64,000 bases of DNA from Kribbella jiaozuonensis (GTDB lineage Bacteria > Actinomycetota > Actinomycetes > Propionibacteriales > Kribbellaceae), in NCBI RefSeq assembly GCF_005233875.1, contig NZ_SZPZ01000002.1:682001-746000 (forward strand). The letters are read 5' to 3'. The notes under the pieces were generated by a model. That model searched no databases, was not told the origin of the DNA, and was given only the letters and a program-made list of their open reading frames with translations. Of this stretch, positions 1 to 64,000 are shown one piece after another. The first letter of the stretch is position 1, and every line of letters begins with the position of its first letter. A program made the position numbers and the translations under genes.

Positions 1-200
1 TCCACGCTGGCCCGGACGGACTCCAGACACGGGGCGCTCGCGCCGTGGTCGAAATTCGCGTAGTCGGTGACCCGGCCGTCGGCCAGCGGGACCAGTAGGT
101 CGGAGCCGACGGTGGCGGGGATGCTGCCGGTGCTTCGGTGCGCCACGGTCAGGCGGGGCGTCGTCGTACTGGCAGGCTCGAGGATGGAGAGAATCGACAT
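1..200 (-). CDS. Class V aminotransferase-fold PLP enzyme, cysteine desulfurase-like (N-terminal part)
   Basis: This gene runs off the left edge; only the first 66 codons are present, read on the minus strand from an ATG at 198-200. The visible protein begins MSILSILEP and around residues 46-58 contains YANFDHGASAPCL, which matches the N-terminal strand-and-loop (Y-x-N-x-D-x-x-A-x-x-P) of class V aminotransferases of the SufS/cysteine desulfurase type. The catalytic lysine lies outside the window, so the exact reaction is unknown. A GGGAG ribosome-binding site (208-212) lies directly after a SAM riboswitch, so expression is probably controlled by S-adenosylmethionine at translation initiation. 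A role in sulfur or methionine metabolism is inferred from that control. Confidence 0.72.
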   Translation of the reverse strand, partial: MSILSILEPASTTTPRLTVAHRSTGSIPATVGSDLLVPLADGRVTDYANFDHGASAPCLESVRASV

Positions 201-218
201 GCTGCTGCTCCCAGGAAG

Positions 219-334
219 TCCGCACTTGCCGAGCGGGGTATCCGCACGGCCTGGTCTTCACCCGGGGCACCCCACCGCGGAGGAGGGTTGCCGGCCAGCG
301 AGCCGGGGCTTGTCGCTGACACTCATGACCTGCC
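219..334 (-). promoter_or_regulatory. SAM-IV-type S-adenosylmethionine riboswitch
   Basis: Read on the minus strand, the leader has the conserved SAM-I/IV core in order: GGTCATGAGTG, the CAGCGACAAGCCCCGGCT segment, GCTGGCCGGCAACCCTCC, a CCGCGGTGGGGTGCC arm and GGGTGAAGACCAGG closing P1. The downstream part ends in GGCAAGTGCGGA, as in actinobacterial SAM-IV RNAs, which add a 3' pseudoknot instead of the SAM-I P4. A TACCGT -10 box (339-344, minus strand) places the RNA start near 332. The riboswitch ends about 7 nt before the Shine-Dalgarno of the PLP enzyme gene, which fits translational control. Recognition is by consensus; no covariance model was run. Confidence 0.88.
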
Positions 335-374
335 GAGTACGGTAACGAACCGGCCACGGGCACCGCCAGTGGCT

Positions 375-391
375 ATCTCATTTGATGAGAT
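375..391. repeat. Perfect inverted repeat in the divergent promoter region
   Basis: ATCTCAT-TTG-ATGAGAT is a 17-bp palindrome with a 3-nt centre, lying between the divergent SAM-riboswitch transcript and the DinB-like gene. It is a candidate regulator binding site; no regulator gene is adjacent. Confidence 0.45.
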
Positions 392-424
392 TGACGAACA
401 CATCGCGAGACAACGAGGAAAACG

Positions 425-940
425 ATGACCTGGAGAGCACCCGCCGTCGAGCGACCGGACGGATCGCTGACCGCGCCCGAACGCGAGCTGCTGCAGGGTT
501 ATCTGGACTTCTACCGCACCACGCTGCTGTTCAAGTGCGCCGGACTGACCGCCTCGCAGCTCGCGGAGCGGCCGTCGCCGCCGTCCAACCTCTCGCTGCT
601 CGGGCTGATCCGGCACCTGACCAAGGTCGAGCGGATCTGGTTCCGGATCCACTTCGCGGAGACGCCGGCCGAGCCGCTGTTCGCGCCCGAGCTCGGCAAG
701 GACGCGGACTTCGAGCTGATCGATGCAGACGACGCGCAGGCGGCGTACGAGGGTCTGATCGCGGAGTGGAAGCTCTCCGACGAGGCGGCCGCCGATCACT
801 CGCTGGACGACCGCTTCACGTTCGGCGGGACCGAGTCGACGCTGCGGATGATCTACATCCACCTGATCGGCGAGTACGGCCGGCACTGCGGTCACGCCGA
901 CCTCTTGCGCGAACAGCTCGACGGCACCACGGGCGCGTAA
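425..940 (+). CDS. DinB family protein (DUF664-like)
   Basis: A 171-residue protein with the four-helix DinB/YfiT fold pattern of the DUF664 group. The conserved stretch around residues 55-75 (LLGLIRHLTKVERIWF) carries the first metal-binding histidine, and the C-terminal part (IYIHLIGEYGRHCGHADLLRE, cut here to its features) supplies the H-x3-E-x3-H-x2-H cluster typical of the family. Many such proteins are mycothiol- or other thiol-dependent transferases; the substrate here is unknown. The start is supported by GAGGAAAACG before ATG. It abuts the next gene without a gap, so the two are probably co-transcribed. Confidence 0.82.
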   Translation: MTWRAPAVERPDGSLTAPERELLQGYLDFYRTTLLFKCAGLTASQLAERPSPPSNLSLLGLIRHLTKVERIWFRIHFAETPAEPLFAPELGKDADFELIDADDAQAAYEGLIAEWKLSDEAAADHSLDDRFTFGGTESTLRMIYIHLIGEYGRHCGHADLLREQLDGTTGA

Positions 941-1717
941 ATGCCGTTCACCCTCGCCCACCCCGCGGCGGTCCTCCCGCTGATCCGGCGACCTCTCGTG
1001 GCGTCAGCCCTGGTCGCCGGCGCGGTGGCGCCTGACCTGCTGTACGTCGACCCGATCTACCGGTTCGCCACGCAGTACATCAACGGCAACTTCACGCTGA
1101 CGCTGACACATGAGTTCACGTCGGCGTTGTGGCTCGACCCGCTTCTGGCGCTCCTGCTGCTCGCGGTGTTCAACCTCGTCCTCAAGCGACCCCTCATCGC
1201 GCTTGCTCCGGGACCCCTCGCCGCACGCCTGCCTTCGTCGGAAGCCCCGCGCCTGCCCTGGACGGTGGTTTCGGCCATCCTCGGCGCGGTCACTCACGTC
1301 GTCTGGGACTCCTTCACCCACGGGGACGGCTACTTCGTCCGCCACTTCCCAGGCGTCTTTCGCGCTGCCGTGACGCCGGCGTGGGACGTCAACCGCATCC
1401 TGCAGTACGCCAGCACGCTCGGCGGCTGCCTGGTCCTGGCGATCTGGCTCTACCGCTGGTACCGCCGTACGCCGCCGTCGGTCACTCCCCGTGACCTGGT
1501 CGCGCCCTGGGCGAGGTACGTCGTGCTTGTCGCCGGACTGCTGCTCGCGTTCGCCGGCGCGGTCGTCGAAGTCGGCCGGGCAGACGGCGCCCTGAGCGGG
1601 GAAACGGCGGTGCGGCTGGCCCTCTCCGGCCTGGTGTCGGGCGCTCTCGCCGCGCTGACCTGCTACGTCGTCGTCTGGCAACTGCTCCGCTTGCGGAGAC
1701 GCGTGGTCACGCTGTGA
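941..1717 (+). CDS. DUF4184 family membrane protein
   Basis: A 258-residue multi-pass membrane protein that begins at the base after the DinB stop codon. The N-terminus (MPFTLAHPAAVLP, then VAPDLLYV) is the signature of DUF4184, with HP and PD residues that resemble the metal-site motifs of membrane-bound hydrolases. A second conserved element, GAVTHVVWDSFTHGDG, sits near residues 112-127. Hydrophobic segments follow at roughly 55-75, 165-180, 195-215 and 225-250. The function of the family is not established. Confidence 0.8.
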   Translation: MPFTLAHPAAVLPLIRRPLVASALVAGAVAPDLLYVDPIYRFATQYINGNFTLTLTHEFTSALWLDPLLALLLLAVFNLVLKRPLIALAPGPLAARLPSSEAPRLPWTVVSAILGAVTHVVWDSFTHGDGYFVRHFPGVFRAAVTPAWDVNRILQYASTLGGCLVLAIWLYRWYRRTPPSVTPRDLVAPWARYVVLVAGLLLAFAGAVVEVGRADGALSGETAVRLALSGLVSGALAALTCYVVVWQLLRLRRRVVTL

Positions 1718-1777
1718 CGCTACGGATGGGGCAGCGTGATCGGCGTGTGACACATGGGACTCAAGGGGTTATCGGGG

Positions 1778-1783
1778 TAGCCT
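1778..1783 (+). promoter_or_regulatory. -10 box TAGCCT, leaderless ftsK promoter
   Basis: TAGCCT ends 7 nt before the ftsK ATG, so transcription would begin at the start codon. No Shine-Dalgarno is present, which agrees. Confidence 0.55.
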
Positions 1784-1790
1784 GATCAGT

Positions 1791-4409
1791 ATGGCGACCC
1801 GCACGTCTTCCCCGGCGCGGGCGCAGAAGTCGGCAGCCAAACGGCCGAGCACGGCTCGTTCGGCTGCTGGTGGACGCTCCCGTCCGTCCGGCGCCCAGAA
1901 GCGTGGGCAGAGCACGAAGCGCGGTGGATCATCCGCTGCGCGGACCAGCACGCCCAATAACAGCGGACCGGGCCCGTTCGCGGCCGCCATGCTCGCTCTG
2001 TGTCGCGGGGTGGTGAAGGTCTGGATCGGCATCGCCCATCTGCTCGGCAGCATGGTGCGGGGGATCGGCCACAGCGCCCGCGACCTCGAGCCGGAGCATC
2101 GCCGTGACGGCGCCGGCCTGTTCCTGATCGGTCTGGCGGTCGTCGTGGCCGCCGCAATCTGGTGGGACCTCCCGGGCGCGGTCGGCAACGGCGTACGCAC
2201 GGTTGTCGGCGGCAGCATCGGCATGCTCGGCTGGGCGCTGCCCTTGATGCTGCTGCTCATCGCCATCCGCACCCTGCGGCACCCGGACCACAACGGCCCG
2301 GCGGGTCGTCAGGTGATCGGCTGGACCGCGGTCTGCCTCGGCGTACTCGGCCTGATCCACATCGCCAACGGTCTGCCCCGGCCGAGCAACCCGGCCGACG
2401 GCCCGTTGCGTGACGCCGGCGGCGCGATCGGGTACTTCATCTCGTCGTTCCTGTCGGACCTGCTCACGCAGTACGTCGCTGCGCCGCTCCTGGTCCTGCT
2501 CTCGATCTTCGGCGCGCTGGTCATCACCGGTACGCCGGTGTACGCGATCCCGCTGCGGTTCCGCGCGGCCTTCGACGTACTGATGGGACGTACGGCGCTG
2601 CCCGAGGACGCTCCGTCCGTGGTGGCCGCGCCGACCGACGACACCGTCCGGCTGACGCGCAAGCAGCGCCGGGCGAAGGCGGCAGAGCTCGAAGAGGATG
2701 GCGAGCCGACGGTCAAGCCGTACGACTCGCCGGTGCTCGAGGGCCGCGAGATCTCCAAGCGCGGGCGCAAGTCGAAGGCCCCTGCGACGGAGGAGGACGC
2801 GTACGACGTCGACGCTTCTGACGTCAGCGCCGAGCCGGCCTTCGAGGCGGCCGCTGTGCCGAGCAAGCCGTCGGCGCCGCCGCCTGAGCCGCCGCCGCAC
2901 ACGCCGCTGCCGCAGCGCGTCGAGCAGCTGAGCCTGTCCGGCGACATCACGTACACGCTGCCGGACGGGCAGATGCTCAAGCCCGGCTCGGTGCACAAGG
3001 CCCGGACCAAGGCGTCCGACCAGGTCGTCGACCGGCTGACCGAGGTGTTCGAGCAGTTCGGCATCGACGCCCAGGTCACCGGCTACACCCGCGGTCCGAC
3101 AGTCACGCGGTACGAGGTCGAGCTCGGTTCGGCGGTGAAGGTCGAGAAGGTCACCGCGCTGTCGAAGAACATCGCCTACGCGGTGGCATCGGCCGACGTA
3201 CGCATCCTGTCGCCGATCCCGGGCAAGTCCGCGATCGGTATCGAGATCCCGAACGTCGACAAGGAGATCGTCAGCCTCGGCGACGTGATCCGCTCGGCGA
3301 CCGCCCGCAACGATCACCACCCGATGGTGGCCGGCCTCGGCAAGGACGTCGAAGGCGGCTTCGTCGTCGCGAACATGGCGAAGATGCCGCACCTCCTGGT
3401 CGCGGGTGCGACCGGCTCGGGTAAGTCGTCGTTCGTCAACTCGCTGATCACGTCGGTCTTGATGCGCGCGACGCCCGACGAAGTACGGATGATCCTGGTC
3501 GACCCGAAGCGGGTCGAGCTGAACAACTACGAGGGCATCCCGCACCTGATCACGCCGATCATCACCAACGCCAAGAAGGCGGCCGAGGCGCTGCAGTGGG
3601 TCGTCCGCGAGATGGACATGCGGTACGACGACCTCGCGGCGTTCGGCTTCCGGCACGTCGACGACTTCAACAAGGCCGTCCGCGGCGGCAAGGTCAAGCC
3701 GCCGCCAGGGTCCGAGCGGGTGCTCACGCCGTACCCGTATCTGCTGGTGATCGTCGACGAGCTCGCCGACCTGATGATGGTCGCGCCGCGAGACGTCGAG
3801 GACTCGATCGTCCGGATCACCCAGCTGGCGCGCGCGGCCGGTATCCACCTCGTGCTTGCGACGCAGCGGCCGTCGGTGGATGTCGTCACCGGTCTGATCA
3901 AGGCGAACGTGCCGTCGCGGCTGGCGTTCGCGACCTCGTCGCTGGCCGACAGCCGCGTCATCCTGGACCAGCCGGGTGCGGAGAAGCTGGTTGGTCAGGG
4001 TGACGGTCTGTTCCTGCCGATGGGTGCGAGCAAGCCGATGCGTATCCAGGGCGCGTGGGTCACGGAGTCCGAGATCCGCGGCGTGGTCGAGCACTGCAAG
4101 ACGCAACTCGAGCCGACGTACCGCGAGGACGTCACGGTCGCGGCCGGTCCGAGCAAGGACCTCGACGACGAGATCGGCGACGATCTCGACCTGGTGGTGC
4201 AGGCCGCCGAGCTGATCGTTTCCACCCAGTTCGGCTCGACGTCGATGTTGCAGCGTAAGCTCCGCGTCGGTTTCGCCAAGGCCGGCCGGCTGATGGACAT
4301 CCTGGAGAGCCGCGGCGTCGTCGGTCCCAGTGAAGGTTCGAAGGCCAGGGACGTCCTGGTCAAGCCTGACGACCTAGAGGACTTCATCACCACCCTCCGA
4401 GGAGAGTGA
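1791..4409 (+). CDS. ftsK: DNA translocase FtsK/SpoIIIE
   Basis: An 872-residue septal DNA pump that moves chromosome ends through the closing division septum. A basic, Ser/Ala-rich N-terminal tail (about 1-60) is followed by membrane segments between about residues 105 and 265, and an acidic/proline-rich linker (about 280-385). The motor domain has Walker A GATGSGKS near residue 540 and a Walker B-like LLVIVDELADLM near 650, with the conserved ATQRPSVDVVTGLIK segment. The C-terminal winged-helix gamma domain (about 800-872; STSMLQRKLRVGFAKAGRLM) reads KOPS-type DNA sites. Length and order are normal for actinobacteria. The start has no Shine-Dalgarno but a -10 box at 1778-1783. Confidence 0.97.
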   Translation: MATRTSSPARAQKSAAKRPSTARSAAGGRSRPSGAQKRGQSTKRGGSSAARTSTPNNSGPGPFAAAMLALCRGVVKVWIGIAHLLGSMVRGIGHSARDLEPEHRRDGAGLFLIGLAVVVAAAIWWDLPGAVGNGVRTVVGGSIGMLGWALPLMLLLIAIRTLRHPDHNGPAGRQVIGWTAVCLGVLGLIHIANGLPRPSNPADGPLRDAGGAIGYFISSFLSDLLTQYVAAPLLVLLSIFGALVITGTPVYAIPLRFRAAFDVLMGRTALPEDAPSVVAAPTDDTVRLTRKQRRAKAAELEEDGEPTVKPYDSPVLEGREISKRGRKSKAPATEEDAYDVDASDVSAEPAFEAAAVPSKPSAPPPEPPPHTPLPQRVEQLSLSGDITYTLPDGQMLKPGSVHKARTKASDQVVDRLTEVFEQFGIDAQVTGYTRGPTVTRYEVELGSAVKVEKVTALSKNIAYAVASADVRILSPIPGKSAIGIEIPNVDKEIVSLGDVIRSATARNDHHPMVAGLGKDVEGGFVVANMAKMPHLLVAGATGSGKSSFVNSLITSVLMRATPDEVRMILVDPKRVELNNYEGIPHLITPIITNAKKAAEALQWVVREMDMRYDDLAAFGFRHVDDFNKAVRGGKVKPPPGSERVLTPYPYLLVIVDELADLMMVAPRDVEDSIVRITQLARAAGIHLVLATQRPSVDVVTGLIKANVPSRLAFATSSLADSRVILDQPGAEKLVGQGDGLFLPMGASKPMRIQGAWVTESEIRGVVEHCKTQLEPTYREDVTVAAGPSKDLDDEIGDDLDLVVQAAELIVSTQFGSTSMLQRKLRVGFAKAGRLMDILESRGVVGPSEGSKARDVLVKPDDLEDFITTLRGE

Positions 4410-4413
4410 CAGC

Positions 4414-4980
4414 GTGACCGCCGCGAGCGCACTGCCCAGGCAGGATCGATTCGACGTCGACCCCAAGCCCGTGCCGTTCACCGTCCGCGCCTCCCAGAAG
4501 GTGCACGGCGGACTGGCCGTCGGCGCCGCACTGGTCGCGCTCGGCTTCGCCGCGTCGGCGTCCACGAGTCCGACCGGGATCCTGCGCTGGATCGCCGCGG
4601 CGGGCTTCGCCGTACTTGCTGTGGTGTGCGCCCGCGCGCTGACGGTGGGGGAGATGCTCGTCGCCGACGACGTCGGCATCCGGCTGCGGATCGGCAACGA
4701 ATGGATCGGCACCCGGTGGGAAGACATTGAAGAGGTGACGGTGCTGCAGCGCCGGCATCCGCTCGACGACGGGCGGATCGCCGTACATCTGCAGGATCCT
4801 GGGCCGATCCTCGGTGCGATGCCGAGTTCGTCCCGCAAGACAACTGATGCCAACCGTCGACTGACGGGATCCTCACTCGCGATACCGTTCGGGTTGACGG
4901 CACGGCCGTCGAACGGGGCAGTGGTGCAGGCGTTGCACATGCTCGCGGATGCCAGATGTCCGGTCAGGGAACAACTCTGA
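4414..4980 (+). CDS. Small membrane protein with a PH-like domain, unknown function
   Basis: A 188-residue protein starting at GTG, 4 nt after the ftsK stop; its Shine-Dalgarno GGAGAG overlaps the end of ftsK, so the two genes are coupled. Two hydrophobic helices (about residues 33-50 and 55-75) form a hairpin. The following soluble part (about 80-180) has the short beta-strand pattern of bacterial PH-like domains (VADDVGIRLRIGNEWIGTRW). Many actinobacteria carry a similar two-TM/PH gene next to cell-envelope genes. No specific function can be assigned. Confidence 0.7.
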   Translation: MTAASALPRQDRFDVDPKPVPFTVRASQKVHGGLAVGAALVALGFAASASTSPTGILRWIAAAGFAVLAVVCARALTVGEMLVADDVGIRLRIGNEWIGTRWEDIEEVTVLQRRHPLDDGRIAVHLQDPGPILGAMPSSSRKTTDANRRLTGSSLAIPFGLTARPSNGAVVQALHMLADARCPVREQL

Positions 4981-5089
4981 CTCGTGCGTGACCCCGTCGT
5001 ACCAAGGCCGTTGACTTGATGTCTGCGGTCCGGCGAGTGACGTCGGCGGTCCGCACAGATGGTCGGACGAACGAGAGGATGGTGGGGAA

Positions 5090-5854
5090 GTGAGCATCGG
5101 CAGCGATCTCACGGCGGCCCGCGAGCGGGCCGACATGACGATCGAGCAGCTGAGCGCTGCGACCCGGATCAGAACCGGGCTGCTGATCGCCATGGAGGCC
5201 GACGATTTCTCCCGCTGCGGCGGGAACTTCTACGCCCGTGGGCACATCCGATCCATTGCTCGCGTGGTCAAGGCCGATCCCGCTCCGCTGATCGCTGCGT
5301 TCGACGCCGAGCACGCGGTCGAGGATGAGAAGGCCCGTCGCGAGGAACGCGCCGCGGCCAAGGGCCCGACGCTCCGCCCGGCCCGCCCGCGCTGGGCGAT
5401 CGTGGTCGGCGCGATCCTGGTCATCCTGATGGGCTGGGGGATGGTCCGGCTGTTCACGTTGCCCAGCGACATCGAGGCGAACGCGTCGAAGACCGCGGTC
5501 ACTACGGCGACCGTCACGACGCCGACCCCCAAGGCGCCGGTGACGCCGACCGTCCGGCCCACCCAGAAGCCGACGACCGCCAAGCCGCCGGTGCTGATGA
5601 CCGCGCTGACGCTGACGGCGAAGAACGACGGCACGTACCTGACGGTCCGCGACAAGAAGAACCGCCGCCTGTTCCAGGGGCGTCTCAGTCCCGGTATCGC
5701 GCAGTCGGTGACCAGTTCCGGCGACATCCGCGTGACCGTCGGCAATCCCGGCAACCTCATCGTCACGCTGAACGGCAAGCGGGTCCCGACGAAGCTCTAC
5801 AAGTTCACCGCCCACCCGAACGGGACTCTCAGCAAGACCGCCGGCAGCTCCTGA
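5090..5854 (+). CDS. RodZ-like HTH/DUF4115 membrane protein
   Basis: A 254-residue bitopic protein. An N-terminal Cro/CI-type helix-turn-helix (about residues 1-70, including TIEQLSAATRIRTGLLIAME) is cytoplasmic. One membrane helix lies near 100-122, then a Thr/Pro/Lys-rich linker and a C-terminal DUF4115 beta domain (about 165-254) face outward. This architecture is that of RodZ, which links MreB-type scaffolds to the wall machinery; in actinobacteria it sits between ftsK and rimO, as here. The start GTG follows GGTGGGG. Whether it works through MreB here cannot be told. Confidence 0.82.
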   Translation: MSIGSDLTAARERADMTIEQLSAATRIRTGLLIAMEADDFSRCGGNFYARGHIRSIARVVKADPAPLIAAFDAEHAVEDEKARREERAAAKGPTLRPARPRWAIVVGAILVILMGWGMVRLFTLPSDIEANASKTAVTTATVTTPTPKAPVTPTVRPTQKPTTAKPPVLMTALTLTAKNDGTYLTVRDKKNRRLFQGRLSPGIAQSVTSSGDIRVTVGNPGNLIVTLNGKRVPTKLYKFTAHPNGTLSKTAGSS

Positions 5855-5917
5855 TCGTGCTGTGAGATGCGCTGCTGAGTTAGGCCGGGGAGTGCACGGC
5901 GAGTCATACTCATGGTG

Positions 5918-7708
5918 ATGAATACGCAACCCACCACCGTCGCCCTGGTCACGCTGGGCTGTGCCCGCAACGATGTCGACTCCGAGGAACTGGCCGGCCG
6001 GCTCGAGGCCGGCGGCTTCCGATTGGTCGACGACGCCGCTGAGGCGGACACGGTGGTGGTCAACACCTGCGGATTCGTCGAGGCCGCGAAGAAGGACTCC
6101 GTCGACACCCTGCTGGCCGCCGCCGACTACAAGGACTCCGGCCGCACGCAGGCCGTCGTAGCAGTCGGCTGCCTCGCCGAACGGTACGGCGACCAGCTCG
6201 CCGAGGCTCTCCCGGAGACCGACGCGGTGCTGAGCTTCGACGACTACACCGACATCTCGGACCGGCTCCGCTCCATCCTCGCCGGCAACAAACACCAGCC
6301 CCACGTGCCGCGCGACCGCCGCAAACTCCTCCCACTCGCCCCCGCCGACCGCCACTCCACCCCAGGAGTAGCCGTCCCGGGCCACGGCGACCAGCCGAGC
6401 ACCGCGCACGAGCCCACGACCGCCGACCAGCCGACTGCTGATGGGCGCGCGGCTGTCGTCGGTTCACACATCCCCGAGCAGCTTCGGCCCAAGGACGCCT
6501 CCGCGCTTGCGGGTTCCGGTGAGCCCGGCGACGGTCTCAAGGGACGGTTCGTCACCGGTGCGCCGGAAGAGCTGAAGATCGACGCCCCCGACCTCGCGGC
6601 CGCACCGGCCAGCGGTCCCCGCGTGATGCGTCGACGCCTCGACGGCGGCCCGATGGCGCCGTTGAAGCTCGCCTCCGGCTGCGACCGCCGTTGTGCGTTC
6701 TGCGCGATCCCGATGTTCCGCGGCGCCTTCATGTCCCGCCGCCCCGCCGAGGTACTCCGCGAGGCCGAATGGCTGGCGGAGAACGGCGTACGCGAGCTCT
6801 TCCTCGTCTCCGAGAACTCCACCTCGTACGGCAAGGACCTCGGCGACCTCCGCCTGCTCGAGACCCTCGTCGGCGAGATCGCCCAGGTCCCCGGCATCAT
6901 CCGCGTCCGTGTGTCGTACCTGCAGCCCGCCGAGATGCGCCCGACGCTGATCAGCGCGATGACCTCCACCCCGGGCGTCGTCCCGTACTTCGACCTCTCC
7001 TTCCAGCACGCCTCCGGCCCGCTCCTGCGCCGGATGCGCCGCTTCGGCGACTCCGAGCGCTTCCTCGAACTGATCGCCCAGGTCCGCGCCACCGCCCCGA
7101 CCGCCGGCATCCGCAGCAACGTCATCGTCGGCTTCCCGGGCGAGACCGAGCAAGACGTCGACATCCTCTGCGACTTCCTGTCCCGCGCCGGCCTCGACGC
7201 GATCGGCGTCTTCGGCTACTCCGACGAGGACGGCACCGAAGCCGAAACCTACGACGGCAAACTCGACGAAGACACCATCGCCACCCGCCTCGACCGAGTA
7301 ACCCGCCTGGCCGAAGACCTAACCTCCGCCCGAGCCGAATCCCGCATCGGCGAACTCCTCGAAGTCCTCCTCGAATCCACAGACGACCTGGACGCCGATG
7401 AGCTGGACGCCGATGAGCTGGACGCCGACGTGGACGGGGTGCAAGTGGACGACGGCGTCGCGTTGGACGGGGCTGGGCTGGACGCTCCTGTACCGGCTGC
7501 CGCCGGGCGGACCGGTGAGGGGCGGGCTGCGCATCAGGGGCCTGAGGTGGATGGGTCGACGACGGTGACCGGGCTGCCGGACGGGGTGCGGGTCGGCGAT
7601 CTGGTGTCTGCGAAGGTGGTGGCGAGCGACGGTGTCGACCTGATCGCCGAGTTTGCCGCGCTCGTGAGCACCCCGGACAGCCGTCCGGCAGCTAATCTGA
7701 CCGCGTGA
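5918..7708 (+). CDS. rimO: Ribosomal protein S12 methylthiotransferase RimO (with two insertions)
   Basis: A radical-SAM enzyme that methylthiolates the conserved aspartate of S12. The N-terminal UPF0004 domain (about 1-120; [15 protein letters not shown]) binds the auxiliary cluster; the radical-SAM motif C-x3-C-x2-C appears as CDRRCAFC near residue 255; the C-terminal TRAM domain binds RNA. At 596 residues it is about 100 longer than typical actinobacterial RimO. One extra low-complexity stretch lies between the first two domains (about 140-215) and a second, acidic one (DADEL repeated) splits the TRAM domain near 488-525. ATG codons occur at 5912 and 5918. The second is chosen because CATACT (5905-5910) lies exactly 7 nt upstream, as in leaderless genes here. 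Confidence 0.95.
7384..7433 (+). repeat. Short tandem repeat inside the rimO TRAM domain
   Basis: The unit GACGCCGATGAGCTG (15 bp) occurs twice in tandem and begins a third time, encoding D-A-D-E-L repeats. It marks the acidic insertion in RimO. Confidence 0.75.
7693..7698 (+). promoter_or_regulatory. -10 box TAATCT, internal leaderless pgsA promoter
   Basis: TAATCT lies inside the 3' end of rimO, 6 nt before the pgsA GTG. It may give pgsA expression independent of rimO. Confidence 0.5.
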
Positions 7709-8328
7709 CCAACCCGCCAACGAACCCGGCGCCGCGCGCCGCGGGCGGCCATCTCCACGCGCCCAGCGCCTGGAACGTGCCGAACGCGCTCACGGTCCTG
7801 CGGCTGGTCCTGGTACCGCTGTTCGTCTGGCTCCTGCTCCGCGAAGGCGGTCACACCGACAGTAACCGCCTGCTCGCGACCGCCGCGTTCGTGGTCGCGA
7901 TCGTCACCGACCGCTTCGACGGCGACATCGCCCGCCGCTGGAACCTGGTCACGAACTTCGGCAAGATCGCCGACCCCATCGCCGACAAAGCCCTCACCGG
8001 AGCCGCCTTTCTCGGCCTCTCCTACCTGGGCGAACTCCCGTGGTGGGTCACGATCGTCGTGATGGTCCGCGAATGGGGCGTCACCGCCCTCCGCTTCTGG
8101 GTAATCCGCCACGGCGTCATGCCCGCCAGCCGAGGCGGCAAACTCAAAACCGTCCTCCAGGCGATCGCCCTGGGCCTCTACCTGCTCCCGTGGCAGGACC
8201 TCAAAATCCTCCACTGGACCGCCATCACCATCATGGCCGCCGCCGTAATAGTCACCATCATCACCGGCCTCGACTACGTAGGCCGAGCCCTCCGCCTCCG
8301 CGCCGCCGCCAAACGCCCCCTCCCATAA
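7705..8328 (+). CDS. pgsA: CDP-diacylglycerol-glycerol-3-phosphate 3-phosphatidyltransferase
   Basis: A 207-residue integral membrane CDP-alcohol phosphatidyltransferase, which makes phosphatidylglycerolphosphate from CDP-diacylglycerol and glycerol-3-phosphate. The family signature D-G-x2-A-R-x8-G-x3-D-x3-D is complete around residues 72-95 (FDGDIARRW ... [11 protein letters not shown]). Several hydrophobic helices follow to the C-terminus. The GTG start overlaps the rimO stop (GTGA). The position after rimO is standard for actinobacterial pgsA. The last third is strikingly C-rich at third codon positions and runs into C-rich intergenic DNA. Confidence 0.93.
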
Positions 8329-8385
8329 CCCCCACGCACCACCCGCGCAGCCCACCCCCAACCACCAACCGGCCACCACCTCACC

Positions 8386-8592
8386 GATCGCTCCGTACGC
8401 CGCATCCCGCTCCCGACGGTTCCGTACGCCGCGTCACGCGCCGGATGGTTCCGTACGCCGCGTGACGTGCCGGATGGTTCCGTACGCCGCGTGACGTGCC
8501 GGATGGTTCCGTACGCCGCGTGACGTGCCGGATGGTTCCGCACGCTGCACCGCGTGCCCGACGGTTCCGTACATCGGGTCGCGTGGCCGGTC
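8386..8592. repeat. 29-bp tandem repeat array, about seven units
   Basis: Copies of GGTTCCGTACG... start at 8389 (degenerate), 8418, 8447, 8476, 8505, 8534 and 8563, an exact 29-bp period. The three central units (from 8447, 8476, 8505) are nearly identical; the outer ones decay. The unit contains TTCCGTACGCCGCGTGACG and ends GTGCCGGAT. There are no spacers. The array fills most of the 284-bp gap between pgsA and the DUF2332 gene. The remaining 8329-8385 is C-rich with no recognisable feature. Confidence 0.92.
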
Positions 8593-8599
8593 GGATGAC

Positions 8600-8605
8600 T
8601 AGACT
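8600..8605 (+). promoter_or_regulatory. -10 box TAGACT, leaderless promoter
   Basis: TAGACT ends 7 nt before GTG 8613 and just after the repeat array. It decides the start chosen for the DUF2332 gene. Confidence 0.5.
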
Positions 8606-8612
8606 CCCTGAG

Positions 8613-9860
8613 GTGCCGAGGTCGACAGCTCGAATTGCGGGGTCCACGGGCAACCACAGCAAGCTCGCGCAGACCTACCGCCGCTTCGCGGAAGTCGACG
8701 CCCCCAAGATCTCGCCCTTCTACGAGCGCCTGGCCCGAGCCCTGAGCGAGTCCAACGCCGCCCTCCGCGCAATCGAGTCCGCCCCCACCCGCAAACGAAA
8801 CCCCGCCCTAATCGTCGCCGCCCTCCACCACCTAGCCCTAACCGGCCAATCCCCAACCCTCACCACCGCCTACAACGCAGCCGTCTCGCCGGCACATGCG
8901 GCCCCCGCATCCGCCGACCCGGCATCTGTCAAGCCAGCACCCGCCGGCCTCGTACGCACGGAGGCTGGGTTGCGGTCAGCTGTAGGCCTTGAGGCGAGCG
9001 CGGCCGAGGGGATGGACGTCGAGGCTGGCTTCGACAGCGACTCTGCTGTCGAAGCTGCGGTTCGGACGTTGGTGGAGATGACCGAGGCTGTGGTGGGTGT
9101 TGTCTCGGGGCGGAAGGTGCGGGGGAATGTCGGTGGCAATCACGCCGTGTTGTATCCGGCGATTGCCGAGGTGGCGCGCAGGGTTGGCGCGGGCGCGGTT
9201 GGGCTGATCGACGTGGGTTGCTCGGCTGGCTTCAACCTGAACGTCGATCGCGTCGGCATCACCTACGGCAACGGGCAAACGCTGGGAGACCCGTCATCTC
9301 CTGTGCAGGCATCGGCGTCAATCGTGAAGGAACAGGCTGTTCCGACGCACGCGATGCCTGAGGTTGTTGCCCGAATCGGCATCGACCCCGAGCCGATTGA
9401 TACGAGCGACGTGGATGAGGCTCGGTGGTTGCGCGCTTGCCTGCCACCGGACCAACCGGAGCAGACCGCCAGGCTCGAAGGAGAGCTCGAGTTGGCGGCG
9501 TCGGCGCCTCCGTTCTTGATGCAGGGCGACGCTGTCGATCTGCTGCCGGATGCAATTGCTCGCGTGCCAGCAGATGCCCTGCCCGTGGTCACCACGACAT
9601 GGGCGCTCTCGGACTTGCCGCTGGAGAGCCGTCTGCGCTTCCTGCAACGTCTCGATGCAGCGGCGACCAACCGGCCAGTCGCGTGGGTTTCGGTGGAGGG
9701 AGTTGGAGTCGCGCCGGCGATCCCCACCTTCGGTGACCGTCCTGCGTCCGGGCACAGCATCATCGGTCTAGCTGTCTTCAGCCATTCGACCCTGCAGGCC
9801 GAATCGGTAGGCCGCTGCTGGTTGCGTGGTCAGATGCTGGCGTGGCTGGCAGATTCGTAG
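8613..9860 (+). CDS. DUF2332 family protein
   Basis: A 415-residue protein of the DUF2332 family, common in actinobacteria and of unknown function. The N-terminal part (YRRFAEVDAPKISPFYERLA) and the central IDVGCSAGFNLNVDR, resembling a methyltransferase glycine loop, are family hallmarks. An Ala/Pro-rich segment (about residues 90-150) interrupts the usual sequence and is likely disordered. ATG 8595 is an in-frame alternative start. GTG 8613 is preferred because of the -10 box at 8600-8605 and because neither start has a Shine-Dalgarno. The following gene, cinA, has its own ribosome-binding site. Confidence 0.8.
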   Translation: MPRSTARIAGSTGNHSKLAQTYRRFAEVDAPKISPFYERLARALSESNAALRAIESAPTRKRNPALIVAALHHLALTGQSPTLTTAYNAAVSPAHAAPASADPASVKPAPAGLVRTEAGLRSAVGLEASAAEGMDVEAGFDSDSAVEAAVRTLVEMTEAVVGVVSGRKVRGNVGGNHAVLYPAIAEVARRVGAGAVGLIDVGCSAGFNLNVDRVGITYGNGQTLGDPSSPVQASASIVKEQAVPTHAMPEVVARIGIDPEPIDTSDVDEARWLRACLPPDQPEQTARLEGELELAASAPPFLMQGDAVDLLPDAIARVPADALPVVTTTWALSDLPLESRLRFLQRLDAAATNRPVAWVSVEGVGVAPAIPTFGDRPASGHSIIGLAVFSHSTLQAESVGRCWLRGQMLAWLADS

Positions 9861-9913
9861 TCCTCAGCACACCCTGAGCAGTCACCCGCGTCAGATGCGG
9901 CGCCAGCTGGTTC

Positions 9914-9924
9914 TTGTTCAACAA
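9914..9924. repeat. Short palindrome upstream of cinA
   Basis: TTGTTCAACAA is an 11-bp inverted repeat in the 101-bp gap before cinA. It may be a regulatory site; evidence is weak. Confidence 0.25.
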
Positions 9925-9961
9925 TGCGATGTGTACAGATCGAGTGCGCGGGAGGTTTCGG

Positions 9962-10456
9962 GTGGCTGAGGACGGGCTTGAGGCGGCGGTCGAGCGGTTG
10001 GTGGGGCTATTGATGGAGCGTCGCGTGACGGTTGCCACCGCTGAGTCGTTGACAGGTGGGATGGTCGGGGCGGTTCTGACGGATGTGCCGGGGGTGTCGG
10101 CTGTGTATCGGGGTGGCGTGGTCGTCTACGCGACTGATCTGAAGGCCAAGCTCGCCGGCGTGCCTGAGGACCTGCTGGCTGCTGTAGGCCCGGTCCATGC
10201 GGACACGGCTGCCGCCTTGGCCAGCGGCGTACGGGAGCGTCTGGAGGCGGACTACGGGCTCGCCACGACCGGTGTGGCCGGTCCGGACCCGCAGGCGGCC
10301 ATCGAGGCCGGCACGGTGTACGTCGCGGCGGCTGGACCGGGGTCCGTGCAGGTGCGCAAACTGCAGTTGTCCGGTGACCGGTCAGCCGTACGACGGGGGA
10401 GTGTGCAGGCCGTCCTCGAACTCGGAGCCGCTGTTGTGGCGGAAGAACTCGACTGA
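9962..10456 (+). CDS. cinA: CinA C-terminal domain protein (nicotinamide-nucleotide amidohydrolase)
   Basis: A 164-residue stand-alone CinA C-terminal (PncC-type) domain, which deamidates nicotinamide mononucleotide in NAD recycling. Family elements are [14 protein letters not shown] (about residues 24-37), YRGGVVVYA, and [10 protein letters not shown]. The N-terminal COG1058 domain of full CinA is absent, as in many actinobacteria. GTG 9962 is chosen because GGAGG (9951-9955) sits 6 nt upstream. The gene lies between pgsA and clgR, the usual actinobacterial position. Confidence 0.93.
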
Positions 10457-10545
10457 ACGAGGTGTTGGGACCAGCATGGTGACAGGTAAGGCGGAGTGGC
10501 GCGGCGCACCGAAGGTGGACGTTGCGAGGGGTAGTGACCCAGCAA

Positions 10546-10577
10546 CAGGTACCGTTGGTTCCTACGGTCGAGCTACC
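10546..10577. promoter_or_regulatory. Alternating ACCGT/ACGGT motifs upstream of clgR
   Basis: Within 10548-10578 the sequence holds ACCGT-N8-ACGGT-N6-ACCGT, two overlapping inverted repeats about 45-70 nt before the clgR start. They are a candidate operator, perhaps for autoregulation; the match to a known ClgR site was not established. Confidence 0.3.
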
Positions 10578-10619
10578 GTGCGAGTAGAAGCGGCCGGACA
10601 GGCGGAAGGGAGAAACCTC

Positions 10620-10910
10620 ATGGTGCTGGTTCGTGGCCTGCTGGGCGACGTGCTGCGGCGTAAGCGGCTGCGCCAGGGGCGCACTCTCCGCGAGGTGTCC
10701 GCTGACGCACGCGTCAGCCTCGGTTACCTGTCCGAGGTCGAGCGCGGGCAGAAGGAAGCCTCCAGTGAGCTGCTGGCAGCGATCTGTACGGCGCTCGATG
10801 TGCCGCTGTCGACGGTCTTCGCCGAGGTGAGCGAGGATCTGGCCCGCGAAGAGGCTCTGGTGCTGGCGCACCCGACCATCGAGCCGGAGGTTGTGGCCTC
10901 CGCGGCCTGA
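10620..10910 (+). CDS. clgR: ClgR/PopR-type XRE family transcriptional regulator
   Basis: A 96-residue helix-turn-helix protein. The HTH (about residues 8-62: [21 protein letters not shown], here in part) and the [19 protein letters not shown] segment are those of actinobacterial ClgR, which activates clp protease and stress genes. The C-terminus ends in Val-Ala-Ser-Ala-Ala. Small apolar tails like this are what make ClgR a Clp substrate in relatives. The ATG has AAGGGAGAAACCTC before it. Earlier in-frame starts exist but lack support. Its position after cinA/pgsA is conserved. Confidence 0.9.
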
Positions 10911-10918
10911 GCCCCTGG

Positions 10919-11380
10919 TCATCGCCCACTCCCATCAGGAGTCGGGCTGCTGTCGGACGGCCGGATCAATGCCACGCGCGACGGCCAGAGCAACTGCAGC
11001 GCGGGCAGCGGTGGATCGCCCGGCTGCCGGAACATCTGGTTCGCCGTGTACATGTGGTGGATCGAGTCCGGAAACCGGAGCAGCTGAGCTGTCTCCGGAG
11101 GCGGAAAGAAGCCGGCCAGGTCGTCACCCTCGTCGAATACGGCCCCGCCCATCACCGCCCACGCCAGCGGTTTGAGCCCGAGAAAGGCCCAGCACGGCTC
11201 CGGATCGAAGACGATGATCTCCGGATGCCGGTAGAGGCTGAGCCCCAGCGTGTACCCGAAGGCTGGATTGCGGCCGCCGTCGCCCTCGACGTACTGCATC
11301 GTCCAGCCAAAGGTCCGGATGTTGTCCTCGATCTGCCGCGAGATCTGCTCGTTGCTCACTCCGCCGCACCGGTCGCACAT
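10919..11380 (-). CDS. DUF4262 family protein, probably SOS-regulated
   Basis: A 153-residue protein of the DUF4262 family; the defining segment is YTLGLSLYRHPEIIVF (about residues 43-58) after an N-terminal MCDRCGG. No catalytic role is known for the family. It ends 8 nt from the clgR stop, tail to tail. The ATG follows GGAGAGGAGAGGGCG. A perfect LexA box lies 17 bp upstream of the start codon and no other gene faces it, so expression is probably induced by DNA damage. The nearby lhr-nei repair operon makes a damage-related role plausible, but that is inference. Confidence 0.85.
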   Translation of the reverse strand: MCDRCGGVSNEQISRQIEDNIRTFGWTMQYVEGDGGRNPAFGYTLGLSLYRHPEIIVFDPEPCWAFLGLKPLAWAVMGGAVFDEGDDLAGFFPPPETAQLLRFPDSIHHMYTANQMFRQPGDPPLPALQLLWPSRVALIRPSDSSPTPDGSGR

Positions 11381-11397
11381 CGCCCTCTCCTCTCCGA

Positions 11398-11413
11398 TCG
11401 AACATTTGTTCGA
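11398..11413 (-). promoter_or_regulatory. LexA (SOS) box upstream of the DUF4262 gene
   Basis: TCGAACATTTGTTCGA matches the Gram-positive/actinobacterial LexA consensus CGAAC-N4-GTTCG exactly, and the palindrome extends to 18 bp (11397-11414). It lies 17 bp before the ATG of the minus-strand DUF4262 gene. Confidence 0.85.
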
Positions 11414-11479
11414 TGCGTCAGAGAAGATATCCGTGTTGTTGTCTGCCGGCGGCGTTGTCCACAGGCCAGTTCTGGCCGG

Positions 11480-12265
11480 TCAGCTCTCGGGTTGGCAAGC
11501 AGGGCACCAGTACGTGACCCGTTCGCGGGTCGGTTCGCCAAGCGTCGCGGTCAGGATCGTCGTGCCGCAGCGGTGGCAGGGCTTGCCGGCGCGTTCGAAC
11601 ACCCAGGAGCGTTGTCCTGGCCGGTCGACGCCGGTGCTGACCTGGGTGCCGTTGCGGACATTCGCCTTCATGAGCTTTCGGCTGAGGTCGACCGCTGCTG
11701 GGACGTCGACGGCCGAGATCGGGCGCCACGGGTGCAGACCGAGCAGAAAGCAGACCTCGGTCCGATAGAAGTTGCCGATCCCGGCCAGGTTCCGCTGGTC
11801 GAGCAGTGCTTCACTGACCGTCTGACCGGGGTCGGACTCGAGATTCGCGATCGCGAGTGCGCGGTCGAATGACGGGGACAGCAGATCAGGTCCGAGGTGA
11901 CCGACCACGCTGTCCTCATCGTCGGTCGCGACGAGGTCCAGGACCGGGAGCCGATAACCGACAGCCGTCCACGGTGCGGTTTCGAGGACTGCACGGATCT
12001 GATGATCGGGCCCGCCGTGCCATCGCTCACCCGGCCGGTACAGATGCCAACTGCCGTCCATCCGGAAATGACTGTGCAGCGTCAACCCACCGGAGAGTCG
12101 CATCAGGATGTGCTTGCCGCGAGCAACTACTTCGAGCATCGTCCGACCGCTCAGGTCGGTCGTCGCGAGCGAAGGCACACGGAAATCCGTACGCACGAGC
12201 TCTTGACCGGCGAGAGCCTGGTTGAGCCGTTTACACGCTCGCCAGACAGTGTCTCCTTCGGGCAT
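11480..12265 (-). CDS. nei: Endonuclease VIII-like DNA glycosylase (Nei/Fpg family)
   Basis: A 261-residue base-excision glycosylase/AP lyase for oxidised bases. The N-terminus MPEGDTVWR provides the catalytic Pro2 and Glu3; GKHILM holds the conserved lysine; LLDQRNLAGIGNFYR is the helix-two-turn-helix (about residues 154-168). A C-terminal zinc finger follows with CHRCGT and CPAC. At 18 nt after lhr it forms the lhr-nei operon known from mycobacteria. It is the Nei2-like branch, with MPEGDT rather than MPELPE. Confidence 0.93.
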   Translation of the reverse strand: MPEGDTVWRACKRLNQALAGQELVRTDFRVPSLATTDLSGRTMLEVVARGKHILMRLSGGLTLHSHFRMDGSWHLYRPGERWHGGPDHQIRAVLETAPWTAVGYRLPVLDLVATDDEDSVVGHLGPDLLSPSFDRALAIANLESDPGQTVSEALLDQRNLAGIGNFYRTEVCFLLGLHPWRPISAVDVPAAVDLSRKLMKANVRNGTQVSTGVDRPGQRSWVFERAGKPCHRCGTTILTATLGEPTRERVTYWCPACQPES

Positions 12266-12283
12266 GACCGATCGCTCCCGACG

Positions 12284-15200
12284 TCAAGCCCGCAGGCGCA
12301 GACCACGCGGTGTCGCATGGAAACCGGCCTTTGCCAGCGCATCGCCGAACGCCGTGTGCCGAACCTGCTCACCATCGGCCGTCTCGACGCTCAGCTTGCC
12401 GAGCTGGCCATCCCGGATCGACAACGCCAGCGCATCAACCGCCGGCTGAAGCAGGTCGGGATCCTCGGTGAAGCTCAGCACGGTCCGCCCGCCGCGTTCG
12501 ACGTACACGATCAGTTGCCCGTCGACCATCACGACCAACGCACCAGCCTTCCGGCCTGGACGGTGCCCACCTGCGCTCTCTCGCTCGGGCCAAGGCAGCG
12601 CAGCTCCGTACGGATTCGCGGGATCGGAAGCCGCGAGTACGACGGCCCGCGCAGTCAGCTCCTCGTCCTTCCTGCCACGGCCACCACCGCCAGGCCGGGA
12701 GCCACCCGGCCCGAATCGTCCGGCAGGACCAAACGGACCGTCAGACCCTGGCGAGGCCGGGGTCGAAAGCTCCGCGAGCGCGCGCAACCGATCCACAGCT
12801 CCAGGCAGAGCGAACTGAGCAGCCCCGAGCCCTGCGACGAAGTACCCCCTCCGGCACCGCCCGGACTCCTCGAATGCGCTGAGCACCTTGTAAACGGCGG
12901 CGAATCCACCGGGCGTCCGCTCCGTGATGACCGACCCACGCGTGACGATCCCGTAGCGATCCAGCAGCGTCTCCGCTGCCGCATGCGCCCGTCGGGTCGC
13001 ATCCGAACTGCGGGCCGGAAGCAACGACCATCGCCCACCCGCAGTCGGCGGACCACTCCGCGCGGGCATCGCAGGCCGCCCGGGACGCATCGGACGACCC
13101 GGCCGTGCGCGAGGCGTCGTACGACGGGTTCGATGACTGCCTCGCCCGCCGCCGACGAGCGATCGGACCGGGGTGAGAGTGTCATTGGTGAGGTACCCGG
13201 CCCAGACGAGATCCCAGAGGACGCCGACCAACGTCTCGTCCTCTACGACGCCGTTTGCGGATCCGACCGCATCGCTGAGTTGGCGGAAGAAGAACGCGCC
13301 ACCGCCCGACAATGCATCGAGCACAGCCTGATGCGTCTCACCCAGCTCGAGATCCGGATCCGGATCGGGCAACGTCAGGTCGCAGTTGTCTGCCAGATGG
13401 AGCGACACCCACCCATCCGTGCCCGGCAGCGAACCCGATCCTGCCCACACCACTTCGCCCGTCGCCGTCAGCTCGTCCAGCATCGACGGCTGATACCCAG
13501 GCACTCGTGACGGCAGCACGATCGACTCCAGCGCCGACGCCGGCACCGCGCATCCTGCTAGCTGCTCGACGGCGCCGAGCAGTACGTCGTACCCGCGACC
13601 GCGGCTGCTCGTGATCCCTTGCCATGCAGGCAGGAACCGGGCCAGCGCGGACGGATCAACCGGCTCGACCTCCTTGCGCAAGGCAGCGAGGGATCGCCGC
13701 CGCAGCAGTCGGAGGACCTCGCTGTCACACCACTCAAGCGCGATCCCACCCGGCAGGAACTCGCCTTCCACAACTCGTCCGGCTGCACCAAGTCGCCGCA
13801 ACGCTTCGCTGACAACGGCAACCCCGATCCCGAGATTGGTCGCGAGATCGATCGCCCGGAACGGCCCATGCGTTCGCGCGTACCGAGACACGAGATCGCC
13901 GAGTGGATCGGCGACCGGCTCCGCATGCGCCTCCGCGACCCCAGGCGGCAGCGGCACGCCGAGGGCGTCCCGCAGCCGGGCCACGTCCTCGACAACTGCC
14001 CAGCGATGCTCACCCGCGATCCGAACCCGCACCACTCGACGGGCGGCCGCCAACGAGGTGAGCCACGATTCAGCATCCGAACCGTCGACGCACCGTTGCG
14101 TTGCCTCCGACAACGACAGCGGACCGATCATCCGCAGTACGTCGAACAGCCCCTCGGCGTCGCGCGCTCTGCGATCCTCGGCCAAGCGCTGCAGCTCGGC
14201 CTCGGTGCGCAGCACGACCTCCGCGTCGAGCAGCTCCCGCAGCTCGGTCCGCCCGAGGAGCTCAGCCAGCAAACTCTGATCGAGCGACAGCGCGGCCGCA
14301 CGCTTCTCGGCAAGCGGACTGTCGCCTTCGTACATGAAAGCGCCGACATAGCCGAAGAGCAGGGACTTCGCGAACGGCGATGCTTCCGACGTCTCGACTT
14401 CGACGACCGAGATCCGGCGCTCGCTGATCCCTGTGAGCAGATCCTTCAACGCCGGCAGATCGTAGACGTCCTGCAGCACCTCGCGGAGCGTCTCGAGCAC
14501 GATCGGGAACGACCCGAACTTGCTTGCCACGCTCAACAGCTGCGACGCCCGCTGCCGCTGCTGCCACAGCGGTGATCGCCGCCCCGGATTACGCCGCGGC
14601 AGCAACAACGCCCGCGCAGCACACTCCCGGAACCGCGCCGCGAACAACGCCGACCCGCCGACCTCAGTGGTCACCAGATCCTCAATGTCAGCCGGGTCGA
14701 AGAGCACCAGATCCGCACCAGGGGGTGCTTCATCGGTCTCCGGCAGCCGCAGCACAATCCCGTCGTCACCCGAGACTGACTGCGCGTCCATCCCGTACCG
14801 ATCCCGGAGCCGGGCCGCGATCGCAAGCGCCCACGGGCCGTGCACCTGACCGCCGTACGGCGAATGCACGCAAACCCGCCAGTCGCCCAGCTCGTCGCGG
14901 AATCGCTCCACCACGATCGTCACGTCATCCGGCACCCGGCTCGTCGCGTCCCGCTGCTCGGCGAGGTACGACACGAGGTTGTTGGCGGCGTACTCGTCCA
15001 GTCCCGCCGTCCGCGCACGATCGATTGCCTTGCTGGCCGGCAATGACGCCATCTTGCGGACGAATGCACCGGTCGCCGCACCAAGCTCCGCCGGCCGCCC
15101 GACCGCATCGCCCTTCCAGAACGGCAGCCTGCCGGGCTGACCTGGGGCGGGGGAGACGAGCACCCGGTCGTGGGTGATGTCTTCGATGCGCCAGCTCGAT

Positions 15201-16939
15201 GCTCCGAGTGTGAACACGTCGCCGACGCGTGACTCGTACACCATCTCCTCGTCGAGCTCGCCGACGCGATGATTCGTCGACTCGCCGACCAGGAACACAC
15301 CGAACAGCCCACGATCCGGAATCGTCCCGCCGCTCGTCACCGCGAGCCGTTGCGCGCTGGGTCGACCGGAGATCTCGCCACTCACCCGGTCGAACACGAT
15401 CCGCGGCCGCAGCTCCGCGAACTCGTCCGACGGGTACCGACCGGACAGCATGTCGAGCACACCGTCGTACGCCGATCTCGGCAGTGTGGCGAACGGTGCG
15501 CAGCGCCGCACCAGAGCAAACAGTTCGTCGACGTCCACCGAGTCGAGGGCAACGATCGACACGATCTGCTGAGCCAGCACATCGAGCGGGTTCGCCGGGA
15601 TGTGCAAGCTCTCGATCATGCCGTCGCGCATCCGCTGAACGACGACGGCTGTGTCGATCAGATCGCCACGGAACTTCGGAAACAGCACGCCGCGCGACAC
15701 CGCGCCGACCTGGTGACCGGCACGACCCACTCGCTGCAACCCACTCGCGACGGACGGGGGCGCCTCGACCTGGATGACGAGATCGACTGCGCCCATGTCG
15801 ATGCCGAGCTCGAGGCTGCTCGTCGCGACGACGCAAGGCAGCCGCCCTGACTTCAGATCCGCCTCGATCAGCGCTCGCTGCTCTTTACTGACCGAGCCGT
15901 GGTGGGCTCGCGCGATCAACGGAGGCGCGGCCAGGGATCCACCCGACTGAGCCATCACCTGTGCAGGCGAGCCCAACTCCGGCAGCTCCAGCTCGGCCCG
16001 CTCTGCAGCGATCTCGTTGAGCCGGGCGGTCAGTCGCTCGGCCAATCGTCGCGAGTTGGAGAAGACGATCGTCGACTTGTGCTGGGCGATCAGATCGAAG
16101 ACGTGCTCCTCGACGTGTGGCCAGATCGAGGCGTGCTGCTGTGGACCGGCCGCGGATCCAGAGGTCTCGACCTCGGTCGCGGCCAGCTCTGCCATGTCCT
16201 CGACCGGAACGACAACGCTCAGGTCCCACTGCTTGGTGAACTTTGGCTGCACCACAGTCACCGGCCGCTCGCCACCAAGGAACCGAGCAACTTCCTCCAC
16301 CGGTCGCACAGTCGCGGACAGACCGATCCGCTGCGCAGGCTTCGGCAGCAACGTGTCCAGGCGCTCGAGTGTGAGCGCCAGATGGGCGCCCCGCTTGGTC
16401 CCGGCGACCGCGTGCACCTCGTCGACGATGACGGTCTCAACCCCTCGCAGCGACTCCCGCCCCTGCGAGGTCAGCAACAGGAACAGCGACTCCGGGGTGG
16501 TGATCAGTACGTCGGAAGGCCGCGTGGCGAACCGTCGGCGTTCGCTGGCCGGAGTATCGCCCGAACGCACCGCGACCTCGACGTCGATCGGCGCCTCACC
16601 GAGTCGGCGCGCAGTCTCGCGGATGCCGATCAGCGGCGCACGAAGGTTGCGCTCGACGTCGACCGCGAGCGCCTTGAGCGGTGATACGTACAGCACCCGG
16701 CAGCGCAGCTTCGGATCGTCCGGCGGGGGCGTCGTGGCCAGCCGGTCGAGCGCCCAGAGGAAGGCTGCCAGCGTCTTGCCTGATCCCGTCGGGGCGACCA
16801 CCAGCGCGTCCCGGCCCGCGGTGATGGCGTCCCACGCCTCGAGCTGGGCCGGGGTGGCCGCCTCGAAGACGTCGCCGAACCACGCCCGGGTCGCGGGCGA
16901 GAACCGGCTCAACGCGCTGGTTTTCTTCACGCTGACCAT
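12284..16939 (-). CDS. lhr: Lhr-type ATP-dependent DNA/RNA helicase
   Basis: A 1551-residue superfamily 2 helicase, the full-length 'large helicase-related' form. The motor has Walker A APTGSGKT (49-56), motif II DEVH (173-176), SATVRP as motif III (about 210) and motif VI QRVGRAGHQ near residue 405. It is followed by the Lhr winged-helix/beta-barrel region and a long C-terminal part with repeated winged-helix modules. A Gly/Arg/Pro-rich linker lies around residues 1260-1300. In mycobacteria Lhr is a single-strand-stimulated 3'-5' translocase induced by DNA damage; repair of oxidised or crosslinked DNA is likely, together with the nei gene downstream. It is divergent from the LppM-like gene. 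Confidence 0.95.
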   Translation of the reverse strand: MVSVKKTSALSRFSPATRAWFGDVFEAATPAQLEAWDAITAGRDALVVAPTGSGKTLAAFLWALDRLATTPPPDDPKLRCRVLYVSPLKALAVDVERNLRAPLIGIRETARRLGEAPIDVEVAVRSGDTPASERRRFATRPSDVLITTPESLFLLLTSQGRESLRGVETVIVDEVHAVAGTKRGAHLALTLERLDTLLPKPAQRIGLSATVRPVEEVARFLGGERPVTVVQPKFTKQWDLSVVVPVEDMAELAATEVETSGSAAGPQQHASIWPHVEEHVFDLIAQHKSTIVFSNSRRLAERLTARLNEIAAERAELELPELGSPAQVMAQSGGSLAAPPLIARAHHGSVSKEQRALIEADLKSGRLPCVVATSSLELGIDMGAVDLVIQVEAPPSVASGLQRVGRAGHQVGAVSRGVLFPKFRGDLIDTAVVVQRMRDGMIESLHIPANPLDVLAQQIVSIVALDSVDVDELFALVRRCAPFATLPRSAYDGVLDMLSGRYPSDEFAELRPRIVFDRVSGEISGRPSAQRLAVTSGGTIPDRGLFGVFLVGESTNHRVGELDEEMVYESRVGDVFTLGASSWRIEDITHDRVLVSPAPGQPGRLPFWKGDAVGRPAELGAATGAFVRKMASLPASKAIDRARTAGLDEYAANNLVSYLAEQRDATSRVPDDVTIVVERFRDELGDWRVCVHSPYGGQVHGPWALAIAARLRDRYGMDAQSVSGDDGIVLRLPETDEAPPGADLVLFDPADIEDLVTTEVGGSALFAARFRECAARALLLPRRNPGRRSPLWQQRQRASQLLSVASKFGSFPIVLETLREVLQDVYDLPALKDLLTGISERRISVVEVETSEASPFAKSLLFGYVGAFMYEGDSPLAEKRAAALSLDQSLLAELLGRTELRELLDAEVVLRTEAELQRLAEDRRARDAEGLFDVLRMIGPLSLSEATQRCVDGSDAESWLTSLAAARRVVRVRIAGEHRWAVVEDVARLRDALGVPLPPGVAEAHAEPVADPLGDLVSRYARTHGPFRAIDLATNLGIGVAVVSEALRRLGAAGRVVEGEFLPGGIALEWCDSEVLRLLRRRSLAALRKEVEPVDPSALARFLPAWQGITSSRGRGYDVLLGAVEQLAGCAVPASALESIVLPSRVPGYQPSMLDELTATGEVVWAGSGSLPGTDGWVSLHLADNCDLTLPDPDPDLELGETHQAVLDALSGGGAFFFRQLSDAVGSANGVVEDETLVGVLWDLVWAGYLTNDTLTPVRSLVGGGRGSHRTRRTTPRARPGRPMRPGRPAMPARSGPPTAGGRWSLLPARSSDATRRAHAAAETLLDRYGIVTRGSVITERTPGGFAAVYKVLSAFEESGRCRRGYFVAGLGAAQFALPGAVDRLRALAELSTPASPGSDGPFGPAGRFGPGGSRPGGGGRGRKDEELTARAVVLAASDPANPYGAALPWPERESAGGHRPGRKAGALVVMVDGQLIVYVERGGRTVLSFTEDPDLLQPAVDALALSIRDGQLGKLSVETADGEQVRHTAFGDALAKAGFHATPRGLRLRA

Positions 16940-17047
16940 CTTGCCGGGTCCCGCCGACAGTTTTCACGAGCGGTTGGTGGCAGACGGTGAGGAGACGCTT
17001 TCCGTCCGGTGCAGAGGTTGTCCCCGTCGTCTGGAATGATCGGCGAC

Positions 17048-18157
17048 ATGATCAACCGCGTACGCGCAGCGCTCGTCGTCGTTGCCTGCCTGGTCGCTCT
17101 GACCGGGTGTGTGAAGCTCGACGCCGATCTGAAGGTCGGGTCGAACGAGACGGTCTCGGGCTCGATGAAGATCGGGGTCGACAAGCAGCTGCTGCAGTCC
17201 AGTGGCCAGTCCCTCGACAAGGTCCGCCAACAGATCGAGAGCGGCATCAAGCAGACGACCACCGAAGGGGTCAGCTGCAACTCGTTCGAGGACGACAAGT
17301 ACGTCGGTTCGAACTGCACCTTCGAGAGCGTCCCGTTCGACAAGATGGGCAGCTCCAGCGGCGACGGCGTCAGCTTCCGCAAGGACGGCGACAAGGTCAT
17401 GGTCACGGTGAAGGCCGGCAATCTGGGCAGCGTCCCGTCCGGCACTCAGCCCGAGGTCAACTTCAAGATCACCATGCCGGGCAAGATCCTCGAGCACGAC
17501 GACGGTGCGAAGATCAGCGGCCGCACAGCGACGTACGACAGCCTCGACAAGCTCGGCAAGATCTCGCTGACGTCCGAGGCCGGCAGCGGATTCCCGACAT
17601 GGGCGCTGATCGTGATCATCGTGCTGGTGCTGCTGGCGATCGCCGCGGTCGTGTTCTTCATCCTGCGCAGCCGCAGGCGCAGGGGGCAGCAGGGCTACGG
17701 ACAGCCGTTCCCGGGTCAGTACCCCGGCCAGCCTGGTCAGTACGGCCCGGGGCAGTATCCGGGGCAGCCGGGGTACGGGCAGCAGCCTGGTCCTGGTCAG
17801 TACCCCGGGCAGCCTGGGCAGTACGGCGGTCCGCCGGGACAGCCTGGTCAGTACGGTCCGCCTGGGCAGTATCCGGGTCAGCCGCCGCAGGGTCAGCCGC
17901 CGTACGGCGGTCAGCCTGGTCAGCCGCAGTACCCTGGGCAGCCTCAGCCGGGGCAGTGGGGTCCGCAACCGGGGCAGCAGCCGCCTCAGCAGGGACAGCC
18001 GCAGCAGGGCCCTGGTGGCTGGGGACAGCAGCCCGGCCAGGGGCAGCCTGGTCAGTACGGTCAGCGGCCGCCGCAGCAGGGTGGTCCTTCGGGACCCCAG
18101 CCGGGGCAGCAGGGCGGTTGGGGACCGCCGCCGAGGAACGATGACGGGCAGGAATGA
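17048..18157 (+). CDS. LppM-like lipoprotein with a Pro/Gly/Gln-rich cytoplasmic tail
   Basis: A 369-residue envelope protein. Residues 1-20 form a lipoprotein signal with lipobox LTGC (cysteine near 19). The outward domain (about 20-175) resembles the LppM family ([10 protein letters not shown], then [10 protein letters not shown]). A transmembrane helix (about 183-205) and an RRRRR stop-transfer patch are followed by about 155 residues of repeating P-G-Q-x-G-Q-Y, probably disordered and cytoplasmic. Having both a lipobox and a C-terminal helix is typical of LppM relatives. ATG 17036 is an alternative start. DUF3046 overlaps its stop. Function unknown; mycobacterial LppM acts in phagosome maturation, which need not apply here. 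Confidence 0.82.
17700..18130 (+). repeat. Imperfect coding repeats (P-G-Q-x-G-Q-Y) in the LppM-like gene
   Basis: Degenerate repeats built on CAGCCTGGTCAGTACGG and CCGGGGCAG encode the Pro/Gly/Gln/Tyr tail. Unit length varies, so slippage between strains is likely. Confidence 0.75.
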
Positions 18158-18348
18158 GACTGACGGAGTTCTGGGCTCGGATGGATCACCATCTCGGTCC
18201 GGCGTACGCGCGGACCTGGGCCGAGACCCAGGTGGTACAGGAACTCGGCGGCCGCACGGTCGTCGAGGCCCTGGCCGAAGGGGAGGCCGCGAAGGTCGTC
18301 TGGCGTGCCGTGTGGGCGCACCTGAACCTTCCGGCCAGCGAACGTTGA
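18154..18348 (+). CDS. DUF3046 family small protein
   Basis: A 64-residue protein of DUF3046, found upstream of recA throughout actinobacteria. Conserved features are MRLTEFW, the RTWAETQVV segment and a C-terminal VWRAVWAHL. It starts at an ATGA overlap with the LppM-like gene. No function is known. Confidence 0.9.
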
Positions 18349-18368
18349 TGCCTTAGGCAACAAATGGT

Positions 18369-18929
18369 CTAGGCGGTCCACCCGGTGCGGGTAGCCCATT
18401 CCTCGGCAGGCAGGTAGATGAGGTCGCAGACCGGGTCCTTGAGATCGGAGTAGTCGCCGATCTCGAGCCGGAGGGCGGCAGCGTGCTGCTTGAAGGCGGC
18501 GTACGCACGTGCTGTCTCCGGATGGCTGCGCAGATAGTCGCGGAACAGCAGCGCGTACCGCTGGTTGGCGCGTCCGGCCACGCGGATGTGCAGATTCACC
18601 CGGCGCCGGTACATCGGCTCGACCAGCATGCGTTTCACCCACTGCGTGTCATCGGTAGGCAGGCCCGGCACCGGGTGGTCACGACGCGGCGGCCGCAATT
18701 CCCAGTCCGCAGCGGCCATCCGCTCCGCCACGTCGTCCAGCTCTGGCTCCGTGCCGACCGTCACCTGGATGTCCAGGATGTCCTTGGCCGGCAGGCGGGG
18801 CACCGCGGTGGAGCCGACGTGATCGATCCGCTGAGCCAGTTCGCCGAGCAGTCCGCCGATCACATGCGCGGTCTTCTCGTACTGCGAGGGCCAGCTGTCG
18901 TCCGGTCGTACGATGACGATCCCAGTCAT
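18369..18929 (-). CDS. GrpB family protein (UPF0157)
   Basis: A 186-residue protein of the GrpB/UPF0157 nucleotidyltransferase-like fold. The signature IDHVGSTAVPRLPAKDILDI (residues 37-56) is complete, and residues around 115-130 carry the RRVNLHIR strand with conserved histidine. The exact reaction is unproven for most members. It is separated from DUF3046 by about 20 nt, tail to tail, and stands outside the recA operon direction. Confidence 0.88.
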   Translation of the reverse strand: MTGIVIVRPDDSWPSQYEKTAHVIGGLLGELAQRIDHVGSTAVPRLPAKDILDIQVTVGTEPELDDVAERMAAADWELRPPRRDHPVPGLPTDDTQWVKRMLVEPMYRRRVNLHIRVAGRANQRYALLFRDYLRSHPETARAYAAFKQHAAALRLEIGDYSDLKDPVCDLIYLPAEEWATRTGWTA

Positions 18930-18970
18930 GCGGAGATCATCCCAGTACTCCGGCGGCCGGTCACAGTCCT

Positions 18971-19762
18971 TCAGACAGGTTTGACCCGGAACGCGCCGTT
19001 CGTGAGGAGGTCGGCCGCTTCGTACGCCGCCTTGCGAATGGCCCTGCGCTCGTCGAAGTACCCGCCGATCATTCCGATACCCGGCAGCTTCCCGACGAAC
19101 CGGGCGCCGAGGCCGCCCCGCGGACGCTCCTCGAACACCTCACCGAGCCCGCCGAAGAGTTTGCTGATCCGCCAGAGCAGACGGATGCCCTGACGCAGTC
19201 CGGCCTCCTCGGAGTCGTCGCCGAGACCTAGCTGCTTCGCCACGTCCTGTCCGGCCGCGGTCGGGTCGTCGTACTTGAGTACTTCGTCCGGAGTGATCGG
19301 GCGGTCGGTCAGCACGCGTGCGATGACCGCAGTGCGGTCGGCGTGCGCTTCCACGCCGTACTCGCGGCAGATGGCGCCGATCACCATGGCCTGCACGGCG
19401 GCGCCGAGGGTGTCTTTGATCGGGAGCCGGTCGGCGGCCGCACCGCTGATCCGGGGGAAGGCCGCGACCACCGCCGCGAATCCGCCCAGCCGCTCCACCC
19501 ACCAGTCGCAGCGCTTGGCGAGCGGCAGCTTCGGCCACTCCGAGTGCCCGGGCACCTGCATCTTCAGCAGCTGGTCGATCGCGAGGATCAGTGCTCTTTC
19601 GGCCAGGTTGGGCTTCTCCTGGGCGGAGTACTCCGTCAGGATGCTGCGGACGCCGAACGGGTCGGGGGTACGGAGCGCGTCGAGGACGGTGTCGATGCCG
19701 AACTCGACCCTGCTGAGTGCCAGGATCACGGCGGAATCGGGCACGTCGGGACGGTCGGTCAC
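18971..19762 (-). CDS. Hypothetical protein, family not recognised
   Basis: A 263-residue, mostly helical protein without signal peptide or clear membrane helix. A glycine-rich segment near residues 215-240 (ARFVGKLPGIGMIGGYFDER) could be a hydrophobic hairpin or membrane-associating loop. I do not recognise a family. GTG 19762 is supported by TACCCT 7 nt upstream. It lies head to head with the recA promoter region. Confidence 0.7.
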   Translation of the reverse strand: MTDRPDVPDSAVILALSRVEFGIDTVLDALRTPDPFGVRSILTEYSAQEKPNLAERALILAIDQLLKMQVPGHSEWPKLPLAKRCDWWVERLGGFAAVVAAFPRISGAAADRLPIKDTLGAAVQAMVIGAICREYGVEAHADRTAVIARVLTDRPITPDEVLKYDDPTAAGQDVAKQLGLGDDSEEAGLRQGIRLLWRISKLFGGLGEVFEERPRGGLGARFVGKLPGIGMIGGYFDERRAIRKAAYEAADLLTNGAFRVKPV

Positions 19763-19769
19763 GCCCGCA

Positions 19770-19775
19770 AGGGTA
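19770..19775 (-). promoter_or_regulatory. -10 box TACCCT, leaderless promoter of the hypothetical gene
   Basis: On the minus strand TACCCT (19775 to 19770) ends 7 nt before GTG 19762. Confidence 0.5.
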
Positions 19776-19823
19776 GGGATCCGGCGGGTCAGATCGGTTG
19801 CCGTGCAAGCTTCGGCGTGTCAG

Positions 19824-19852
19824 TTGTGATTCGAACACGTGTTCGGGATACT
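19824..19852 (+). promoter_or_regulatory. recA promoter with LexA box in the spacer
   Basis: TTGTGA (19824-19829) and GATACT (19847-19852) are 17 bp apart. The spacer contains TCGAACACGTGTTCGG (19831-19846), a LexA box with a perfect 14-bp core palindrome. LexA bound here would cover the promoter, giving classic SOS control. The predicted recA leader is about 155 nt. A second possible start signal lies at 19916-19938 (CTGTCC and TACCTT), which loosely resembles the LexA-independent PafBC-type recA promoter; this is uncertain. Confidence 0.85.
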
Positions 19853-20012
19853 TTGGTGCGCGGAAGGTGTGGCGGGCGGCCGAGTTGTCCACAGATTCGG
19901 AAGTGGCGACGAAAACTGTCCGACGTGATGGATACCTTCTCTGGCGACACGAGAAGTCCTCCGGGCGGCTGGGAAGCGGCCCCGATTATGAGATGGGTCA
20001 GGTGGCATTCAG

Positions 20013-21086
20013 ATGGCGGGTGCAGCGAGTGCGGAGCGCGCGGTGGCCGATCGCGAGAAGGCGCTTGCGACCGCGCTGACGCAGATCGAGCGGCAGTGTG
20101 GCAAGGGTTCGGTGATGCGTTTGGGGGAGCAGAACAGGCCGCCGATCGAGGTCATCCCGACCGGGTCGATCTCGCTCGACATCGCGCTCGGGATCGGTGG
20201 TCTGCCACGCGGTCGCGTGGTGGAGATCTACGGCCCGGAATCTTCCGGTAAGACGACGGTCGCCCTGCACGCGGTCGCGAATGCGCAGCGGGCCGGCGGG
20301 ATCGCGGCCTTTATCGACGCCGAGCATGCGCTCGACCCGGAGTACGCGAAGAAGCTCGGCGTCGACACCGACGCGCTGCTGGTCTCGCAGCCCGACTCCG
20401 GTGAGCAGGCGCTGGAGATCGCCGACATGCTGGTCCGCTCCGGCGCGATCGACATCGTCGTGATCGACTCGGTGGCCGCGCTGGTGCCGCGCGCCGAGAT
20501 CGAGGGCGAGATGGGCGACAGCCACGTCGGTCTGCAGGCCCGGCTGATGAGCCAGGCGCTGCGGAAGATGACCGGTGCGGTCAGCGGGACGAACACGACC
20601 GCGATCTTCATCAACCAGCTGCGCGAGAAGATCGGCGTGATGTTCGGCTCTCCGGAGACGACGACCGGTGGTAAGGCGCTGAAGTTCTACGCGTCGGTGC
20701 GGCTGGACGTGCGCCGGATCGAGTCGCTGAAGGACGGTACCGACGTGGTCGGCAACCGGACCCGGGTCAAGGTCGTGAAGAACAAGGTGGCCCCGCCGTT
20801 CAAGCAGGCCGAGTTCGACATCATCTACGGCCAGGGCATCAGCCGCGAGGGCAGCCTGCTCGACCTCGGTGTGGATCAGGGCTTCGTCCGCAAGGCCGGC
20901 GCCTGGTTCACCTACGAGAGCGACCAGCTCGGCCAGGGCCGGGAGAACGCGCGGAACTTCCTGCGCGACAACCCCGATCTGGCCAACGAGCTGGAGAAGA
21001 AGATCAAGGAGAAGATGGGCATCGGCCCGACGCTTGACCAGCCGGCCGCCGAGGCCGCTGCGGCCGAGGTCGATGTCGACTTCTGA
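20013..21086 (+). CDS. recA: Recombinase RecA
   Basis: A 357-residue strand-exchange protein and LexA co-protease. Walker A GPESSGKT is at about residues 73-80; the DNA-binding loops and the RGxxxD-like and ATP-cap regions are intact ([28 protein letters not shown]). The acidic C-terminus ends DVDF. There is no intein, unlike some mycobacteria. ATG 20013 follows AGGTGG with 7 nt spacing. GTG 20043, which would give MADREKALA, is a possible later start that better matches typical N-termini. The recX gene overlaps its 3' end. Confidence 0.98.
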
Positions 21087-23046
21087 TCGCCCCACCGCGG
21101 GCGGCAGCGTCCCCCGGCAGCCCACCGCTGCCGACGACGCTGCCCCCGCGGCGCTGTCTCTACCCCACGACGAACGCCTGGCGCTGGCACGCAAACTCCT
21201 AGCTGCGGGCACGGACGCTTCCACGCTGTCCAGCAGTTCGAGTCAAGAGGCTGGTTCCGGCGCCGATCGCAGTACTGATCGTGCTGGTGGTGCTGAGCGG
21301 GGTCGCGCTGATGAAGGCGGCTCCGACGCAGTTCGTGGTTCTGATGCGGGCTTGGGGCGTGGGCGTCGTGCTGGTCGTACGTCGGGTGCGCGGCGGGGTG
21401 AGCCGTTGGCCGATGCGGACGAGTTCGTGGGTGAGGACGAGTCGGGGTGGGACGGTTCTCGCCGACGTACGGGCTCCATCAGGCGAACGGTCGGCACGGT
21501 CGACCCGTGGGACGAACCGCAGGACGAGCAGAAGAAGGCTCGGCCGGCGAAGCGTCGGGGTGGTTCGGGGCCGGATTCGGGCGCAGGTTCGCTTGATCCT
21601 TGGGGTGAGCAGGAGGAGCGCTCCGGTCGTACGTTCGAGGCGCGGGCGGCGGATCGGTTGGCTGAGGCGCGTGCCTTTGCGGATGACGCGCCTGCACGGG
21701 CTGCAGATCTGGGTACGCCTTCAGGACAGTTCGATCCGTGGGCAGACGCGGATCCAGCAACCGCGGTTAGGCCCGCCGCTGGCATCTCGTCGAGTCCTCA
21801 AACGCCGGCGAGCCGTACGCCGACTGCCGAGCGCACACCCGGCGCGGACCAGCGCACGCCGGCTGACGAGTCTTCACAGTCGGAGAGCACGACCCCAGCG
21901 CAAGCGCCGCCCGAGGGTGAGAACACGTCCGCCAACGAGCACACGTCCGCGGACGAGAGCTGGCCGGCAGGCGAGAACGGGCCGGCGGGCGAGAGCGAGC
22001 TGGCGGACGAGAGCGCGCCGGCAGGCGAGAGCAGGCTGATAGCCCGGAGCGGGTCGGAGGGCGACGCTCCGTCGGTGGGGGCGGCGGGCGATGGGGCATC
22101 GGGTGGCGAGTCGGGTGCGTCGGGTCGGTCGGTAGCTGGTGGGCGGGCTGCTGCGCAGGCTGACGGGCAGGCTGCTGGGGATGGGCCCGCAGTAGGCGGG
22201 CAGGCTGCTGGACACGCTGACGGGCAGGCTGGTGGGGACGGGCCTGCAGTAGGCGGGCGGGCTGCTGGGCGGGCTGAGGGGCAGGTTGGTGGGGACGCGC
22301 AGGCTGGTGGGGACGCGCAGGCTGGTAGGGACGCGCAGGCTGGTGGGGACGGGCCTGCAGCAGGGCGGGCTGGTGGGGACGGGCCTGCGGTGGGTGGGTG
22401 GGCTGCGGAGAGTGGGCGGGCTGGTGGGCGGGGGAGTCGGGGGCGGCGGACTGTTGGTGGGGGGTTTGGGCGGGGGCGGAAGCGGCGGGGGAGTGAGGAG
22501 CCGGAAGGGGTTGGGGATGCGGCGATGGAGCAGGAGGCGGATCCGGCTTCGGTGGCTCGGACGATCTTGCTCGATAAGTTGACGGGGCAGCCGCGGACGA
22601 GGGCCGAGTTGGCTGATGTGTTGGCGGAGCGGGACATTCCGGACGAGGTGGCCGATGAGGTGCTGGATCGGTTCACGGATGTCGGGCTGATCGACGATGC
22701 CGCGTTCGCGAATGCGTGGGTCGAGTCGCGGCATCGGGGGCGTGGGTTGGGGAAGCGTGCGCTCGCGCAAGAGCTTCGGCGGCGAGGCGTCGACGAAGAG
22801 CTGGCCAGGGACGCGCTCGAGGAGTTGGAGCCGGAGCAGGAAGAAGAGACGGCGAGGCAGCTGGTACGGCGGAAGTTGCGGTCGATGCGTTCGCTGGAGC
22901 GGCAGGTGGCGATGCGCCGACTGCTCGGGATGCTTGCGCGGAAGGGGTACTCGGGCGGGATGGCGATGAGCATCGTGAAGCAGGAGCTGGACGCCTCGCA
23001 CGACGAGTTTCCGCTCATTGATTCGTCCGGCCTAGGACCTGAATGA
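21073..23046 (+). CDS. recX: RecX regulatory protein with a giant low-complexity N-terminal extension
   Basis: Only the last ~165 of 657 residues form RecX (from about 490: [20 protein letters not shown], then [17 protein letters not shown] and [16 protein letters not shown]), the three-helix repeats that bind and restrain RecA filaments. The first ~485 residues are disordered: Ser/Asp/Arg-rich, with DPWxE/D motifs at three places (VDPWDE, LDPWGE, FDPWAD), then Gly/Glu/Ser and Ala/Gly/Asp/Gln repeats. Usual RecX proteins have 150-270 residues. ATG 21073 overlaps recA by 14 nt. A later internal start (for example ATG 22526) would give a normal-length protein; the continuous reading frame and non-random amino-acid repeats argue the extension is translated, but this is not proven. 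Confidence 0.85.
21961..22040 (+). repeat. Coding repeat in recX, A-G-E-(N/S) type
   Basis: Repeats of GCAGGCGAGA(A/G)C-type units, about 24 bp per double unit, encode P-A-G-E-N/S-x-x-A/L. They form the middle part of the RecX extension. Confidence 0.6.
22159..22340 (+). repeat. 57-bp and 18-bp tandem repeats in recX
   Basis: A 57-bp unit (22159-22215 and 22216-22272, with a partial third from 22273) encodes the 19-residue period [19 protein letters not shown]. It passes into 18-bp units at 22285, 22303 and 22321 (G[C/T]TGGTGGGGACGCGCAG-type) encoding A-G-G-D-A-Q. Both stay in frame. Confidence 0.88.
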
Positions 23047-23471
23047 CGACCGAGCCGCCGATCATCCGTGAAGCGACACCGGCGGATCGAGCAGGCATCC
23101 AGCGGCTGTTGCGCGAACTGCACGGCGACAGTGCAGACTCCACGACCCTGCCCGAGATCCACCAGCAGGCACGGACCTTCGTTGCCGGTGACGACGAGAT
23201 CCGAGGGCTCCTCGTAGCGACCTTTGTCGACTACGGACACGAGCCGTACGGCGTCCTGGAAGAGCTCGTAGTAGATCCGGCAAGCCGTGACTCCGGGACA
23301 GGTAGGGCCCTGCTCGCGCAGTGCAGATCCTGGCTAGGAGGGCTGGGCGCCGAGGTGGTCTTCGTCTCGGCGATCGACGAAGAGGCAGCGGACTTCTACC
23401 TGCACGCCGGATTCACCCGATGCACCGGCCCATGGCTCTGGGCGGCGGCGAATCAACCGGGTCAGGCCTAA
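23043..23471 (+). CDS. GNAT family N-acetyltransferase
   Basis: A 142-residue acetyltransferase. It opens with IREATPADRAGIQRLL, the standard GNAT beta1-alpha1 segment. Motif A is VDPASRDSGTGRALLAQCR (about residues 78-96), with an altered R-x2-G-x-G/A loop (DSGTGRA). A C-terminal FYLHAGFTRC completes the fold. The ATG overlaps the recX stop (ATGA), so it is translationally coupled to recX. Substrate unknown. Confidence 0.85.
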   Translation: MTTEPPIIREATPADRAGIQRLLRELHGDSADSTTLPEIHQQARTFVAGDDEIRGLLVATFVDYGHEPYGVLEELVVDPASRDSGTGRALLAQCRSWLGGLGAEVVFVSAIDEEAADFYLHAGFTRCTGPWLWAAANQPGQA

Positions 23472-23479
23472 GGGTGTTT

Positions 23480-23494
23480 ACCTTTGCTAAAGGT
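23480..23494. repeat. Inverted repeat before the phospholipase C-like gene
   Basis: ACCTTT-GCT-AAAGGT is a perfect palindrome with 3-nt centre, 9 nt after the GNAT stop and 110 bp before the next gene. It is a candidate operator; there is no T-run, so a terminator is unlikely. Confidence 0.4.
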
Positions 23495-23604
23495 CGTGCT
23501 CGGTAACTGGTCCGGCAGTGTTGGGGAGTGAGCCGGGCGCTGGCCACTTTGTGGGCGGAAGGTTCTTGACGGAATCACCGCCTACTTTCGAGAGGTTCCG
23601 CCCA

Positions 23605-25032
23605 ATGTCTGACTTCACCCGCCGCCGTTTTCTCGGCGGCGCTGCTGCGACCGCGAGCCTGGGTGCCGCGGCCGCGTTGATGCCCGCGAGCGTTCAGAAG
23701 GCCCTCGCGTCCCCGCCGCCGCGCCCGGCGCGGCTCGGCGACATCAAGCACGTTGTGATGCTCATGCAGGAGAACCGCAGCTTCGACCACTACTTCGGCA
23801 CGCTGTCGGGAGTGGCCGGGTTCGACGACCCGCACGCGATCAAGCTGTCCACCGGGCGCAACGTCTTCTACCAGCCCGACACGGAGAACCCGGACGGCTA
23901 CCTGCTGCCGTTCCACCTCGACACCCACTCCACCAACTCGCAGGCGATCCCGTCGACGAGCCACGCGTACTCGGTCCAGCACCAGGCCTGGAACGGCGGC
24001 AAGATGGACGCCTGGCTGCCCGCGCACCGCGCCGCGGACAAGGCCAACGGGCCGTACGTGATGGGGTACTACACCCGCGACGACATCCCGTTCCAGTACG
24101 CGCTCGCCGACGCGTTCACGATCTGCGACCAGTACCACTGCTCGGTCCAGGGCCCGACCTGGCCGAACCGTCTGTACTGGCAGACCGGCACGATCGACCC
24201 GGGCGGCACGCTCGGCGGCCCGATCACGTCGAACTCGCTGCCCAACGGTGCGTACCGGTGGACGACGTACGCCGAACGCCTCGAGGCCGCCGGGGTCAGC
24301 TGGAACGTGTACCAGGACCAGGTCGGTCTGAGCAGCTACAACATGCTCCCGCACTTCAAGCAGTTCCAGGACGCCACGCCCGGTACGCCGCTGTACGACA
24401 AGGGCATGAAGGTGTCGTCGCTCGGCCAGTTCGAGTACGACGCTCTGCACGACAAGCTCCCGACCGTTTCCTGGCTGATGACCGCCGGCGGCGTCTCGGA
24501 GCACCCCAAGGAGATGCCGGCCGCCGGGGCCGACTTCGTCGCGTCGAAGATCGCCGCGATCGCCGCCAACCCGGACGTCTGGAAGAAGACCGTCTTCATC
24601 CTCAACTACGACGAGAACGACGGCTTGTTCGACCACGTCGTACCGCCGACCGCTCCCGTCGGGACGCCGGACGAGTACGCGCTCAACCTGCCGATCGGTG
24701 GTGGATTCCGGGTGCCGTGCATCGTGGTCTCGCCGTGGACGGCCGGAGGCTGGGTCAGCAGCCAGAAGTTCGACCACACGTCGGTCGTGCAGTTCCTCGA
24801 GAAGCTCACGGGCGTACAGGAGCCGAACATCAGCCCGTGGCGTCGCAAGACGTTCGGTGACCTGACCTCGGTGTTCCGCCACGACCACGTCAGCAAGCCG
24901 CCGGCGCTTCCCGAGACGGGCGCGCGGCTGAACCTGGCCACGTACGAGGCCGCGCAGTTGCCGGCTCCGACGTTCCCGACTTCGTCGCAGGTCGTGCCGC
25001 ACCAGGAACGTGGCAGCCGCCACCGCCTCTGA
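23605..25032 (+). CDS. Tat-exported alkaline phosphatase superfamily protein, phospholipase C-like
   Basis: A 475-residue secreted phosphoesterase of the bacterial phospholipase C/acid phosphatase family. It starts with a twin-arginine signal (RRRFLGG, then an Ala-rich stretch to about residue 37). The catalytic core has the HVVMLMQENRSFDHYFG segment, where the metal-ligand Glu-Asn and Phe-Asp-His are invariant, and a C-terminal NYDENDGLFDHVVPP metal motif. It probably cleaves phosphodiesters or phospholipids outside the cell. ATG 23605 follows GAGAGG. In actinobacteria such genes often belong to the phosphate-starvation response, but no PHO box was recognised. A strong terminator follows. 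Confidence 0.92.
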   Translation: MSDFTRRRFLGGAAATASLGAAAALMPASVQKALASPPPRPARLGDIKHVVMLMQENRSFDHYFGTLSGVAGFDDPHAIKLSTGRNVFYQPDTENPDGYLLPFHLDTHSTNSQAIPSTSHAYSVQHQAWNGGKMDAWLPAHRAADKANGPYVMGYYTRDDIPFQYALADAFTICDQYHCSVQGPTWPNRLYWQTGTIDPGGTLGGPITSNSLPNGAYRWTTYAERLEAAGVSWNVYQDQVGLSSYNMLPHFKQFQDATPGTPLYDKGMKVSSLGQFEYDALHDKLPTVSWLMTAGGVSEHPKEMPAAGADFVASKIAAIAANPDVWKKTVFILNYDENDGLFDHVVPPTAPVGTPDEYALNLPIGGGFRVPCIVVSPWTAGGWVSSQKFDHTSVVQFLEKLTGVQEPNISPWRRKTFGDLTSVFRHDHVSKPPALPETGARLNLATYEAAQLPAPTFPTSSQVVPHQERGSRHRL

Positions 25033-25043
25033 CGTAGGACGAC

Positions 25044-25073
25044 GGCCGGGCAATCGCATCTGATTGCCCGGCC
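25044..25073 (+). terminator. Rho-independent-type terminator hairpin
   Basis: GGCCGGGCAATC and GATTGCCCGGCC pair over 12 bp with loop GCATCT. It begins 11 nt after the phospholipase C-like gene. There is no U-tract, as often in actinobacteria. Confidence 0.85.
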
Positions 25074-25094
25074 GCGTCACGCCCCGACAAGCGG

Positions 25095-25100
25095 TAGCGT
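25095..25100 (+). promoter_or_regulatory. -10 box TAGCGT, leaderless promoter
   Basis: TAGCGT ends 7 nt before ATG 25108 of the MmcQ-like gene, which has no Shine-Dalgarno. Confidence 0.55.
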
Positions 25101-25107
25101 CAGCGCC

Positions 25108-25500
25108 ATGGCGACCTTCGAAGACGTGGAGCGGTTGGTTGGCCAACTGCCCGAAACCGAGGAGACGACTCGGCACGGCCGGCGGACCTGGGCGGTCGGC
25201 GGCAAGGGGTACGCGTGGGAGCGGCCGTTCAGCAAGGCAGACCTCAAGCGGTACGGCGACGAGACGCCGCCCGACGGGCCGATCCTGGCGATCACGGTCG
25301 AGGACCTGGCCGAGAAGGAAGCCGTGTTGGCCGCGCGCGCAGACGACGGGTTCTTCACGATTCCGCACTTCAACGGGTACGCCGCCGTGCTCGTGGAGCT
25401 CGACAAGGTGCCGGAAGAGGCGCTGCGAGAGGCCTTGCTCGACGGGTGGCTGGTGCACGCTCCGGCCGAGGTGGCGAAGGCGCACCTGGACGGCCGGTAA
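25108..25500 (+). CDS. MmcQ/YjbR family protein
   Basis: A 130-residue protein of the MmcQ/YjbR fold (CyaY-like DNA-binding family). Recognisable parts are the N-terminal VERLVGQLPETEETTRHG, the WAVGGKGYAWERPFSKADL strand region (here about residues 31-49) and FFTIPHFNGYAAVLVEL near 72-88. Its cellular role is unknown. It stands alone between a terminator and the antitoxin-like gene. Confidence 0.85.
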   Translation: MATFEDVERLVGQLPETEETTRHGRRTWAVGGKGYAWERPFSKADLKRYGDETPPDGPILAITVEDLAEKEAVLAARADDGFFTIPHFNGYAAVLVELDKVPEEALREALLDGWLVHAPAEVAKAHLDGR

Positions 25501-25651
25501 CGGAGAGTGAAGTGGTTTCAGGTCCGGTGAGCGGCGAGGGGCGTTGACGGGTGCGGTGCGACGGTGTGTTATCCGAGGTAGGACTGGTATTTGGATCGGT
25601 CCGTAGGCTGGGATTTTCCGTCGATCCGCCCCAGACACCGCGGAGGGTGCA

Positions 25652-25975
25652 ATGAACGATTTCCAGGAACAGGCGAAGAACTGGCTCCGGAATGTCGTCA
25701 AGCAGAACCCGGACAAGATCAAAGCCGGCGTCGAGAAGGCCGGCGACCTGATCGACAAGCAGACCGGCGGGAAGTACGCGGAGAAGGTCGACTCGGTCCA
25801 GCAGAAGGTCGGCACGTTCGTCGACAAGCAGACCACCGAAGAGCCGGGCCAGGCAGCCCAGGCAGATCAGACACCCGCGGACACGACCTCGGAGTCCACC
25901 ACCGCGGGTACGGCGGAGCCGGACCGGCCCGCCGACCGTTCGACCAGCTCGCCCGTGGACGGCCCCGCGAACTGA
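25652..25975 (+). CDS. Antitoxin-like protein of the MT0933 family
   Basis: A 107-residue protein whose first ~60 residues match the MT0933-type antitoxin (AGDLIDKQTGGKYAEKVDSV). The C-terminal half is Thr/Asp/Ser/Pro-rich and probably disordered. Shine-Dalgarno CGGAGGG precedes ATG. No toxin gene lies beside it, so 'antitoxin' is only a family name here. The 150-bp gap before it holds no feature I can name. Confidence 0.75.
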   Translation: MNDFQEQAKNWLRNVVKQNPDKIKAGVEKAGDLIDKQTGGKYAEKVDSVQQKVGTFVDKQTTEEPGQAAQADQTPADTTSESTTAGTAEPDRPADRSTSSPVDGPAN

Positions 25976-25994
25976 TCAGCTCCGCATCTGCAGC

Positions 25995-26019
25995 CCCGCG
26001 GCCGGTTCGGCGCCGCGGG
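25995..26019 (+). terminator. Terminator hairpin after the antitoxin-like gene
   Basis: CCCGCGGC and GCCGCGGG pair over 8 bp with a 9-nt loop, 20 nt after the stop codon. The following 26020-26121 shows nothing recognisable. Confidence 0.6.
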
Positions 26020-26121
26020 TGCTGGAGGTCCGGCCGGCTCGGGGTGTAGACCTCTGCCCGTTGTGGAGTAGTCCAGTGCCCGAAGTGGTCTCATCCCGCG
26101 GGTGACGGGGGAGTGTCCGTC

Positions 26122-26150
26122 TTGACCGCGTGATGGGCCGCGCTTAGCCT
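26122..26150 (+). promoter_or_regulatory. Promoter of the rny leader
   Basis: TTGACC (26122-26127) and TAGCCT (26145-26150) are 17 bp apart, a good housekeeping-type promoter. Transcription should begin near 26157. Confidence 0.75.
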
Positions 26151-26156
26151 CGGGAT

Positions 26157-26605
26157 CAAGAAGGGATGAATCCACCGCAACGGTGGCGGATATAACGATC
26201 GGCGAGTCGGGTGAAACAGCCGACTGACCGGCAAAAAGACGCAACCACGCTCGACTGAGCTGAAGGAAGGACGACGGCGCCATGCGCCGTCGATAGACGG
26301 CACCGCACGCAAAACCCGGACGGTAACCATCCGGTCAGGGCGCGAGCGGCGTCACCGCGATCTCCGCGTTGTCGGCGGCGACTCACGGTGAGCAAGAGGC
26401 AAGCAACGCTGGAAAGCCGCACCGCGCGGCATCCACGGAGTCGTCGCAACGGCAGACACCGGTACCGCCATACCCAGGTGGCACCGGCACTGCCGTACCC
26501 CGATAGCCGCCGGAACCCCGGTGGCGCCTTCAGTCGTACCAGTGGCGAGTCCCTTCGACAGACGGCCACAGTCCCGCGTGGACTCGAAGGAGAGGGGAGA
26601 AGCCG
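26157..26605 (+). ncRNA. Long structured 5' leader of rny (about 450 nt)
   Basis: Between the promoter and the rny ATG lie about 450 nt with no credible gene. Hairpins are visible: CCACCG-CAA-CGGTGG (about 26170-26184), GTCGG...CCGAC (about 26204-26222), the 9-bp perfect stem CGACGGCGC-CAT-GCGCCGTCG (26272-26292), CCGGA...TCCGG (about 26316-26335), and a longer TCACCG...CGGTGA pairing (about 26353-26391). It does not match RNase P RNA, tmRNA or a riboswitch class I could recall. A leader of this length before an RNase gene suggests post-transcriptional, possibly autogenous, control. Confidence 0.55.
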
Positions 26606-28267
26606 ATGACCGCTACGTCCATTGGCCTGACCCTGATCGGTTTGCTGATCGCCGGATTGCTGGCCTGGATCGGCCTGACCCTCTCCCGCCGGAAAGCCGC
26701 CGACAACTCGACCGCCCAACTCGAGGCCGCGCAGCTGGCCGCCGGCGCGAAGTCCGCCGCCGAGCTGGTACGCCGGCAGGCCGAGGAAGAGGCCGCCGTC
26801 CTGCGGACGCGGGCCGAGGCGGCCGAGCAGCGCAGCGAGGAGATCCGCCGCAGCGCCGAGGACCGTGCCTCCGAAGTACGGCGGGATGCCGAGCAGCGGG
26901 CGTCCGACGTACGGCGGGAAGCCGAGGCGGAGGCGCAGTCGATCCGGGACGACCTGCGCGAGCAGCGACTCGAGATGGAGCGCCGCGACCACCGGCTGAC
27001 CGAACGCGAGGAGCGGGCCGACGAGCAGCACCGCGCGATGGAGCAACGCCAACTCGAGCTGACCGCGCAGCTGGCCGAGCTCGATCAGCGCAAGCAAGAG
27101 ATCAAGGACCTCGAGGACGAGCGCCGCCGGATCCTCGAAGGCGTCGCGAACCTGACCACCGAGCAGGCCAAGGCCGAGCTGGTCGCGTCGATCGAGGAAG
27201 AGGCCAAGCGGCACGCGCACACGATCGTCCGCGACATCGAGCGGCAGGCCCAGGACGAGGGCGAGATCAAGGCCCGCAAGATCATCACCGGCGCGGTGCA
27301 GCGGTTGGCGTCCGAGCAGACCAGCGAGTCGGTCGTGTCCGTCGTACACCTGCCGAGTGACGACATGAAGGGCCGGATCATCGGGCGCGAGGGCCGCAAC
27401 ATCCGGTCGTTCGAGCAGACCACCGGCGTGAACCTGATCATCGACGACACCCCTGAAGCGGTGCTGTTGTCCTGCTTCGATCCGGTACGGAGGGAGACCG
27501 CGCGGCTGACCCTGGACTCGCTCGTGCTCGACGGCCGGATCCACCCCAGCCGGATCGAGGAGATCTACGAGCGCAGCAAGGGCGAGGTTGCCGAGCTGTG
27601 CGAGCGGGCGGCCGAGGACGCGATGGCCGATGTCGGGATCACGGACCTCCACCCGGAGCTCGTTCGCACGATGGGGCTGCTCCGCTACCGGACGTCGTAC
27701 GGGCAGAACGTGCTCAAGCACCTGATCGAGTCGGCGCATATCGCGGGGATGATGGCGGCCGAGCTCGGGCTGGATCCCAAGCTGTGCAAGCGCGGCGCGT
27801 TCCTGCACGACATCGGCAAGGCGCTCACGCACGAGTCCGAGGGCAGTCACGCAATCGTCGGGGCCGAGCTGGCCCGCAAGTACGGCGAGAACGACGACGT
27901 CGTGCACTGCATCGAGGCGCACCACAACGAGGTCGAGGTACGGACCGTCGAGGCTGTGCTGACGCAGGCCGCGGATGCGGTGAGTGGCGGGCGGCCCGGT
28001 GCGCGGCGCGAATCGTTGGAGGCGTACGTCCAGCGGCTCGAACGCCTCGAAGAGATCGCGATGCACCACGAGGGCGTCGAGAAGGTGTTCGCGATGCAGG
28101 CCGGCCGGGAGATCCGGGTGATGGTGCTACCGGACGCGGTCGACGACATCGCGGCGCAGGTGATGGCGCGCGATATCGCGAAGCAGGTCGAGGAGGAGCT
28201 GACGTACCCGGGCCAGATCCGCGTGACCGTCGTACGCGAGTCCAGGGCTACTGAGGTGGCGAAGTAA
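26606..28267 (+). CDS. rny: Ribonuclease Y
   Basis: A 553-residue membrane-anchored endoribonuclease that starts mRNA decay. One N-terminal membrane helix (about 3-25) is followed by a long Arg/Glu/Ala coiled coil (about 30-190). A KH RNA-binding domain contains GRIIGREGRNIRSFE (about residues 253-267). The HD domain carries the catalytic metal pair in FLHDIGKAL near residue 400. GGAGAGGGGAGAAG precedes the ATG. In actinobacteria rny usually follows recX; here five genes or more separate them and miaB, the usual downstream partner, is absent. Confidence 0.96.
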   Translation: MTATSIGLTLIGLLIAGLLAWIGLTLSRRKAADNSTAQLEAAQLAAGAKSAAELVRRQAEEEAAVLRTRAEAAEQRSEEIRRSAEDRASEVRRDAEQRASDVRREAEAEAQSIRDDLREQRLEMERRDHRLTEREERADEQHRAMEQRQLELTAQLAELDQRKQEIKDLEDERRRILEGVANLTTEQAKAELVASIEEEAKRHAHTIVRDIERQAQDEGEIKARKIITGAVQRLASEQTSESVVSVVHLPSDDMKGRIIGREGRNIRSFEQTTGVNLIIDDTPEAVLLSCFDPVRRETARLTLDSLVLDGRIHPSRIEEIYERSKGEVAELCERAAEDAMADVGITDLHPELVRTMGLLRYRTSYGQNVLKHLIESAHIAGMMAAELGLDPKLCKRGAFLHDIGKALTHESEGSHAIVGAELARKYGENDDVVHCIEAHHNEVEVRTVEAVLTQAADAVSGGRPGARRESLEAYVQRLERLEEIAMHHEGVEKVFAMQAGREIRVMVLPDAVDDIAAQVMARDIAKQVEEELTYPGQIRVTVVRESRATEVAK

Positions 28268-28490
28268 CGTACTTCGCCCGCCACTCGGGCGGGTCGAACG
28301 GAGCCCCATAGATCCGGGTCTCGTGCGCGATCCGGCCGTCGCGGAACTCGACGACGTTCGCCACGTAGTACACGTCGCCGCCGTAGTCCGACCGGTCCTC
28401 GGTGCGCAACTCGTGCTCGGCCTCCGCCGAGAGCGCGAGCTCGCCGTCGGACGTCCACAGGCGTTCGAGCAGTTCACGGTTGCGGTCCAT
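28248..28490 (-). pseudogene. NTF2/SnoaL-like C-terminal fragment
   Basis: An 80-residue reading frame whose second half (VYYVANVVEFRDGRIAHETR, then APFDPPEWRAKYV) is the conserved C-terminal half of SnoaL-like/NTF2-fold proteins, which normally have 110-140 residues. The N-terminal helices are missing. The frame stays open upstream into the 3' end of the DUF6458 gene without another start codon. It overlaps the end of rny by 20 nt, tail to tail. It is either a very short member of the family or a truncated relic. Confidence 0.5.
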
Positions 28491-28528
28491 GAACTCATGG
28501 TGTACCCGGCTCGCGCCGACGATCGTGG

Positions 28529-28828
28529 CTACATCTGCGAGCGGTTCTGCTTCCCGCGGAGATGTGTCGGGGTCACGTCGATCGGCTCGTCGGCGACGCG
28601 CTCCGGCGGGGCCGTGCGGTACTGAGCCTCGACCTCCGGGTCGATGACCGGACGGTCGGTGCTCCGCCGCTGGTTCGCGAGGCGGTACGACAGCCAGATG
28701 CCCGCGGCTCCGCCGAGCATGATGATGATCCCGAGAGCGGTCAGGTTGAACGTGTCGGACGTGTCCCGTACGGCGAACGCGATGACAGCGCCGATCACGA
28801 CGAGTGCGATCCCGGCCCCGATCCGCAT
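28529..28828 (-). CDS. DUF6458-type small membrane protein
   Basis: A 99-residue protein with two membrane helices (about residues 4-20 and 30-50), opening MRIGAGIALVVIGAVIAF, a pattern common in actinobacterial DUF6458 proteins. The C-terminal half is charged and soluble and contains RRSTDRPVIDPEVEAQYR. AGGAG sits 5-6 nt before ATG 28828, which is preferred over an earlier in-frame ATG. Function unknown. Confidence 0.75.
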   Translation of the reverse strand: MRIGAGIALVVIGAVIAFAVRDTSDTFNLTALGIIIMLGGAAGIWLSYRLANQRRSTDRPVIDPEVEAQYRTAPPERVADEPIDVTPTHLRGKQNRSQM

Positions 28829-28846
28829 ACCTGCTCCTTCCATCAA

Positions 28847-28872
28847 CAGGGAGTAACTGCTCTCACTCCCTG
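28847..28872 (-). terminator. Hairpin after the acyl-CoA dehydrogenase gene
   Basis: CAGGGAGT and ACTCCCTG pair perfectly around a 10-nt loop, 29 nt after the acyl-CoA dehydrogenase stop (minus strand). It probably ends or attenuates that transcript before DUF6458. Confidence 0.6.
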
Positions 28873-28900
28873 TGCCCAGAAGAGGCCGGGTGTATGCGGT

Positions 28901-30076
28901 CTAACGGAACGCGGACTGCCCGGTCAGCGCCTGGCCGATGACGAGCTGGTGCACCTCGGAGGTGCCTTCGTAGGTGAGGACCGACTCGAGATTGTTGGCG
29001 TGCCGCATGATCGGGTACTCGCCGCTGATGCCGTTCGCCGCCAGGATCGTGCGGCACTCGCGGGCGATCGCGATCGCCTCGCGGACGTTGTTCAGTTTGC
29101 CGACCGACACCTGCTCGGGGCGGAGCGTGCCCTTCTCCTTCAGCCGGCCGAGGTGTACGGCGAGCAGGACGCCCTTGTTCAGCTCGACCGCCATGTCGGC
29201 GAGCTTGGCCTGGGTCAGCTGGTACGCCGTGAGCGGCTTGTCGAAGACGATCCGCTCACCGGCGTACGCGATCGCGGTCTCGAGGCAGTCGCGGGCCGCG
29301 CCCATCGCGCCGAAGATGATGCCGAACCGGGCCTCGTTCAGGCAGCCGAGCGGGCCGGACAAACCGCGTGCCTCGGGCAACATTGCGCTGGCCGGGAGGC
29401 GTACGTCCTCGAGCACCAGCTCGGAGGTGACCGATGCCCGCAGCGACATCTTCTGCTTGATCTCCGGCGCCGAGAAGCCGGGCGTCGAGGTCGGTACGAC
29501 GAAGCCGCGGACGCCGTCGTCGGTCCGGGCCCAGACCACCGCGACGTCGGCGACCGAACCGTTGGTGATCCACATCTTCGAGCCGTTCAGCACCCAGTCG
29601 TCCGTGTCACTGGAACCGTCGCGGCGGGCGTTGGTGCGCATGCCGGCCGGGTTCGAGCCGAAGTCGGGCTCGGTCAGCCCGAAGCACCCGATCGCCTCAC
29701 CGGCGGACATCCGGGGCAGCCACTCCTCCTTCTGCTCGTCGCTGCCGTACTTCCAGATCGCGTACATCGCCAGCGATCCCTGCACAGACACCAATGACCG
29801 CATCCCCGAGTCCGCTGCCTCGATCTCCAGGCAGGCGAGGCCATAAGCCACCGGGCCCAGCCCAGCACACCCGTACCCGGTCAGGTGCATCCCGAGAAAC
29901 CCGAGCGCCCCCAGTTCCTTCGCCAACTCCCGCGCCGGAATCGAAGCCGCCTCGAACCACTCCGGCAACGCCGGCCGCAACCGCTCATCCGCAAACCGCC
30001 GAGCAGCCGCCCGAACATCAACCTCCTCCTCACTCAGAAGAGAGTCGACATCCACGAGATCCAGAGAAGCGGTCAT
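28901..30076 (-). CDS. Acyl-CoA dehydrogenase, glutaryl-CoA dehydrogenase-like
   Basis: A 391-residue FAD enzyme of the acyl-CoA dehydrogenase family. GCFGLTEPDFGSNPAGM near residues 130-146 and WITNG (about 168) are FAD/substrate motifs. The catalytic base is Glu370 in LTYEGTSEVHQLVIGQ, the position and context seen in glutaryl-CoA dehydrogenases, as is the GMRSLVSVQGSLAM segment. A function in lysine/tryptophan degradation (glutaryl-CoA to crotonyl-CoA) is therefore likely, though no partner gene is nearby. The start is fixed by a -10 box 6 nt upstream. Confidence 0.88.
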   Translation of the reverse strand: MTASLDLVDVDSLLSEEEVDVRAAARRFADERLRPALPEWFEAASIPARELAKELGALGFLGMHLTGYGCAGLGPVAYGLACLEIEAADSGMRSLVSVQGSLAMYAIWKYGSDEQKEEWLPRMSAGEAIGCFGLTEPDFGSNPAGMRTNARRDGSSDTDDWVLNGSKMWITNGSVADVAVVWARTDDGVRGFVVPTSTPGFSAPEIKQKMSLRASVTSELVLEDVRLPASAMLPEARGLSGPLGCLNEARFGIIFGAMGAARDCLETAIAYAGERIVFDKPLTAYQLTQAKLADMAVELNKGVLLAVHLGRLKEKGTLRPEQVSVGKLNNVREAIAIARECRTILAANGISGEYPIMRHANNLESVLTYEGTSEVHQLVIGQALTGQSAFR

Positions 30077-30082
30077 ACCCGA

Positions 30083-30088
30083 ACGCTA
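30083..30088 (-). promoter_or_regulatory. -10 box TAGCGT, leaderless acyl-CoA dehydrogenase promoter
   Basis: On the minus strand TAGCGT (30088 to 30083) ends 6 nt before ATG 30076, within the 17-bp gap after the DUF1707 gene. Confidence 0.55.
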
Positions 30089-30093
30089 ATCGA

Positions 30094-30669
30094 TCACTTG
30101 CGGTACCAGGGCCACCACCAGTGGCGTTTGCGGGGGTGGCGGACTATGACGCTGGCGTGGTGGGCTCGGCCGGTGACGTGGAGGCGGACTCCGCCGGGGC
30201 GGGGGGCTACGGCCTTGTTCTTTGCGCTGCTGTGGTTTGCCTCGACCTGGTCGATGTCGACGCTCCAGCCTTCGGGGATGACCATGACCACCGAGCTGTG
30301 GATGGCCTGTGCATCGACGTGGATGTCGGCCCAGTGGACCACCGCGTCGGTGAAGTCGAGTTTGACCGAGGAGTGTTCCGCAATCGCGGTCAGCCGCTCG
30401 GGCACGACCCACGCGCCCTCACGCTTCTGTGCGCTGTGCCTCGCGCGGAGGGTGAGCTCCTGGGTGCTGCCGTGGGCGACCGGCATCAGGTCGGCGGTCG
30501 CGTTGCGCAGTTCGAGCTGGGTCTTCGCCGTGTAGATCTGGGTCAGCCGCTCGTCCAGTTCCTCGAAGTCCAGCCGTCCGTCTGTATGTGCTTCCTGGAC
30601 CACGGCTGCGGCACGCTCACGGTCGTTGTCGGATGCCCGGTGACCGGGCGGCGGCTGCTCCAGACTCAT
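30094..30669 (-). CDS. DUF1707 domain protein
   Basis: A 191-residue soluble protein. Its N-terminal DUF1707 domain (about residues 10-62) shows RASDNDRERAAAVVQEAH and GRLDFEELDERL, the SHOCT-like helical pair of the family. The remaining part (about 85-185) is a beta-rich domain that resembles the cell-wall-active antibiotic response/toastrack fold (HSSVKLDFTDAVV, IDIDQVEANHSS-like strands). It ends in a Trp-rich RKRHWWWPWYRK tail. Many such proteins are membrane-associated stress sensors; the role here is unknown. The start ATG 30669 follows TACCTT by 7 nt. Confidence 0.85.
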   Translation of the reverse strand: MSLEQPPPGHRASDNDRERAAAVVQEAHTDGRLDFEELDERLTQIYTAKTQLELRNATADLMPVAHGSTQELTLRARHSAQKREGAWVVPERLTAIAEHSSVKLDFTDAVVHWADIHVDAQAIHSSVVMVIPEGWSVDIDQVEANHSSAKNKAVAPRPGGVRLHVTGRAHHASVIVRHPRKRHWWWPWYRK

Positions 30670-30676
30670 GCGACCA

Positions 30677-30682
30677 AAGGTA
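30677..30682 (-). promoter_or_regulatory. -10 box TACCTT, leaderless DUF1707 promoter
   Basis: On the minus strand TACCTT (30682 to 30677) ends 7 nt before ATG 30669. It lies inside the 3'-end flank of the amidotransferase gene. Confidence 0.5.
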
Positions 30683-30688
30683 GCGCCG

Positions 30689-31390
30689 CTACCGGTCCGA
30701 GCAGAACGACAAGAACGTCCCGACAACCGCCGACCACGTCTTGTCCAGCTCCTCCGCGTACCGCTCGGCATCCATGAGCACGGCAGCCGGGTCGAACCCC
30801 ATCGACCGCAGCTTGTCCGGGCTCCACCGCCGTACCCGGTCTGCTGCGACCTCCGGGTGGAACTGCACGCCCCAGCTCCGGTCGCCGACGCGCAGCATCT
30901 GGTTCGGGCACCGCTCGCTGGACATCAGCAGTACGGCGTCCTCCGGCAGCCGGGTGATCTGGTCCTGGTGACTCTCGACCGCCCGCACCGTCGACGGCAG
31001 ATCGGTGAGCAGCGGATCGTCTGCGGCAGCAGGCAGGACTGTCAGCGACGTCACACCCTTCTCCGGCAGCCCGTACTTCCCCTGCACCTCGCCGCCGAAC
31101 GTGTGCGCCAGCAACTGCCCGCCCAAGCAGATCCCGAGCACCGGCACCTTGCCGTGCGCATCACGCAGCAGCTCACGCTCCGCCGGCAACCACGGCGCAC
31201 GGTCGTCCTCGTCGGGCAGCAGCCCGCCGCCGAGCATGATCAGCCCCGCATGACCGTCCACGCTCGTGGGAACCGGCTCACCGTCCCAGGCCCGGACGAC
31301 GACGGGAGTGATTCCACGGTCATCGAGCCAGCCGAGCAACTTGCCCGGGCCGCTGTCCTGGTCGTTCTCGATCATCAGCAGGGTCGTCAC
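30689..31390 (-). CDS. Type 1 glutamine amidotransferase
   Basis: A 233-residue class I glutamine amidotransferase domain. The nucleophile is Cys88 in GICLGGQLLA, and the His-Glu pair is in WGVQFHPEV (near residue 172). There is no synthetase domain; such stand-alone proteins (GMP synthase-like or PuuD-like) act on glutamine or gamma-glutamyl compounds. The substrate is unknown. GTG 31390 follows TACCGT by 6 nt. Confidence 0.88.
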   Translation of the reverse strand: MTTLLMIENDQDSGPGKLLGWLDDRGITPVVVRAWDGEPVPTSVDGHAGLIMLGGGLLPDEDDRAPWLPAERELLRDAHGKVPVLGICLGGQLLAHTFGGEVQGKYGLPEKGVTSLTVLPAAADDPLLTDLPSTVRAVESHQDQITRLPEDAVLLMSSERCPNQMLRVGDRSWGVQFHPEVAADRVRRWSPDKLRSMGFDPAAVLMDAERYAEELDKTWSAVVGTFLSFCSDR

Positions 31391-31396
31391 CGGGCC

Positions 31397-31402
31397 ACGG
31401 TA
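31397..31402 (-). promoter_or_regulatory. -10 box TACCGT, leaderless amidotransferase promoter
   Basis: On the minus strand TACCGT (31402 to 31397) ends 6 nt before GTG 31390. Confidence 0.5.
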
Positions 31403-31468
31403 CGCGGCACACCGGACACCGCCGTACCGGAGTCGTGATTCCTGGATACTGATGCACTGGGGGTGCAG

Positions 31469-32302
31469 ATGGAGCCGATCAGTGGATTCGTGCGCGCCGT
31501 GGTGGGGGACGTTGCCTTCATCTTCGGCAAGGGCATGGTGAACGCGTACCTGCTGGCCCGCCGCAACGGAGTGTCGAGGCCGCAGCTCGACCTCCTCGTG
31601 CGGTCACACGGTCAGTACGTGCCGCTCGCCATCCCCACCGGCACCGTGCCCGCTGTCGACCGCCTGGTCGGACTCGACGAGGTCCGTCCGGCGCCGCTGG
31701 TGACCGTCGAGTTCACCCCGGGCGACACCGGAGCCGAGGCGCACCTCACTGCCAACAATCCGGTCCTCATCACGATCACCGACGTCAGCCACCGCGAGTA
31801 CGACGCTGTAGTACTGACGACTTCGCTCGGCTCAGCGGCGTACGCACAACTGCCACCGGGGTACTACCACGTCTCCGCTGTCGTCATCGACGAGTACGGC
31901 GAGCTCCTGCATGGGTACGGCGCTCAGCACAACCTGCACGTCGACAAGGGCGACGACCTGATCGTCTCGCTGTCGATCCGCACCGCCGGGGTCGGCGAGA
32001 TCGCGACTGCCCTCGAGACCGGACCGCAGCCGGTGCTCGTGGGGCAGGAGGGTGACGTCGTACCACTGCTCGACCTGGTCCGGATCGGACGCGCACCGGA
32101 CTGCGATGTGATCATCGACCGGCAGGAGATCAGCCGGCACCATGCGGAGCTGCTGCGGATCGACGCGAACAGTTACGAGCTGCGGGACCTCGGCTCCACC
32201 AACGGGACCTCGGTGAACGGCGTACGGATCGAGACCTCGATGGTCGGCGACGGAGACGAGATCCGGCTCGGCGCGCTGCCGTTCCGCTTGTACCTCGGCT
32301 GA
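31469..32302 (+). CDS. FHA domain protein
   Basis: A 277-residue cytoplasmic protein. A C-terminal FHA domain (about 195-277) has the phosphothreonine-binding residues in order: IGRAPDCDVIID, SRHHAEL and LGSTNGTSVNG. The first ~180 residues form a domain I do not recognise. It begins with GFVRAVVGDVAFIFGKGM and looks beta-rich (VTVEFTPGD, YYHVSAVVIDEYGE). The protein should dock on a Thr-phosphorylated partner of a Ser/Thr kinase. ATG 31469 has GGGGG 5 nt upstream; a -10-like GATACT is at 31445-31450. It precedes dxr by 22 nt. Confidence 0.85.
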   Translation: MEPISGFVRAVVGDVAFIFGKGMVNAYLLARRNGVSRPQLDLLVRSHGQYVPLAIPTGTVPAVDRLVGLDEVRPAPLVTVEFTPGDTGAEAHLTANNPVLITITDVSHREYDAVVLTTSLGSAAYAQLPPGYYHVSAVVIDEYGELLHGYGAQHNLHVDKGDDLIVSLSIRTAGVGEIATALETGPQPVLVGQEGDVVPLLDLVRIGRAPDCDVIIDRQEISRHHAELLRIDANSYELRDLGSTNGTSVNGVRIETSMVGDGDEIRLGALPFRLYLG

Positions 32303-32324
32303 GTGCACCTGGAAGAATGGCGTC

Positions 32325-33539
32325 GTGAACTCACGCAGCGTCGTCATCCTCGGCTCGACCGGCTCGATCGGTACTACGGCGCTCGAGCTCATCAGCCGGA
32401 ACCGGGAGCGCTTCCGCGTGCTCGCGCTGTCCGGCGGCGGCCACAACGTCGGGTTGCTCGCGCAGCAGGCGCTCGAGTTCGACGTCGAGGTCGTGGCGGT
32501 CGCGAAGGCCACGGTCGCGCAGGACCTGCAGCTGGCGTTCTACGCCGAGGCGCAGCGGAAAGGGTATGCGCAGGGCGAGTTCCGGATCCCGAAGATCATC
32601 ACCGGGCCGGATGCCTCCAGCGAGCTGGCCGCGATGCCGTGTGACGTGGTTCTCAACGGCATCAACGGATCGGTCGGCCTGCACGCGACGCTGGCCGCGC
32701 TGGACGCCGGGAACACGCTGGCCCTGGCCAATAAGGAGTCCCTGGTGATCGGCGGGCCGATCGTCACCCGGCGGGCCAAGCCGGGCCAGATCGTCGCGGT
32801 CGACTCCGAACACAGCGCGATCGCCCAGTGCCTGCGCGGCGGTACGCCGAACGAGGTCCGCAAGCTCATCCTGACCGCCAGCGGCGGCCCGTTCCTCGGC
32901 CGTCCCCGCAGCGAGCTCGCGGACGTCACGGTCGAGCAGGCCCTCAACCACCCGAACTTCGCGATGGGCCCGGTCGTCACGATCAACTCGGCCACGCTGG
33001 TCAACAAGGGTCTGGAGCTGATCGAGGCGCATCTGCTCTTCGGCATCCCGATGGACCGGATCGACGTCGTGATCCACCGGCAGCAGGCGATCCACTCGAT
33101 GGTCGAGTTCTTCGACGGCGCCACGATCGCGCAGGTCGGCGTACCGACGATGACCGTGCCGATCGGGCTCGCGCTCGGCTGGCCTGACCGGATAGCGGAC
33201 GCATCGCCGCCGTGGAACTTCGCCGAGGCGAGCATCTGGACGTTCCAGCCGGTCGACGACGCCGAGTTCCCGTCGGTCGGCCTGGCCCGCGAGGCGGGCA
33301 CCCGGGGCGGTACGGCGCCGGCCGTGTTCAACGCTGCGAACGAGGTGTGCGTGGAGGCGTTCCGGGCCGGTCGGCTGCCGTTCACCGGGATCGTCGACAC
33401 AGTCGCCCGGGTGGTGACCGAACACGACGTACCCTCGTATGTGGAACTGTCCGTCGACGACGTGCTCGCCGCGGACGCGTGGGCCCGAAAGCGGGCTCGT
33501 GAGATCACCGGCGGCGTACAGGAGAACCAGAAGGCATGA
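32325..33539 (+). CDS. dxr: 1-deoxy-D-xylulose 5-phosphate reductoisomerase
   Basis: A 404-residue NADPH enzyme, the second step of the MEP isoprenoid pathway. The Rossmann loop ILGSTGSIGTTALEL starts at residue 6; LANKESLVIGG (about 127-137), the metal site in VDSEHSAI and the catalytic loop KLILTASGGPF are all present. The GTG start has GGAAG nearby. It forms an overlapping operon with rseP (ATGA) and ispG, the usual actinobacterial arrangement. Confidence 0.97.
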   Translation: MNSRSVVILGSTGSIGTTALELISRNRERFRVLALSGGGHNVGLLAQQALEFDVEVVAVAKATVAQDLQLAFYAEAQRKGYAQGEFRIPKIITGPDASSELAAMPCDVVLNGINGSVGLHATLAALDAGNTLALANKESLVIGGPIVTRRAKPGQIVAVDSEHSAIAQCLRGGTPNEVRKLILTASGGPFLGRPRSELADVTVEQALNHPNFAMGPVVTINSATLVNKGLELIEAHLLFGIPMDRIDVVIHRQQAIHSMVEFFDGATIAQVGVPTMTVPIGLALGWPDRIADASPPWNFAEASIWTFQPVDDAEFPSVGLAREAGTRGGTAPAVFNAANEVCVEAFRAGRLPFTGIVDTVARVVTEHDVPSYVELSVDDVLAADAWARKRAREITGGVQENQKA

Positions 33540-34843
33540 CTGTGCTTCTCACCACTCTCGGCATCGTGCTGTTCGTTGTCGGGGTGCTGATCTCGGTGGC
33601 GCTGCATGAGATGGGCCACATGCTCCCGGCGAAGGCCTTCGGGATGAAGGTCACGCAGTTCTTCGTCGGCTTCGGCCGTACCGTCTGGTCGACCAAACGC
33701 GGCGAGACGGAGTACGGCATCAAGGCGATCCCGGCCGGCGGGTTCGTCCGGATCATCGGGATGCTGCCGCCGGGCAAGGGGCAGGACCCGACCAAGATCC
33801 GCAAGGCCAACACCGGCCCGATCCAGTCGATGGTCGAGAACGCGCGCTCCGCGGAGTACGAGACGATCTCGCCCGAGGACGACGGCCGGCTCTTCTACCA
33901 GAAGGTGTGGTGGAAGAAGCTGATCGTGATGGCGTCCGGGCCGCTGGTGAACGTGGTGATCGCGTTCGTGCTGTTCGGCGGGCTGTACATGCTCTACGGG
34001 ACGCCGGTCGCGCAGACGACGGTCTCCACCGTCACGGACTGCGTGATCCCGGCCTCGCAGGCGACTGCGGACCGGAAGTGCACCGACACCGACAAGGTAT
34101 CGCCGGCCAAGGACGCCGGCTTCCAGGTCGGCGACAAGATCGTGTCGTTCAACGGCACGCAGATCACGACCTGGGACCAGCTCACCCCGCTGATCCGCGC
34201 GAACACCGACAAGCCGGCCGTGATCGTTGTCGAGCGCAACGGTGCGCAGAAGACCCTGCAGACCAACACGATCCTGAACCAGGTCCAGGAGAGCGCCACC
34301 TCCGACAAGCTCGTCTCGGTCGGCTTCCTCGGGATCTCGCCGACCGAGCAGGTGGAGCGGCAGAGCTTCGGCTTCGTCGTCGACCAGATGGGCAAGCTGA
34401 CCGTCAGCACCGTGCAGGCGCTCGGCAAGTTCCCGGAGAAGCTGGTCGGGGTCGCCAAGTCGATCGTCGGCGGTCAGCGCGACCAGGACAGCCCGATGAG
34501 TGTCGTCGGCGCCAGCCGGGTCGCGGGTGAGGTCGCCTCCAGCGATCTCGGCGTCGGCCAGAAGATCGCCACCGGGATCCTGCTGCTCGCCTCGCTGAAC
34601 CTGTTCCTTGCCCTGTTCAACTTCATCCCGCTGCTGCCGCTGGACGGCGGCCACATGATCGGCGCGATCTGGGAAGGTATCCGGCGCGGCTTCGCCAAGC
34701 TGTTCCGCCGGCCCGACCCCGGGTACGTCGACGTGGCCAAGCTGCTCCCGATCGCGTACGTCGCGGCCAGTGCGATCGTGGTGATGGGCGTGCTGCTCGT
34801 CATCGCCGACATCGTGAACCCGATCAAGCTCTTCAACGGCTGA
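33536..34843 (+). CDS. rseP: RseP/Rip1-type site-2 intramembrane zinc metalloprotease
   Basis: A 435-residue membrane protease. The zinc site HEMGH (about residues 23-27) lies in the first membrane helix and the third ligand in PLLPLDGGHM (about 372-381). A PDZ domain occupies about residues 180-270, where it gates substrate entry. Its mycobacterial counterpart Rip1 cleaves anti-sigma factors and acts in envelope stress; a similar role is expected. The ATG overlaps the dxr stop, so the two proteins are co-translated. Confidence 0.95.
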   Translation: MTVLLTTLGIVLFVVGVLISVALHEMGHMLPAKAFGMKVTQFFVGFGRTVWSTKRGETEYGIKAIPAGGFVRIIGMLPPGKGQDPTKIRKANTGPIQSMVENARSAEYETISPEDDGRLFYQKVWWKKLIVMASGPLVNVVIAFVLFGGLYMLYGTPVAQTTVSTVTDCVIPASQATADRKCTDTDKVSPAKDAGFQVGDKIVSFNGTQITTWDQLTPLIRANTDKPAVIVVERNGAQKTLQTNTILNQVQESATSDKLVSVGFLGISPTEQVERQSFGFVVDQMGKLTVSTVQALGKFPEKLVGVAKSIVGGQRDQDSPMSVVGASRVAGEVASSDLGVGQKIATGILLLASLNLFLALFNFIPLLPLDGGHMIGAIWEGIRRGFAKLFRRPDPGYVDVAKLLPIAYVAASAIVVMGVLLVIADIVNPIKLFNG

Positions 34844-34868
34844 CCCTCACCCCAATGGTTAAGGACTC

Positions 34869-36020
<1,152 letters not shown>

Positions 36021-36027
36021 GCCCGCG

Positions 36028-36576
36028 ATGACCGACTACCTGGTGGTGAGTGCTGTCGCCGGGGAGGCTCGGTATGTTCCCGACGGGATTCCGGTGGTGA
36101 TTACCGGGGTTGGGAAGACTGCTGCCGCGGTGGCGGTCAGCCGGGCCTTGGCGGGGCGGGGGACCGCAGAACTTGTCGTGCTCAACGTGGGGACGACGGG
36201 GGCCTTGCGGGACGGGTTGTCGGGGTTGTTTCTGCCGAGCACGGTGATCAATCACGATGTGAATGCGGATGCGATTCGGGCTATTGGGTTGGATCCGCAG
36301 GATGAGTTGGCGGTTGAGGGTGGGGACGGGACGGTGCTCGCGTCAGGGGATGTGTTTGTGACGGATCCCGTCGTGCGGCAGCGGCTGGCTGAGCGGGCGC
36401 ATCTGGTGGACATGGAGGCGTACGGCGTCGTCTACGCCTGCCGCGAGTACGGCGTACCTGTGCGGGTCGTGAAGCATGTGTCGGACTCGGCGGACGAAGC
36501 CGCGTTGGACTGGCCGGCTCTGGTGGATGCGAGTGCGAAGGTGTTGGGGGAGTGGGTCAGCGAGTACGTGCGCTGA
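36028..36576 (+). CDS. Nucleosidase of the MTA/SAH nucleosidase fold
   Basis: A 182-residue purine-nucleoside phosphorylase-superfamily protein. VITGVGKTAAAVAVSRAL, LNVGTTGAL and VDMEAYGVVYAC (about residues 130-141), and VKHVSDSADE are the family's nucleoside- and ribose-binding elements, including the DMEA glutamate. It is shorter than MTA/SAH nucleosidase (about 230) but similar to short actinobacterial relatives. It starts 8 nt after ispG. Third codon positions are unusually G/T-rich in its first 320 bp compared with ispG, which may mark a different origin. Confidence 0.82.
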   Translation: MTDYLVVSAVAGEARYVPDGIPVVITGVGKTAAAVAVSRALAGRGTAELVVLNVGTTGALRDGLSGLFLPSTVINHDVNADAIRAIGLDPQDELAVEGGDGTVLASGDVFVTDPVVRQRLAERAHLVDMEAYGVVYACREYGVPVRVVKHVSDSADEAALDWPALVDASAKVLGEWVSEYVR

Positions 36577-37063
36577 GCCACTCCAGTACGGCGGTCTCGC
36601 GCACCAGCCAGCGCATCACACCGACGCCGCTCTCCATCACGCGACGGTTGGCCGCCAGGGCCGCGTCGACAGTCACCCACTGCGGCGTGAGCTCCAGCTC
36701 GGCCTCGTAGCCCTCCAACTGCTGCTCGCCGACCGGCGTCCCGCCTGAGCAGTCGAAGTAGTACGACGTCATCCCGAAGACGTCGTACTCCGCATCGATC
36801 GCAGGCACCTCCTCGCGGGTCGTCACCAGCTCGGCTCCGACGACCACCGCGTCGTACCCGCACTCCTCGCGGAACTCTCGCTGGAGGGCAACAGCGAAGG
36901 ATTCACCCGGCTCGACACCGCCGCCGGGGAACTTGTAATCACCGTGCCGGGACGCAAGCAGTAGCAACTCCGGGCCGCGGAACAGGACCCCGCGGACGGC
37001 GATGCGCTCGACCAACCGTCCACCAGGCGCGAGTTCCGGTGAGCGAAAGGTCGCGAGCAGCAT
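36557..37063 (-). CDS. NUDIX hydrolase
   Basis: A 168-residue NUDIX protein. The box G-x5-E-x7-R-E-x2-E-E-x-G is complete: GGGVEPGESFAVALQREFRE plus the next residues ECG. It removes phosphate from a nucleoside-diphosphate compound; the substrate is unknown. The start ATG 37063 is one of several possible; it is preceded by a weak CAGCAT -10-like hexamer 7 nt upstream. The last 20 nt overlap the nucleosidase gene, tail to tail. Confidence 0.88.
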   Translation of the reverse strand: MLLATFRSPELAPGGRLVERIAVRGVLFRGPELLLLASRHGDYKFPGGGVEPGESFAVALQREFREECGYDAVVVGAELVTTREEVPAIDAEYDVFGMTSYYFDCSGGTPVGEQQLEGYEAELELTPQWVTVDAALAANRRVMESGVGVMRWLVRETAVLEWLSARTR

Positions 37064-37117
37064 GCGGTCTATGCTGACCTGGCCTCGGGTCACCCGCGTC
37101 ACTTCGTGGAGGTTCGT

Positions 37118-37894
37118 ATGTCGCTTCTGCCGGCACTCGTCGCAGCACTTGCCGATGGGTCGATCGAGGTGGTGGACCTGACGTCGCCGCTCTCCGCGTC
37201 GACGCCGGTGATCCAGCTGCCGCCGGAGTTCGGCCAGACGGCGCAGTTCGCACTCGAAGAGATCAGCAGGTACGACGATCGCGGCCCCGCCTGGTACTGG
37301 AACAACTTCACCAGCGGCGAGCACACCGGCACGCACTTCGACGCGCCGAACCACTGGATCACGGGCAAGGACCTCGCCGACATCGCCTCGGTCCCGGCGA
37401 ACCGGCTGATCGCGCCGGCCGTCGTACTCGACTTCACCGCAGAGGTCGAGAAGAACCCCGACTTCCTGGTCGAGGTCGACCACCTCAAGGCCTGGGAGGC
37501 GGAGAACGTTCCGCTGCCCGCCGGCGGCTGGCTGTTCGTACGCACGGGGTGGGACGCTCGATCGCACTCGCAGGAGGCGTTCCTCAACGCCGATGAGAAC
37601 GGACCGCACACGCCGGGCCTGTCGCCGGAGTGCGCGCGGTGGGTCGCGCAGGAGTCGCCTGTGCTCGGCATGGGCGTCGAGACGGTCGGCACCGACGCGG
37701 GCAAGGCGCACTCGTTCGATCCGCCGTTCCCGTGCCACTCCTACTTGATGGGCAGTGACAAGTACGGGCTGACGCAACTGCAGAACCTCGCCCAGCTCCC
37801 GCCGACCGGCGCCGTCATCATCGCCGGACCGCTGCCGATCGTCGGCGGCTCCGGCGCTCCCGCCCGGGTGCTCGCGCTGGTCGAACGCGGATGA
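37118..37894 (+). CDS. Cyclase family (kynurenine formamidase-like) metal hydrolase
   Basis: A 258-residue protein of the cyclase/kynurenine formamidase/isatin hydrolase superfamily. The metal motif H-x-G-T-H-x-D-x-P appears as EHTGTHFDAPNHW near residues 67-79, and the later VGTDAGKAHSFDPPFPCH provides the fourth ligand region. GGAGG sits 5 nt before ATG 37118. It overlaps the ThDP enzyme gene (ATGA), so they probably act on one pathway, but the substrate is unknown; a formamide or cyclic amide hydrolysis feeding an alpha-keto acid is possible. Confidence 0.85.
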   Translation: MSLLPALVAALADGSIEVVDLTSPLSASTPVIQLPPEFGQTAQFALEEISRYDDRGPAWYWNNFTSGEHTGTHFDAPNHWITGKDLADIASVPANRLIAPAVVLDFTAEVEKNPDFLVEVDHLKAWEAENVPLPAGGWLFVRTGWDARSHSQEAFLNADENGPHTPGLSPECARWVAQESPVLGMGVETVGTDAGKAHSFDPPFPCHSYLMGSDKYGLTQLQNLAQLPPTGAVIIAGPLPIVGGSGAPARVLALVERG

Positions 37895-39507
37895 ACGTCG
37901 CGGATGCCGTCGGCCGCGCGTTGGCGGCCGCAGGTGTCCGCCAGGTGTTCGGAGTGGTCGGGTCGGGCAACTTCCACCTGACGAATTCGATGGTGGCCGG
38001 GGGCGCGCGGTTCGTCGCCGCGCGGCACGAGGGCGGCGCCGCCACGATGGCCGACGCGTACTCGCGGATGAGCGGGACGGTCGCCGCGCTCACGGTCCAT
38101 CAGGGCTGCGGCCTCACGAACGCCATGACCGGGATCGCCGAGGCAGCGAAGAGCCGTACGCCGATGGTCGTGGTCGCAGCCGAGGTCCTCGAGCCGCGGT
38201 CGAACTTCTACGTCGACCAGGAGGCGCTGGCCCGCGCGGTCGGCGCGGTGCCGGCGCGGATCACCTCGGCAGAGACCGCGGTGGAGGAGGCACAGGCCGC
38301 GGTGGCGACCGCCGCAGGAGAACGACGAACGGTGCTGCTGAATGTCCCGCTTCCGGTACAGCCGTTGGAGCTTCCACCGCCCGCCGCGGCAGGCACCGCG
38401 GAGCGGCTGTTGCGGGATGCGGTTGTGCCGGATGACGCTGATGCCGGCGCGTTGGTCGAGCTGTTGCGGCGTGCGGAGCGGCCCGTCTTTGTCGCCGGCC
38501 GCGGGTCACGTGGACAGCGGCAGGTGCTTGAGGCGTTGGCGGAAAGATGCGGCGCGCTCCTGTCGACCTCCGCCGTTGCGCACGGTCTGTTCCACGGCAA
38601 CCCGTGGTCGCTCGGGATATCCGGCGGCTTCGCCTCACCCCGTACCGCAGAGCTGATCCGCGCCGCCGACCTCATCGTCGGCTGGGGCTGCGCGCTGAAC
38701 ATGTGGACGATGCGCCACGGTCAGCTGATCGGACCCGACGCCACCGTGGTGCAGGTCGACGACGATGCATCCGCGCTCGGCGCCCATCGCGAGATCCACC
38801 TCGGAATCACCGGCGACGTCGGGCTCACCGCCGCGCTCGCGCTCGACGCCTTCGGCGAACAGCGCACGGGCTATCGCACCGCCGAGCTCGGAAGCGTGCG
38901 CTGGCGAGACGTCGAGTACGACGACACGAGTACGGCGGAACGGATCGACCCGCGGACATTGAGCATCGCGCTCGACGACCTCCTGCCGGCCGAACGTGTG
39001 CTCGCCGTCGACTCCGGCAACTTCATGGGCTACCCGAGCGCATACCTCGACGTACCGGACGAGAACGGCATGTGCTTCACCCAGGCGTTCCAGTCCATCG
39101 GGCTCGGCCTCGCCACCGCGATCGGCGCCGCGCTGGCCCAGCCGGACCGGCTGCCCGTCGCCGCGCTGGGCGATGGCGGAGCCCTGATGAGCGCCGCGGA
39201 ACTGGACACGGTCAGACGGCTCGGCCTGCCGATGCTGGTGGTCGTCTACAACGACGACGCGTACGGCGCCGAGGTGCACCACTTCGCTCCCGGCGGGCAT
39301 GCGCTGGACACGGTGACGTTCCCGCCGACGGATATCGGCGCGATCGCGCGCGGCTACGGCTTCGAGGCAGCGACCGTACGCACCGTCGGCGACCTCGCCG
39401 CGGTGAAGGACTGGCTCAACGGAGCGCGCTCGGCCCCGATGCTCGTGGACGCCAAAGTCGCGGACCAGCCGTCCTGGTGGCTCGAGGAAGCCTTCCGGGG
39501 TCACTAG
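37891..39507 (+). CDS. Thiamine diphosphate-dependent enzyme, acetolactate synthase/benzoylformate decarboxylase-like
   Basis: A 538-residue ThDP enzyme with the normal three-domain order: Pyr (about 1-165, catalytic Glu in ARHEGGAATMADAYSR), central domain (about 185-320) and PP domain (about 370-530), where the GDGGALMSAAELDTVRR segment and YNDDAYG hold the ThDP magnesium motif GDG-x~26-N(D)D. Substrate specificity cannot be told. The ATG overlaps the cyclase gene by 4 nt. A MerR-type promoter begins just after its stop. Confidence 0.88.
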   Translation: MNVADAVGRALAAAGVRQVFGVVGSGNFHLTNSMVAGGARFVAARHEGGAATMADAYSRMSGTVAALTVHQGCGLTNAMTGIAEAAKSRTPMVVVAAEVLEPRSNFYVDQEALARAVGAVPARITSAETAVEEAQAAVATAAGERRTVLLNVPLPVQPLELPPPAAAGTAERLLRDAVVPDDADAGALVELLRRAERPVFVAGRGSRGQRQVLEALAERCGALLSTSAVAHGLFHGNPWSLGISGGFASPRTAELIRAADLIVGWGCALNMWTMRHGQLIGPDATVVQVDDDASALGAHREIHLGITGDVGLTAALALDAFGEQRTGYRTAELGSVRWRDVEYDDTSTAERIDPRTLSIALDDLLPAERVLAVDSGNFMGYPSAYLDVPDENGMCFTQAFQSIGLGLATAIGAALAQPDRLPVAALGDGGALMSAAELDTVRRLGLPMLVVVYNDDAYGAEVHHFAPGGHALDTVTFPPTDIGAIARGYGFEAATVRTVGDLAAVKDWLNGARSAPMLVDAKVADQPSWWLEEAFRGH

Positions 39508-39509
39508 GG

Positions 39510-39541
39510 TTGACCTTGACCCCAGGGGCAAGGTTTAGCGT
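39510..39541 (+). promoter_or_regulatory. MerR-type promoter/operator
   Basis: TTGACC (39510-39515) is separated from TTAGCG or TAGCGT (39535-39541) by 19-20 bp, the over-long spacer that MerR regulators remodel. The spacer is filled by an inverted repeat spanning 39513-39534, with arms ACCTTG-A-CCCC and GGGG-CAAGGT. It lies 19 bp before the MerR gene, implying autoregulation. Confidence 0.82.
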
Positions 39542-39559
39542 CGGGGTGAAGGAGGCGGA

Positions 39560-39928
39560 ATGCGGATCAGCGATCTGGCGGCCGAGGCCGGTGTGACGGT
39601 CAAGGCAGTGCGGTACTACGAGGCGCAGGGGCTGCTCAAACCCCGGCGCGAGGCGAACGGGTACCGCACGTACGACGCCGACGATGTGGTCGTGGTGCGT
39701 GAGGTGAAGGCGCTGCTCAGCCTCGGGCTGACGGCCGAGCAGACGTACCCGTTCATCGAGTGCCTGCGCGCCGGCAACGAACGCGCGGACGTCTGCCCGG
39801 CGTCGCTGACGGCGTACCGGACCCGGATCGCGGACGTGGACCGGCGGATCGCGGAACTCACCGATCTGCGGGCCCGGCTGACCGACCTCCTGACCGATGC
39901 CGAGAGCTGGAGGACGAAACAACTATGA
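39560..39928 (+). CDS. MerR family transcriptional regulator
   Basis: A 122-residue MerR protein. The winged HTH (about 1-70) shows MRISDLAAEAGVTVKAVRYY and GLLKPRREANGYRTYD. The dimerisation helix follows (about 80-118). One cysteine is present (in ADVCPAS, about residue 77), so a thiol or redox signal is possible, but there is no CxxC metal loop. GGAGG precedes ATG. Its gene overlaps thioredoxin (ATGA). Confidence 0.93.
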   Translation: MRISDLAAEAGVTVKAVRYYEAQGLLKPRREANGYRTYDADDVVVVREVKALLSLGLTAEQTYPFIECLRAGNERADVCPASLTAYRTRIADVDRRIAELTDLRARLTDLLTDAESWRTKQL

Positions 39929-40260
39929 GCGAACTGCGTACCGTCGACGAGGCCACCTTCGACGAGGTCGTACTGCGGTCGGAAAAGCCGGTACTCGTGG
40001 ACTTCTGGGCCGAGTGGTGCCCGCCCTGCCACCAGATCGCCCCGGTCCTCGCCCAGATCGCCGCCGACCGCGCCGACCAGATGACCGTGGTCAAGCTGAA
40101 CTCCGACGAGAACCCGTCCATCTCCGCCCGCTACCGCGTGATGGCACTACCGACCCTGATCCTCTTCCACCACGGCGAGATGATCTGGTCCGTCGTCGGC
40201 GCTCGCCCGAAGGCCCGCCTCCAGAAGGAACTGGACGACGCTCTCCTGACCGCGGTCTAG
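39925..40260 (+). CDS. trxA: Thioredoxin, variant active site WCPPC
   Basis: A 111-residue thioredoxin fold protein. The active site is WCPPC (about residues 31-35) instead of the usual WCGPC, which is expected to lower the redox potential difference or change partner choice. The cis-proline is in MALPT (about 75-79). The start overlaps the MerR stop, so this thioredoxin is the probable main target of that regulator. The stop overlaps the converging glyoxalase-fold gene by CTAG. Confidence 0.92.
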   Translation: MSELRTVDEATFDEVVLRSEKPVLVDFWAEWCPPCHQIAPVLAQIAADRADQMTVVKLNSDENPSISARYRVMALPTLILFHHGEMIWSVVGARPKARLQKELDDALLTAV

Positions 40261-40625
40261 CTGGTGAACTTGTAGAGCTCGACCAGTACTCCGTGGGGTC
40301 CCGCGACGTACGCCGACGTCGTGCCCCAGTCGGTGTCGGTCGGCTCGAGGACGACGTTGCCGCCTCGGCGGCGGATCTCTTCGATGTCGGCGCGAACGTC
40401 GTCGCTGCTGAATTGAAGGAGGGTGCCGCCGAGGGGGCCGAAGTCGTCGATCATCGCGCCGGTGTGCAGGGCGATGGTCATCGCGCCGGCCTTCACCTCG
40501 GCGTACCCCTCACTGGCGGTGCCGGAGATCTCCAGGCCGAGGATGCCGGCGAAGAAGTCGGCCAGCTCCTGGTTCTTCTCGCGGGTGTCGGTGAGCAGAC
40601 CGAGGTGGTCGAAGCGGAGGTTCAT
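40257..40625 (-). CDS. VOC family protein (glyoxalase/bleomycin resistance fold)
   Basis: A 122-residue vicinal-oxygen-chelate protein: MNLRFDHLGLLTDTREKNQE begins the first beta-alpha-beta3 module, and YVAGPHGVLVELYKF closes the second with the Glu metal ligand. Enzymatic role unknown. It is divergent from the RHH regulator gene, and the 56-bp region between them could serve both promoters. Confidence 0.85.
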   Translation of the reverse strand: MNLRFDHLGLLTDTREKNQELADFFAGILGLEISGTASEGYAEVKAGAMTIALHTGAMIDDFGPLGGTLLQFSSDDVRADIEEIRRRGGNVVLEPTDTDWGTTSAYVAGPHGVLVELYKFTS

Positions 40626-40644
40626 CGTCGGAGCTCCCTGCCGA

Positions 40645-40674
40645 TTGACGCTTAGCTGTCTAGGATGCTAGCAA
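40645..40674 (+). promoter_or_regulatory. Probable promoter of the RHH-VOC-GNAT genes
   Basis: TTGACG (40645-40650) and TAGCAA (40669-40674) are 18 bp apart in the divergent gap. GCTAGC (40667-40672) is a small palindrome overlapping the -10, a possible site for the RHH protein. Confidence 0.4.
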
Positions 40675-40681
40675 TATAGCC

Positions 40682-40846
40682 ATGGCGGATGACGGTGGCA
40701 AGAAGGTGCAGTTCAACGTGTATCTGCCGCCCGGGTTGGTGCGGCGGGTGAAGCACAAGGCGATCGACGAGGGCGCGAGTCTGTCGTCGCTGGTCGAGCA
40801 GGCGCTGGCGGAGTACCTGGACAAGCATGGGGAGGCGCGGGGATGA
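40682..40846 (+). CDS. Ribbon-helix-helix (CopG/Arc-type) small DNA-binding protein
   Basis: A 54-residue protein too short for most gene finders. It reads [20 protein letters not shown] at the start, a typical RHH beta-strand (VQFNVYLP), then two helices [19 protein letters not shown] and [10 protein letters not shown]. Its stop overlaps the following VOC gene (ATGA). By analogy with small RHH repressors it probably regulates this operon and the divergent VOC gene. Confidence 0.82.
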
Positions 40847-41487
40847 GCAACGTGACGATCAGGCCGTTGCGGTTCACGGCCGACGTGGAAGGGATGCGGG
40901 CGTTCCTGGAGACGCTCGGGCTGCGGTCGCGGATCGAGTCCGAGCACGGCGGCTGGGTCGACATGCTGACCGGTCGCGGCATGGTCGCGCTGCACGACGC
41001 GGCGAGCAGTAGCACCGGCGGGCAGCCGGGGCAGACGAACCTGTCGTTCGAGGCGGACAAGATCGACGAGTTGCGGGACCGGCTGGAGCAGGCGGGGTTC
41101 GTCGACGCGACCGTCTTCGACGAGGCGTACGGACGCGTGCTGTCGGTCACCGGCCCGGATGGGGTCGTCATCTGGGTCGACGAGCGGGCCGAGGATATGT
41201 ACGGCTACAAGGTGCACGATGCGCGTCCGGACGAGCGCTGGTCGGTCACGCCGTACCTGAGCGGTGCGGAAGAGCAGGCCTGGCGCCGCTTCTTCGAAGG
41301 CGTCGGCATGGACACCCCTGTGCGGGTCGGGCCTTCCGGCAGCGGCTTCGCTGTGAGGCTGGATCTCAGCACCACCGAGGACCTGGACGAGGTCAACGGC
41401 CGGCTGGACGACTACGAGGTCAAGCGAACCGCGAGCGGGCTCGAGATCGTGGACCCCGACGGGCAGCTCGTGGTGGTGCACGGATGA
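40843..41487 (+). CDS. VOC family protein, two-module
   Basis: A 214-residue protein with two glyoxalase-fold modules: residues 1-115 ([20 protein letters not shown] ... [13 protein letters not shown]) and 125-214 (WSVTPYLSG ... [14 protein letters not shown]). Function unknown; such proteins often bind or detoxify small molecules. It is overlapped on both sides by the RHH and GNAT genes, so the three form one translational unit. Confidence 0.82.
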
Positions 41488-41966
41488 TCGCCGTACGCCG
41501 GGCCGAGCTCAGCGATGTCGACGCGATCCGGCAGATCGGCCTGACGACCTGGCCGGTGGCGTACGCCGGACTGGTCCCGGAAGCGTTCATCACCGACGGA
41601 CTGGCTCAGTGGTGGTCCGTGGAGGCCGTCGAACGAGGTATCAGCAAGGGCATCACGCTCGTAGCGGCAGACGGCGACGCGCTCGTCGGCATGGTCGGGC
41701 TCGGCCGCGAAGAAGACTCCTGGGTGATGTGGAAGCTGTACGTGCTCCCGGACCAGCAGAGCAAGGGCGTCGGCAAAGCGCTGCTCGACGCCGCGATCGC
41801 AGCCCTCCCGGACGGTACGCCGGAACTCCTGCTCGACGTGCTGGTCGCGAACGAGCAGGCGATCGGCTTCTACCGCAGTCAAGGATTCACCGAGGCGCAG
41901 CGGACCCCGAGTCGCGATCTCGGTGACGAATTGATGTGGATGGTCATTGACCTCGACCGCACCTGA
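41484..41966 (+). CDS. GNAT family N-acetyltransferase
   Basis: A 160-residue acetyltransferase opening [19 protein letters not shown]. Motif A is KLYVLPDQQSKGVGKALLD with Q/R-x2-G-x-G/A (QQSKGVGKA) near residues 92-100. C-terminal LLDVLVANEQAIGFYRSQGF completes the acetyl-CoA fold. Coupled to the preceding VOC gene by ATGA overlap. Substrate unknown. Confidence 0.9.
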   Translation: MIAVRRAELSDVDAIRQIGLTTWPVAYAGLVPEAFITDGLAQWWSVEAVERGISKGITLVAADGDALVGMVGLGREEDSWVMWKLYVLPDQQSKGVGKALLDAAIAALPDGTPELLLDVLVANEQAIGFYRSQGFTEAQRTPSRDLGDELMWMVIDLDRT

Positions 41967-41983
41967 GCTTGCAGGATTCCGTC

Positions 41984-43240
41984 ATGACGACAGTGATGCC
42001 CGGGCGGCTGCGCGACGACCCGGACTTCCGGCGGTACTGGACGGCCCGTGCGCTGTCGATCACCGGCTCGATGGTCACAGCGATCGCGCTGCCGGTGCTT
42101 GTCTACCGGCTGAGCGGTTCGACCGTCCTGACCGCTGTGGTGACAGCCCTCGAGTCGGCGCCGTACCTGCTGGCCGGACTATTCGCGGGTGCGCTCGCGG
42201 ATCGCTGGAACAGGCGCCGAACCATGGTGACGGCCGACTGCGTCAACGCTGTACTGGTCGGGTCTGTGCCGGTCGCACACCTGCTCGGTGTGCTGACCGT
42301 CGCCCACGTGCTAGTGGTCGCGTTCACCGTCCAGGCGGTCTACACGTTCTTCGACGGTGCGAACTTCGGCGCACTGCCGGTCCTGGTCGGCCGGGCGCGG
42401 GTGGCGCAGGCCAACTCAGCAGTCTGGACGGCCTCGAGCCTGATCGAGTTGTTCGTCCCGCCACTGACCGGTCTGACGCTCGCCGTACTCGATCCGGCCA
42501 GTCTGCTCACGCTGGACGCGCTCAGCTTCGCAGCGTCGGCGTTCGCCGTCCGCGGGATCGTGCGGGCGATGTCCGAGTCCCGCGAAGGGCAGCCGCGGCT
42601 CCGCCCGCGCGTAGTACTGACCGACATCGGTGACGGCCTGCGGTACCTGATCCAGCACGCCGGCGTACGGACGATGACGATCGTCGGCAGCATCCAGTCG
42701 TTCGCCGGCGGCGGATTCATGGCGCTGATCGTGGTCTGGTGCGACCGCGTCCTCGACATCGGTACGTCGGGACTCAGGTTCGGACTGGTCTGGGGGACGT
42801 GGGGGATCGGCGGACTGATCGCCGCACTCAGTCTGCCGCGGTTGCTGAAGCGGATGCCGCCTGCAGCGATCACTCTGTACGCACTGCCGGTCTCGGCGCT
42901 TCTGGGCGTGCTCACACCACTGTCACCCCAGTGGGTCGTTGCTGCGCTCGCAACGCTCGTCTGGGGTTCCGCGTACGTGCTGGTGATCGTCAACGCGATC
43001 TCGTACCGCCAGCAGGTGACTCCGGAGAAGCTGCTCGGCCGGGTCAACACGGCCGGCCGGATGCTGTCCTGGGGTGTTGGGTGGACGCTGGGCTCGGTAC
43101 TCGGCGGAGTGCTCGGCAACGCCTTCGGACCGCGGACCGGAATGGTGCTGATGGGACTGTTCGGGTGCATCGGTGTCGTGTTCGCCTGGACCTCGCCGCT
43201 GAGCCGGATCGCGGCCGGTCACGACAACGAGGCGGTCTGA
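41984..43240 (+). CDS. MFS transporter
   Basis: A 418-residue major facilitator with about 12 membrane helices, of the drug/enterobactin exporter (DHA3-like) type: LRDDPDFRRYWTARALSITG at the start and the loop 2-3 motif GALADRWNRRR (about 65-75). AGGA lies 7 nt before ATG 41984. It follows the RHH-VOC-VOC-GNAT genes by 17 nt and may export the compound those genes modify or sense. That link is inference. Confidence 0.88.
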   Translation: MTTVMPGRLRDDPDFRRYWTARALSITGSMVTAIALPVLVYRLSGSTVLTAVVTALESAPYLLAGLFAGALADRWNRRRTMVTADCVNAVLVGSVPVAHLLGVLTVAHVLVVAFTVQAVYTFFDGANFGALPVLVGRARVAQANSAVWTASSLIELFVPPLTGLTLAVLDPASLLTLDALSFAASAFAVRGIVRAMSESREGQPRLRPRVVLTDIGDGLRYLIQHAGVRTMTIVGSIQSFAGGGFMALIVVWCDRVLDIGTSGLRFGLVWGTWGIGGLIAALSLPRLLKRMPPAAITLYALPVSALLGVLTPLSPQWVVAALATLVWGSAYVLVIVNAISYRQQVTPEKLLGRVNTAGRMLSWGVGWTLGSVLGGVLGNAFGPRTGMVLMGLFGCIGVVFAWTSPLSRIAAGHDNEAV

Positions 43241-43278
43241 CCGAGGCCCTGTTTTATACGTGCGGGGCGATCATCCGC

Positions 43279-43284
43279 TAAGTT
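43279..43284 (+). promoter_or_regulatory. -10 box TAAGTT, leaderless promoter
   Basis: TAAGTT ends 6 nt before GTG 43291 of the DUF4081 GNAT gene. Confidence 0.5.
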
Positions 43285-43290
43285 CTGCGC

Positions 43291-44115
43291 GTGGGCGTAC
43301 GGGTTCTCGGTCCTCGTGACCTCGCGGCGGCGCGCGCGGTCATCGCCCGCGATCCAGTCGTGAATGTGTTCGTCGACAGCCTGGTCCAGGCGTCCGGCCT
43401 CGACCCGCGCCGCGGCGCCGAGGTCTGGGGGTACGTCGACAAGGGCGCGCTCGAGGCCCTCTGCCATGCCGGCGGGAACATGGTCCCGGTCGGCGCGGAC
43501 GATGCGGCGCTGCGGGCATTCGCGGCGTACGCGATGCGCCGGGGGCGGAACTGCTTCCAGATCCTCGGGCAGGCCCGCGCGGTCGACCAGCTGTGGAGCA
43601 TCCTCGAGCCGCACTGGGGTCCGGCCCGCGAGGTCCGCGACGACCAGCCGTTCATGGTGATCGAGGGGTCGCCGTTGATCGCGCCGGATCCGCTGGTCCG
43701 CGCGGTGGAGCCGGTCGAGCTGCCGGTCCTGTATCCGGCCTGCGTTGCGATGTACACCGAAGAGGTCGGCGTGCCGCCGCAGACCGGTCCGGACGGGACG
43801 TTCTACCGGTCGCGGGTGGCGGAGCTGATCCGGGCCGGGCGTGCGTTCGCTCGGATCGAGGACGGGCGGGTCGTGTTCAAGGCCGAGGTCGGATCGGTCG
43901 GGTCCGGGGTTTGTCAGATCCAGGGCGTGTGGGTCGATCCGGAGTACCGCGGTCGCGGCCTTGCTGCACCTGGGATGGCGGCGGTGGTCGAGCTTGCCCG
44001 GCAGATCGCGCCGGTCGTCACTCTCTACGTGAACGCGTTCAACCTGCCGGCGCGAGCGGCGTACGAGCGGGTCGGCTTCCGGACGATCGAGACGTTCGCG
44101 ACGATTCTGTTCTGA
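43291..44115 (+). CDS. GNAT family N-acetyltransferase with DUF4081 domain
   Basis: A 274-residue two-domain protein: an N-terminal DUF4081 domain (about 1-120; VRVLGPRDLAAARAVIARDP) and a C-terminal GNAT domain (about 125-274; GVWVDPEYRGRGLAAPGMAA as motif A, VNAFNLPARAAYERVGF near the end). In mycobacteria and streptomycetes this gene lies directly after ispG. Here it is 7.3 kb away, so the block 36.0-43.2 kb appears inserted into an old gene order. Confidence 0.92.
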   Translation: MGVRVLGPRDLAAARAVIARDPVVNVFVDSLVQASGLDPRRGAEVWGYVDKGALEALCHAGGNMVPVGADDAALRAFAAYAMRRGRNCFQILGQARAVDQLWSILEPHWGPAREVRDDQPFMVIEGSPLIAPDPLVRAVEPVELPVLYPACVAMYTEEVGVPPQTGPDGTFYRSRVAELIRAGRAFARIEDGRVVFKAEVGSVGSGVCQIQGVWVDPEYRGRGLAAPGMAAVVELARQIAPVVTLYVNAFNLPARAAYERVGFRTIETFATILF

Positions 44116-44158
44116 TTCCGCGTACTCTCCGTGATCCGCCGATGATTGGCTGGTCGGC

Positions 44159-45214
44159 GTGCGAAGGCTCGCGGCTCTTCTCTGCACTCTTGCCGTCACG
44201 TTCACATCCTCGACGGCCTACTCATCGCCCGGTGTTACGTACTACGGCGGGTACCACACCGTCGCCGGCCACGAGCAACACAACGCGGCCGTCGCCGCCG
44301 CGCACCCGGATCTGGTGAAGCTGTACGACATCGGTGACTCGTGGCTGAAGGCGAAAGGGCAGGGCGGGCACGACATCCAGGCTTTGTGCATCACGAAGCT
44401 TGCGCCTGGCGATTGCGCGCTGAACAGCACCGGGAAGAAGCCCAAGTTCGTCCTGCACGCGCAGATCCACGCGCGGGAGATCGCGACCGGCGAGATCGCG
44501 TACCAGTGGATCGACCTGCTCGTCGCGTCGTACGGCGTAGATCCCGAGCTCACCGAGCTGCTCGACACCCGCGAGCTGTGGGTGGTGCCGATCGCGAACC
44601 CGGACGGAGTGGACGTGGTCGCGTCGAATCCGGCGCAGCCGCTGCTGCAACGGAAGAACGTCGACGACAGCGCCGGTGACTGCACCGCGGGCTACCCCGG
44701 AGTCGACCTGAACCGGAACTCGTCGTTCCACTGGGACGGCGATCAGGGCGGTCCTTGCGACGAGATGTACCCCGGTGCGAAGGCGGCGTCCGAGCCGGAG
44801 ACCGTAGCGATCCAGGGCTTGCTGTCTGCGATCTTCGCCGGCAGGACAGGCGTCTTCATCACCCTCCACAGCTACGGCAACGACATCCTCGCGCCCTGGG
44901 GCTATACGAGGACGGCCGCGCCCGACCAGGCCGCATTGGTGGCCTTGGGCAACAAGATGAGCGCGTTCACGGGCTATCCGGTCTTCACCGGCGACGGCGG
45001 GATCGGGTACCTGACGCCGGGGTCGACCAGCGACTGGTTGTACGGGACGCGCGGCGTGCCGTCGTACACCTTCGAGATCGGGCCGAGGACCGGATGGTGT
45101 GCCGGTTTCGTGCCGCCGTACTCCTGTATTGCCTCGACGTTCTGGCCGTTGCTGAAACCAGCGTTGGTTTACGCCGCGAAGTCGGCCGCGACGCCGTACG
45201 GGCCATTGCCGTGA
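44159..45214 (+). CDS. Secreted M14 family zinc carboxypeptidase
   Basis: A 351-residue exported peptidase. A signal peptide covers about residues 1-24 (MRRLAALLCTLAVTFTSSTA). The zinc ligands H-x2-E are in QIHAREIATGE (about residues 101-111) and the third His in TLHSYG (about 240). The catalytic Glu is probably in TFEIG (near 310). VDLNRNSSFHW holds the substrate-binding Asn-Arg. It should trim C-terminal residues from peptides outside the cell. The GTG start lacks a clear ribosome-binding site, so the start is tentative. Confidence 0.88.
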   Translation: MRRLAALLCTLAVTFTSSTAYSSPGVTYYGGYHTVAGHEQHNAAVAAAHPDLVKLYDIGDSWLKAKGQGGHDIQALCITKLAPGDCALNSTGKKPKFVLHAQIHAREIATGEIAYQWIDLLVASYGVDPELTELLDTRELWVVPIANPDGVDVVASNPAQPLLQRKNVDDSAGDCTAGYPGVDLNRNSSFHWDGDQGGPCDEMYPGAKAASEPETVAIQGLLSAIFAGRTGVFITLHSYGNDILAPWGYTRTAAPDQAALVALGNKMSAFTGYPVFTGDGGIGYLTPGSTSDWLYGTRGVPSYTFEIGPRTGWCAGFVPPYSCIASTFWPLLKPALVYAAKSAATPYGPLP

Positions 45215-45225
45215 TTACTGTCGGG

Positions 45226-45231
45226 TAAGCT
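45226..45231 (+). promoter_or_regulatory. -10 box TAAGCT, leaderless promoter
   Basis: TAAGCT ends 7 nt before ATG 45239 of the DoxX-like gene. Confidence 0.55.
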
Positions 45232-45238
45232 CCGGCGC

Positions 45239-45601
45239 ATGTCGCGGAGCAAGAGCACCACCGGCCTGGCCGTTCTGTTCGGCGTGCTCGGATCCTTGCA
45301 TTTCCTGAAGCCGGAACCGTTCGAACAGATCGTTCCGCATGCTTTGCCGCGCAAGAAGGAACTTGTTTACGCCTCAGGTGCGGCCGAACTCGCCTGCGCG
45401 GCGGGTCTGCTGCACCCGCGCACGCGGAGATTGGCCGGATTGATGAGCGCCGGCCTGCTGGTCGCGGTATTCCCGGCGAATGTCCAGATGGCCGTCGACC
45501 TGCGCTCCAAGGGATCGCGGAAGGCGCAGGCAGTGGCCTACGCACGGTTGCCGCTGCAGCTCCCGTTGATCAGATGGGCGCTCAAGGCAGCCCGCGAGTG
45601 A
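45239..45601 (+). CDS. DoxX family membrane protein
   Basis: A 120-residue protein with about four hydrophobic helices. LAVLFGVLGSLHFLKPEPFE and VYASGAAELACAAGLL are typical of the DoxX/MauE-like group. DoxX relatives act in quinone-linked thiol oxidation or are of unknown role. It lies 88 bp before proS. Confidence 0.82.
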   Translation: MSRSKSTTGLAVLFGVLGSLHFLKPEPFEQIVPHALPRKKELVYASGAAELACAAGLLHPRTRRLAGLMSAGLLVAVFPANVQMAVDLRSKGSRKAQAVAYARLPLQLPLIRWALKAARE

Positions 45602-45688
45602 CCTGTGGATAACGTGGTGGGAGCATTACCACCAGACCGATATCCTCTGTGACGTCCCGTTCTCGACTTTGCACGCTTGGAGACTCCC

Positions 45689-47452
45689 GTGATTTTGCGT
45701 ATGTCGTCGCTGTTCCTCCGCACCCTTCGCGAGGATCCGGCGGACGCGGAGGTCCCGAGCCACAAGCTGCTCGTCCGCGCCGGGTACATCCGGCGCGCCG
45801 CGCCCGGTATCTACACCTGGCTGCCGCTGGGCCTGCGGGTGCTGCGCAACGTCGAGCGGATCGTCCGCGAGGAGATGGACGCGATCGGCGCGCAGGAGCT
45901 GGTGTTCCCGGCGCTGCTGCCCCGCGAGCCCTACGAGGCCACCGGCCGCTGGACGGAGTACGGGCCGAACATCTTCCGGCTGAAGGACCGCAAGGGCGCC
46001 GACATGCTGCTCGGTCCGACCCACGAGGAGATGTTCACGCTCGTCGTGAAGGACCTGTACTCGTCGTACAAGGACCTGCCGCTGTCGATCTACCAGATCC
46101 AGAACAAGTATCGCGACGAGGCGCGGCCGCGGGCCGGCGTGCTGCGCGGGCGTGAGTTCGTGATGAAGGACTCGTACTCCTTCGACATCGACGACGACGG
46201 CCTCGCCGCGTCGTACGAGAAGCATCGCGACGCGTACATCAAGATCTTCGACCGGCTCGGGTTCGACTACGTGATCGTCCAGGCGATGTCCGGCGCGATG
46301 GGCGGCTCGCGGTCCGAGGAGTTCCTCGCGATCGCGGAGAACGGCGAGGACACCTTCGTCCGCTCCCCGGGTGGGTACGCCGCCAACGTCGAGGCGGTCG
46401 TCGTGCCGCAGTCGCCGGCTGTCGACGCCTCGGCCGTGCCCGCGTCCGAGGTCGTGGACACGCCGGACACGCCGACGATCGACACCCTCGTGGACGCGCT
46501 GAACGCGAAGCACGCGCGCAGCGACGGTCGCGAGTGGACCGCCGCGGACACCTTGAAGAACGTGCTCGTGATGCTCGTGCACCCGGACGGGTCGCGCGAG
46601 CCGCTGGCGATCGGCGTCCCGGGAGACCGGGCGATCGACGAGAAGCGGCTCGGCGCGCAGGTCGAGCCGGCCGAGGTCGTTGCCTTCGAGGAGGCGGACT
46701 TCGAGAAGTACCCGTCGCTGGCGAAGGGCTACATCGGTCCCGGCGTGCTCGGCAAGGAGAACACGTCGGGCATCCGCTACCTGCTCGATCCGCGGGTGGC
46801 CGAGGGCTCCGCGTGGGTGACGGGTGCGGACAAGTCCGGTTTCCACGTCATCAACCTGGTGCACGGTCGCGACTTCACCGCGGACGGGACAATCCAGGCC
46901 GCCGAGGTGCGTGACGGTGACGAGGCGCCGGACGGTTCGGGTGCGCTGGAGTCGGCGCGCGGGATCGAGATGGGCCACATCTTCCAGCTCGGCCGCAAGT
47001 ACGCCGATGCCCTCGACCTGAAGGTCCTCGACCAGAACGGCAAGCTTGTCACGGTCACGATGGGTTCGTACGGCGTCGGCGTCACCCGCGCGGTGGCGGC
47101 GATCGCCGAGGGCAACCACGACGAGCTCGGTCTGGTCTGGCCGCGTGAGATCGCGCCGGCCGACGTCCACCTTGTTGCCACTGGCAAGGATTCCGAGGTC
47201 TTCTCGAAGGCGGCCGAGCTTGCCGCCGAGCTGGAGTCCCGTGGTCTGTCGGTGATCTACGACGACCGCGAGAAGGTCTCACCTGGCGTGAAGTTCAAGG
47301 ACGCAGAGCTCATCGGCGTTCCCACGATCGCCGTCGTCGGCAAGGGCCTCGCCGACGGCACGATCGAGGTGAAGGACCGCCGCTCGGGCGACCGCACCGA
47401 CGTACCGGTCGCCGACGTCGTCGACCACCTGGTCGCGGCCGTCCGCAGCTGA
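45689..47452 (+). CDS. proS: Proline-tRNA ligase
   Basis: A 587-residue class II aminoacyl-tRNA synthetase of the bacterial type. Motif 1 ([20 protein letters not shown]) and motif 2 ([20 protein letters not shown]) lie in the first 170 residues. The inserted INS editing domain spans about 215-385 and motif 3 is [13 protein letters not shown] near 455. The C-terminal anticodon-binding domain completes it. GTG 45689 is chosen because GGAG lies 6 nt upstream. The gene lies downstream of dxr-rseP-ispG as in other actinobacteria and ends at a strong terminator. Confidence 0.97.
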
Positions 47453-47462
47453 ACCAACCGTA

Positions 47463-47497
47463 AACCGGCCCCACTCCGAAGCGGAGCGGGGCCGGTT
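47463..47497 (+). terminator. Rho-independent terminator of proS
   Basis: AACCGGCCCC-A-CTCCG and CGGAG-C-GGGGCCGGTT form a stem of 15 pairs with one mismatch and a short loop, 10 nt after the proS stop, followed by T-rich TCTGCATTTTC. Confidence 0.88.
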
Positions 47498-47554
47498 CTG
47501 CATTTTCTTCGGTCGAGCGTGTCGAGGAACGCCGGTCGGCTCCGATCCCGGGGT

Positions 47555-47576
47555 GAGACGCCAGAGGGGGCGTCTC
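47555..47576. repeat. Perfect inverted repeat before the FAD oxidoreductase gene
   Basis: GAGACGCC-AGAGGG-GGCGTCTC, 8-bp arms with a 6-nt loop, ends 9 nt before the Shine-Dalgarno. It could be an operator or an mRNA hairpin affecting initiation. Confidence 0.5.
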
Positions 47577-47595
47577 GGAATCCAGGGAGTTGGCG

Positions 47596-48972
47596 ATGAC
47601 GGAATCTGTGGTGGTTGGGCGGGCGATCGACGAGCTTCGCGGGGTTGTCCGCGGGGAGGTCCTCGTCGACGGGGACGCGGAGTACGCCGAGGCCGGGCGC
47701 GTGATGATGGCCGAGGGACGGCCGAGCGTGGTGGTTCGCTGTGCCGGTGCGGCTGACGTGGTGGCTGCGCTGAGGTACGCCGAGGCGCAGGACCTGCCCG
47801 TCGCCGTACGCAGCGGTGGGCACAACGCGGCCGGGTTCGGTACGAACGACGGTGGCGTGGTGATCGACGTACGGCCGATGGACGAGGTCAAGGTGCTGCC
47901 GGACGAGGTCGTTCGGGTCGGCGTCGGCGCGACCTGGGGCAACGTAGCCGCGGGGCTCGCGAAGCTCGGGTTGGCGATCTCGTCGGGGGACACGGCGAGC
48001 GTCGGCGTCGGCGGGTTGATGGCCGGCGGCGGCATCGGCTGGATGGTCCGCAAGCACGGGCTCGCGATCGACAACGTGGTGTCGGCCGAGGTGGTCACGG
48101 CCGACGGTTCGGTACGCCGGGTCGACGCCGCGAACGAGCCGGAGTTGTTCTGGGGACTGCGCGGCGCCGCCGGCAGCCTCGGCGTCGTCACGTCGTACGA
48201 CATCACCGCCGTACGTCAGCCGACCGTGCACTTCGGCACGCTGCTGTATCCGTGGACCCAAACTGCAGAGGTGCTCAAGGGCTGGGCGGAGTACGCCGCG
48301 CACGCGCCCGCGGAGGTCACGTCGTCGCTGCAACTCGCGCCGACGATGATGGCCGATCGTCAGGTGCCGGTCGCCATCATGGTCTGCGTTGCCGGCGACC
48401 CTGCGCTCCTCGAACCGCTGCGCAACCTCGGCACGCTGCTCACCGACAAGGTCGCCGAGGTGCCGTACGCCGAGGTGTTCTCGGACATGTCGATGCCGGC
48501 GGAGTGGCGTCCGCGGATCCGCAACGGCTTCTTCGACTCGTGGTCAGTTGAACTCGCCGACCGCCTGCTCGAAGCCCGTCAGCAGATCCCGGCGATGGCG
48601 ATGGAGATCCGGTCACTCGGCGGTGCGTTCGGCGAGATGCCCGCGGACGCGACCGCGTTCGCCCACCGCGATGCGCAGTTCATGGTCAACTCGGTGGTGA
48701 TGGGAACGCCCGACGCACAGGCCGCGCAGGACTTCGACGCGTTCTGGCAGACGCTGCGGCCGAACGGCGCGTACGTGAACTTCCTGTCCAACCCGACCGA
48801 CGCCGACCTCGACAACTGCTACCCGGAATCCCACCGCGCCCGGTTGGCCGCGCTCAAGCAGGCGGTCGATCCGGGACATGTGTTCCGCAGCGCGTTGAGT
48901 GTCGCGCCGCGCCCGGAGTGGACCGGCGGCCGCCGTCACTTGATGAGGTGGGCGATGCGGTCGCGGAGGTAG
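47596..48972 (+). CDS. FAD-binding oxidoreductase of the BBE/PCMH type
   Basis: A 458-residue berberine bridge enzyme-like oxidase. The FAD domain has VRSGGHNAAGFGTNDGG (about residues 73-89), whose histidine is the usual 8-alpha-histidyl FAD attachment site; the second cysteinyl attachment site is not obvious. TASVGVGGLMAGGGIGW follows. The C-terminal BBE motif is NCYPESHRARLAALKQAVDP. Substrate (alcohol, sugar or phenolic) unknown. ATG 47596 has GGGAG 6 nt upstream. The last 37 nt overlap the sigma factor gene, tail to tail. Confidence 0.9.
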   Translation: MTESVVVGRAIDELRGVVRGEVLVDGDAEYAEAGRVMMAEGRPSVVVRCAGAADVVAALRYAEAQDLPVAVRSGGHNAAGFGTNDGGVVIDVRPMDEVKVLPDEVVRVGVGATWGNVAAGLAKLGLAISSGDTASVGVGGLMAGGGIGWMVRKHGLAIDNVVSAEVVTADGSVRRVDAANEPELFWGLRGAAGSLGVVTSYDITAVRQPTVHFGTLLYPWTQTAEVLKGWAEYAAHAPAEVTSSLQLAPTMMADRQVPVAIMVCVAGDPALLEPLRNLGTLLTDKVAEVPYAEVFSDMSMPAEWRPRIRNGFFDSWSVELADRLLEARQQIPAMAMEIRSLGGAFGEMPADATAFAHRDAQFMVNSVVMGTPDAQAAQDFDAFWQTLRPNGAYVNFLSNPTDADLDNCYPESHRARLAALKQAVDPGHVFRSALSVAPRPEWTGGRRHLMRWAMRSRR

Positions 48973-50168
48973 TTCTGTTCGGCCGTGTTGCGGGTGCGCT
49001 CCAGCGCGGCGAGGTAATTCGACCGGGCCAGGTCCGGGCGACCGGCGAGCTCGTGCAGGTGGGCGAGGACCGACAGCCGGCGATGGTGCTCACCGAGGTA
49101 TTTGTCGTCGGCCAGCCCTTCGACGATCGCGATGCCCGCGTCCGGACCCTCGGTCATCGCGATCGCGACGGCGGCGCCCAGCGTCACCATCGGACTCGGG
49201 TCGACCTTCTCGAGGAGCCGGTACAGGCCGACGATCTGTTCCCAGTCGGTGGTCTCGACCGAGTCGGCCTCGCTGTGCACCGCCGCGATCGCCGCCTCCA
49301 GTTGGTACGGGCCGACGGCGCCGGTGCGCAGGGTCTCCTCGACGATGCGAGTGCCCTGGGCGATCTCGTCGGCGTACCAGCGCGACCGGTCCTGCCGATC
49401 GGCCGGAATCAGATTGCCGCCGGGTCCGGTCCGCGCGTCGCGGCGGGCGTGGGTGAGGGTCATCAGCGCCAGCAGGCCGGCCACCTCGCCCGCCTCGCCC
49501 GTGGCCTGACACAGCAGGCGGGTGATCCGGAGTGCCTCCTCGGCGAGATCCACGCGTTGCAACGAATCGCCCGCGCTCGCGGTGTGACCCTCGTTGAAGA
49601 TCAGATACAGGACCTGCAGTACGGCGGCCAGGCGCTCGTCGTACTCCTCGGCCGTCGGGAGCTCGAACGGGGCGTCCTTGATCAACCGCTTCGCCCGGCT
49701 GATGCGCTGCGCGACGGTGCTCTCGCTGACGAGCAGGGCGGCGGCTACCTCGGCGGTGGTGAGGCCGCCGACCGAGCGCAACGTCAGCGCGATCTGCGAC
49801 GCCGGAGTCAGCGCCGGATGACAACACAGCACCAGCAGCCGGATCGTGTCGTCGGCGTCCTCGTGGTAGTCGTCGGGGTCGTACTGGTCGGCCGGCGCCC
49901 GCAGGAAGTCGTTCAGCTCGCGCTGCCGTCGCGCGTTGTCACGCCGCCAGCCGTCCATCATCCGGCGGGACGCGACGCTGATCAGCCAGCCGATCGGCTG
50001 CTCCGGTACGCCGTTCGCGCCCCACTGCACGAACGCGTCGACGAGCGCCTCCTGTACGGCGTCCTCGCACTGGTCGAACGCGTCGTACCTCCGGACCAGC
50101 ACCGCCAACGCCCGCGGCGCCGCCGCCCGAATCGCTGCTTCGAGCTCGGATGCCGCGGGACCGGTCAC
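48936..50168 (-). CDS. ECF sigma factor of the ECF42 type with C-terminal extension
   Basis: A 410-residue sigma-70 family protein. Region 2 (about 15-80: EDAVQEALVDAFVQWGANG, WLISVASRRMMDGWRRDNA) and region 4 (about 125-180: TTAEVAAALLVSESTVAQRI) are followed by a ~220-residue helical extension with TPR-like repeats (YLIFNEGHTASAG, LEAAIAAVHSEA, LYRLLEKVDPSPMV). This architecture, together with an adjacent YCII/DGPF gene, defines ECF42. In that group the extension, not an anti-sigma factor, controls activity. GTG 50168 overlaps the YCII stop (GTGA). Confidence 0.93.
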   Translation of the reverse strand: MTGPAASELEAAIRAAAPRALAVLVRRYDAFDQCEDAVQEALVDAFVQWGANGVPEQPIGWLISVASRRMMDGWRRDNARRQRELNDFLRAPADQYDPDDYHEDADDTIRLLVLCCHPALTPASQIALTLRSVGGLTTAEVAAALLVSESTVAQRISRAKRLIKDAPFELPTAEEYDERLAAVLQVLYLIFNEGHTASAGDSLQRVDLAEEALRITRLLCQATGEAGEVAGLLALMTLTHARRDARTGPGGNLIPADRQDRSRWYADEIAQGTRIVEETLRTGAVGPYQLEAAIAAVHSEADSVETTDWEQIVGLYRLLEKVDPSPMVTLGAAVAIAMTEGPDAGIAIVEGLADDKYLGEHHRRLSVLAHLHELAGRPDLARSNYLAALERTRNTAEQNYLRDRIAHLIK

Positions 50169-50572
50169 GCTTCGCCGGCTCCCTCGATGAAGGCCAGCTG
50201 GGCAACGAACTCGTCGTGGTCCTGATTGATCTCGCGGAGCTCGACCCGACGGAACTCTGCCAGCGGGATCAACGCCGCGATCTCCAGCGCCCGCTCCACC
50301 GACGCGCAGTTCAGGATCATCGCTCCGGCCAGGAACTCCTTCGTCTCCAGCAGCGGACGGTCCGAGATCACCGGCGTACCGGCGACGAGCTGGACGTCCT
50401 TCTCCTCGCCCGGGTCGTTGAGCCTGAGAACCGACACCAGCTCTCCGCTCGTCAGCAGCTCCCGCGCGGTGGCCGCGATTCCGGCCGGTCCGCCGGACAT
50501 CTCGAACAGCTGTTGCTCGGTGAACTGCTTGATGGCCTCGGCGTTGTTGTGGATCAGCAGTAGGAACTTCAC
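50165..50572 (-). CDS. YCII-related (DGPF) protein
   Basis: A 135-residue YCII-fold protein starting at GTG with MKFLLLIHNN. The family's D-G-P-F/Y-x-E-x-K-E motif is altered to DRPLLETKEF (about residues 73-82). It is encoded just upstream of the ECF42 sigma factor in one operon with a 4-nt overlap, the usual pairing; its role in sigma control is not established. GGGAG precedes the start. Confidence 0.88.
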   Translation of the reverse strand: MKFLLLIHNNAEAIKQFTEQQLFEMSGGPAGIAATARELLTSGELVSVLRLNDPGEEKDVQLVAGTPVISDRPLLETKEFLAGAMILNCASVERALEIAALIPLAEFRRVELREINQDHDEFVAQLAFIEGAGEA

Positions 50573-50619
50573 CCCGCCATTCTCCCGGATCGAGTGTCAT
50601 AACTCTCAATGCGTGCTGT

Positions 50620-50648
50620 AAGGGTTGAGTCGTACAACGCCCTTACCT
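50620..50648. promoter_or_regulatory. Inverted repeat in the divergent YCII/permease region
   Basis: GTAAGGG (50620-50626) and CCCTTAC (50642-50648) are perfect arms around 15 nt that also contain TTG...CAA. It lies in the 90-bp gap between two divergent genes and is a candidate operator or sigma-factor recognition region. Confidence 0.5.
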
Positions 50649-50662
50649 GATCATCGGGCTCT

Positions 50663-51433
50663 GTGCCTGATGTTTCGTTGTGGACGTTGCTGTTCCTGGT
50701 GATCGCCGCCTTCGCGGCCGGCTGGATCGATGCCGTGGTCGGCGGTGGTGGGCTGCTGCAGTTGCCCGCGATGCTGCTCGGCCTGCCGAACGCGTCGCCG
50801 GCGCAGATCCTGTCGACGAACAAGATCTCGTCGCTGTGCGGTACGACGACCAGCGCGGTCACATTCGGCGTGAAGGTCCGGCCGGACAAGAAGACCGTCC
50901 TGCCGCTGGCGATCCTGGCCGGGCTCGGCGCGGCGACCGGTGCGTTGGTCGCGACGAAGATCCCGATGTCGTGGTTCAAGCCGATCGTGCTGGTGCTGCT
51001 GATCGTGGTCGCGATCTACACCGCGATGAAGCCGTCCCTCGGCGCGCGGACCGCGTTGCGCTTCGACGGCCGCGACCATTACCTCGCGGCGAGCGGCGTC
51101 GGCGTACTCATCGGCTTCTACGACGGCGCGGTCGGGCCGGGGACGGGCTCGTTCCTGATCTTCGCCCTGGTCGGGCTGCTCGGGTACAACTTCCTGCAGG
51201 CCAGCGCCAAGGCGAAGATCGCCAACGTCGCCACCAACCTCGGCGCGATCCTCGTCTTCGCCCTCCACGGCGCACCCCTGTGGGGACTCGGCCTGATCAT
51301 GGGCGCGGCCAACATGCTCGGCGGTCTCCTCGGCGCCCGTACTGCGGTCGCTCGCGGCAGCCGGTTCGTCCGGGTCGTCTTCCTGGTTGTCGTCTCTGCT
51401 CTGATCATGCGCCTGGCCTGGGACGTGTTCTAG
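50663..51433 (+). CDS. TSUP family permease (TauE/SafE-like)
   Basis: A 256-residue membrane protein with about eight helices. The two TSUP repeats show as FAAGWIDAVVGGGGLLQLPA (about 16-35) and FYDGAVGPGTGSFLIFAL (about 152-169), whose glycine motifs are family hallmarks. It exports or imports small sulfur-containing or other organic anions; substrate unknown. It is divergent from the YCII-ECF42 pair. Confidence 0.9.
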   Translation: MPDVSLWTLLFLVIAAFAAGWIDAVVGGGGLLQLPAMLLGLPNASPAQILSTNKISSLCGTTTSAVTFGVKVRPDKKTVLPLAILAGLGAATGALVATKIPMSWFKPIVLVLLIVVAIYTAMKPSLGARTALRFDGRDHYLAASGVGVLIGFYDGAVGPGTGSFLIFALVGLLGYNFLQASAKAKIANVATNLGAILVFALHGAPLWGLGLIMGAANMLGGLLGARTAVARGSRFVRVVFLVVVSALIMRLAWDVF

Positions 51434-51436
51434 GGT
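51431..51436 (+). promoter_or_regulatory. -10 box TAGGGT, leaderless promoter
   Basis: TAGGGT begins in the permease stop codon (TAG) and ends 6 nt before ATG 51443 of the methyltransferase gene. Confidence 0.5.
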
Positions 51437-51442
51437 CTGGGG

Positions 51443-52195
51443 ATGGTGGACTACAACGGTCGGATGGGGAGTGTGTACGTCGCTGGCCGGGGGATCCCGC
51501 CGGCCGAGGTACGGCGGTGGAGCGCGGCGTTCGCGACGTACCTGCCGGAGCGGCGGCCGCTGGACGTGCTCGACCTCGGGAGCGGGACCGGTCGGCTCAC
51601 CCCGGGGCTGGCTGAGGAGTTCCAGGGGCAGGTGTACGGCGTGGAGCCGTCGGACCGGATGCGTGCGGCGGCCGAACCGCATCCGCGCGTGACCTATCTG
51701 AAGGGCAGCGCCGAGGAGATTCCGTTGCCTGAGGCATCGGTTGACGCGGTGCTGATGTTCCTGACGTTCCACCACTGGACCGATCCCTTGCAGGGGCTCC
51801 GGGAAGTCCGCCGGGTGTTGCGGCCCGGGGGAGTGGGTCTGCTGCGGACTCAGTTCTCGGACGTGATGCCGGACCTGTTCTGGTACCGGTACTTTCCGTC
51901 TGCGCGCGAGGTCGACGCGACGATGTACGTCTCGGTCGCTGAGGCGCAGGCGCTCGCGGTGGAGGCGGGGCTGACGCCGGGCGAGGACCTCGTACGGATC
52001 ACCGCCGAGGAGCCGCGGACGTTGCGGGAGACCTACGAGCGGCTCAAGCTGCGGGCGTTGTCGACGTTCGAGTACCTGCCGGAGGAGGAGGTCGAGCCGG
52101 GGTTCGAACGGTTCGCGGCGGACGCGGAGCTGGATCCGGACCGGGCTATGCCGGTGTACGACGCGACGATGCTGGTGCTTACGCGTCCCAGCTGA
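51443..52195 (+). CDS. Class I SAM-dependent methyltransferase
   Basis: A 250-residue methyltransferase. Motif I is VLDLGSGTGRLTPGLA (about residues 42-57), motif II VYGVEPSDRM, and the later VDAVLMFLTFHHW is motif IV. It belongs to the UbiE/Methyltransferase-11 type. Substrate unknown. It converges on the P450 gene with a 17-nt overlap. Confidence 0.9.
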   Translation: MVDYNGRMGSVYVAGRGIPPAEVRRWSAAFATYLPERRPLDVLDLGSGTGRLTPGLAEEFQGQVYGVEPSDRMRAAAEPHPRVTYLKGSAEEIPLPEASVDAVLMFLTFHHWTDPLQGLREVRRVLRPGGVGLLRTQFSDVMPDLFWYRYFPSAREVDATMYVSVAEAQALAVEAGLTPGEDLVRITAEEPRTLRETYERLKLRALSTFEYLPEEEVEPGFERFAADAELDPDRAMPVYDATMLVLTRPS

Positions 52196-53333
52196 CGCGC
52201 AGCGCGGACGGCTTGCGGAAGACGAGGCCGCGCGGTGGAGGCGAGTCGTCGGCCAGGCGGAGGCCGGGGAGTCGGAGGGCTGCTTCCAGGGCGGTGAGCG
52301 TCTCGAGGCGGGTCAGGTGCATACCGAGGCAGATGTGCGGGCCGCTGGCGAAGGCGAGGTGGCGGCGGGCGTTGGGTCGGCGTACGTCGTACGTGTCGGG
52401 CGACTCGAACACCTCGGGGTCGCGGCCGGCGCCGGCGAGGGAGACGGTGACCATGTCGCCGCGGCGGATCTGCGTGCCGGCGAGCTCGATGTCGCGGGTG
52501 GCGTAGCGGTCGACGACGGCGGCGGCCGGTTCGAGGCGGAGCGACTCCTCCATGGCGTTCGGGAGGAGGGACGGGTCGGCGAGGACCAGGTCGAGTTGGT
52601 CGGGGTTGGTCAGGAGGTGCCAGAGGGCGTTGGTGATCATGCCCTCGGTGGTCTCGATACCGCCGAACATCAGCACGGCGGCGTTCGCGACCACCTCGTC
52701 CACACCGAGCCCGGCATGCGCGGCCGCGGCGATCAGCGAATCCGAAGAGTCGATGCCCGCGGCAACATGCTTGTGCAGCTCGCCGAAGGCCGCGGCGCCC
52801 TCGGCGGTCACCGGGTGGCCGGCCGAGACACCGGACACGGACGCGGAGATCGCCGTGTACCAGTCGAGCACGGTGGCGGCGGACGCCGGCGGAAGCCCGA
52901 GCGAGTAGGCAACCACGGCAACCGACAACGGCCCCGCGAGTGTCGTCCGAAGGTCCGCGGACGGGCGCGCGGCGCCGGCCGCGCCCGGGGTCTGGCCGGC
53001 GTTGCGTCGAGCGGCAGCCATCAGTTCGTTCACGGTCTGTTCGACCGGGGTGGTGAAGCGGCGGCGGGTTTCGGCGAGGGTGAAGGGGGATTCGAAGGGG
53101 TCTCGGTGTGACTTGTGGTTTGCGCCGTCGAGGGAGAGCATCGACGGGCCGACGACCTGGGCGGTCGAGAAGCGGGGATCGTCGACGGTGAACGTGTCTG
53201 GGTCCCGCAGGACTGTGAGCGCGAGCGCGCGCGAGGTGACCATCCAGGTGTTCAGCGGCTCGATCCAGCCGATCGGGCGGATCGCAGCTAGCGTCGGATG
53301 CGGGTCGGTTTCGAGGTCTTCAACGGTCACCAC
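52179..53333 (-). CDS. Cytochrome P450
   Basis: A 384-residue soluble bacterial P450. The I-helix has MFGGIETTEGMI (in place of the usual AGxDTT, with Glu-Thr-Thr), the K-helix E-x2-R is ESLRLEP, and the haem loop is FASGPHICLG (about residues 327-336) with the cysteine ligand. The Glu for Asp change in the I-helix acid-alcohol pair is common in some actinobacterial families. Substrate unknown. No ferredoxin gene is adjacent. GTG 53333 follows TACGCT by 6 nt, which decides the start; GTG 53330 is next. Confidence 0.92.
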   Translation of the reverse strand: MVTVEDLETDPHPTLAAIRPIGWIEPLNTWMVTSRALALTVLRDPDTFTVDDPRFSTAQVVGPSMLSLDGANHKSHRDPFESPFTLAETRRRFTTPVEQTVNELMAAARRNAGQTPGAAGAARPSADLRTTLAGPLSVAVVAYSLGLPPASAATVLDWYTAISASVSGVSAGHPVTAEGAAAFGELHKHVAAGIDSSDSLIAAAAHAGLGVDEVVANAAVLMFGGIETTEGMITNALWHLLTNPDQLDLVLADPSLLPNAMEESLRLEPAAAVVDRYATRDIELAGTQIRRGDMVTVSLAGAGRDPEVFESPDTYDVRRPNARRHLAFASGPHICLGMHLTRLETLTALEAALRLPGLRLADDSPPPRGLVFRKPSALRVSWDA

Positions 53334-53339
53334 GGGACC

Positions 53340-53345
53340 AGCGTA
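53340..53345 (-). promoter_or_regulatory. -10 box TACGCT, leaderless P450 promoter
   Basis: On the minus strand TACGCT (53345 to 53340) ends 6 nt before GTG 53333. Confidence 0.5.
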
Positions 53346-53441
53346 CGGATAGAACCACTTACTACACTGGTATTGCTGAGACAGATCGGATATGAACGAC
53401 TCAGCGGGCCTCCGGGTTACGAATCCTTCAGCATCGCCCTC

Positions 53442-53447
53442 TAGGGT
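53442..53447 (+). promoter_or_regulatory. -10 box TAGGGT, leaderless hisA promoter
   Basis: TAGGGT ends 7 nt before ATG 53455. The operon that follows hisA may share this promoter. Confidence 0.6.
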
Positions 53448-53454
53448 GTGGGCC

Positions 53455-54192
53455 ATGTCAGACAACCTGGTGCTCCTACCTGCCGTCGATGTGGCGGACG
53501 GGCAGGCGGTTCGGCTGGTGCAGGGTGAGGCCGGGAGCGAGACGTCGTACGGCGATCCGCTGGCTGCCGCGATGGCCTGGCAGGACGCCGGCGCGGAGTG
53601 GATCCACCTGGTCGACCTCGACGCCGCGTTCGGCCGTGGCAGCAACCGGGAACTGCTGGCCGAGGTGACCGGCAAGCTGGACGTCCAGGTCGAGCTGTCC
53701 GGTGGCATCCGCGACGACGACTCCCTGGAAGCCGCGCTGGCGACCGGCGCGCGGCGCGTCAACATCGGCACCGCCGCGCTCGAGGACCCGGAGTGGTGCG
53801 ACCGGATCATCCAGCAGTACGGCGACCGGATCGCGATCGGCCTCGACGTCCGCGGCCGGACGCTGGCCGCCCGCGGCTGGACCAAGGAAGGCGGCGACCT
53901 GTACGAGGTGCTCGACCGGCTGGAAGCGGCCGGCTGCGAGCGCTACGTGGTCACCGACGTCACCAAGGACGGCATGCTCCAGGGCCCGAACCTGGACCTG
54001 TACCGCGACCTGTGTGCGCGCACCGACAAGCCGATCATCGCGTCCGGCGGCGTCTCGAGCCTCGACGATCTCAGGGCTCTGAGCACGCTGGTCCCGGACG
54101 GCGTGGAAGGCGTGATCGTCGGCAAGGCCCTGTACGCCGGCGCGTTCACCCTGACCGAGGCACTCGAGCTCACGCGTGGAGGCGACAAGTGA
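53455..54192 (+). CDS. hisA: Phosphoribosyl isomerase (HisA/PriA)
   Basis: A 245-residue TIM-barrel isomerase of histidine synthesis (ProFAR to PRFAR); in actinobacteria lacking trpF the same protein also acts in tryptophan synthesis as Pri[19 protein letters not shown] opens the barrel with the catalytic Asp; [17 protein letters not shown] and the second acid in [14 protein letters not shown] follow. The start is set by the -10 box and agrees with homologues. Its stop overlaps the GTG of the reductase-HAD fusion gene, an unusual neighbour, since hisF normally lies close by and is here 9.2 kb away. Confidence 0.95.
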
Positions 54193-56492
54193 GTCTGGCC
54201 GACAAGCTCAAGGACAAGAAGGTCCTTGTCACCGGCGTCACCGGCTTCGTCGGTGAGGCGCTGCTGCACCGGATCATCGGCGACCTGCCCGGCACCACCG
54301 TGGCCGCGATCATCCGGCCGAAGGGTTCGCTGACCGGCGCCGACCGGATGGCGCAGCTGCTCCGCAAGGACATCTTCAAGCCGTTCTACGGCGAGGGCAC
54401 CGAGTACGCCGACGCCGAGGCACTGTCCGCGGCCCGGATCCACGTGATCGACGGCGACCTGTCCGACGTACCGGAGCTGCCGAAGGATCTCGACATCGTC
54501 GTGCACTGCGCCGGCGACGTCAGCTTCGACCCGCCGATCCACGAGGCCTTCACGACCAACGTGCTCGGCACCAAGAGCCTGCTCGAGCGGATCGACGAGA
54601 GCCGGCAGGGGACGGACCGCCGGATCCACTACGTCCACATCTCCACCGCCTACACCGCGGGCCGCCGACGCGGCGCGATCCCCGAGGCGTCGGTCGAGCA
54701 TCTGGTCGACTGGCGGACCGAGGCCGAGGCCGGTATGGCGATGAAGGCCCGGATCGAGGAGCAGTCCCGGTCCGCGCCGATGCTGGCGAAGTTCCGCAAG
54801 GAGGCGGAGAAGCTGCACCGCCGCGCCGGCCACCTGACCGCCGCGGCCGACACCGAGCGGCGCCGGATCGAGTGGGTCGCGAAGAAGCTGGTCGAGACCG
54901 GCACCGAGCGCGCCCGCAGCCTCGGCTGGACCGACTGCTACACGTTCACCAAGGCACTCGGTGAGCGCGTGGTCGAGGAGTTCGCCGGCAAGCTGCCGAC
55001 GTCGATCGTCCGCCCGGCCATCATCGAGTCCGCGCTGCAGTCCCCGCACCCGGGCTGGATCGAAGGCTTCAAGATGGCCGAGCCGCTGATCCTGGCGTAC
55101 GGCCGCGGCGAGCTGCCGGAGTTCCCGGCCAGCCCCGACTCCGTCATCGAGATCATCCCGGTCGACCACGTCGTCGGCGCGATCTGCGCGGTGATGGCGA
55201 CAGAGCCCGAGCTGAACAAGCCGGAGTACTACCACATCGGCTCCGGCGCCCGGAACCCGTTGACCTTCGAGCAGCTGTACGCCGGCGTCCGCGCGTACTT
55301 CTCCAAGCACCCGTTCGACCTCGGCGAGCGCGGCGCGGTCCGGCTGCCGGTGTGGAAGTTCCCTGGCGGCGACTCGGTCGAGACGATGCTGCGGTACGGC
55401 GAGAAGGCGCACAAGATCGCGGACCGGATCATCACGACCGTGCCGCGGAGCGAGCGGGTCCGCAAGTACGCGCGCGAGCTCGACGTACAGAAGCGTCGGC
55501 TCGACTTCCTGCGCCGCTACATGGATCTGTACTCCGAGTACGCGCAGGCCGAGCTGCAGTTCATCGACGACAACGTGCTCGCGTTGCACAACGCGCTCGA
55601 GGGTGACGACAAGGAGAAGTTCGCCTGCGACACCGCCGTCGTCGACTGGCAGTACTACCTGCAGGAGCTGCACTGCCCGAGCGTCACGGAGTCGATGCGC
55701 CGGCTGGACGTCGTACGCAAGAAGCGGAACAAGGCGCTCGCCGAGTCCGCCGGCGTACTGAAGAAGGTCGAGCCGTCCTCGGAGTCGAAGGTGATCGCGG
55801 CGTTCGACATGGATGGCACGCTGCTGTCCTCGAACGTGATCGAGACCTATCTGTGGATGCGGCTGCCCGAGCTGGACGGCCCGCAGCGGGTCGGCGAGAT
55901 CGGCGCGATGCTGCGCAAGCTGCCGAAGCTGATCGCGGCCGAGCGCAAGGACCGCGGCACGTTCCTCCGCACGATCTACCGCCGGTATGCCGGTGCCGAT
56001 CTCGAGGAGCTGAACCAGATCGTCGACGAGATCCTCGCCGAGCACGTGCTCGAGCGGCTGAGCGGCGCCGCCGTACGACGGATCCGCGAGCACCGCGCCG
56101 CCGGGCACAAGACGATCCTGATCACCGGCGCAGTCCGTCCGCTGACCCGGCCGCTCGAGCCGCTGTTCGACGAGATCGTCGCGGCGGAACTGGCTGTCGA
56201 CGACCGCGGTCGCTGCACCGGCTTCCTGTCCGGTCCGCCGCTGGTCGGTGAGTCGCGGGCCGCGTGGATCAAGCACCACGCCCGGCAGACCAACATCGAC
56301 CTGTCCAAGTCGTACGCCTACGCCGACAGCCACTCGGACCTGCCGATGCTGGAGACCGTCGGCAATCCGGTCGCGGTCTCGCCGGACGTGTCGCTCTTCC
56401 GGGCCGCCCGGGCCGCGCGCTGGCAGATCGTCGACTGGAAGACCCCGTCCACCTCGTCCCGTCTGGAGCTCCCTGGGGTGAACGCCCGATGA
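54189..56492 (+). CDS. Fatty acyl-CoA reductase-type SDR fused to a HAD-IB phosphatase
   Basis: A 767-residue fusion. The N-terminal half (about 1-380) is an extended short-chain dehydrogenase of the male-sterility/acyl-reductase class: Rossmann loop TGVTGFVG (15-22), [11 protein letters not shown], and active site Tyr251-x3-Lys255 (YTFTK). The C-terminal part (from about 535) is a SerB-like HAD with motif I FDMDGTLL (Asp540, Asp542), motif II ITGAVRP and motif [13 protein letters not shown]. Such a pair could reduce an acyl thioester and dephosphorylate a product. The GTG overlaps the hisA stop (GTGA); the stop overlaps the next gene. Function unproven. Confidence 0.88.
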
Positions 56493-57688
56493 TGCTTGCC
56501 CTCGAGATGTACCGGTCGCCGGCCAAGTTCCTGGCGGCCAAGGCGGTCGGCGGCCGGATCCCCGGCATCCTGACCGGACCGGCCGCGCCGCTGCGCCTCG
56601 TCACGATCAACGAGCCGAAGGCCGAGCGGCCCGGCTGGGCGCGGATCCGGCCGATCCTGTCCGGTATCTGCGGCTCGGACCTCGGCATGGTCACCGGCTC
56701 GACCAAGCTGTACTTCTCCGCGGTCGTCTCGATGCCGTTCGTCCCCGGTCACGAGATCGTCGGCGAGCTGCTCGACGACTGCGAGGACCTGCCGAAGGGC
56801 ACCCGGGTCGTGATGGACTCCGTGCTGACCTGCGAAGCGCGCGGCGTCGAGCTGTGCGAGAACTGCGTGACCGGGAACACCAACCGGTGCGACCGGATCA
56901 CGGTCGGCCATGTCGCGCCGGGTCTGCAGACCGGGTTCTGCCAGGACACCGGCGGCGGCTGGGGCAACCTGCTCGTCGCCCACCGCAGCCAGCTGTACGC
57001 CGTACCGGACGGACTGTCCGACGAGCGGGCCGTCCTGGTCGAGCCGCTGTCCGGTGCGGTGCATGCCGCGCTCCGGGCCAAGGTCCAGCCGGGTCAGTCG
57101 GTACTCGTCAGCGGCGCCGGTGCGGTCGGGCTGTTCGCCACGCTCGCGCTGCGCGAGCTGACGCAGGCCGGCCGGATCACCGTGGTCGCCAAGCACCCGA
57201 AGCAGCGTGAGCTGGCGCGGGCGTTCGGTGCCAGCGATGTGGTCGCCCCCGACGAGGTGTTCCGCGGCGTACGGCGATCGACCGGCGCGTTCCGGCTCAA
57301 GCCGGACTTCGGCGCGGGCGAGTTCCTGCTCGGCGGCGTGGACGTCGCGGTCGACGCGGTCGGCAGCAAGGACTCGATCGACACCGTCCTGCGTGTGACC
57401 AAGGCAGGCGGCCGCGTTGTGCTGTCCGGGATGCCGGCCAGCGGCGCCGACCTGTCGCCGGTGTGGTTCCGCGAGCTCGAGGTCACCGGCACCTACGCGT
57501 CCGCGCGGGAGGAGCCGAACGGCCGCCCGGCGTTCGAGACCGCGCTGGAGCTGGCCGGACGGGCACCGCTGGACGGGATCGTCGGTGCGCGGTACCCGCT
57601 GTACCGGTGGCGCGAGGCACTGGACCACGCGCATTCGGCCGGCCGACTCGGCACGGTCAAGGTTGCTTTCGATGTGAGGGCCTCATGA
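56489..57688 (+). CDS. Zinc-type medium-chain dehydrogenase
   Basis: A 399-residue MDR-family oxidoreductase. Catalytic zinc ligands lie in SGICGSDLG (Cys) and PGHEIVGE (His-Glu); the structural-zinc lobe region has CEARGVELCENCVTGNTNRC (cysteines). The NAD(P) loop is SGAGAVGLFATLAL (about 206-219). It starts at ATGATG overlapping the fusion gene stop. Within this operon it probably oxidises or reduces a secondary alcohol or ketone of the lipid precursor; this is inference. Confidence 0.88.
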   Translation: MMLALEMYRSPAKFLAAKAVGGRIPGILTGPAAPLRLVTINEPKAERPGWARIRPILSGICGSDLGMVTGSTKLYFSAVVSMPFVPGHEIVGELLDDCEDLPKGTRVVMDSVLTCEARGVELCENCVTGNTNRCDRITVGHVAPGLQTGFCQDTGGGWGNLLVAHRSQLYAVPDGLSDERAVLVEPLSGAVHAALRAKVQPGQSVLVSGAGAVGLFATLALRELTQAGRITVVAKHPKQRELARAFGASDVVAPDEVFRGVRRSTGAFRLKPDFGAGEFLLGGVDVAVDAVGSKDSIDTVLRVTKAGGRVVLSGMPASGADLSPVWFRELEVTGTYASAREEPNGRPAFETALELAGRAPLDGIVGARYPLYRWREALDHAHSAGRLGTVKVAFDVRAS

Positions 57689-57722
57689 GGGCGCTGAACG
57701 TACGACGAGAGAGGTTCTGAAC

Positions 57723-59303
57723 ATGTCTCGGCCAGGTTTTGTGCTTGAGGTGGACGACCGGACCCCGCCGCTGCTCGTGCACAACGGTGAGGGCTTCCTG
57801 CTGGAGCGGTTCCCGCTCGGCACCCGGGTGGTGTACCCGCCGGAGGCGCTGCCGCCGGTGCGGGACGTCGACGAAGCGATCCAGAACGCGCTGCTGAACC
57901 CGATCGAGTCCGAGCCGCTGCCCGAGCTGCTGCGCGCCGGGATGCGGCTGACGATCGCGTTCGACGACATCTCGATCCCGCTGCCGCCGATGAAGAAGCC
58001 GGACATCCGGCAGCGCATCATCGAGGCCGTGCTGGAGCTGGCCGCGCAGGCCGGTGTCGACGACGTCGAGCTGATCTCGGCGAACGCGCTGCACCGCCGG
58101 CTCACCCCGAACGAGCTGCGCGACATCGTCGGCGAGCGGGTGTTCCGCTCGTTCTTCCCCGACGGCAAGCTCTACAACTTCGACGCCGAGGACAGCGCGA
58201 ACCTGACCCACCTGGGCCAGACCCGGCACGGCGAGGACGTCGAGATCTCCAAGCGGGCGGCCGAGTCCGACCTGCTCGTCTACGTGAACGTGAACCTGGT
58301 GGCGATGGACGGCGGCCACAAGTCGACGTCGATCGGCCTGGCGTCGTACAAGTCGCTGAAGCACCACCACAACAGCCACACGATGATCCACTCGCGGTCC
58401 TTCATGGACCACAAGCGGTCGAAGATGCACGAGTCGGCCTGGCGGATGGGCGAGATCCTCACCCAGCACGTCAAGGTCTTCCAGATCGAGACCACGCTGA
58501 ACAACGACATCTTCGGCGGGCCGCTGGAGTTCCTGCAGAAGCGTGAGTGGGAGTGGTCGCTCAAGGACCAGGCCTCGATGCTCGGCACCAAGCGTGCGCT
58601 GGCGGCGGCGCCGAGCAAGCTCCGGCACAAGATCTTCACCGACGTCCGCTCGAACTACGGCCTGACCGGTGTGCACGCCGGCAAGATCGAGCCGGTGCAC
58701 GACAAGACGCTGGAGAACGTCCACCGCCAGCACATGGTCGAGGTACAGGGTCAGTCCGATGTCGCGATCATGGGTGTGCCGTTCATCGGCCCGTACAACG
58801 TGAACTCGGTGATGAACCCGATCCTGGCCGCCTGCATGGGCCTGGGCTACTACTTCAACTCGTACCGGGGCAACCCGGTCGTCCGCAAGGACGGCGCGGT
58901 GATCCTGTACCACCCGGTCGACTACGAATTCAGCCAGCTGCACCACCCGTCGTACGTCGACTTCTTCGAGGAAGTGCTTGCCGAGAGCACCGATCCGGCG
59001 ACGATCGAGGCGAAGTTCGAGAAGCAGTACGCCGAGGACCCGTGGTACATCCACCTGTACCGGACCTCGTACGCGTACCACGGCGTGCACCCGTTCTACA
59101 TGTGGTACTGGATCTCGCACGCGCTGGACCACTGCGGCGACATCGTCTGGGTCGGGGCGAACCGCAAGACCGTCGAGCGGATGGGCTTCCGGTCCGCGTC
59201 GACGCTGTCCGACGCGCTCGAGATGGTCAGCCACTCGGTCGGCCGGTCGCCGTCGATCACGTACCTGCACAACCCGCCGCACCTGCTCGCGGACGTGCGC
59301 TGA
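57723..59303 (+). CDS. Lactate racemase (LarA) N-terminal domain-like protein
   Basis: A 526-residue protein of the LarA/DUF2088 superfamily. Residues probably equivalent to LarA catalytic positions are visible: His124 in ANALHRRLTPNEL, Lys200 in MDGGHKSTSIGL and a His cluster at 214-216 (KHHHN). In LarA the lysine carries the nickel-pincer nucleotide cofactor and the histidines move hydride. The C-terminal half (about 300-526) is unlike LarA and Tyr/His/Trp-rich (YRTSYAYHGVHPFYMWYW). No larB, larC or larE gene is in the window. A GAGAGG site precedes the ATG, after a chance 11-codon frame (57685-57720). Confidence 0.85.
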   Translation: MSRPGFVLEVDDRTPPLLVHNGEGFLLERFPLGTRVVYPPEALPPVRDVDEAIQNALLNPIESEPLPELLRAGMRLTIAFDDISIPLPPMKKPDIRQRIIEAVLELAAQAGVDDVELISANALHRRLTPNELRDIVGERVFRSFFPDGKLYNFDAEDSANLTHLGQTRHGEDVEISKRAAESDLLVYVNVNLVAMDGGHKSTSIGLASYKSLKHHHNSHTMIHSRSFMDHKRSKMHESAWRMGEILTQHVKVFQIETTLNNDIFGGPLEFLQKREWEWSLKDQASMLGTKRALAAAPSKLRHKIFTDVRSNYGLTGVHAGKIEPVHDKTLENVHRQHMVEVQGQSDVAIMGVPFIGPYNVNSVMNPILAACMGLGYYFNSYRGNPVVRKDGAVILYHPVDYEFSQLHHPSYVDFFEEVLAESTDPATIEAKFEKQYAEDPWYIHLYRTSYAYHGVHPFYMWYWISHALDHCGDIVWVGANRKTVERMGFRSASTLSDALEMVSHSVGRSPSITYLHNPPHLLADVR

Positions 59304-60235
59304 TGGGTACCAGCCTGGTGAAGTTCAGCCGGGACACCGCGCGTGACGTGAAGCAGGTCGCGCGCGGCTGGCGGTGGGGCCGGCGGCCGCAGGTACCGCG
59401 GTCGGCCGAGCCGTACGTGATCCCGAAGGAGTCCACGGTCTTCCCGACCAAGTGGGCCCGGACGCCGGCCGCGATCGCGGTCCGCGACCTGATCCAGAAG
59501 GGCCCGCTGAACGCGGTCCTGAACTTCGAGGTCAGCCCGCAGGTGAGCGGACTGGACTCGCTGCTCAAGCTCGACGGGCCGGCGATCATCGTCGCGAACC
59601 ACTCGTCGCACCTCGACACCCCGTTGTTGCTGCTGTCGCTGCCGGACGCGATGCGCCGCAAGACGGCGTTCGCGGCCGCGGCCGACTACTTCTTCGACAC
59701 CTGGTGGCGGGCGGCCGGGTCGGCGATCGTGTTCAACACGTTCCCGATCGAGCGCCGCGGCGGCAACCTGAGCTCGACGCCGGGCGACCTGCTCGCCGAC
59801 GGCTGGAACGTGGTCGTGTTCCCGGAGGGGACGCGGTCGCCGGACGGCTGGATCCAGCGGTTCCGGATGGGCGCGGCGTACCTCGCCGTCGAGCACGACG
59901 TGCCGGTGATCCCGGTCGGTATCAAGGGCTCGTTCGCCGCGATGCCCCGCGGCCGCGGCTGGCCGGTCCCGGGCCGCCCGGCAGTACACGTCCGGTACGG
60001 CGACCCGCTGCGTGCCGCCGAGGGGGAGAGCCCGCGCGACTTCGCGCCCCGGATCGCCGCCGCGGTCTCGGCGTTGCTCGACGAGGAATCGACCACCTGG
60101 TACGAATCCCGTCGCCGCGCCGCCATCGGCGCCTCCCCGTCCCAGACCGGACCCGAGGCTGCCCGCTGGCGCCGCGTCTGGGAGACCACGCGGCCCATGA
60201 AGTCCACCGACGGGCGCCGCCGCGCCTGGAAGTAG
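59303..60235 (+). CDS. 1-acyl-sn-glycerol-3-phosphate acyltransferase family protein (PlsC-like)
   Basis: A 310-residue acyltransferase. The catalytic H-x4-D is in ANHSSHLDTPLL (about residues 97-108) and the phosphate-binding block is FPEGTRSPDGW (about 173-183). There is an unusual ~90-residue basic N-terminal region before the fold (VKQVARGWRWGRRPQVPR). It transfers an acyl chain to a hydroxyl of a phosphorylated or free lipid precursor. Start ATG overlaps the LarA-like stop (TGATG), and the operon ends at the terminator 10 nt later. Confidence 0.9.
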   Translation: MGTSLVKFSRDTARDVKQVARGWRWGRRPQVPRSAEPYVIPKESTVFPTKWARTPAAIAVRDLIQKGPLNAVLNFEVSPQVSGLDSLLKLDGPAIIVANHSSHLDTPLLLLSLPDAMRRKTAFAAAADYFFDTWWRAAGSAIVFNTFPIERRGGNLSSTPGDLLADGWNVVVFPEGTRSPDGWIQRFRMGAAYLAVEHDVPVIPVGIKGSFAAMPRGRGWPVPGRPAVHVRYGDPLRAAEGESPRDFAPRIAAAVSALLDEESTTWYESRRRAAIGASPSQTGPEAARWRRVWETTRPMKSTDGRRRAWK

Positions 60236-60245
60236 CTGTCCCTGG

Positions 60246-60280
60246 AAGGGGCCGCAGGCAACTACTGCCTGCGGCCCCTT
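60246..60280. terminator. Bidirectional terminator between converging operons
   Basis: AAGGGGCCGCAGGCA and TGCCTGCGGCCCCTT pair perfectly over 15 bp around a 5-nt loop, with TTTC after it on the plus strand. It lies between the PlsC-like stop and the SGNH hydrolase stop and can serve both. Confidence 0.92.
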
Positions 60281-60281
60281 T

Positions 60282-61466
60282 CTAGTGGCCGAGCGCCTTG
60301 GCGGCTGCGGCGGCCATTGCCGCGTACCCGGCGTCGTTCGGGTGCAGATGATCGCCGGAGTCGAGCGCCGGATCGATCCGTTGCTCGTCCGCCGGATCTC
60401 CGACAGCCAGGGCGAAGTCGGCGACGCCGTCGTACTGACCTGAGGTCCGGATCCACTGGTTTGCCTGGGTGCGGATCGCTTCGGCCCGCTCGAAGTCGGC
60501 CGGCTGCATGTAGTCGGCCTTGAACGGGGTGATGGTGCCGCCGATGATCCGTACTCCGCGGGCGTGTGCGGCGGCGATCATGTTGCGGTAGCCGGCGATC
60601 AGCTGGTCCGCCGTGATCCTGGGCGTCTCGCCGCAGCCGAAGTTGAACTCGCTGTCCCAGATGTCGTTCTCGCCCTCCTCGACGATCACCGTGCGGACTC
60701 CGGGCTGCCCGAGTGCGTCGCGCCGGAACCTCGTCACGCCGACATCGCCGAAGCAGGGGAGCTGGTGCAGCAGCAGGTTTCCGCTGATGCCGGCATTGGC
60801 TACACCGAGCCTCGTCTTCCCGAGTCGTTGCGCCAGGTCGTCGGAGTACCGGTGATCGGCGCCGACGGTGGAGTTGTGCCCGTTGGTGATCGAGTCGCCG
60901 TAGGCCACGATCGTGCCCGCGGCTCCGGTCACGTCGACACCGGTGAGGTAGTAGAAGGCGTGGCTGGTGGCCGTGCCGGGTGCGTTGTCGTGCAGGTGGT
61001 TGCCTGCGGTCGCGGACGTCGTGGTGAGCCCGTCCTCGTGGAAGGTCGCCGGTCCGGTCGCGCCGTCGACGTACAGCGAGACGACGAGTTGCTCGTCGGA
61101 AACGCTCGGGACTGCGACCGCGTCGGAGGTCGCGGTCCGGCCGGGGGCGATCGTCGTACGGCGTGAGCCGTGGAAGGTGACGTCGGTGCGGGCGACTGTG
61201 ACGCCCGTGAGCTGGAGCGGCTTGGTCCCGTACAGGTTGGACAGCCGGATCCGCAGGCTCCGGCCGCCGGTGCTGAGGCGGACTGTCTGCCGGATGGTCT
61301 GGTGGTCGAACCCGGCCTGACTCCAGTTGCCGTCGGCGGCGGTGGGGCTTTGCATCGCGCTCGCCCAGGCGGCCGACCAGGTCGTGTGCAGGGGCTGAGC
61401 TGCCGCCGGCGTGGTGAACATCGCCGCAGCGATCACACCGGCAGCCAGGAACTTCGTGGTGCGCAT
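60282..61466 (-). CDS. Secreted SGNH/GDSL hydrolase
   Basis: A 394-residue exported esterase. The signal peptide (about 1-23) ends TPAAA-QP. A beta domain (about 25-175) precedes the SGNH domain, where the nucleophile Ser is in VAYGDSITNG (about residues 188-197), the Gly-Asn oxyanion residues in GISGN and GENDIWD, and Asp-x2-His in SGDHLHPND near 374-382. Similar actinobacterial proteins cleave acyl esters in the cell envelope or plant polymers. GAGAGGA precedes ATG 61466. Confidence 0.9.
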   Translation of the reverse strand: MRTTKFLAAGVIAAAMFTTPAAAQPLHTTWSAAWASAMQSPTAADGNWSQAGFDHQTIRQTVRLSTGGRSLRIRLSNLYGTKPLQLTGVTVARTDVTFHGSRRTTIAPGRTATSDAVAVPSVSDEQLVVSLYVDGATGPATFHEDGLTTTSATAGNHLHDNAPGTATSHAFYYLTGVDVTGAAGTIVAYGDSITNGHNSTVGADHRYSDDLAQRLGKTRLGVANAGISGNLLLHQLPCFGDVGVTRFRRDALGQPGVRTVIVEEGENDIWDSEFNFGCGETPRITADQLIAGYRNMIAAAHARGVRIIGGTITPFKADYMQPADFERAEAIRTQANQWIRTSGQYDGVADFALAVGDPADEQRIDPALDSGDHLHPNDAGYAAMAAAAAKALGH

Positions 61467-61494
61467 GTCGATCCTCTCGTTGGGAGAATCGATA

Positions 61495-61522
61495 GTTGCA
61501 GTGACACTAGTGGCAATGCAAC
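61495..61522 (-). promoter_or_regulatory. Inverted repeat in the SGNH hydrolase promoter
   Basis: GTTGCA and TGCAAC (61495-61500, 61517-61522) flank 16 nt containing CACTAGTG. On the minus strand TTGCCA and TATCGA, 16 nt apart, overlap it. It is a candidate operator for the ArsR-type regulator encoded just upstream. Confidence 0.5.
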
Positions 61523-61525
61523 TAG

Positions 61526-62125
61526 TTAACCGGTGACGGCGTACCAGCCGACGAGGAGGTGGACCGGGACGCCGTTCGGATCGTCGTCCTCGAGGGCGTC
61601 GAACTCGGCCTGCAGAGCGAGCAGTCGGCGGCGGAACTCGGCGGCGCGGTCGCGGCTGACGTTGGCGACCATGCCGCGGCCGACCAGTAGGCCTAGTGGC
61701 GTTTCCGCCTCGGCGCCGATCGGGACGCGGCCGGCGGTCAGGTTGGTGACCAGTTCGGTGCGGAACTCGCCGAACAGCGCGGACAGCGTGTCGGCGAACT
61801 CCGCGGACGCCGCTTCGTTGGTGACCAGGTCGCGGCTGATGGTGAAGTCGAGCTGAGCGGTCTGGTAGCGCTGTTCCTGGATGCCCGAAACCAGCCGGGT
61901 CTCCGCCACCCGGATCAGCTCAGCCGCCTCGAGTTGCTTGAGGTGGCGGTAGAGCTTCGTCTGCGGTTCGCCGAGAGCGGCCGCGAGCTCCTTGGCCGAC
62001 ATCACCGGCGGCGCCGAGCGGTCGCCGCTCATCAGCAGGCGAAGGATCGCGACCCGGATCGGATCAGACAATGCCCGCATGGTCTCGACATCCGTGATCG
62101 CCCGGACCGGCCTCGGTTCCTGCAT
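61526..62125 (-). CDS. ArsR-type winged-helix transcriptional regulator
   Basis: A 199-residue regulator with an N-terminal ArsR/HTH_20 winged helix (about 10-95: MRALSDPIRVAILRLLMSGD, then MSAKELAAALGEPQTKLYRH). The C-terminal half is helical and contains no metal motif. It lies upstream of the SGNH hydrolase gene on the same strand and divergent from the M29 aminopeptidase. Both flanking regions hold palindromes, so it may control itself and both neighbours. Confidence 0.85.
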   Translation of the reverse strand: MQEPRPVRAITDVETMRALSDPIRVAILRLLMSGDRSAPPVMSAKELAAALGEPQTKLYRHLKQLEAAELIRVAETRLVSGIQEQRYQTAQLDFTISRDLVTNEAASAEFADTLSALFGEFRTELVTNLTAGRVPIGAEAETPLGLLVGRGMVANVSRDRAAEFRRRLLALQAEFDALEDDDPNGVPVHLLVGWYAVTG

Positions 62126-62154
62126 GGCGACTCCCTCTCGTTTACGTCTTGCGC

Positions 62155-62192
62155 AACATTCTCACATCTGACAATGTTCACGCCAACGTGAA
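62155..62192. promoter_or_regulatory. Two inverted repeats in the ArsR/aminopeptidase divergent region
   Basis: AACATT (62155-62160) pairs with AATGTT (62173-62178) across 12 nt, and TTCACG-CCAA-CGTGAA (62177-62192) is a second palindrome. They fill the middle of the 79-bp gap and are candidate operators. Confidence 0.5.
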
Positions 62193-62204
62193 TAGGAGTC
62201 GAAG

Positions 62205-63416
62205 ATGAACAACGAACAGCTGGAGCGCTTCGCCGACCTGGTCGTCCGCGTCGGCGTGAACGTACAGCCGGGCCAGGGCGTCGTGCTCAACGCCGATTTA
62301 GCCCAGGCCGAGATCGCCAGGGCAGTGGTCGAGCGCGCGTACGTCGCCGGGGCACGCTGGGTTGAGGTGCTGTGGACCGACGGCCTCGTACGCCGGTCCG
62401 ACCTGATCCACTCCGACCTGGAGACCCTGTCGGCCGACCGGCCCTGGGCGATGGAGCGCATCCGCAGCTGGGAAGCGGAGGGCATCGCAACGATCGCCCT
62501 GACCGGTACGCCGGACTCCGGCCTGTACGCCGGGATCGACCCCGCCCGCGTCGCCGCCGTCCGGAAGCAGGAGATGGCCGCGAGGCAGCAGGCGGTGATG
62601 AGCGGACGGTGGCGCTGGACCGTGATCGCCGCGCCGAACCCCGGCTGGGCTACCCAGGTGTACGGCGAACCCGACGTCGACCGGCTCTCGGATGCCGTCG
62701 CTCGGGCGATGCGGCTCGACGAGGCGGATCCGGTCGCCGCCTGGCGGGAGCGTTCCGCCGTACTGGCCGAGCGGTGTGCGGCGCTCGACAAGCTGCAGAT
62801 CACCGAGCTCCACTACACCGGCGAAGGCACCGACCTGACCGTCGGTCTGCTGCCTGACTGTCGCTGGACGGGCGGGTCCGTGACCGACCCGGCGGGTGTC
62901 CCGTACCTGCCGAACATCCCGACCGAGGAGGTCTTCACCAGCCCCGACCGTCGGCGTGCGGACGGCGTCGCGCGGGTGAGCAAGCCGGTCGTCATCGCGG
63001 GCCAACTCGTGGAAGGGCTGCAACTCACCTTCAAGGCCGGCCGGATCACCGACGTGGATGCGACGACCGGCGCCGACCTGGTCCGGGCCCAGCTCGACGT
63101 CGACCCCGGCGCCCGCAGCCTCGGCGAGGTCGCCCTGGTCGACAAGGACTCGCGGGTGGCGCAGGCGGGTGTCGTCTTCCACAACACCCTGTTCGACGAG
63201 AACGCCGGCAGCCACATCGCCTGGGGACAGAGCTTCCCGTTCGCCGTTGCCGACGGCATGCAGTTGTCGCCCGACGAGCGGGCCGAGCTGGGGCTGAACA
63301 ACGCGACCGTTCACACCGACGTCGTCCTCGGCGGCGACGGGCTGACGATCACCGCCATGACACCCGACGGGCCGGTCGTGTTGCTGCGTGATGACGTCTG
63401 GGTCCTGGGAGGCTGA
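62205..63416 (+). CDS. M29 family aminopeptidase
   Basis: A 403-residue metallo-aminopeptidase of the thermophilic (AmpS/T) M29 family. Metal ligands are expected in IPTEEVFTSPDR (the two glutamates), SLGEVALVDKDS and the NAGSHIAWGQ...  stretch, which reads ENAGSHIAWGQSFPFA (about residues 335-350), and TDVVLG near 373. GGAG lies 6-7 nt before ATG. It precedes hisF by 15 nt and may be transcribed with it, though hisF has its own -10 box. Confidence 0.92.
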   Translation: MNNEQLERFADLVVRVGVNVQPGQGVVLNADLAQAEIARAVVERAYVAGARWVEVLWTDGLVRRSDLIHSDLETLSADRPWAMERIRSWEAEGIATIALTGTPDSGLYAGIDPARVAAVRKQEMAARQQAVMSGRWRWTVIAAPNPGWATQVYGEPDVDRLSDAVARAMRLDEADPVAAWRERSAVLAERCAALDKLQITELHYTGEGTDLTVGLLPDCRWTGGSVTDPAGVPYLPNIPTEEVFTSPDRRRADGVARVSKPVVIAGQLVEGLQLTFKAGRITDVDATTGADLVRAQLDVDPGARSLGEVALVDKDSRVAQAGVVFHNTLFDENAGSHIAWGQSFPFAVADGMQLSPDERAELGLNNATVHTDVVLGGDGLTITAMTPDGPVVLLRDDVWVLGG

Positions 63417-63419
63417 CGG

Positions 63420-63425
63420 TACCCT
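63420..63425 (+). promoter_or_regulatory. -10 box TACCCT, leaderless hisF promoter
   Basis: TACCCT ends 6 nt before GTG 63432. Confidence 0.55.
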
Positions 63426-63431
63426 TTCCGC

Positions 63432-64000
63432 GTGAGCCTTGCCGTACGAGTTATCCCGTGCCTGGACGTCGACGCCGGCCGTGTTGTGAAGGGCGTGAAC
63501 TTCGCCGACCTGCGAGACGCCGGCGACCCGGTCGAGATGGCGCAGGTGTACGACGCGGAGGGCGCCGACGAGCTCACGTTCCTCGACATCACCGCGTCGT
63601 CGGGTTCCCGCGAGACGACGTACGACGTGGTCGGCCGGACCGCCGAGCAGGTGTTCATCCCGCTCACGGTCGGCGGCGGCGTCCGCGAGGTCGGCGATGT
63701 CGATCGGCTGCTCCGGGCCGGGGCGGACAAGGTCGGCATCAACACCGGCGCGATCGCCCGGCCCGACGTCATCCGCGAGATCGCGCACCGGTTCGGCAAC
63801 CAGGTGCTGGTGCTGTCCCTCGACGTACGGCGGTCGGCGGATCAGCCGAGCGGTTTCGAGGTGACGACCCACGGCGGGCGGAAGTCGGCCGGGCTGGACG
63901 CGATCGAGTGGGCGCAGCGTGGGTGCGAGCTGGGCGCCGGGGAGATTCTGCTGAACTCGATGGACGCCGACGGGACCAAGCAGGGGTTCGACCTGGAGCT
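63432..64000 (+). CDS. hisF: Imidazole glycerol phosphate synthase cyclase subunit HisF (truncated by the window)
   Basis: The first 189 codons of hisF; the rest lies beyond the right edge. [20 protein letters not shown] carries the catalytic Asp11-equivalent, [17 protein letters not shown] is the first phosphate-binding loop, and [16 protein letters not shown] contains the second catalytic Asp. With HisH it makes IGP and AICAR from PRFAR, the product of HisA at 53.5 kb. Confidence 0.97.

What the first reader, a model, noticed from the sequence alone, without database searches (positions are those of the whole stretch)
26157..26605. A leader of about 450 nt with multiple hairpins before rny
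A good promoter (TTGACC-17-TAGCCT) lies 449 nt before the rny start and no convincing gene lies between. Several stable stems are visible, one with nine perfect pairs. E. coli rne is autoregulated through a long 5' leader; an analogous sensor for RNase Y would be new. I could not match it to a known riboswitch.
Basis: partly seen in the sequence, partly recalled or inferred. Interest (0 to 1): 0.65.

Follow-up and report, generated by a model that had tools for sequence, protein, structure and literature searches.

The report
Conserved RNA leader controlling RNase Y
The mRNA of the RNA-degrading enzyme RNase Y in this soil bacterium (a Kribbella) starts with a long folded leader, and related leaders sit in front of the same gene, and only that gene, in many other actinobacteria, so it is probably a built-in control element, most likely one by which the enzyme limits its own production.

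Summary
The promoter TTGACC-17-TAGCCT (26122-26150) is conserved upstream of rny in 38 of 38 Kribbella genomes, and a similar one stands there in 14 of 31 other genomes of the order. The leader folds better than all 100 shuffles (z -4.5) and has covarying hairpins in close relatives. It matches no Rfam family. Its 5' end (strand alpha, hairpin P2, then AUA) recurs in Streptosporangiaceae, Jiangella and a family that is probably Frankia. A covariance model made from those groups gave 41 matches in 247 genomes: 40 lie just upstream of rny, the other is a chance hit inside glmS.

Strand beta, about 55 nt before the start codon, can pair either with alpha at the far 5' end or with the Shine-Dalgarno strand gamma, but not both. 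Across 16 lineages alpha:beta pairing exceeds shuffles (Fisher p 4e-8), but in this window alone it does not (8 bp, p 0.31). I read it as an rny-specific switch: alpha:beta frees the ribosome site, beta:gamma masks it. The switch is inferred; RNase Y sensing is untested. RNase Y autoregulation is known in B. subtilis; this RNA family appears undescribed.

The parts
26122..26150 (+). promoter TTGACC-N17-TAGCCT
   Evidence: conserved upstream of rny in 38/38 genus genomes; a similar TTGACC-N17-TANNCT in 14 of 31 other genomes of the order
26151..26201 (+). conserved 5' domain of the leader
   Evidence: model R1, 66.9 bits, E 2e-18 (a training sequence); at the rny position in nearly all genus genomes
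26160..26167 (+). strand alpha GAAGGGAU, able to pair with beta
   Evidence: AAGGG at positions 10-11 after the -10 box in the Kribbella leaders that have it; in other lineages alpha is complementary to beta
26172..26186 (+). hairpin P2, CCACCG-CAA-CGGUGG
   Evidence: 98-99% of cells paired within two family alignments; CCACC/GGUGG here, CCGCG/CGCGG in other families
26190..26196 (+). AUAUAAC just 3' of P2; class consensus AUA(A/G)C; proposed RNase Y contact or cleavage site
   Evidence: AUA invariant in the 19-sequence alignment over four families; role inferred
26200..26230 (+). hairpin P3
   Evidence: MFE; pairs vary as AU/GC/GU and UA/CG/UG in 15 relatives
26247..26266 (+). conserved ACGCUC-GACU-GAGCUGAAGG stem-loop
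   Evidence: pattern ACGCTC-N3-5-GAGCT in 32 of 38 genus leaders, 0 in shuffles
   Evidence: MFE; covaries (GC/GU/AU, CG/UA) in relatives
26549..26556 (+). strand beta GUCCCUUC
   Evidence: CCCUUC 53-59 nt before the start codon in 37 of 38 genus leaders while total length varies from about 260 to 520 nt
26570..26584 (+). inner hairpin AGUCC/GGACU between beta and the Shine-Dalgarno strand
   Evidence: direct reading; conserved in the alignment
26587..26599 (+). strand gamma, Shine-Dalgarno region AAGGAGAGGGGAG, paired with beta in the MFE
   Evidence: UCCCUUC:GAGGGGA in the fold of 26540-26608; Shine-Dalgarno predicted paired in nearly all leaders
26606..28267 (+). rny, RNase Y, 553 aa
   Evidence: Pfam RNase_Y_N, KH_1, HD

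Best explanation
It is the 5' leader of the rny mRNA and belongs to a cis-acting RNA family found before rny in Actinomycetes. A promoter-proximal domain (strand alpha, hairpin P2, single-stranded AUA) can pair over hundreds of nucleotides with strand beta just before the ribosome site; beta can instead pair with the Shine-Dalgarno strand gamma. Alpha:beta leaves the ribosome site free (translation on); P2 plus beta:gamma masks it (off). The most likely input is RNase Y itself, bound to or cutting at P2-AUA, which separates alpha from beta and lowers RNase Y synthesis. Shown computationally: promoter, conservation, rny-specificity, hairpins, complementarity. Inferred: the two-state switch and its direction. 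Untested: the role of RNase Y.
For: Promoter 38/38. z -4.49. Covarying hairpins. Model R2, trained without Kribbella: 41 matches in 247 class genomes, one per genome, 40 of them 0.2-1.2 kb upstream of the aligned part of rny on the same strand; the exception lies inside glmS. Alpha and beta keep fixed distances from the two ends while total length doubles. Alpha:beta above dinucleotide shuffles, Fisher p 4e-8 over 16 lineages; strongest in f17, Propionibacteriaceae (f2), Jiangella. The pairing persists with different sequences: GAGGUUUUACGG with CCGUAGAGCCUC, GGUGGAA with UUCCACC, AAGGGAUC with GAUCCCUU. In 41 Streptosporangiaceae-type leaders 84% of long-range cells pair against 24-59% when slid, and RNAalifold finds this helix unprompted. 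Shine-Dalgarno predicted paired in nearly all leaders. RNase Y prefers single-stranded AU-rich sites next to structure, and autoregulates in B. subtilis (PMC10303841).
Against: In the window itself alpha:beta is 8 bp including one G-U and is not significant alone (p 0.31); the MFE shows beta:gamma, not alpha:beta. Control windows inside the same leaders sometimes pair with the 3' region as well as alpha does. Two-sided compensatory changes within families are few; much of the covariation is between families and was partly found by looking for complementarity. Blocking beta raised predicted Shine-Dalgarno accessibility in 6 leaders (the window only 0.41 to 0.53) but not in the two Propionibacteriaceae leaders tested. 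No expression data; nothing links RNase Y to P2 directly.
Confidence: 0.5

Rival explanations
1. A riboswitch: the 5' domain and the closing helix form or gate an aptamer for a small molecule, which stabilises alpha:beta and turns on rny.
For: Layout of a closing helix whose 3' strand doubles as an anti-Shine-Dalgarno strand; short conserved single-stranded core AUA(A/G)C.
Against: Found upstream of one gene only, rny (40 of 41 model matches); most of the interior is not conserved even within the genus; no Rfam riboswitch match.
Confidence: 0.15
2. A stability leader: the long-range 5'-3' duplex hides the 5' end from 5'-end-dependent decay (RppH, RNase J), and internal RNase Y cuts open it; translation is not the control point, as in the B. 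subtilis rny leader.
For: Alpha lies close to the 5' end, 10-11 nt after the -10 box; the B. subtilis rny 5' UTR is cut by RNase Y and then trimmed by RNase J1 (PMC10303841).
Against: Does not explain why beta also pairs with the Shine-Dalgarno strand in lineage after lineage.
Confidence: 0.2
3. A thermosensor, or target of a protein other than RNase Y (ribosomal protein, RNase III) or of an sRNA.
For: Shine-Dalgarno in a GC-rich hairpin; the long duplex in some lineages could attract RNase III.
Against: No specific evidence; the duplexes are interrupted and short in Kribbella.
Confidence: 0.1
4. A long but functionally idle leader; conservation reflects promoter and translation signals only, and the pairing is GC-rich noise.
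For: Weak alpha:beta statistics in the window; high background complementarity in GC-rich leaders.
Against: Conserved 5' domain downstream of the promoter across several families; structure z -4.49; covarying hairpins.
Confidence: 0.05

Closest known systems
E. coli rne 5' UTR feedback element (rne5; Diwa 2000, Schuck 2009, cited in PMC2864571 and PMC3997798)
   Same: Long structured leader of the main mRNA-decay endonuclease; a stem-loop acts as the sensor of the enzyme
   Different: Different enzyme, no sequence or Rfam match, and here a long-range strand competes with Shine-Dalgarno masking; enzyme binding not shown
Bacillus subtilis rny autoregulation (PMC10303841)
   Same: Same gene family, feedback through the 5' UTR; the Shine-Dalgarno can lie in a hairpin
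   Different: 164-nt leader, strongest cuts in its AU-rich 5' 50 nt, multiple cuts plus RNase J1 trimming and cuts in the ORF; the long-range helix and P2-AUA element are not described there
Actino-pnp RNA (RF01688, PMC2864571)
   Same: Actinobacterial leader motif of a ribonuclease gene (pnp, by its name)
   Different: Different gene and RNA; not matched by Rfam search here
Translation-controlling riboswitches (general)
   Same: Closing helix strand doubles as anti-Shine-Dalgarno
   Different: No conserved aptamer-like interior and a single downstream gene

Membership tests
rne 5' UTR element (rne5) | Matches the Rfam model | tested here: not met
   no match in cmscan against all 4227 Rfam families
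rne 5' UTR element (rne5) | Lies upstream of rne | tested here: not met
   downstream gene is RNase Y
rne 5' UTR element (rne5) | Nuclease binds a leader stem-loop and feeds back on its own mRNA | not testable with these tools
   needs binding and reporter assays
B. subtilis rny leader | Upstream of rny and long | tested here: met
   about 450 nt before rny
B. subtilis rny leader | AU-rich 5' region | tested here: not met
   leader is GC-rich; AUAUAAC at 26190 is its only clearly AU-rich stretch near the 5' end
B. subtilis rny leader | Leader cleaved by RNase Y | not testable with these tools
   needs 5'-end mapping with and without RNase Y
Riboswitch | Mutually exclusive expression platform | tested here: inconclusive
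   beta can pair with alpha or gamma; combined p 4e-8 over 16 lineages but p 0.31 in the window
Riboswitch | Conserved aptamer associated with several related genes | tested here: not met
   only rny: 40 of 41 matches
Riboswitch | Binds a ligand | not testable with these tools
   needs in-line probing or binding assays

The most novel reading that the evidence does not exclude
A new RNA family of Actinomycetes in which RNase Y, by binding or cutting the P2-AUA element near the 5' end, breaks a long-range helix so that its 3' strand falls onto the Shine-Dalgarno: enzyme-triggered refolding that shuts off translation of the enzyme, with no small-molecule ligand.
Probability: 0.3. Interest if true: 0.78.

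Novelty: new variant of a known kind. Interest (0 to 1): 0.62.

Why it matters
RNase Y control outside Firmicutes appears little studied, and several actinobacterial groups that carry rny (Kribbella, Jiangella, Streptosporangiaceae and others) have this leader. A single-gene RNA family conserved across several families gives a directly testable hypothesis for how the enzyme's level is set, and a case where a nuclease may act on a structural switch rather than simply destroying its mRNA.

Tried and rejected
Leader peptide: reading frames not conserved. Known RNA family: none in Rfam at gathering score, nor credible at lax E-values, for window and relatives (the best, BSnc140 at E 2 and radC at E 0.24, are far below threshold). 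Plain duplex energy between 5' and 3' regions was too noisy in GC-rich RNA; replaced by a helix score with shuffles. Defining beta from Shine-Dalgarno pairing alone gave clear signal in f2, f4, f12, f17 and f9, weaker in f1 and f23, none in f21 and f20, where the minimum-energy partner was not the presumed beta. RNAalifold on an automatic 64-sequence 5' alignment gave no structure because P2 was misregistered; realigned on trimmed representatives. Extra weak R1 matches in Kribbella genomes (E>0.005) mostly cover only the P2 hairpin and are treated as chance. No prior description of the RNA was found in the papers searched; subscription journals are not covered.

Full report
WHAT IS THERE. The window belongs to a Kribbella genome; named Kribbella genomes carry the closest rny genes. 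The rny ORF (26606-28267) has RNase_Y_N, KH and HD domains. Upstream lie TTGACC (26122) and TAGCCT (26145) with a 17-nt spacer, giving a leader of about 450 nt. The leader folds at -204.4 kcal/mol, 4.5 standard deviations below dinucleotide shuffles, none of 100 as stable. No Rfam family matches it or its relatives. A 73-aa ORF overlapping the rny start is not conserved.

CONSERVATION IN THE GENUS. All 38 Kribbella genomes sampled have the same promoter upstream of rny. The sequence from promoter to start codon is 289 to 548 nt long, yet AAGGG sits 10-11 nt after the -10 box in nearly all leaders and CCCUUC sits 53-59 nt before the start codon in 37 of 38. In 15 close relatives RNAalifold recovers internal hairpins with covariation, including the nine-pair hairpin (GC/GU/AU at one pair, CG/UA at another) and P3. 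Other conserved pieces are an ACGCUC-loop-GAGCU hairpin (32 of 38) and CGUACC (38 of 38).

CONSERVATION OUTSIDE THE GENUS. In the order, 14 of 31 non-Kribbella rny loci fetched have a TTGACC-N17-TANNCT promoter at this place; the listed genomes of family f3 mostly lack rny. In the class, rny was found in 125 of 395 genomes. Leaders from Jiangella, Streptosporangiaceae and relatives, and a family that is probably Frankia (not confirmed by name) share the 5' domain: a purine-rich strand, (A)CUCC, a hairpin, and AUA(A/G)C. AUA is invariant in a 19-sequence alignment over four families. A covariance model built without Kribbella (R2) gave 41 matches in 247 class genomes, one per genome. Forty lie 210-1175 nt upstream of the aligned part of rny on the same strand; the remaining one, the second-weakest by E-value, lies inside a glmS-like gene. 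R2 did not find the Kribbella leader, whose P2 is shifted by one position. A Kribbella model (R1) has its best match at the rny position in nearly every genus genome. The element is thus specific to rny.

THE THREE STRANDS. Beta (UCCCUUC in the window, 26550-26556) pairs with the Shine-Dalgarno strand GAGGGGA in the predicted fold, and folding the last 95 nt of other leaders pairs the Shine-Dalgarno in nearly all. Beta is also complementary to alpha at the 5' end. The complementarity is kept with different sequences: AAGGGAUC with GAUCCCUU (f4), GAGGUUUUACGG with CCGUAGAGCCUC (Propionibacteriaceae, f2), GGUGGAA with UUCCACC (Jiangella relatives, f23). In Streptosporangiaceae the complementarity runs through the P2 sequence: 84% of cells pair against 24-59% for slid registers, mostly G-C/G-U and C-G/U-G changes with one two-sided change; RNAalifold found this helix without being told. 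A search of 5' strand against 3' region, scored against dinucleotide shuffles, gave combined p 4e-8 over 16 lineages. It is not significant for the window alone (p 0.31), and in GC-rich leaders other segments sometimes pair as well with the 3' region, so the claim rests on the set, not on this sequence. Lineages were chosen as representatives after the pattern had been noticed, so the combined p is somewhat optimistic.

HOW IT PROBABLY WORKS. Alpha and beta are made before gamma, so alpha:beta can form first and leave the ribosome site open. If alpha is removed or P2 is held closed, beta masks the Shine-Dalgarno. P2 followed by a conserved AUA is the kind of site described for RNase Y (single-stranded AU-rich sequence flanked by structure, PMC10303841). 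RNase Y acting there would shut down its own synthesis. Presence at a single gene fits an autogenous circuit better than a metabolite riboswitch. The direction of the switch and the role of RNase Y are inference.

PRIOR ART. E. coli rne is autoregulated through a leader stem-loop (cited in PMC3997798 and PMC2864571). B. subtilis RNase Y autoregulates by cutting its 164-nt 5' UTR and early ORF (PMC10303841). Actino-pnp (RF01688) is another actinobacterial leader motif. Text searches of four RNA-discovery papers for rny or RNase Y found nothing. The function class is known; the RNA family appears new.

Noticed in passing
window 217-330 (-): SAM-IV riboswitch, 114.9 bits, the only Rfam gathering-level match in the window.
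   Followed up: no
window 25652-25975 (+): Small gene for an MT0933-like antitoxin family protein (PF14013) directly upstream of the rny promoter; no toxin partner was looked for.
   Followed up: no
window 26162-26173: The 5' strand in many Kribbella leaders reads GGGAUCACUCC, resembling from memory the 3' end of 16S rRNA (GGAUCACCUCC); possible anti-Shine-Dalgarno mimicry, untested.
   Followed up: no
L163 33-161: Sub-threshold radC RNA match (25.5 bits, gathering 40) well upstream of a probable Frankia rny.
   Followed up: no
L252 (G024:C12:13133-13171): Second, weak R1 match (25.5 bits, E 1e-4) away from rny in one Kribbella genome, stronger than that genome's rny match; region fetched but not examined.
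   Followed up: partly
   Followed up: no
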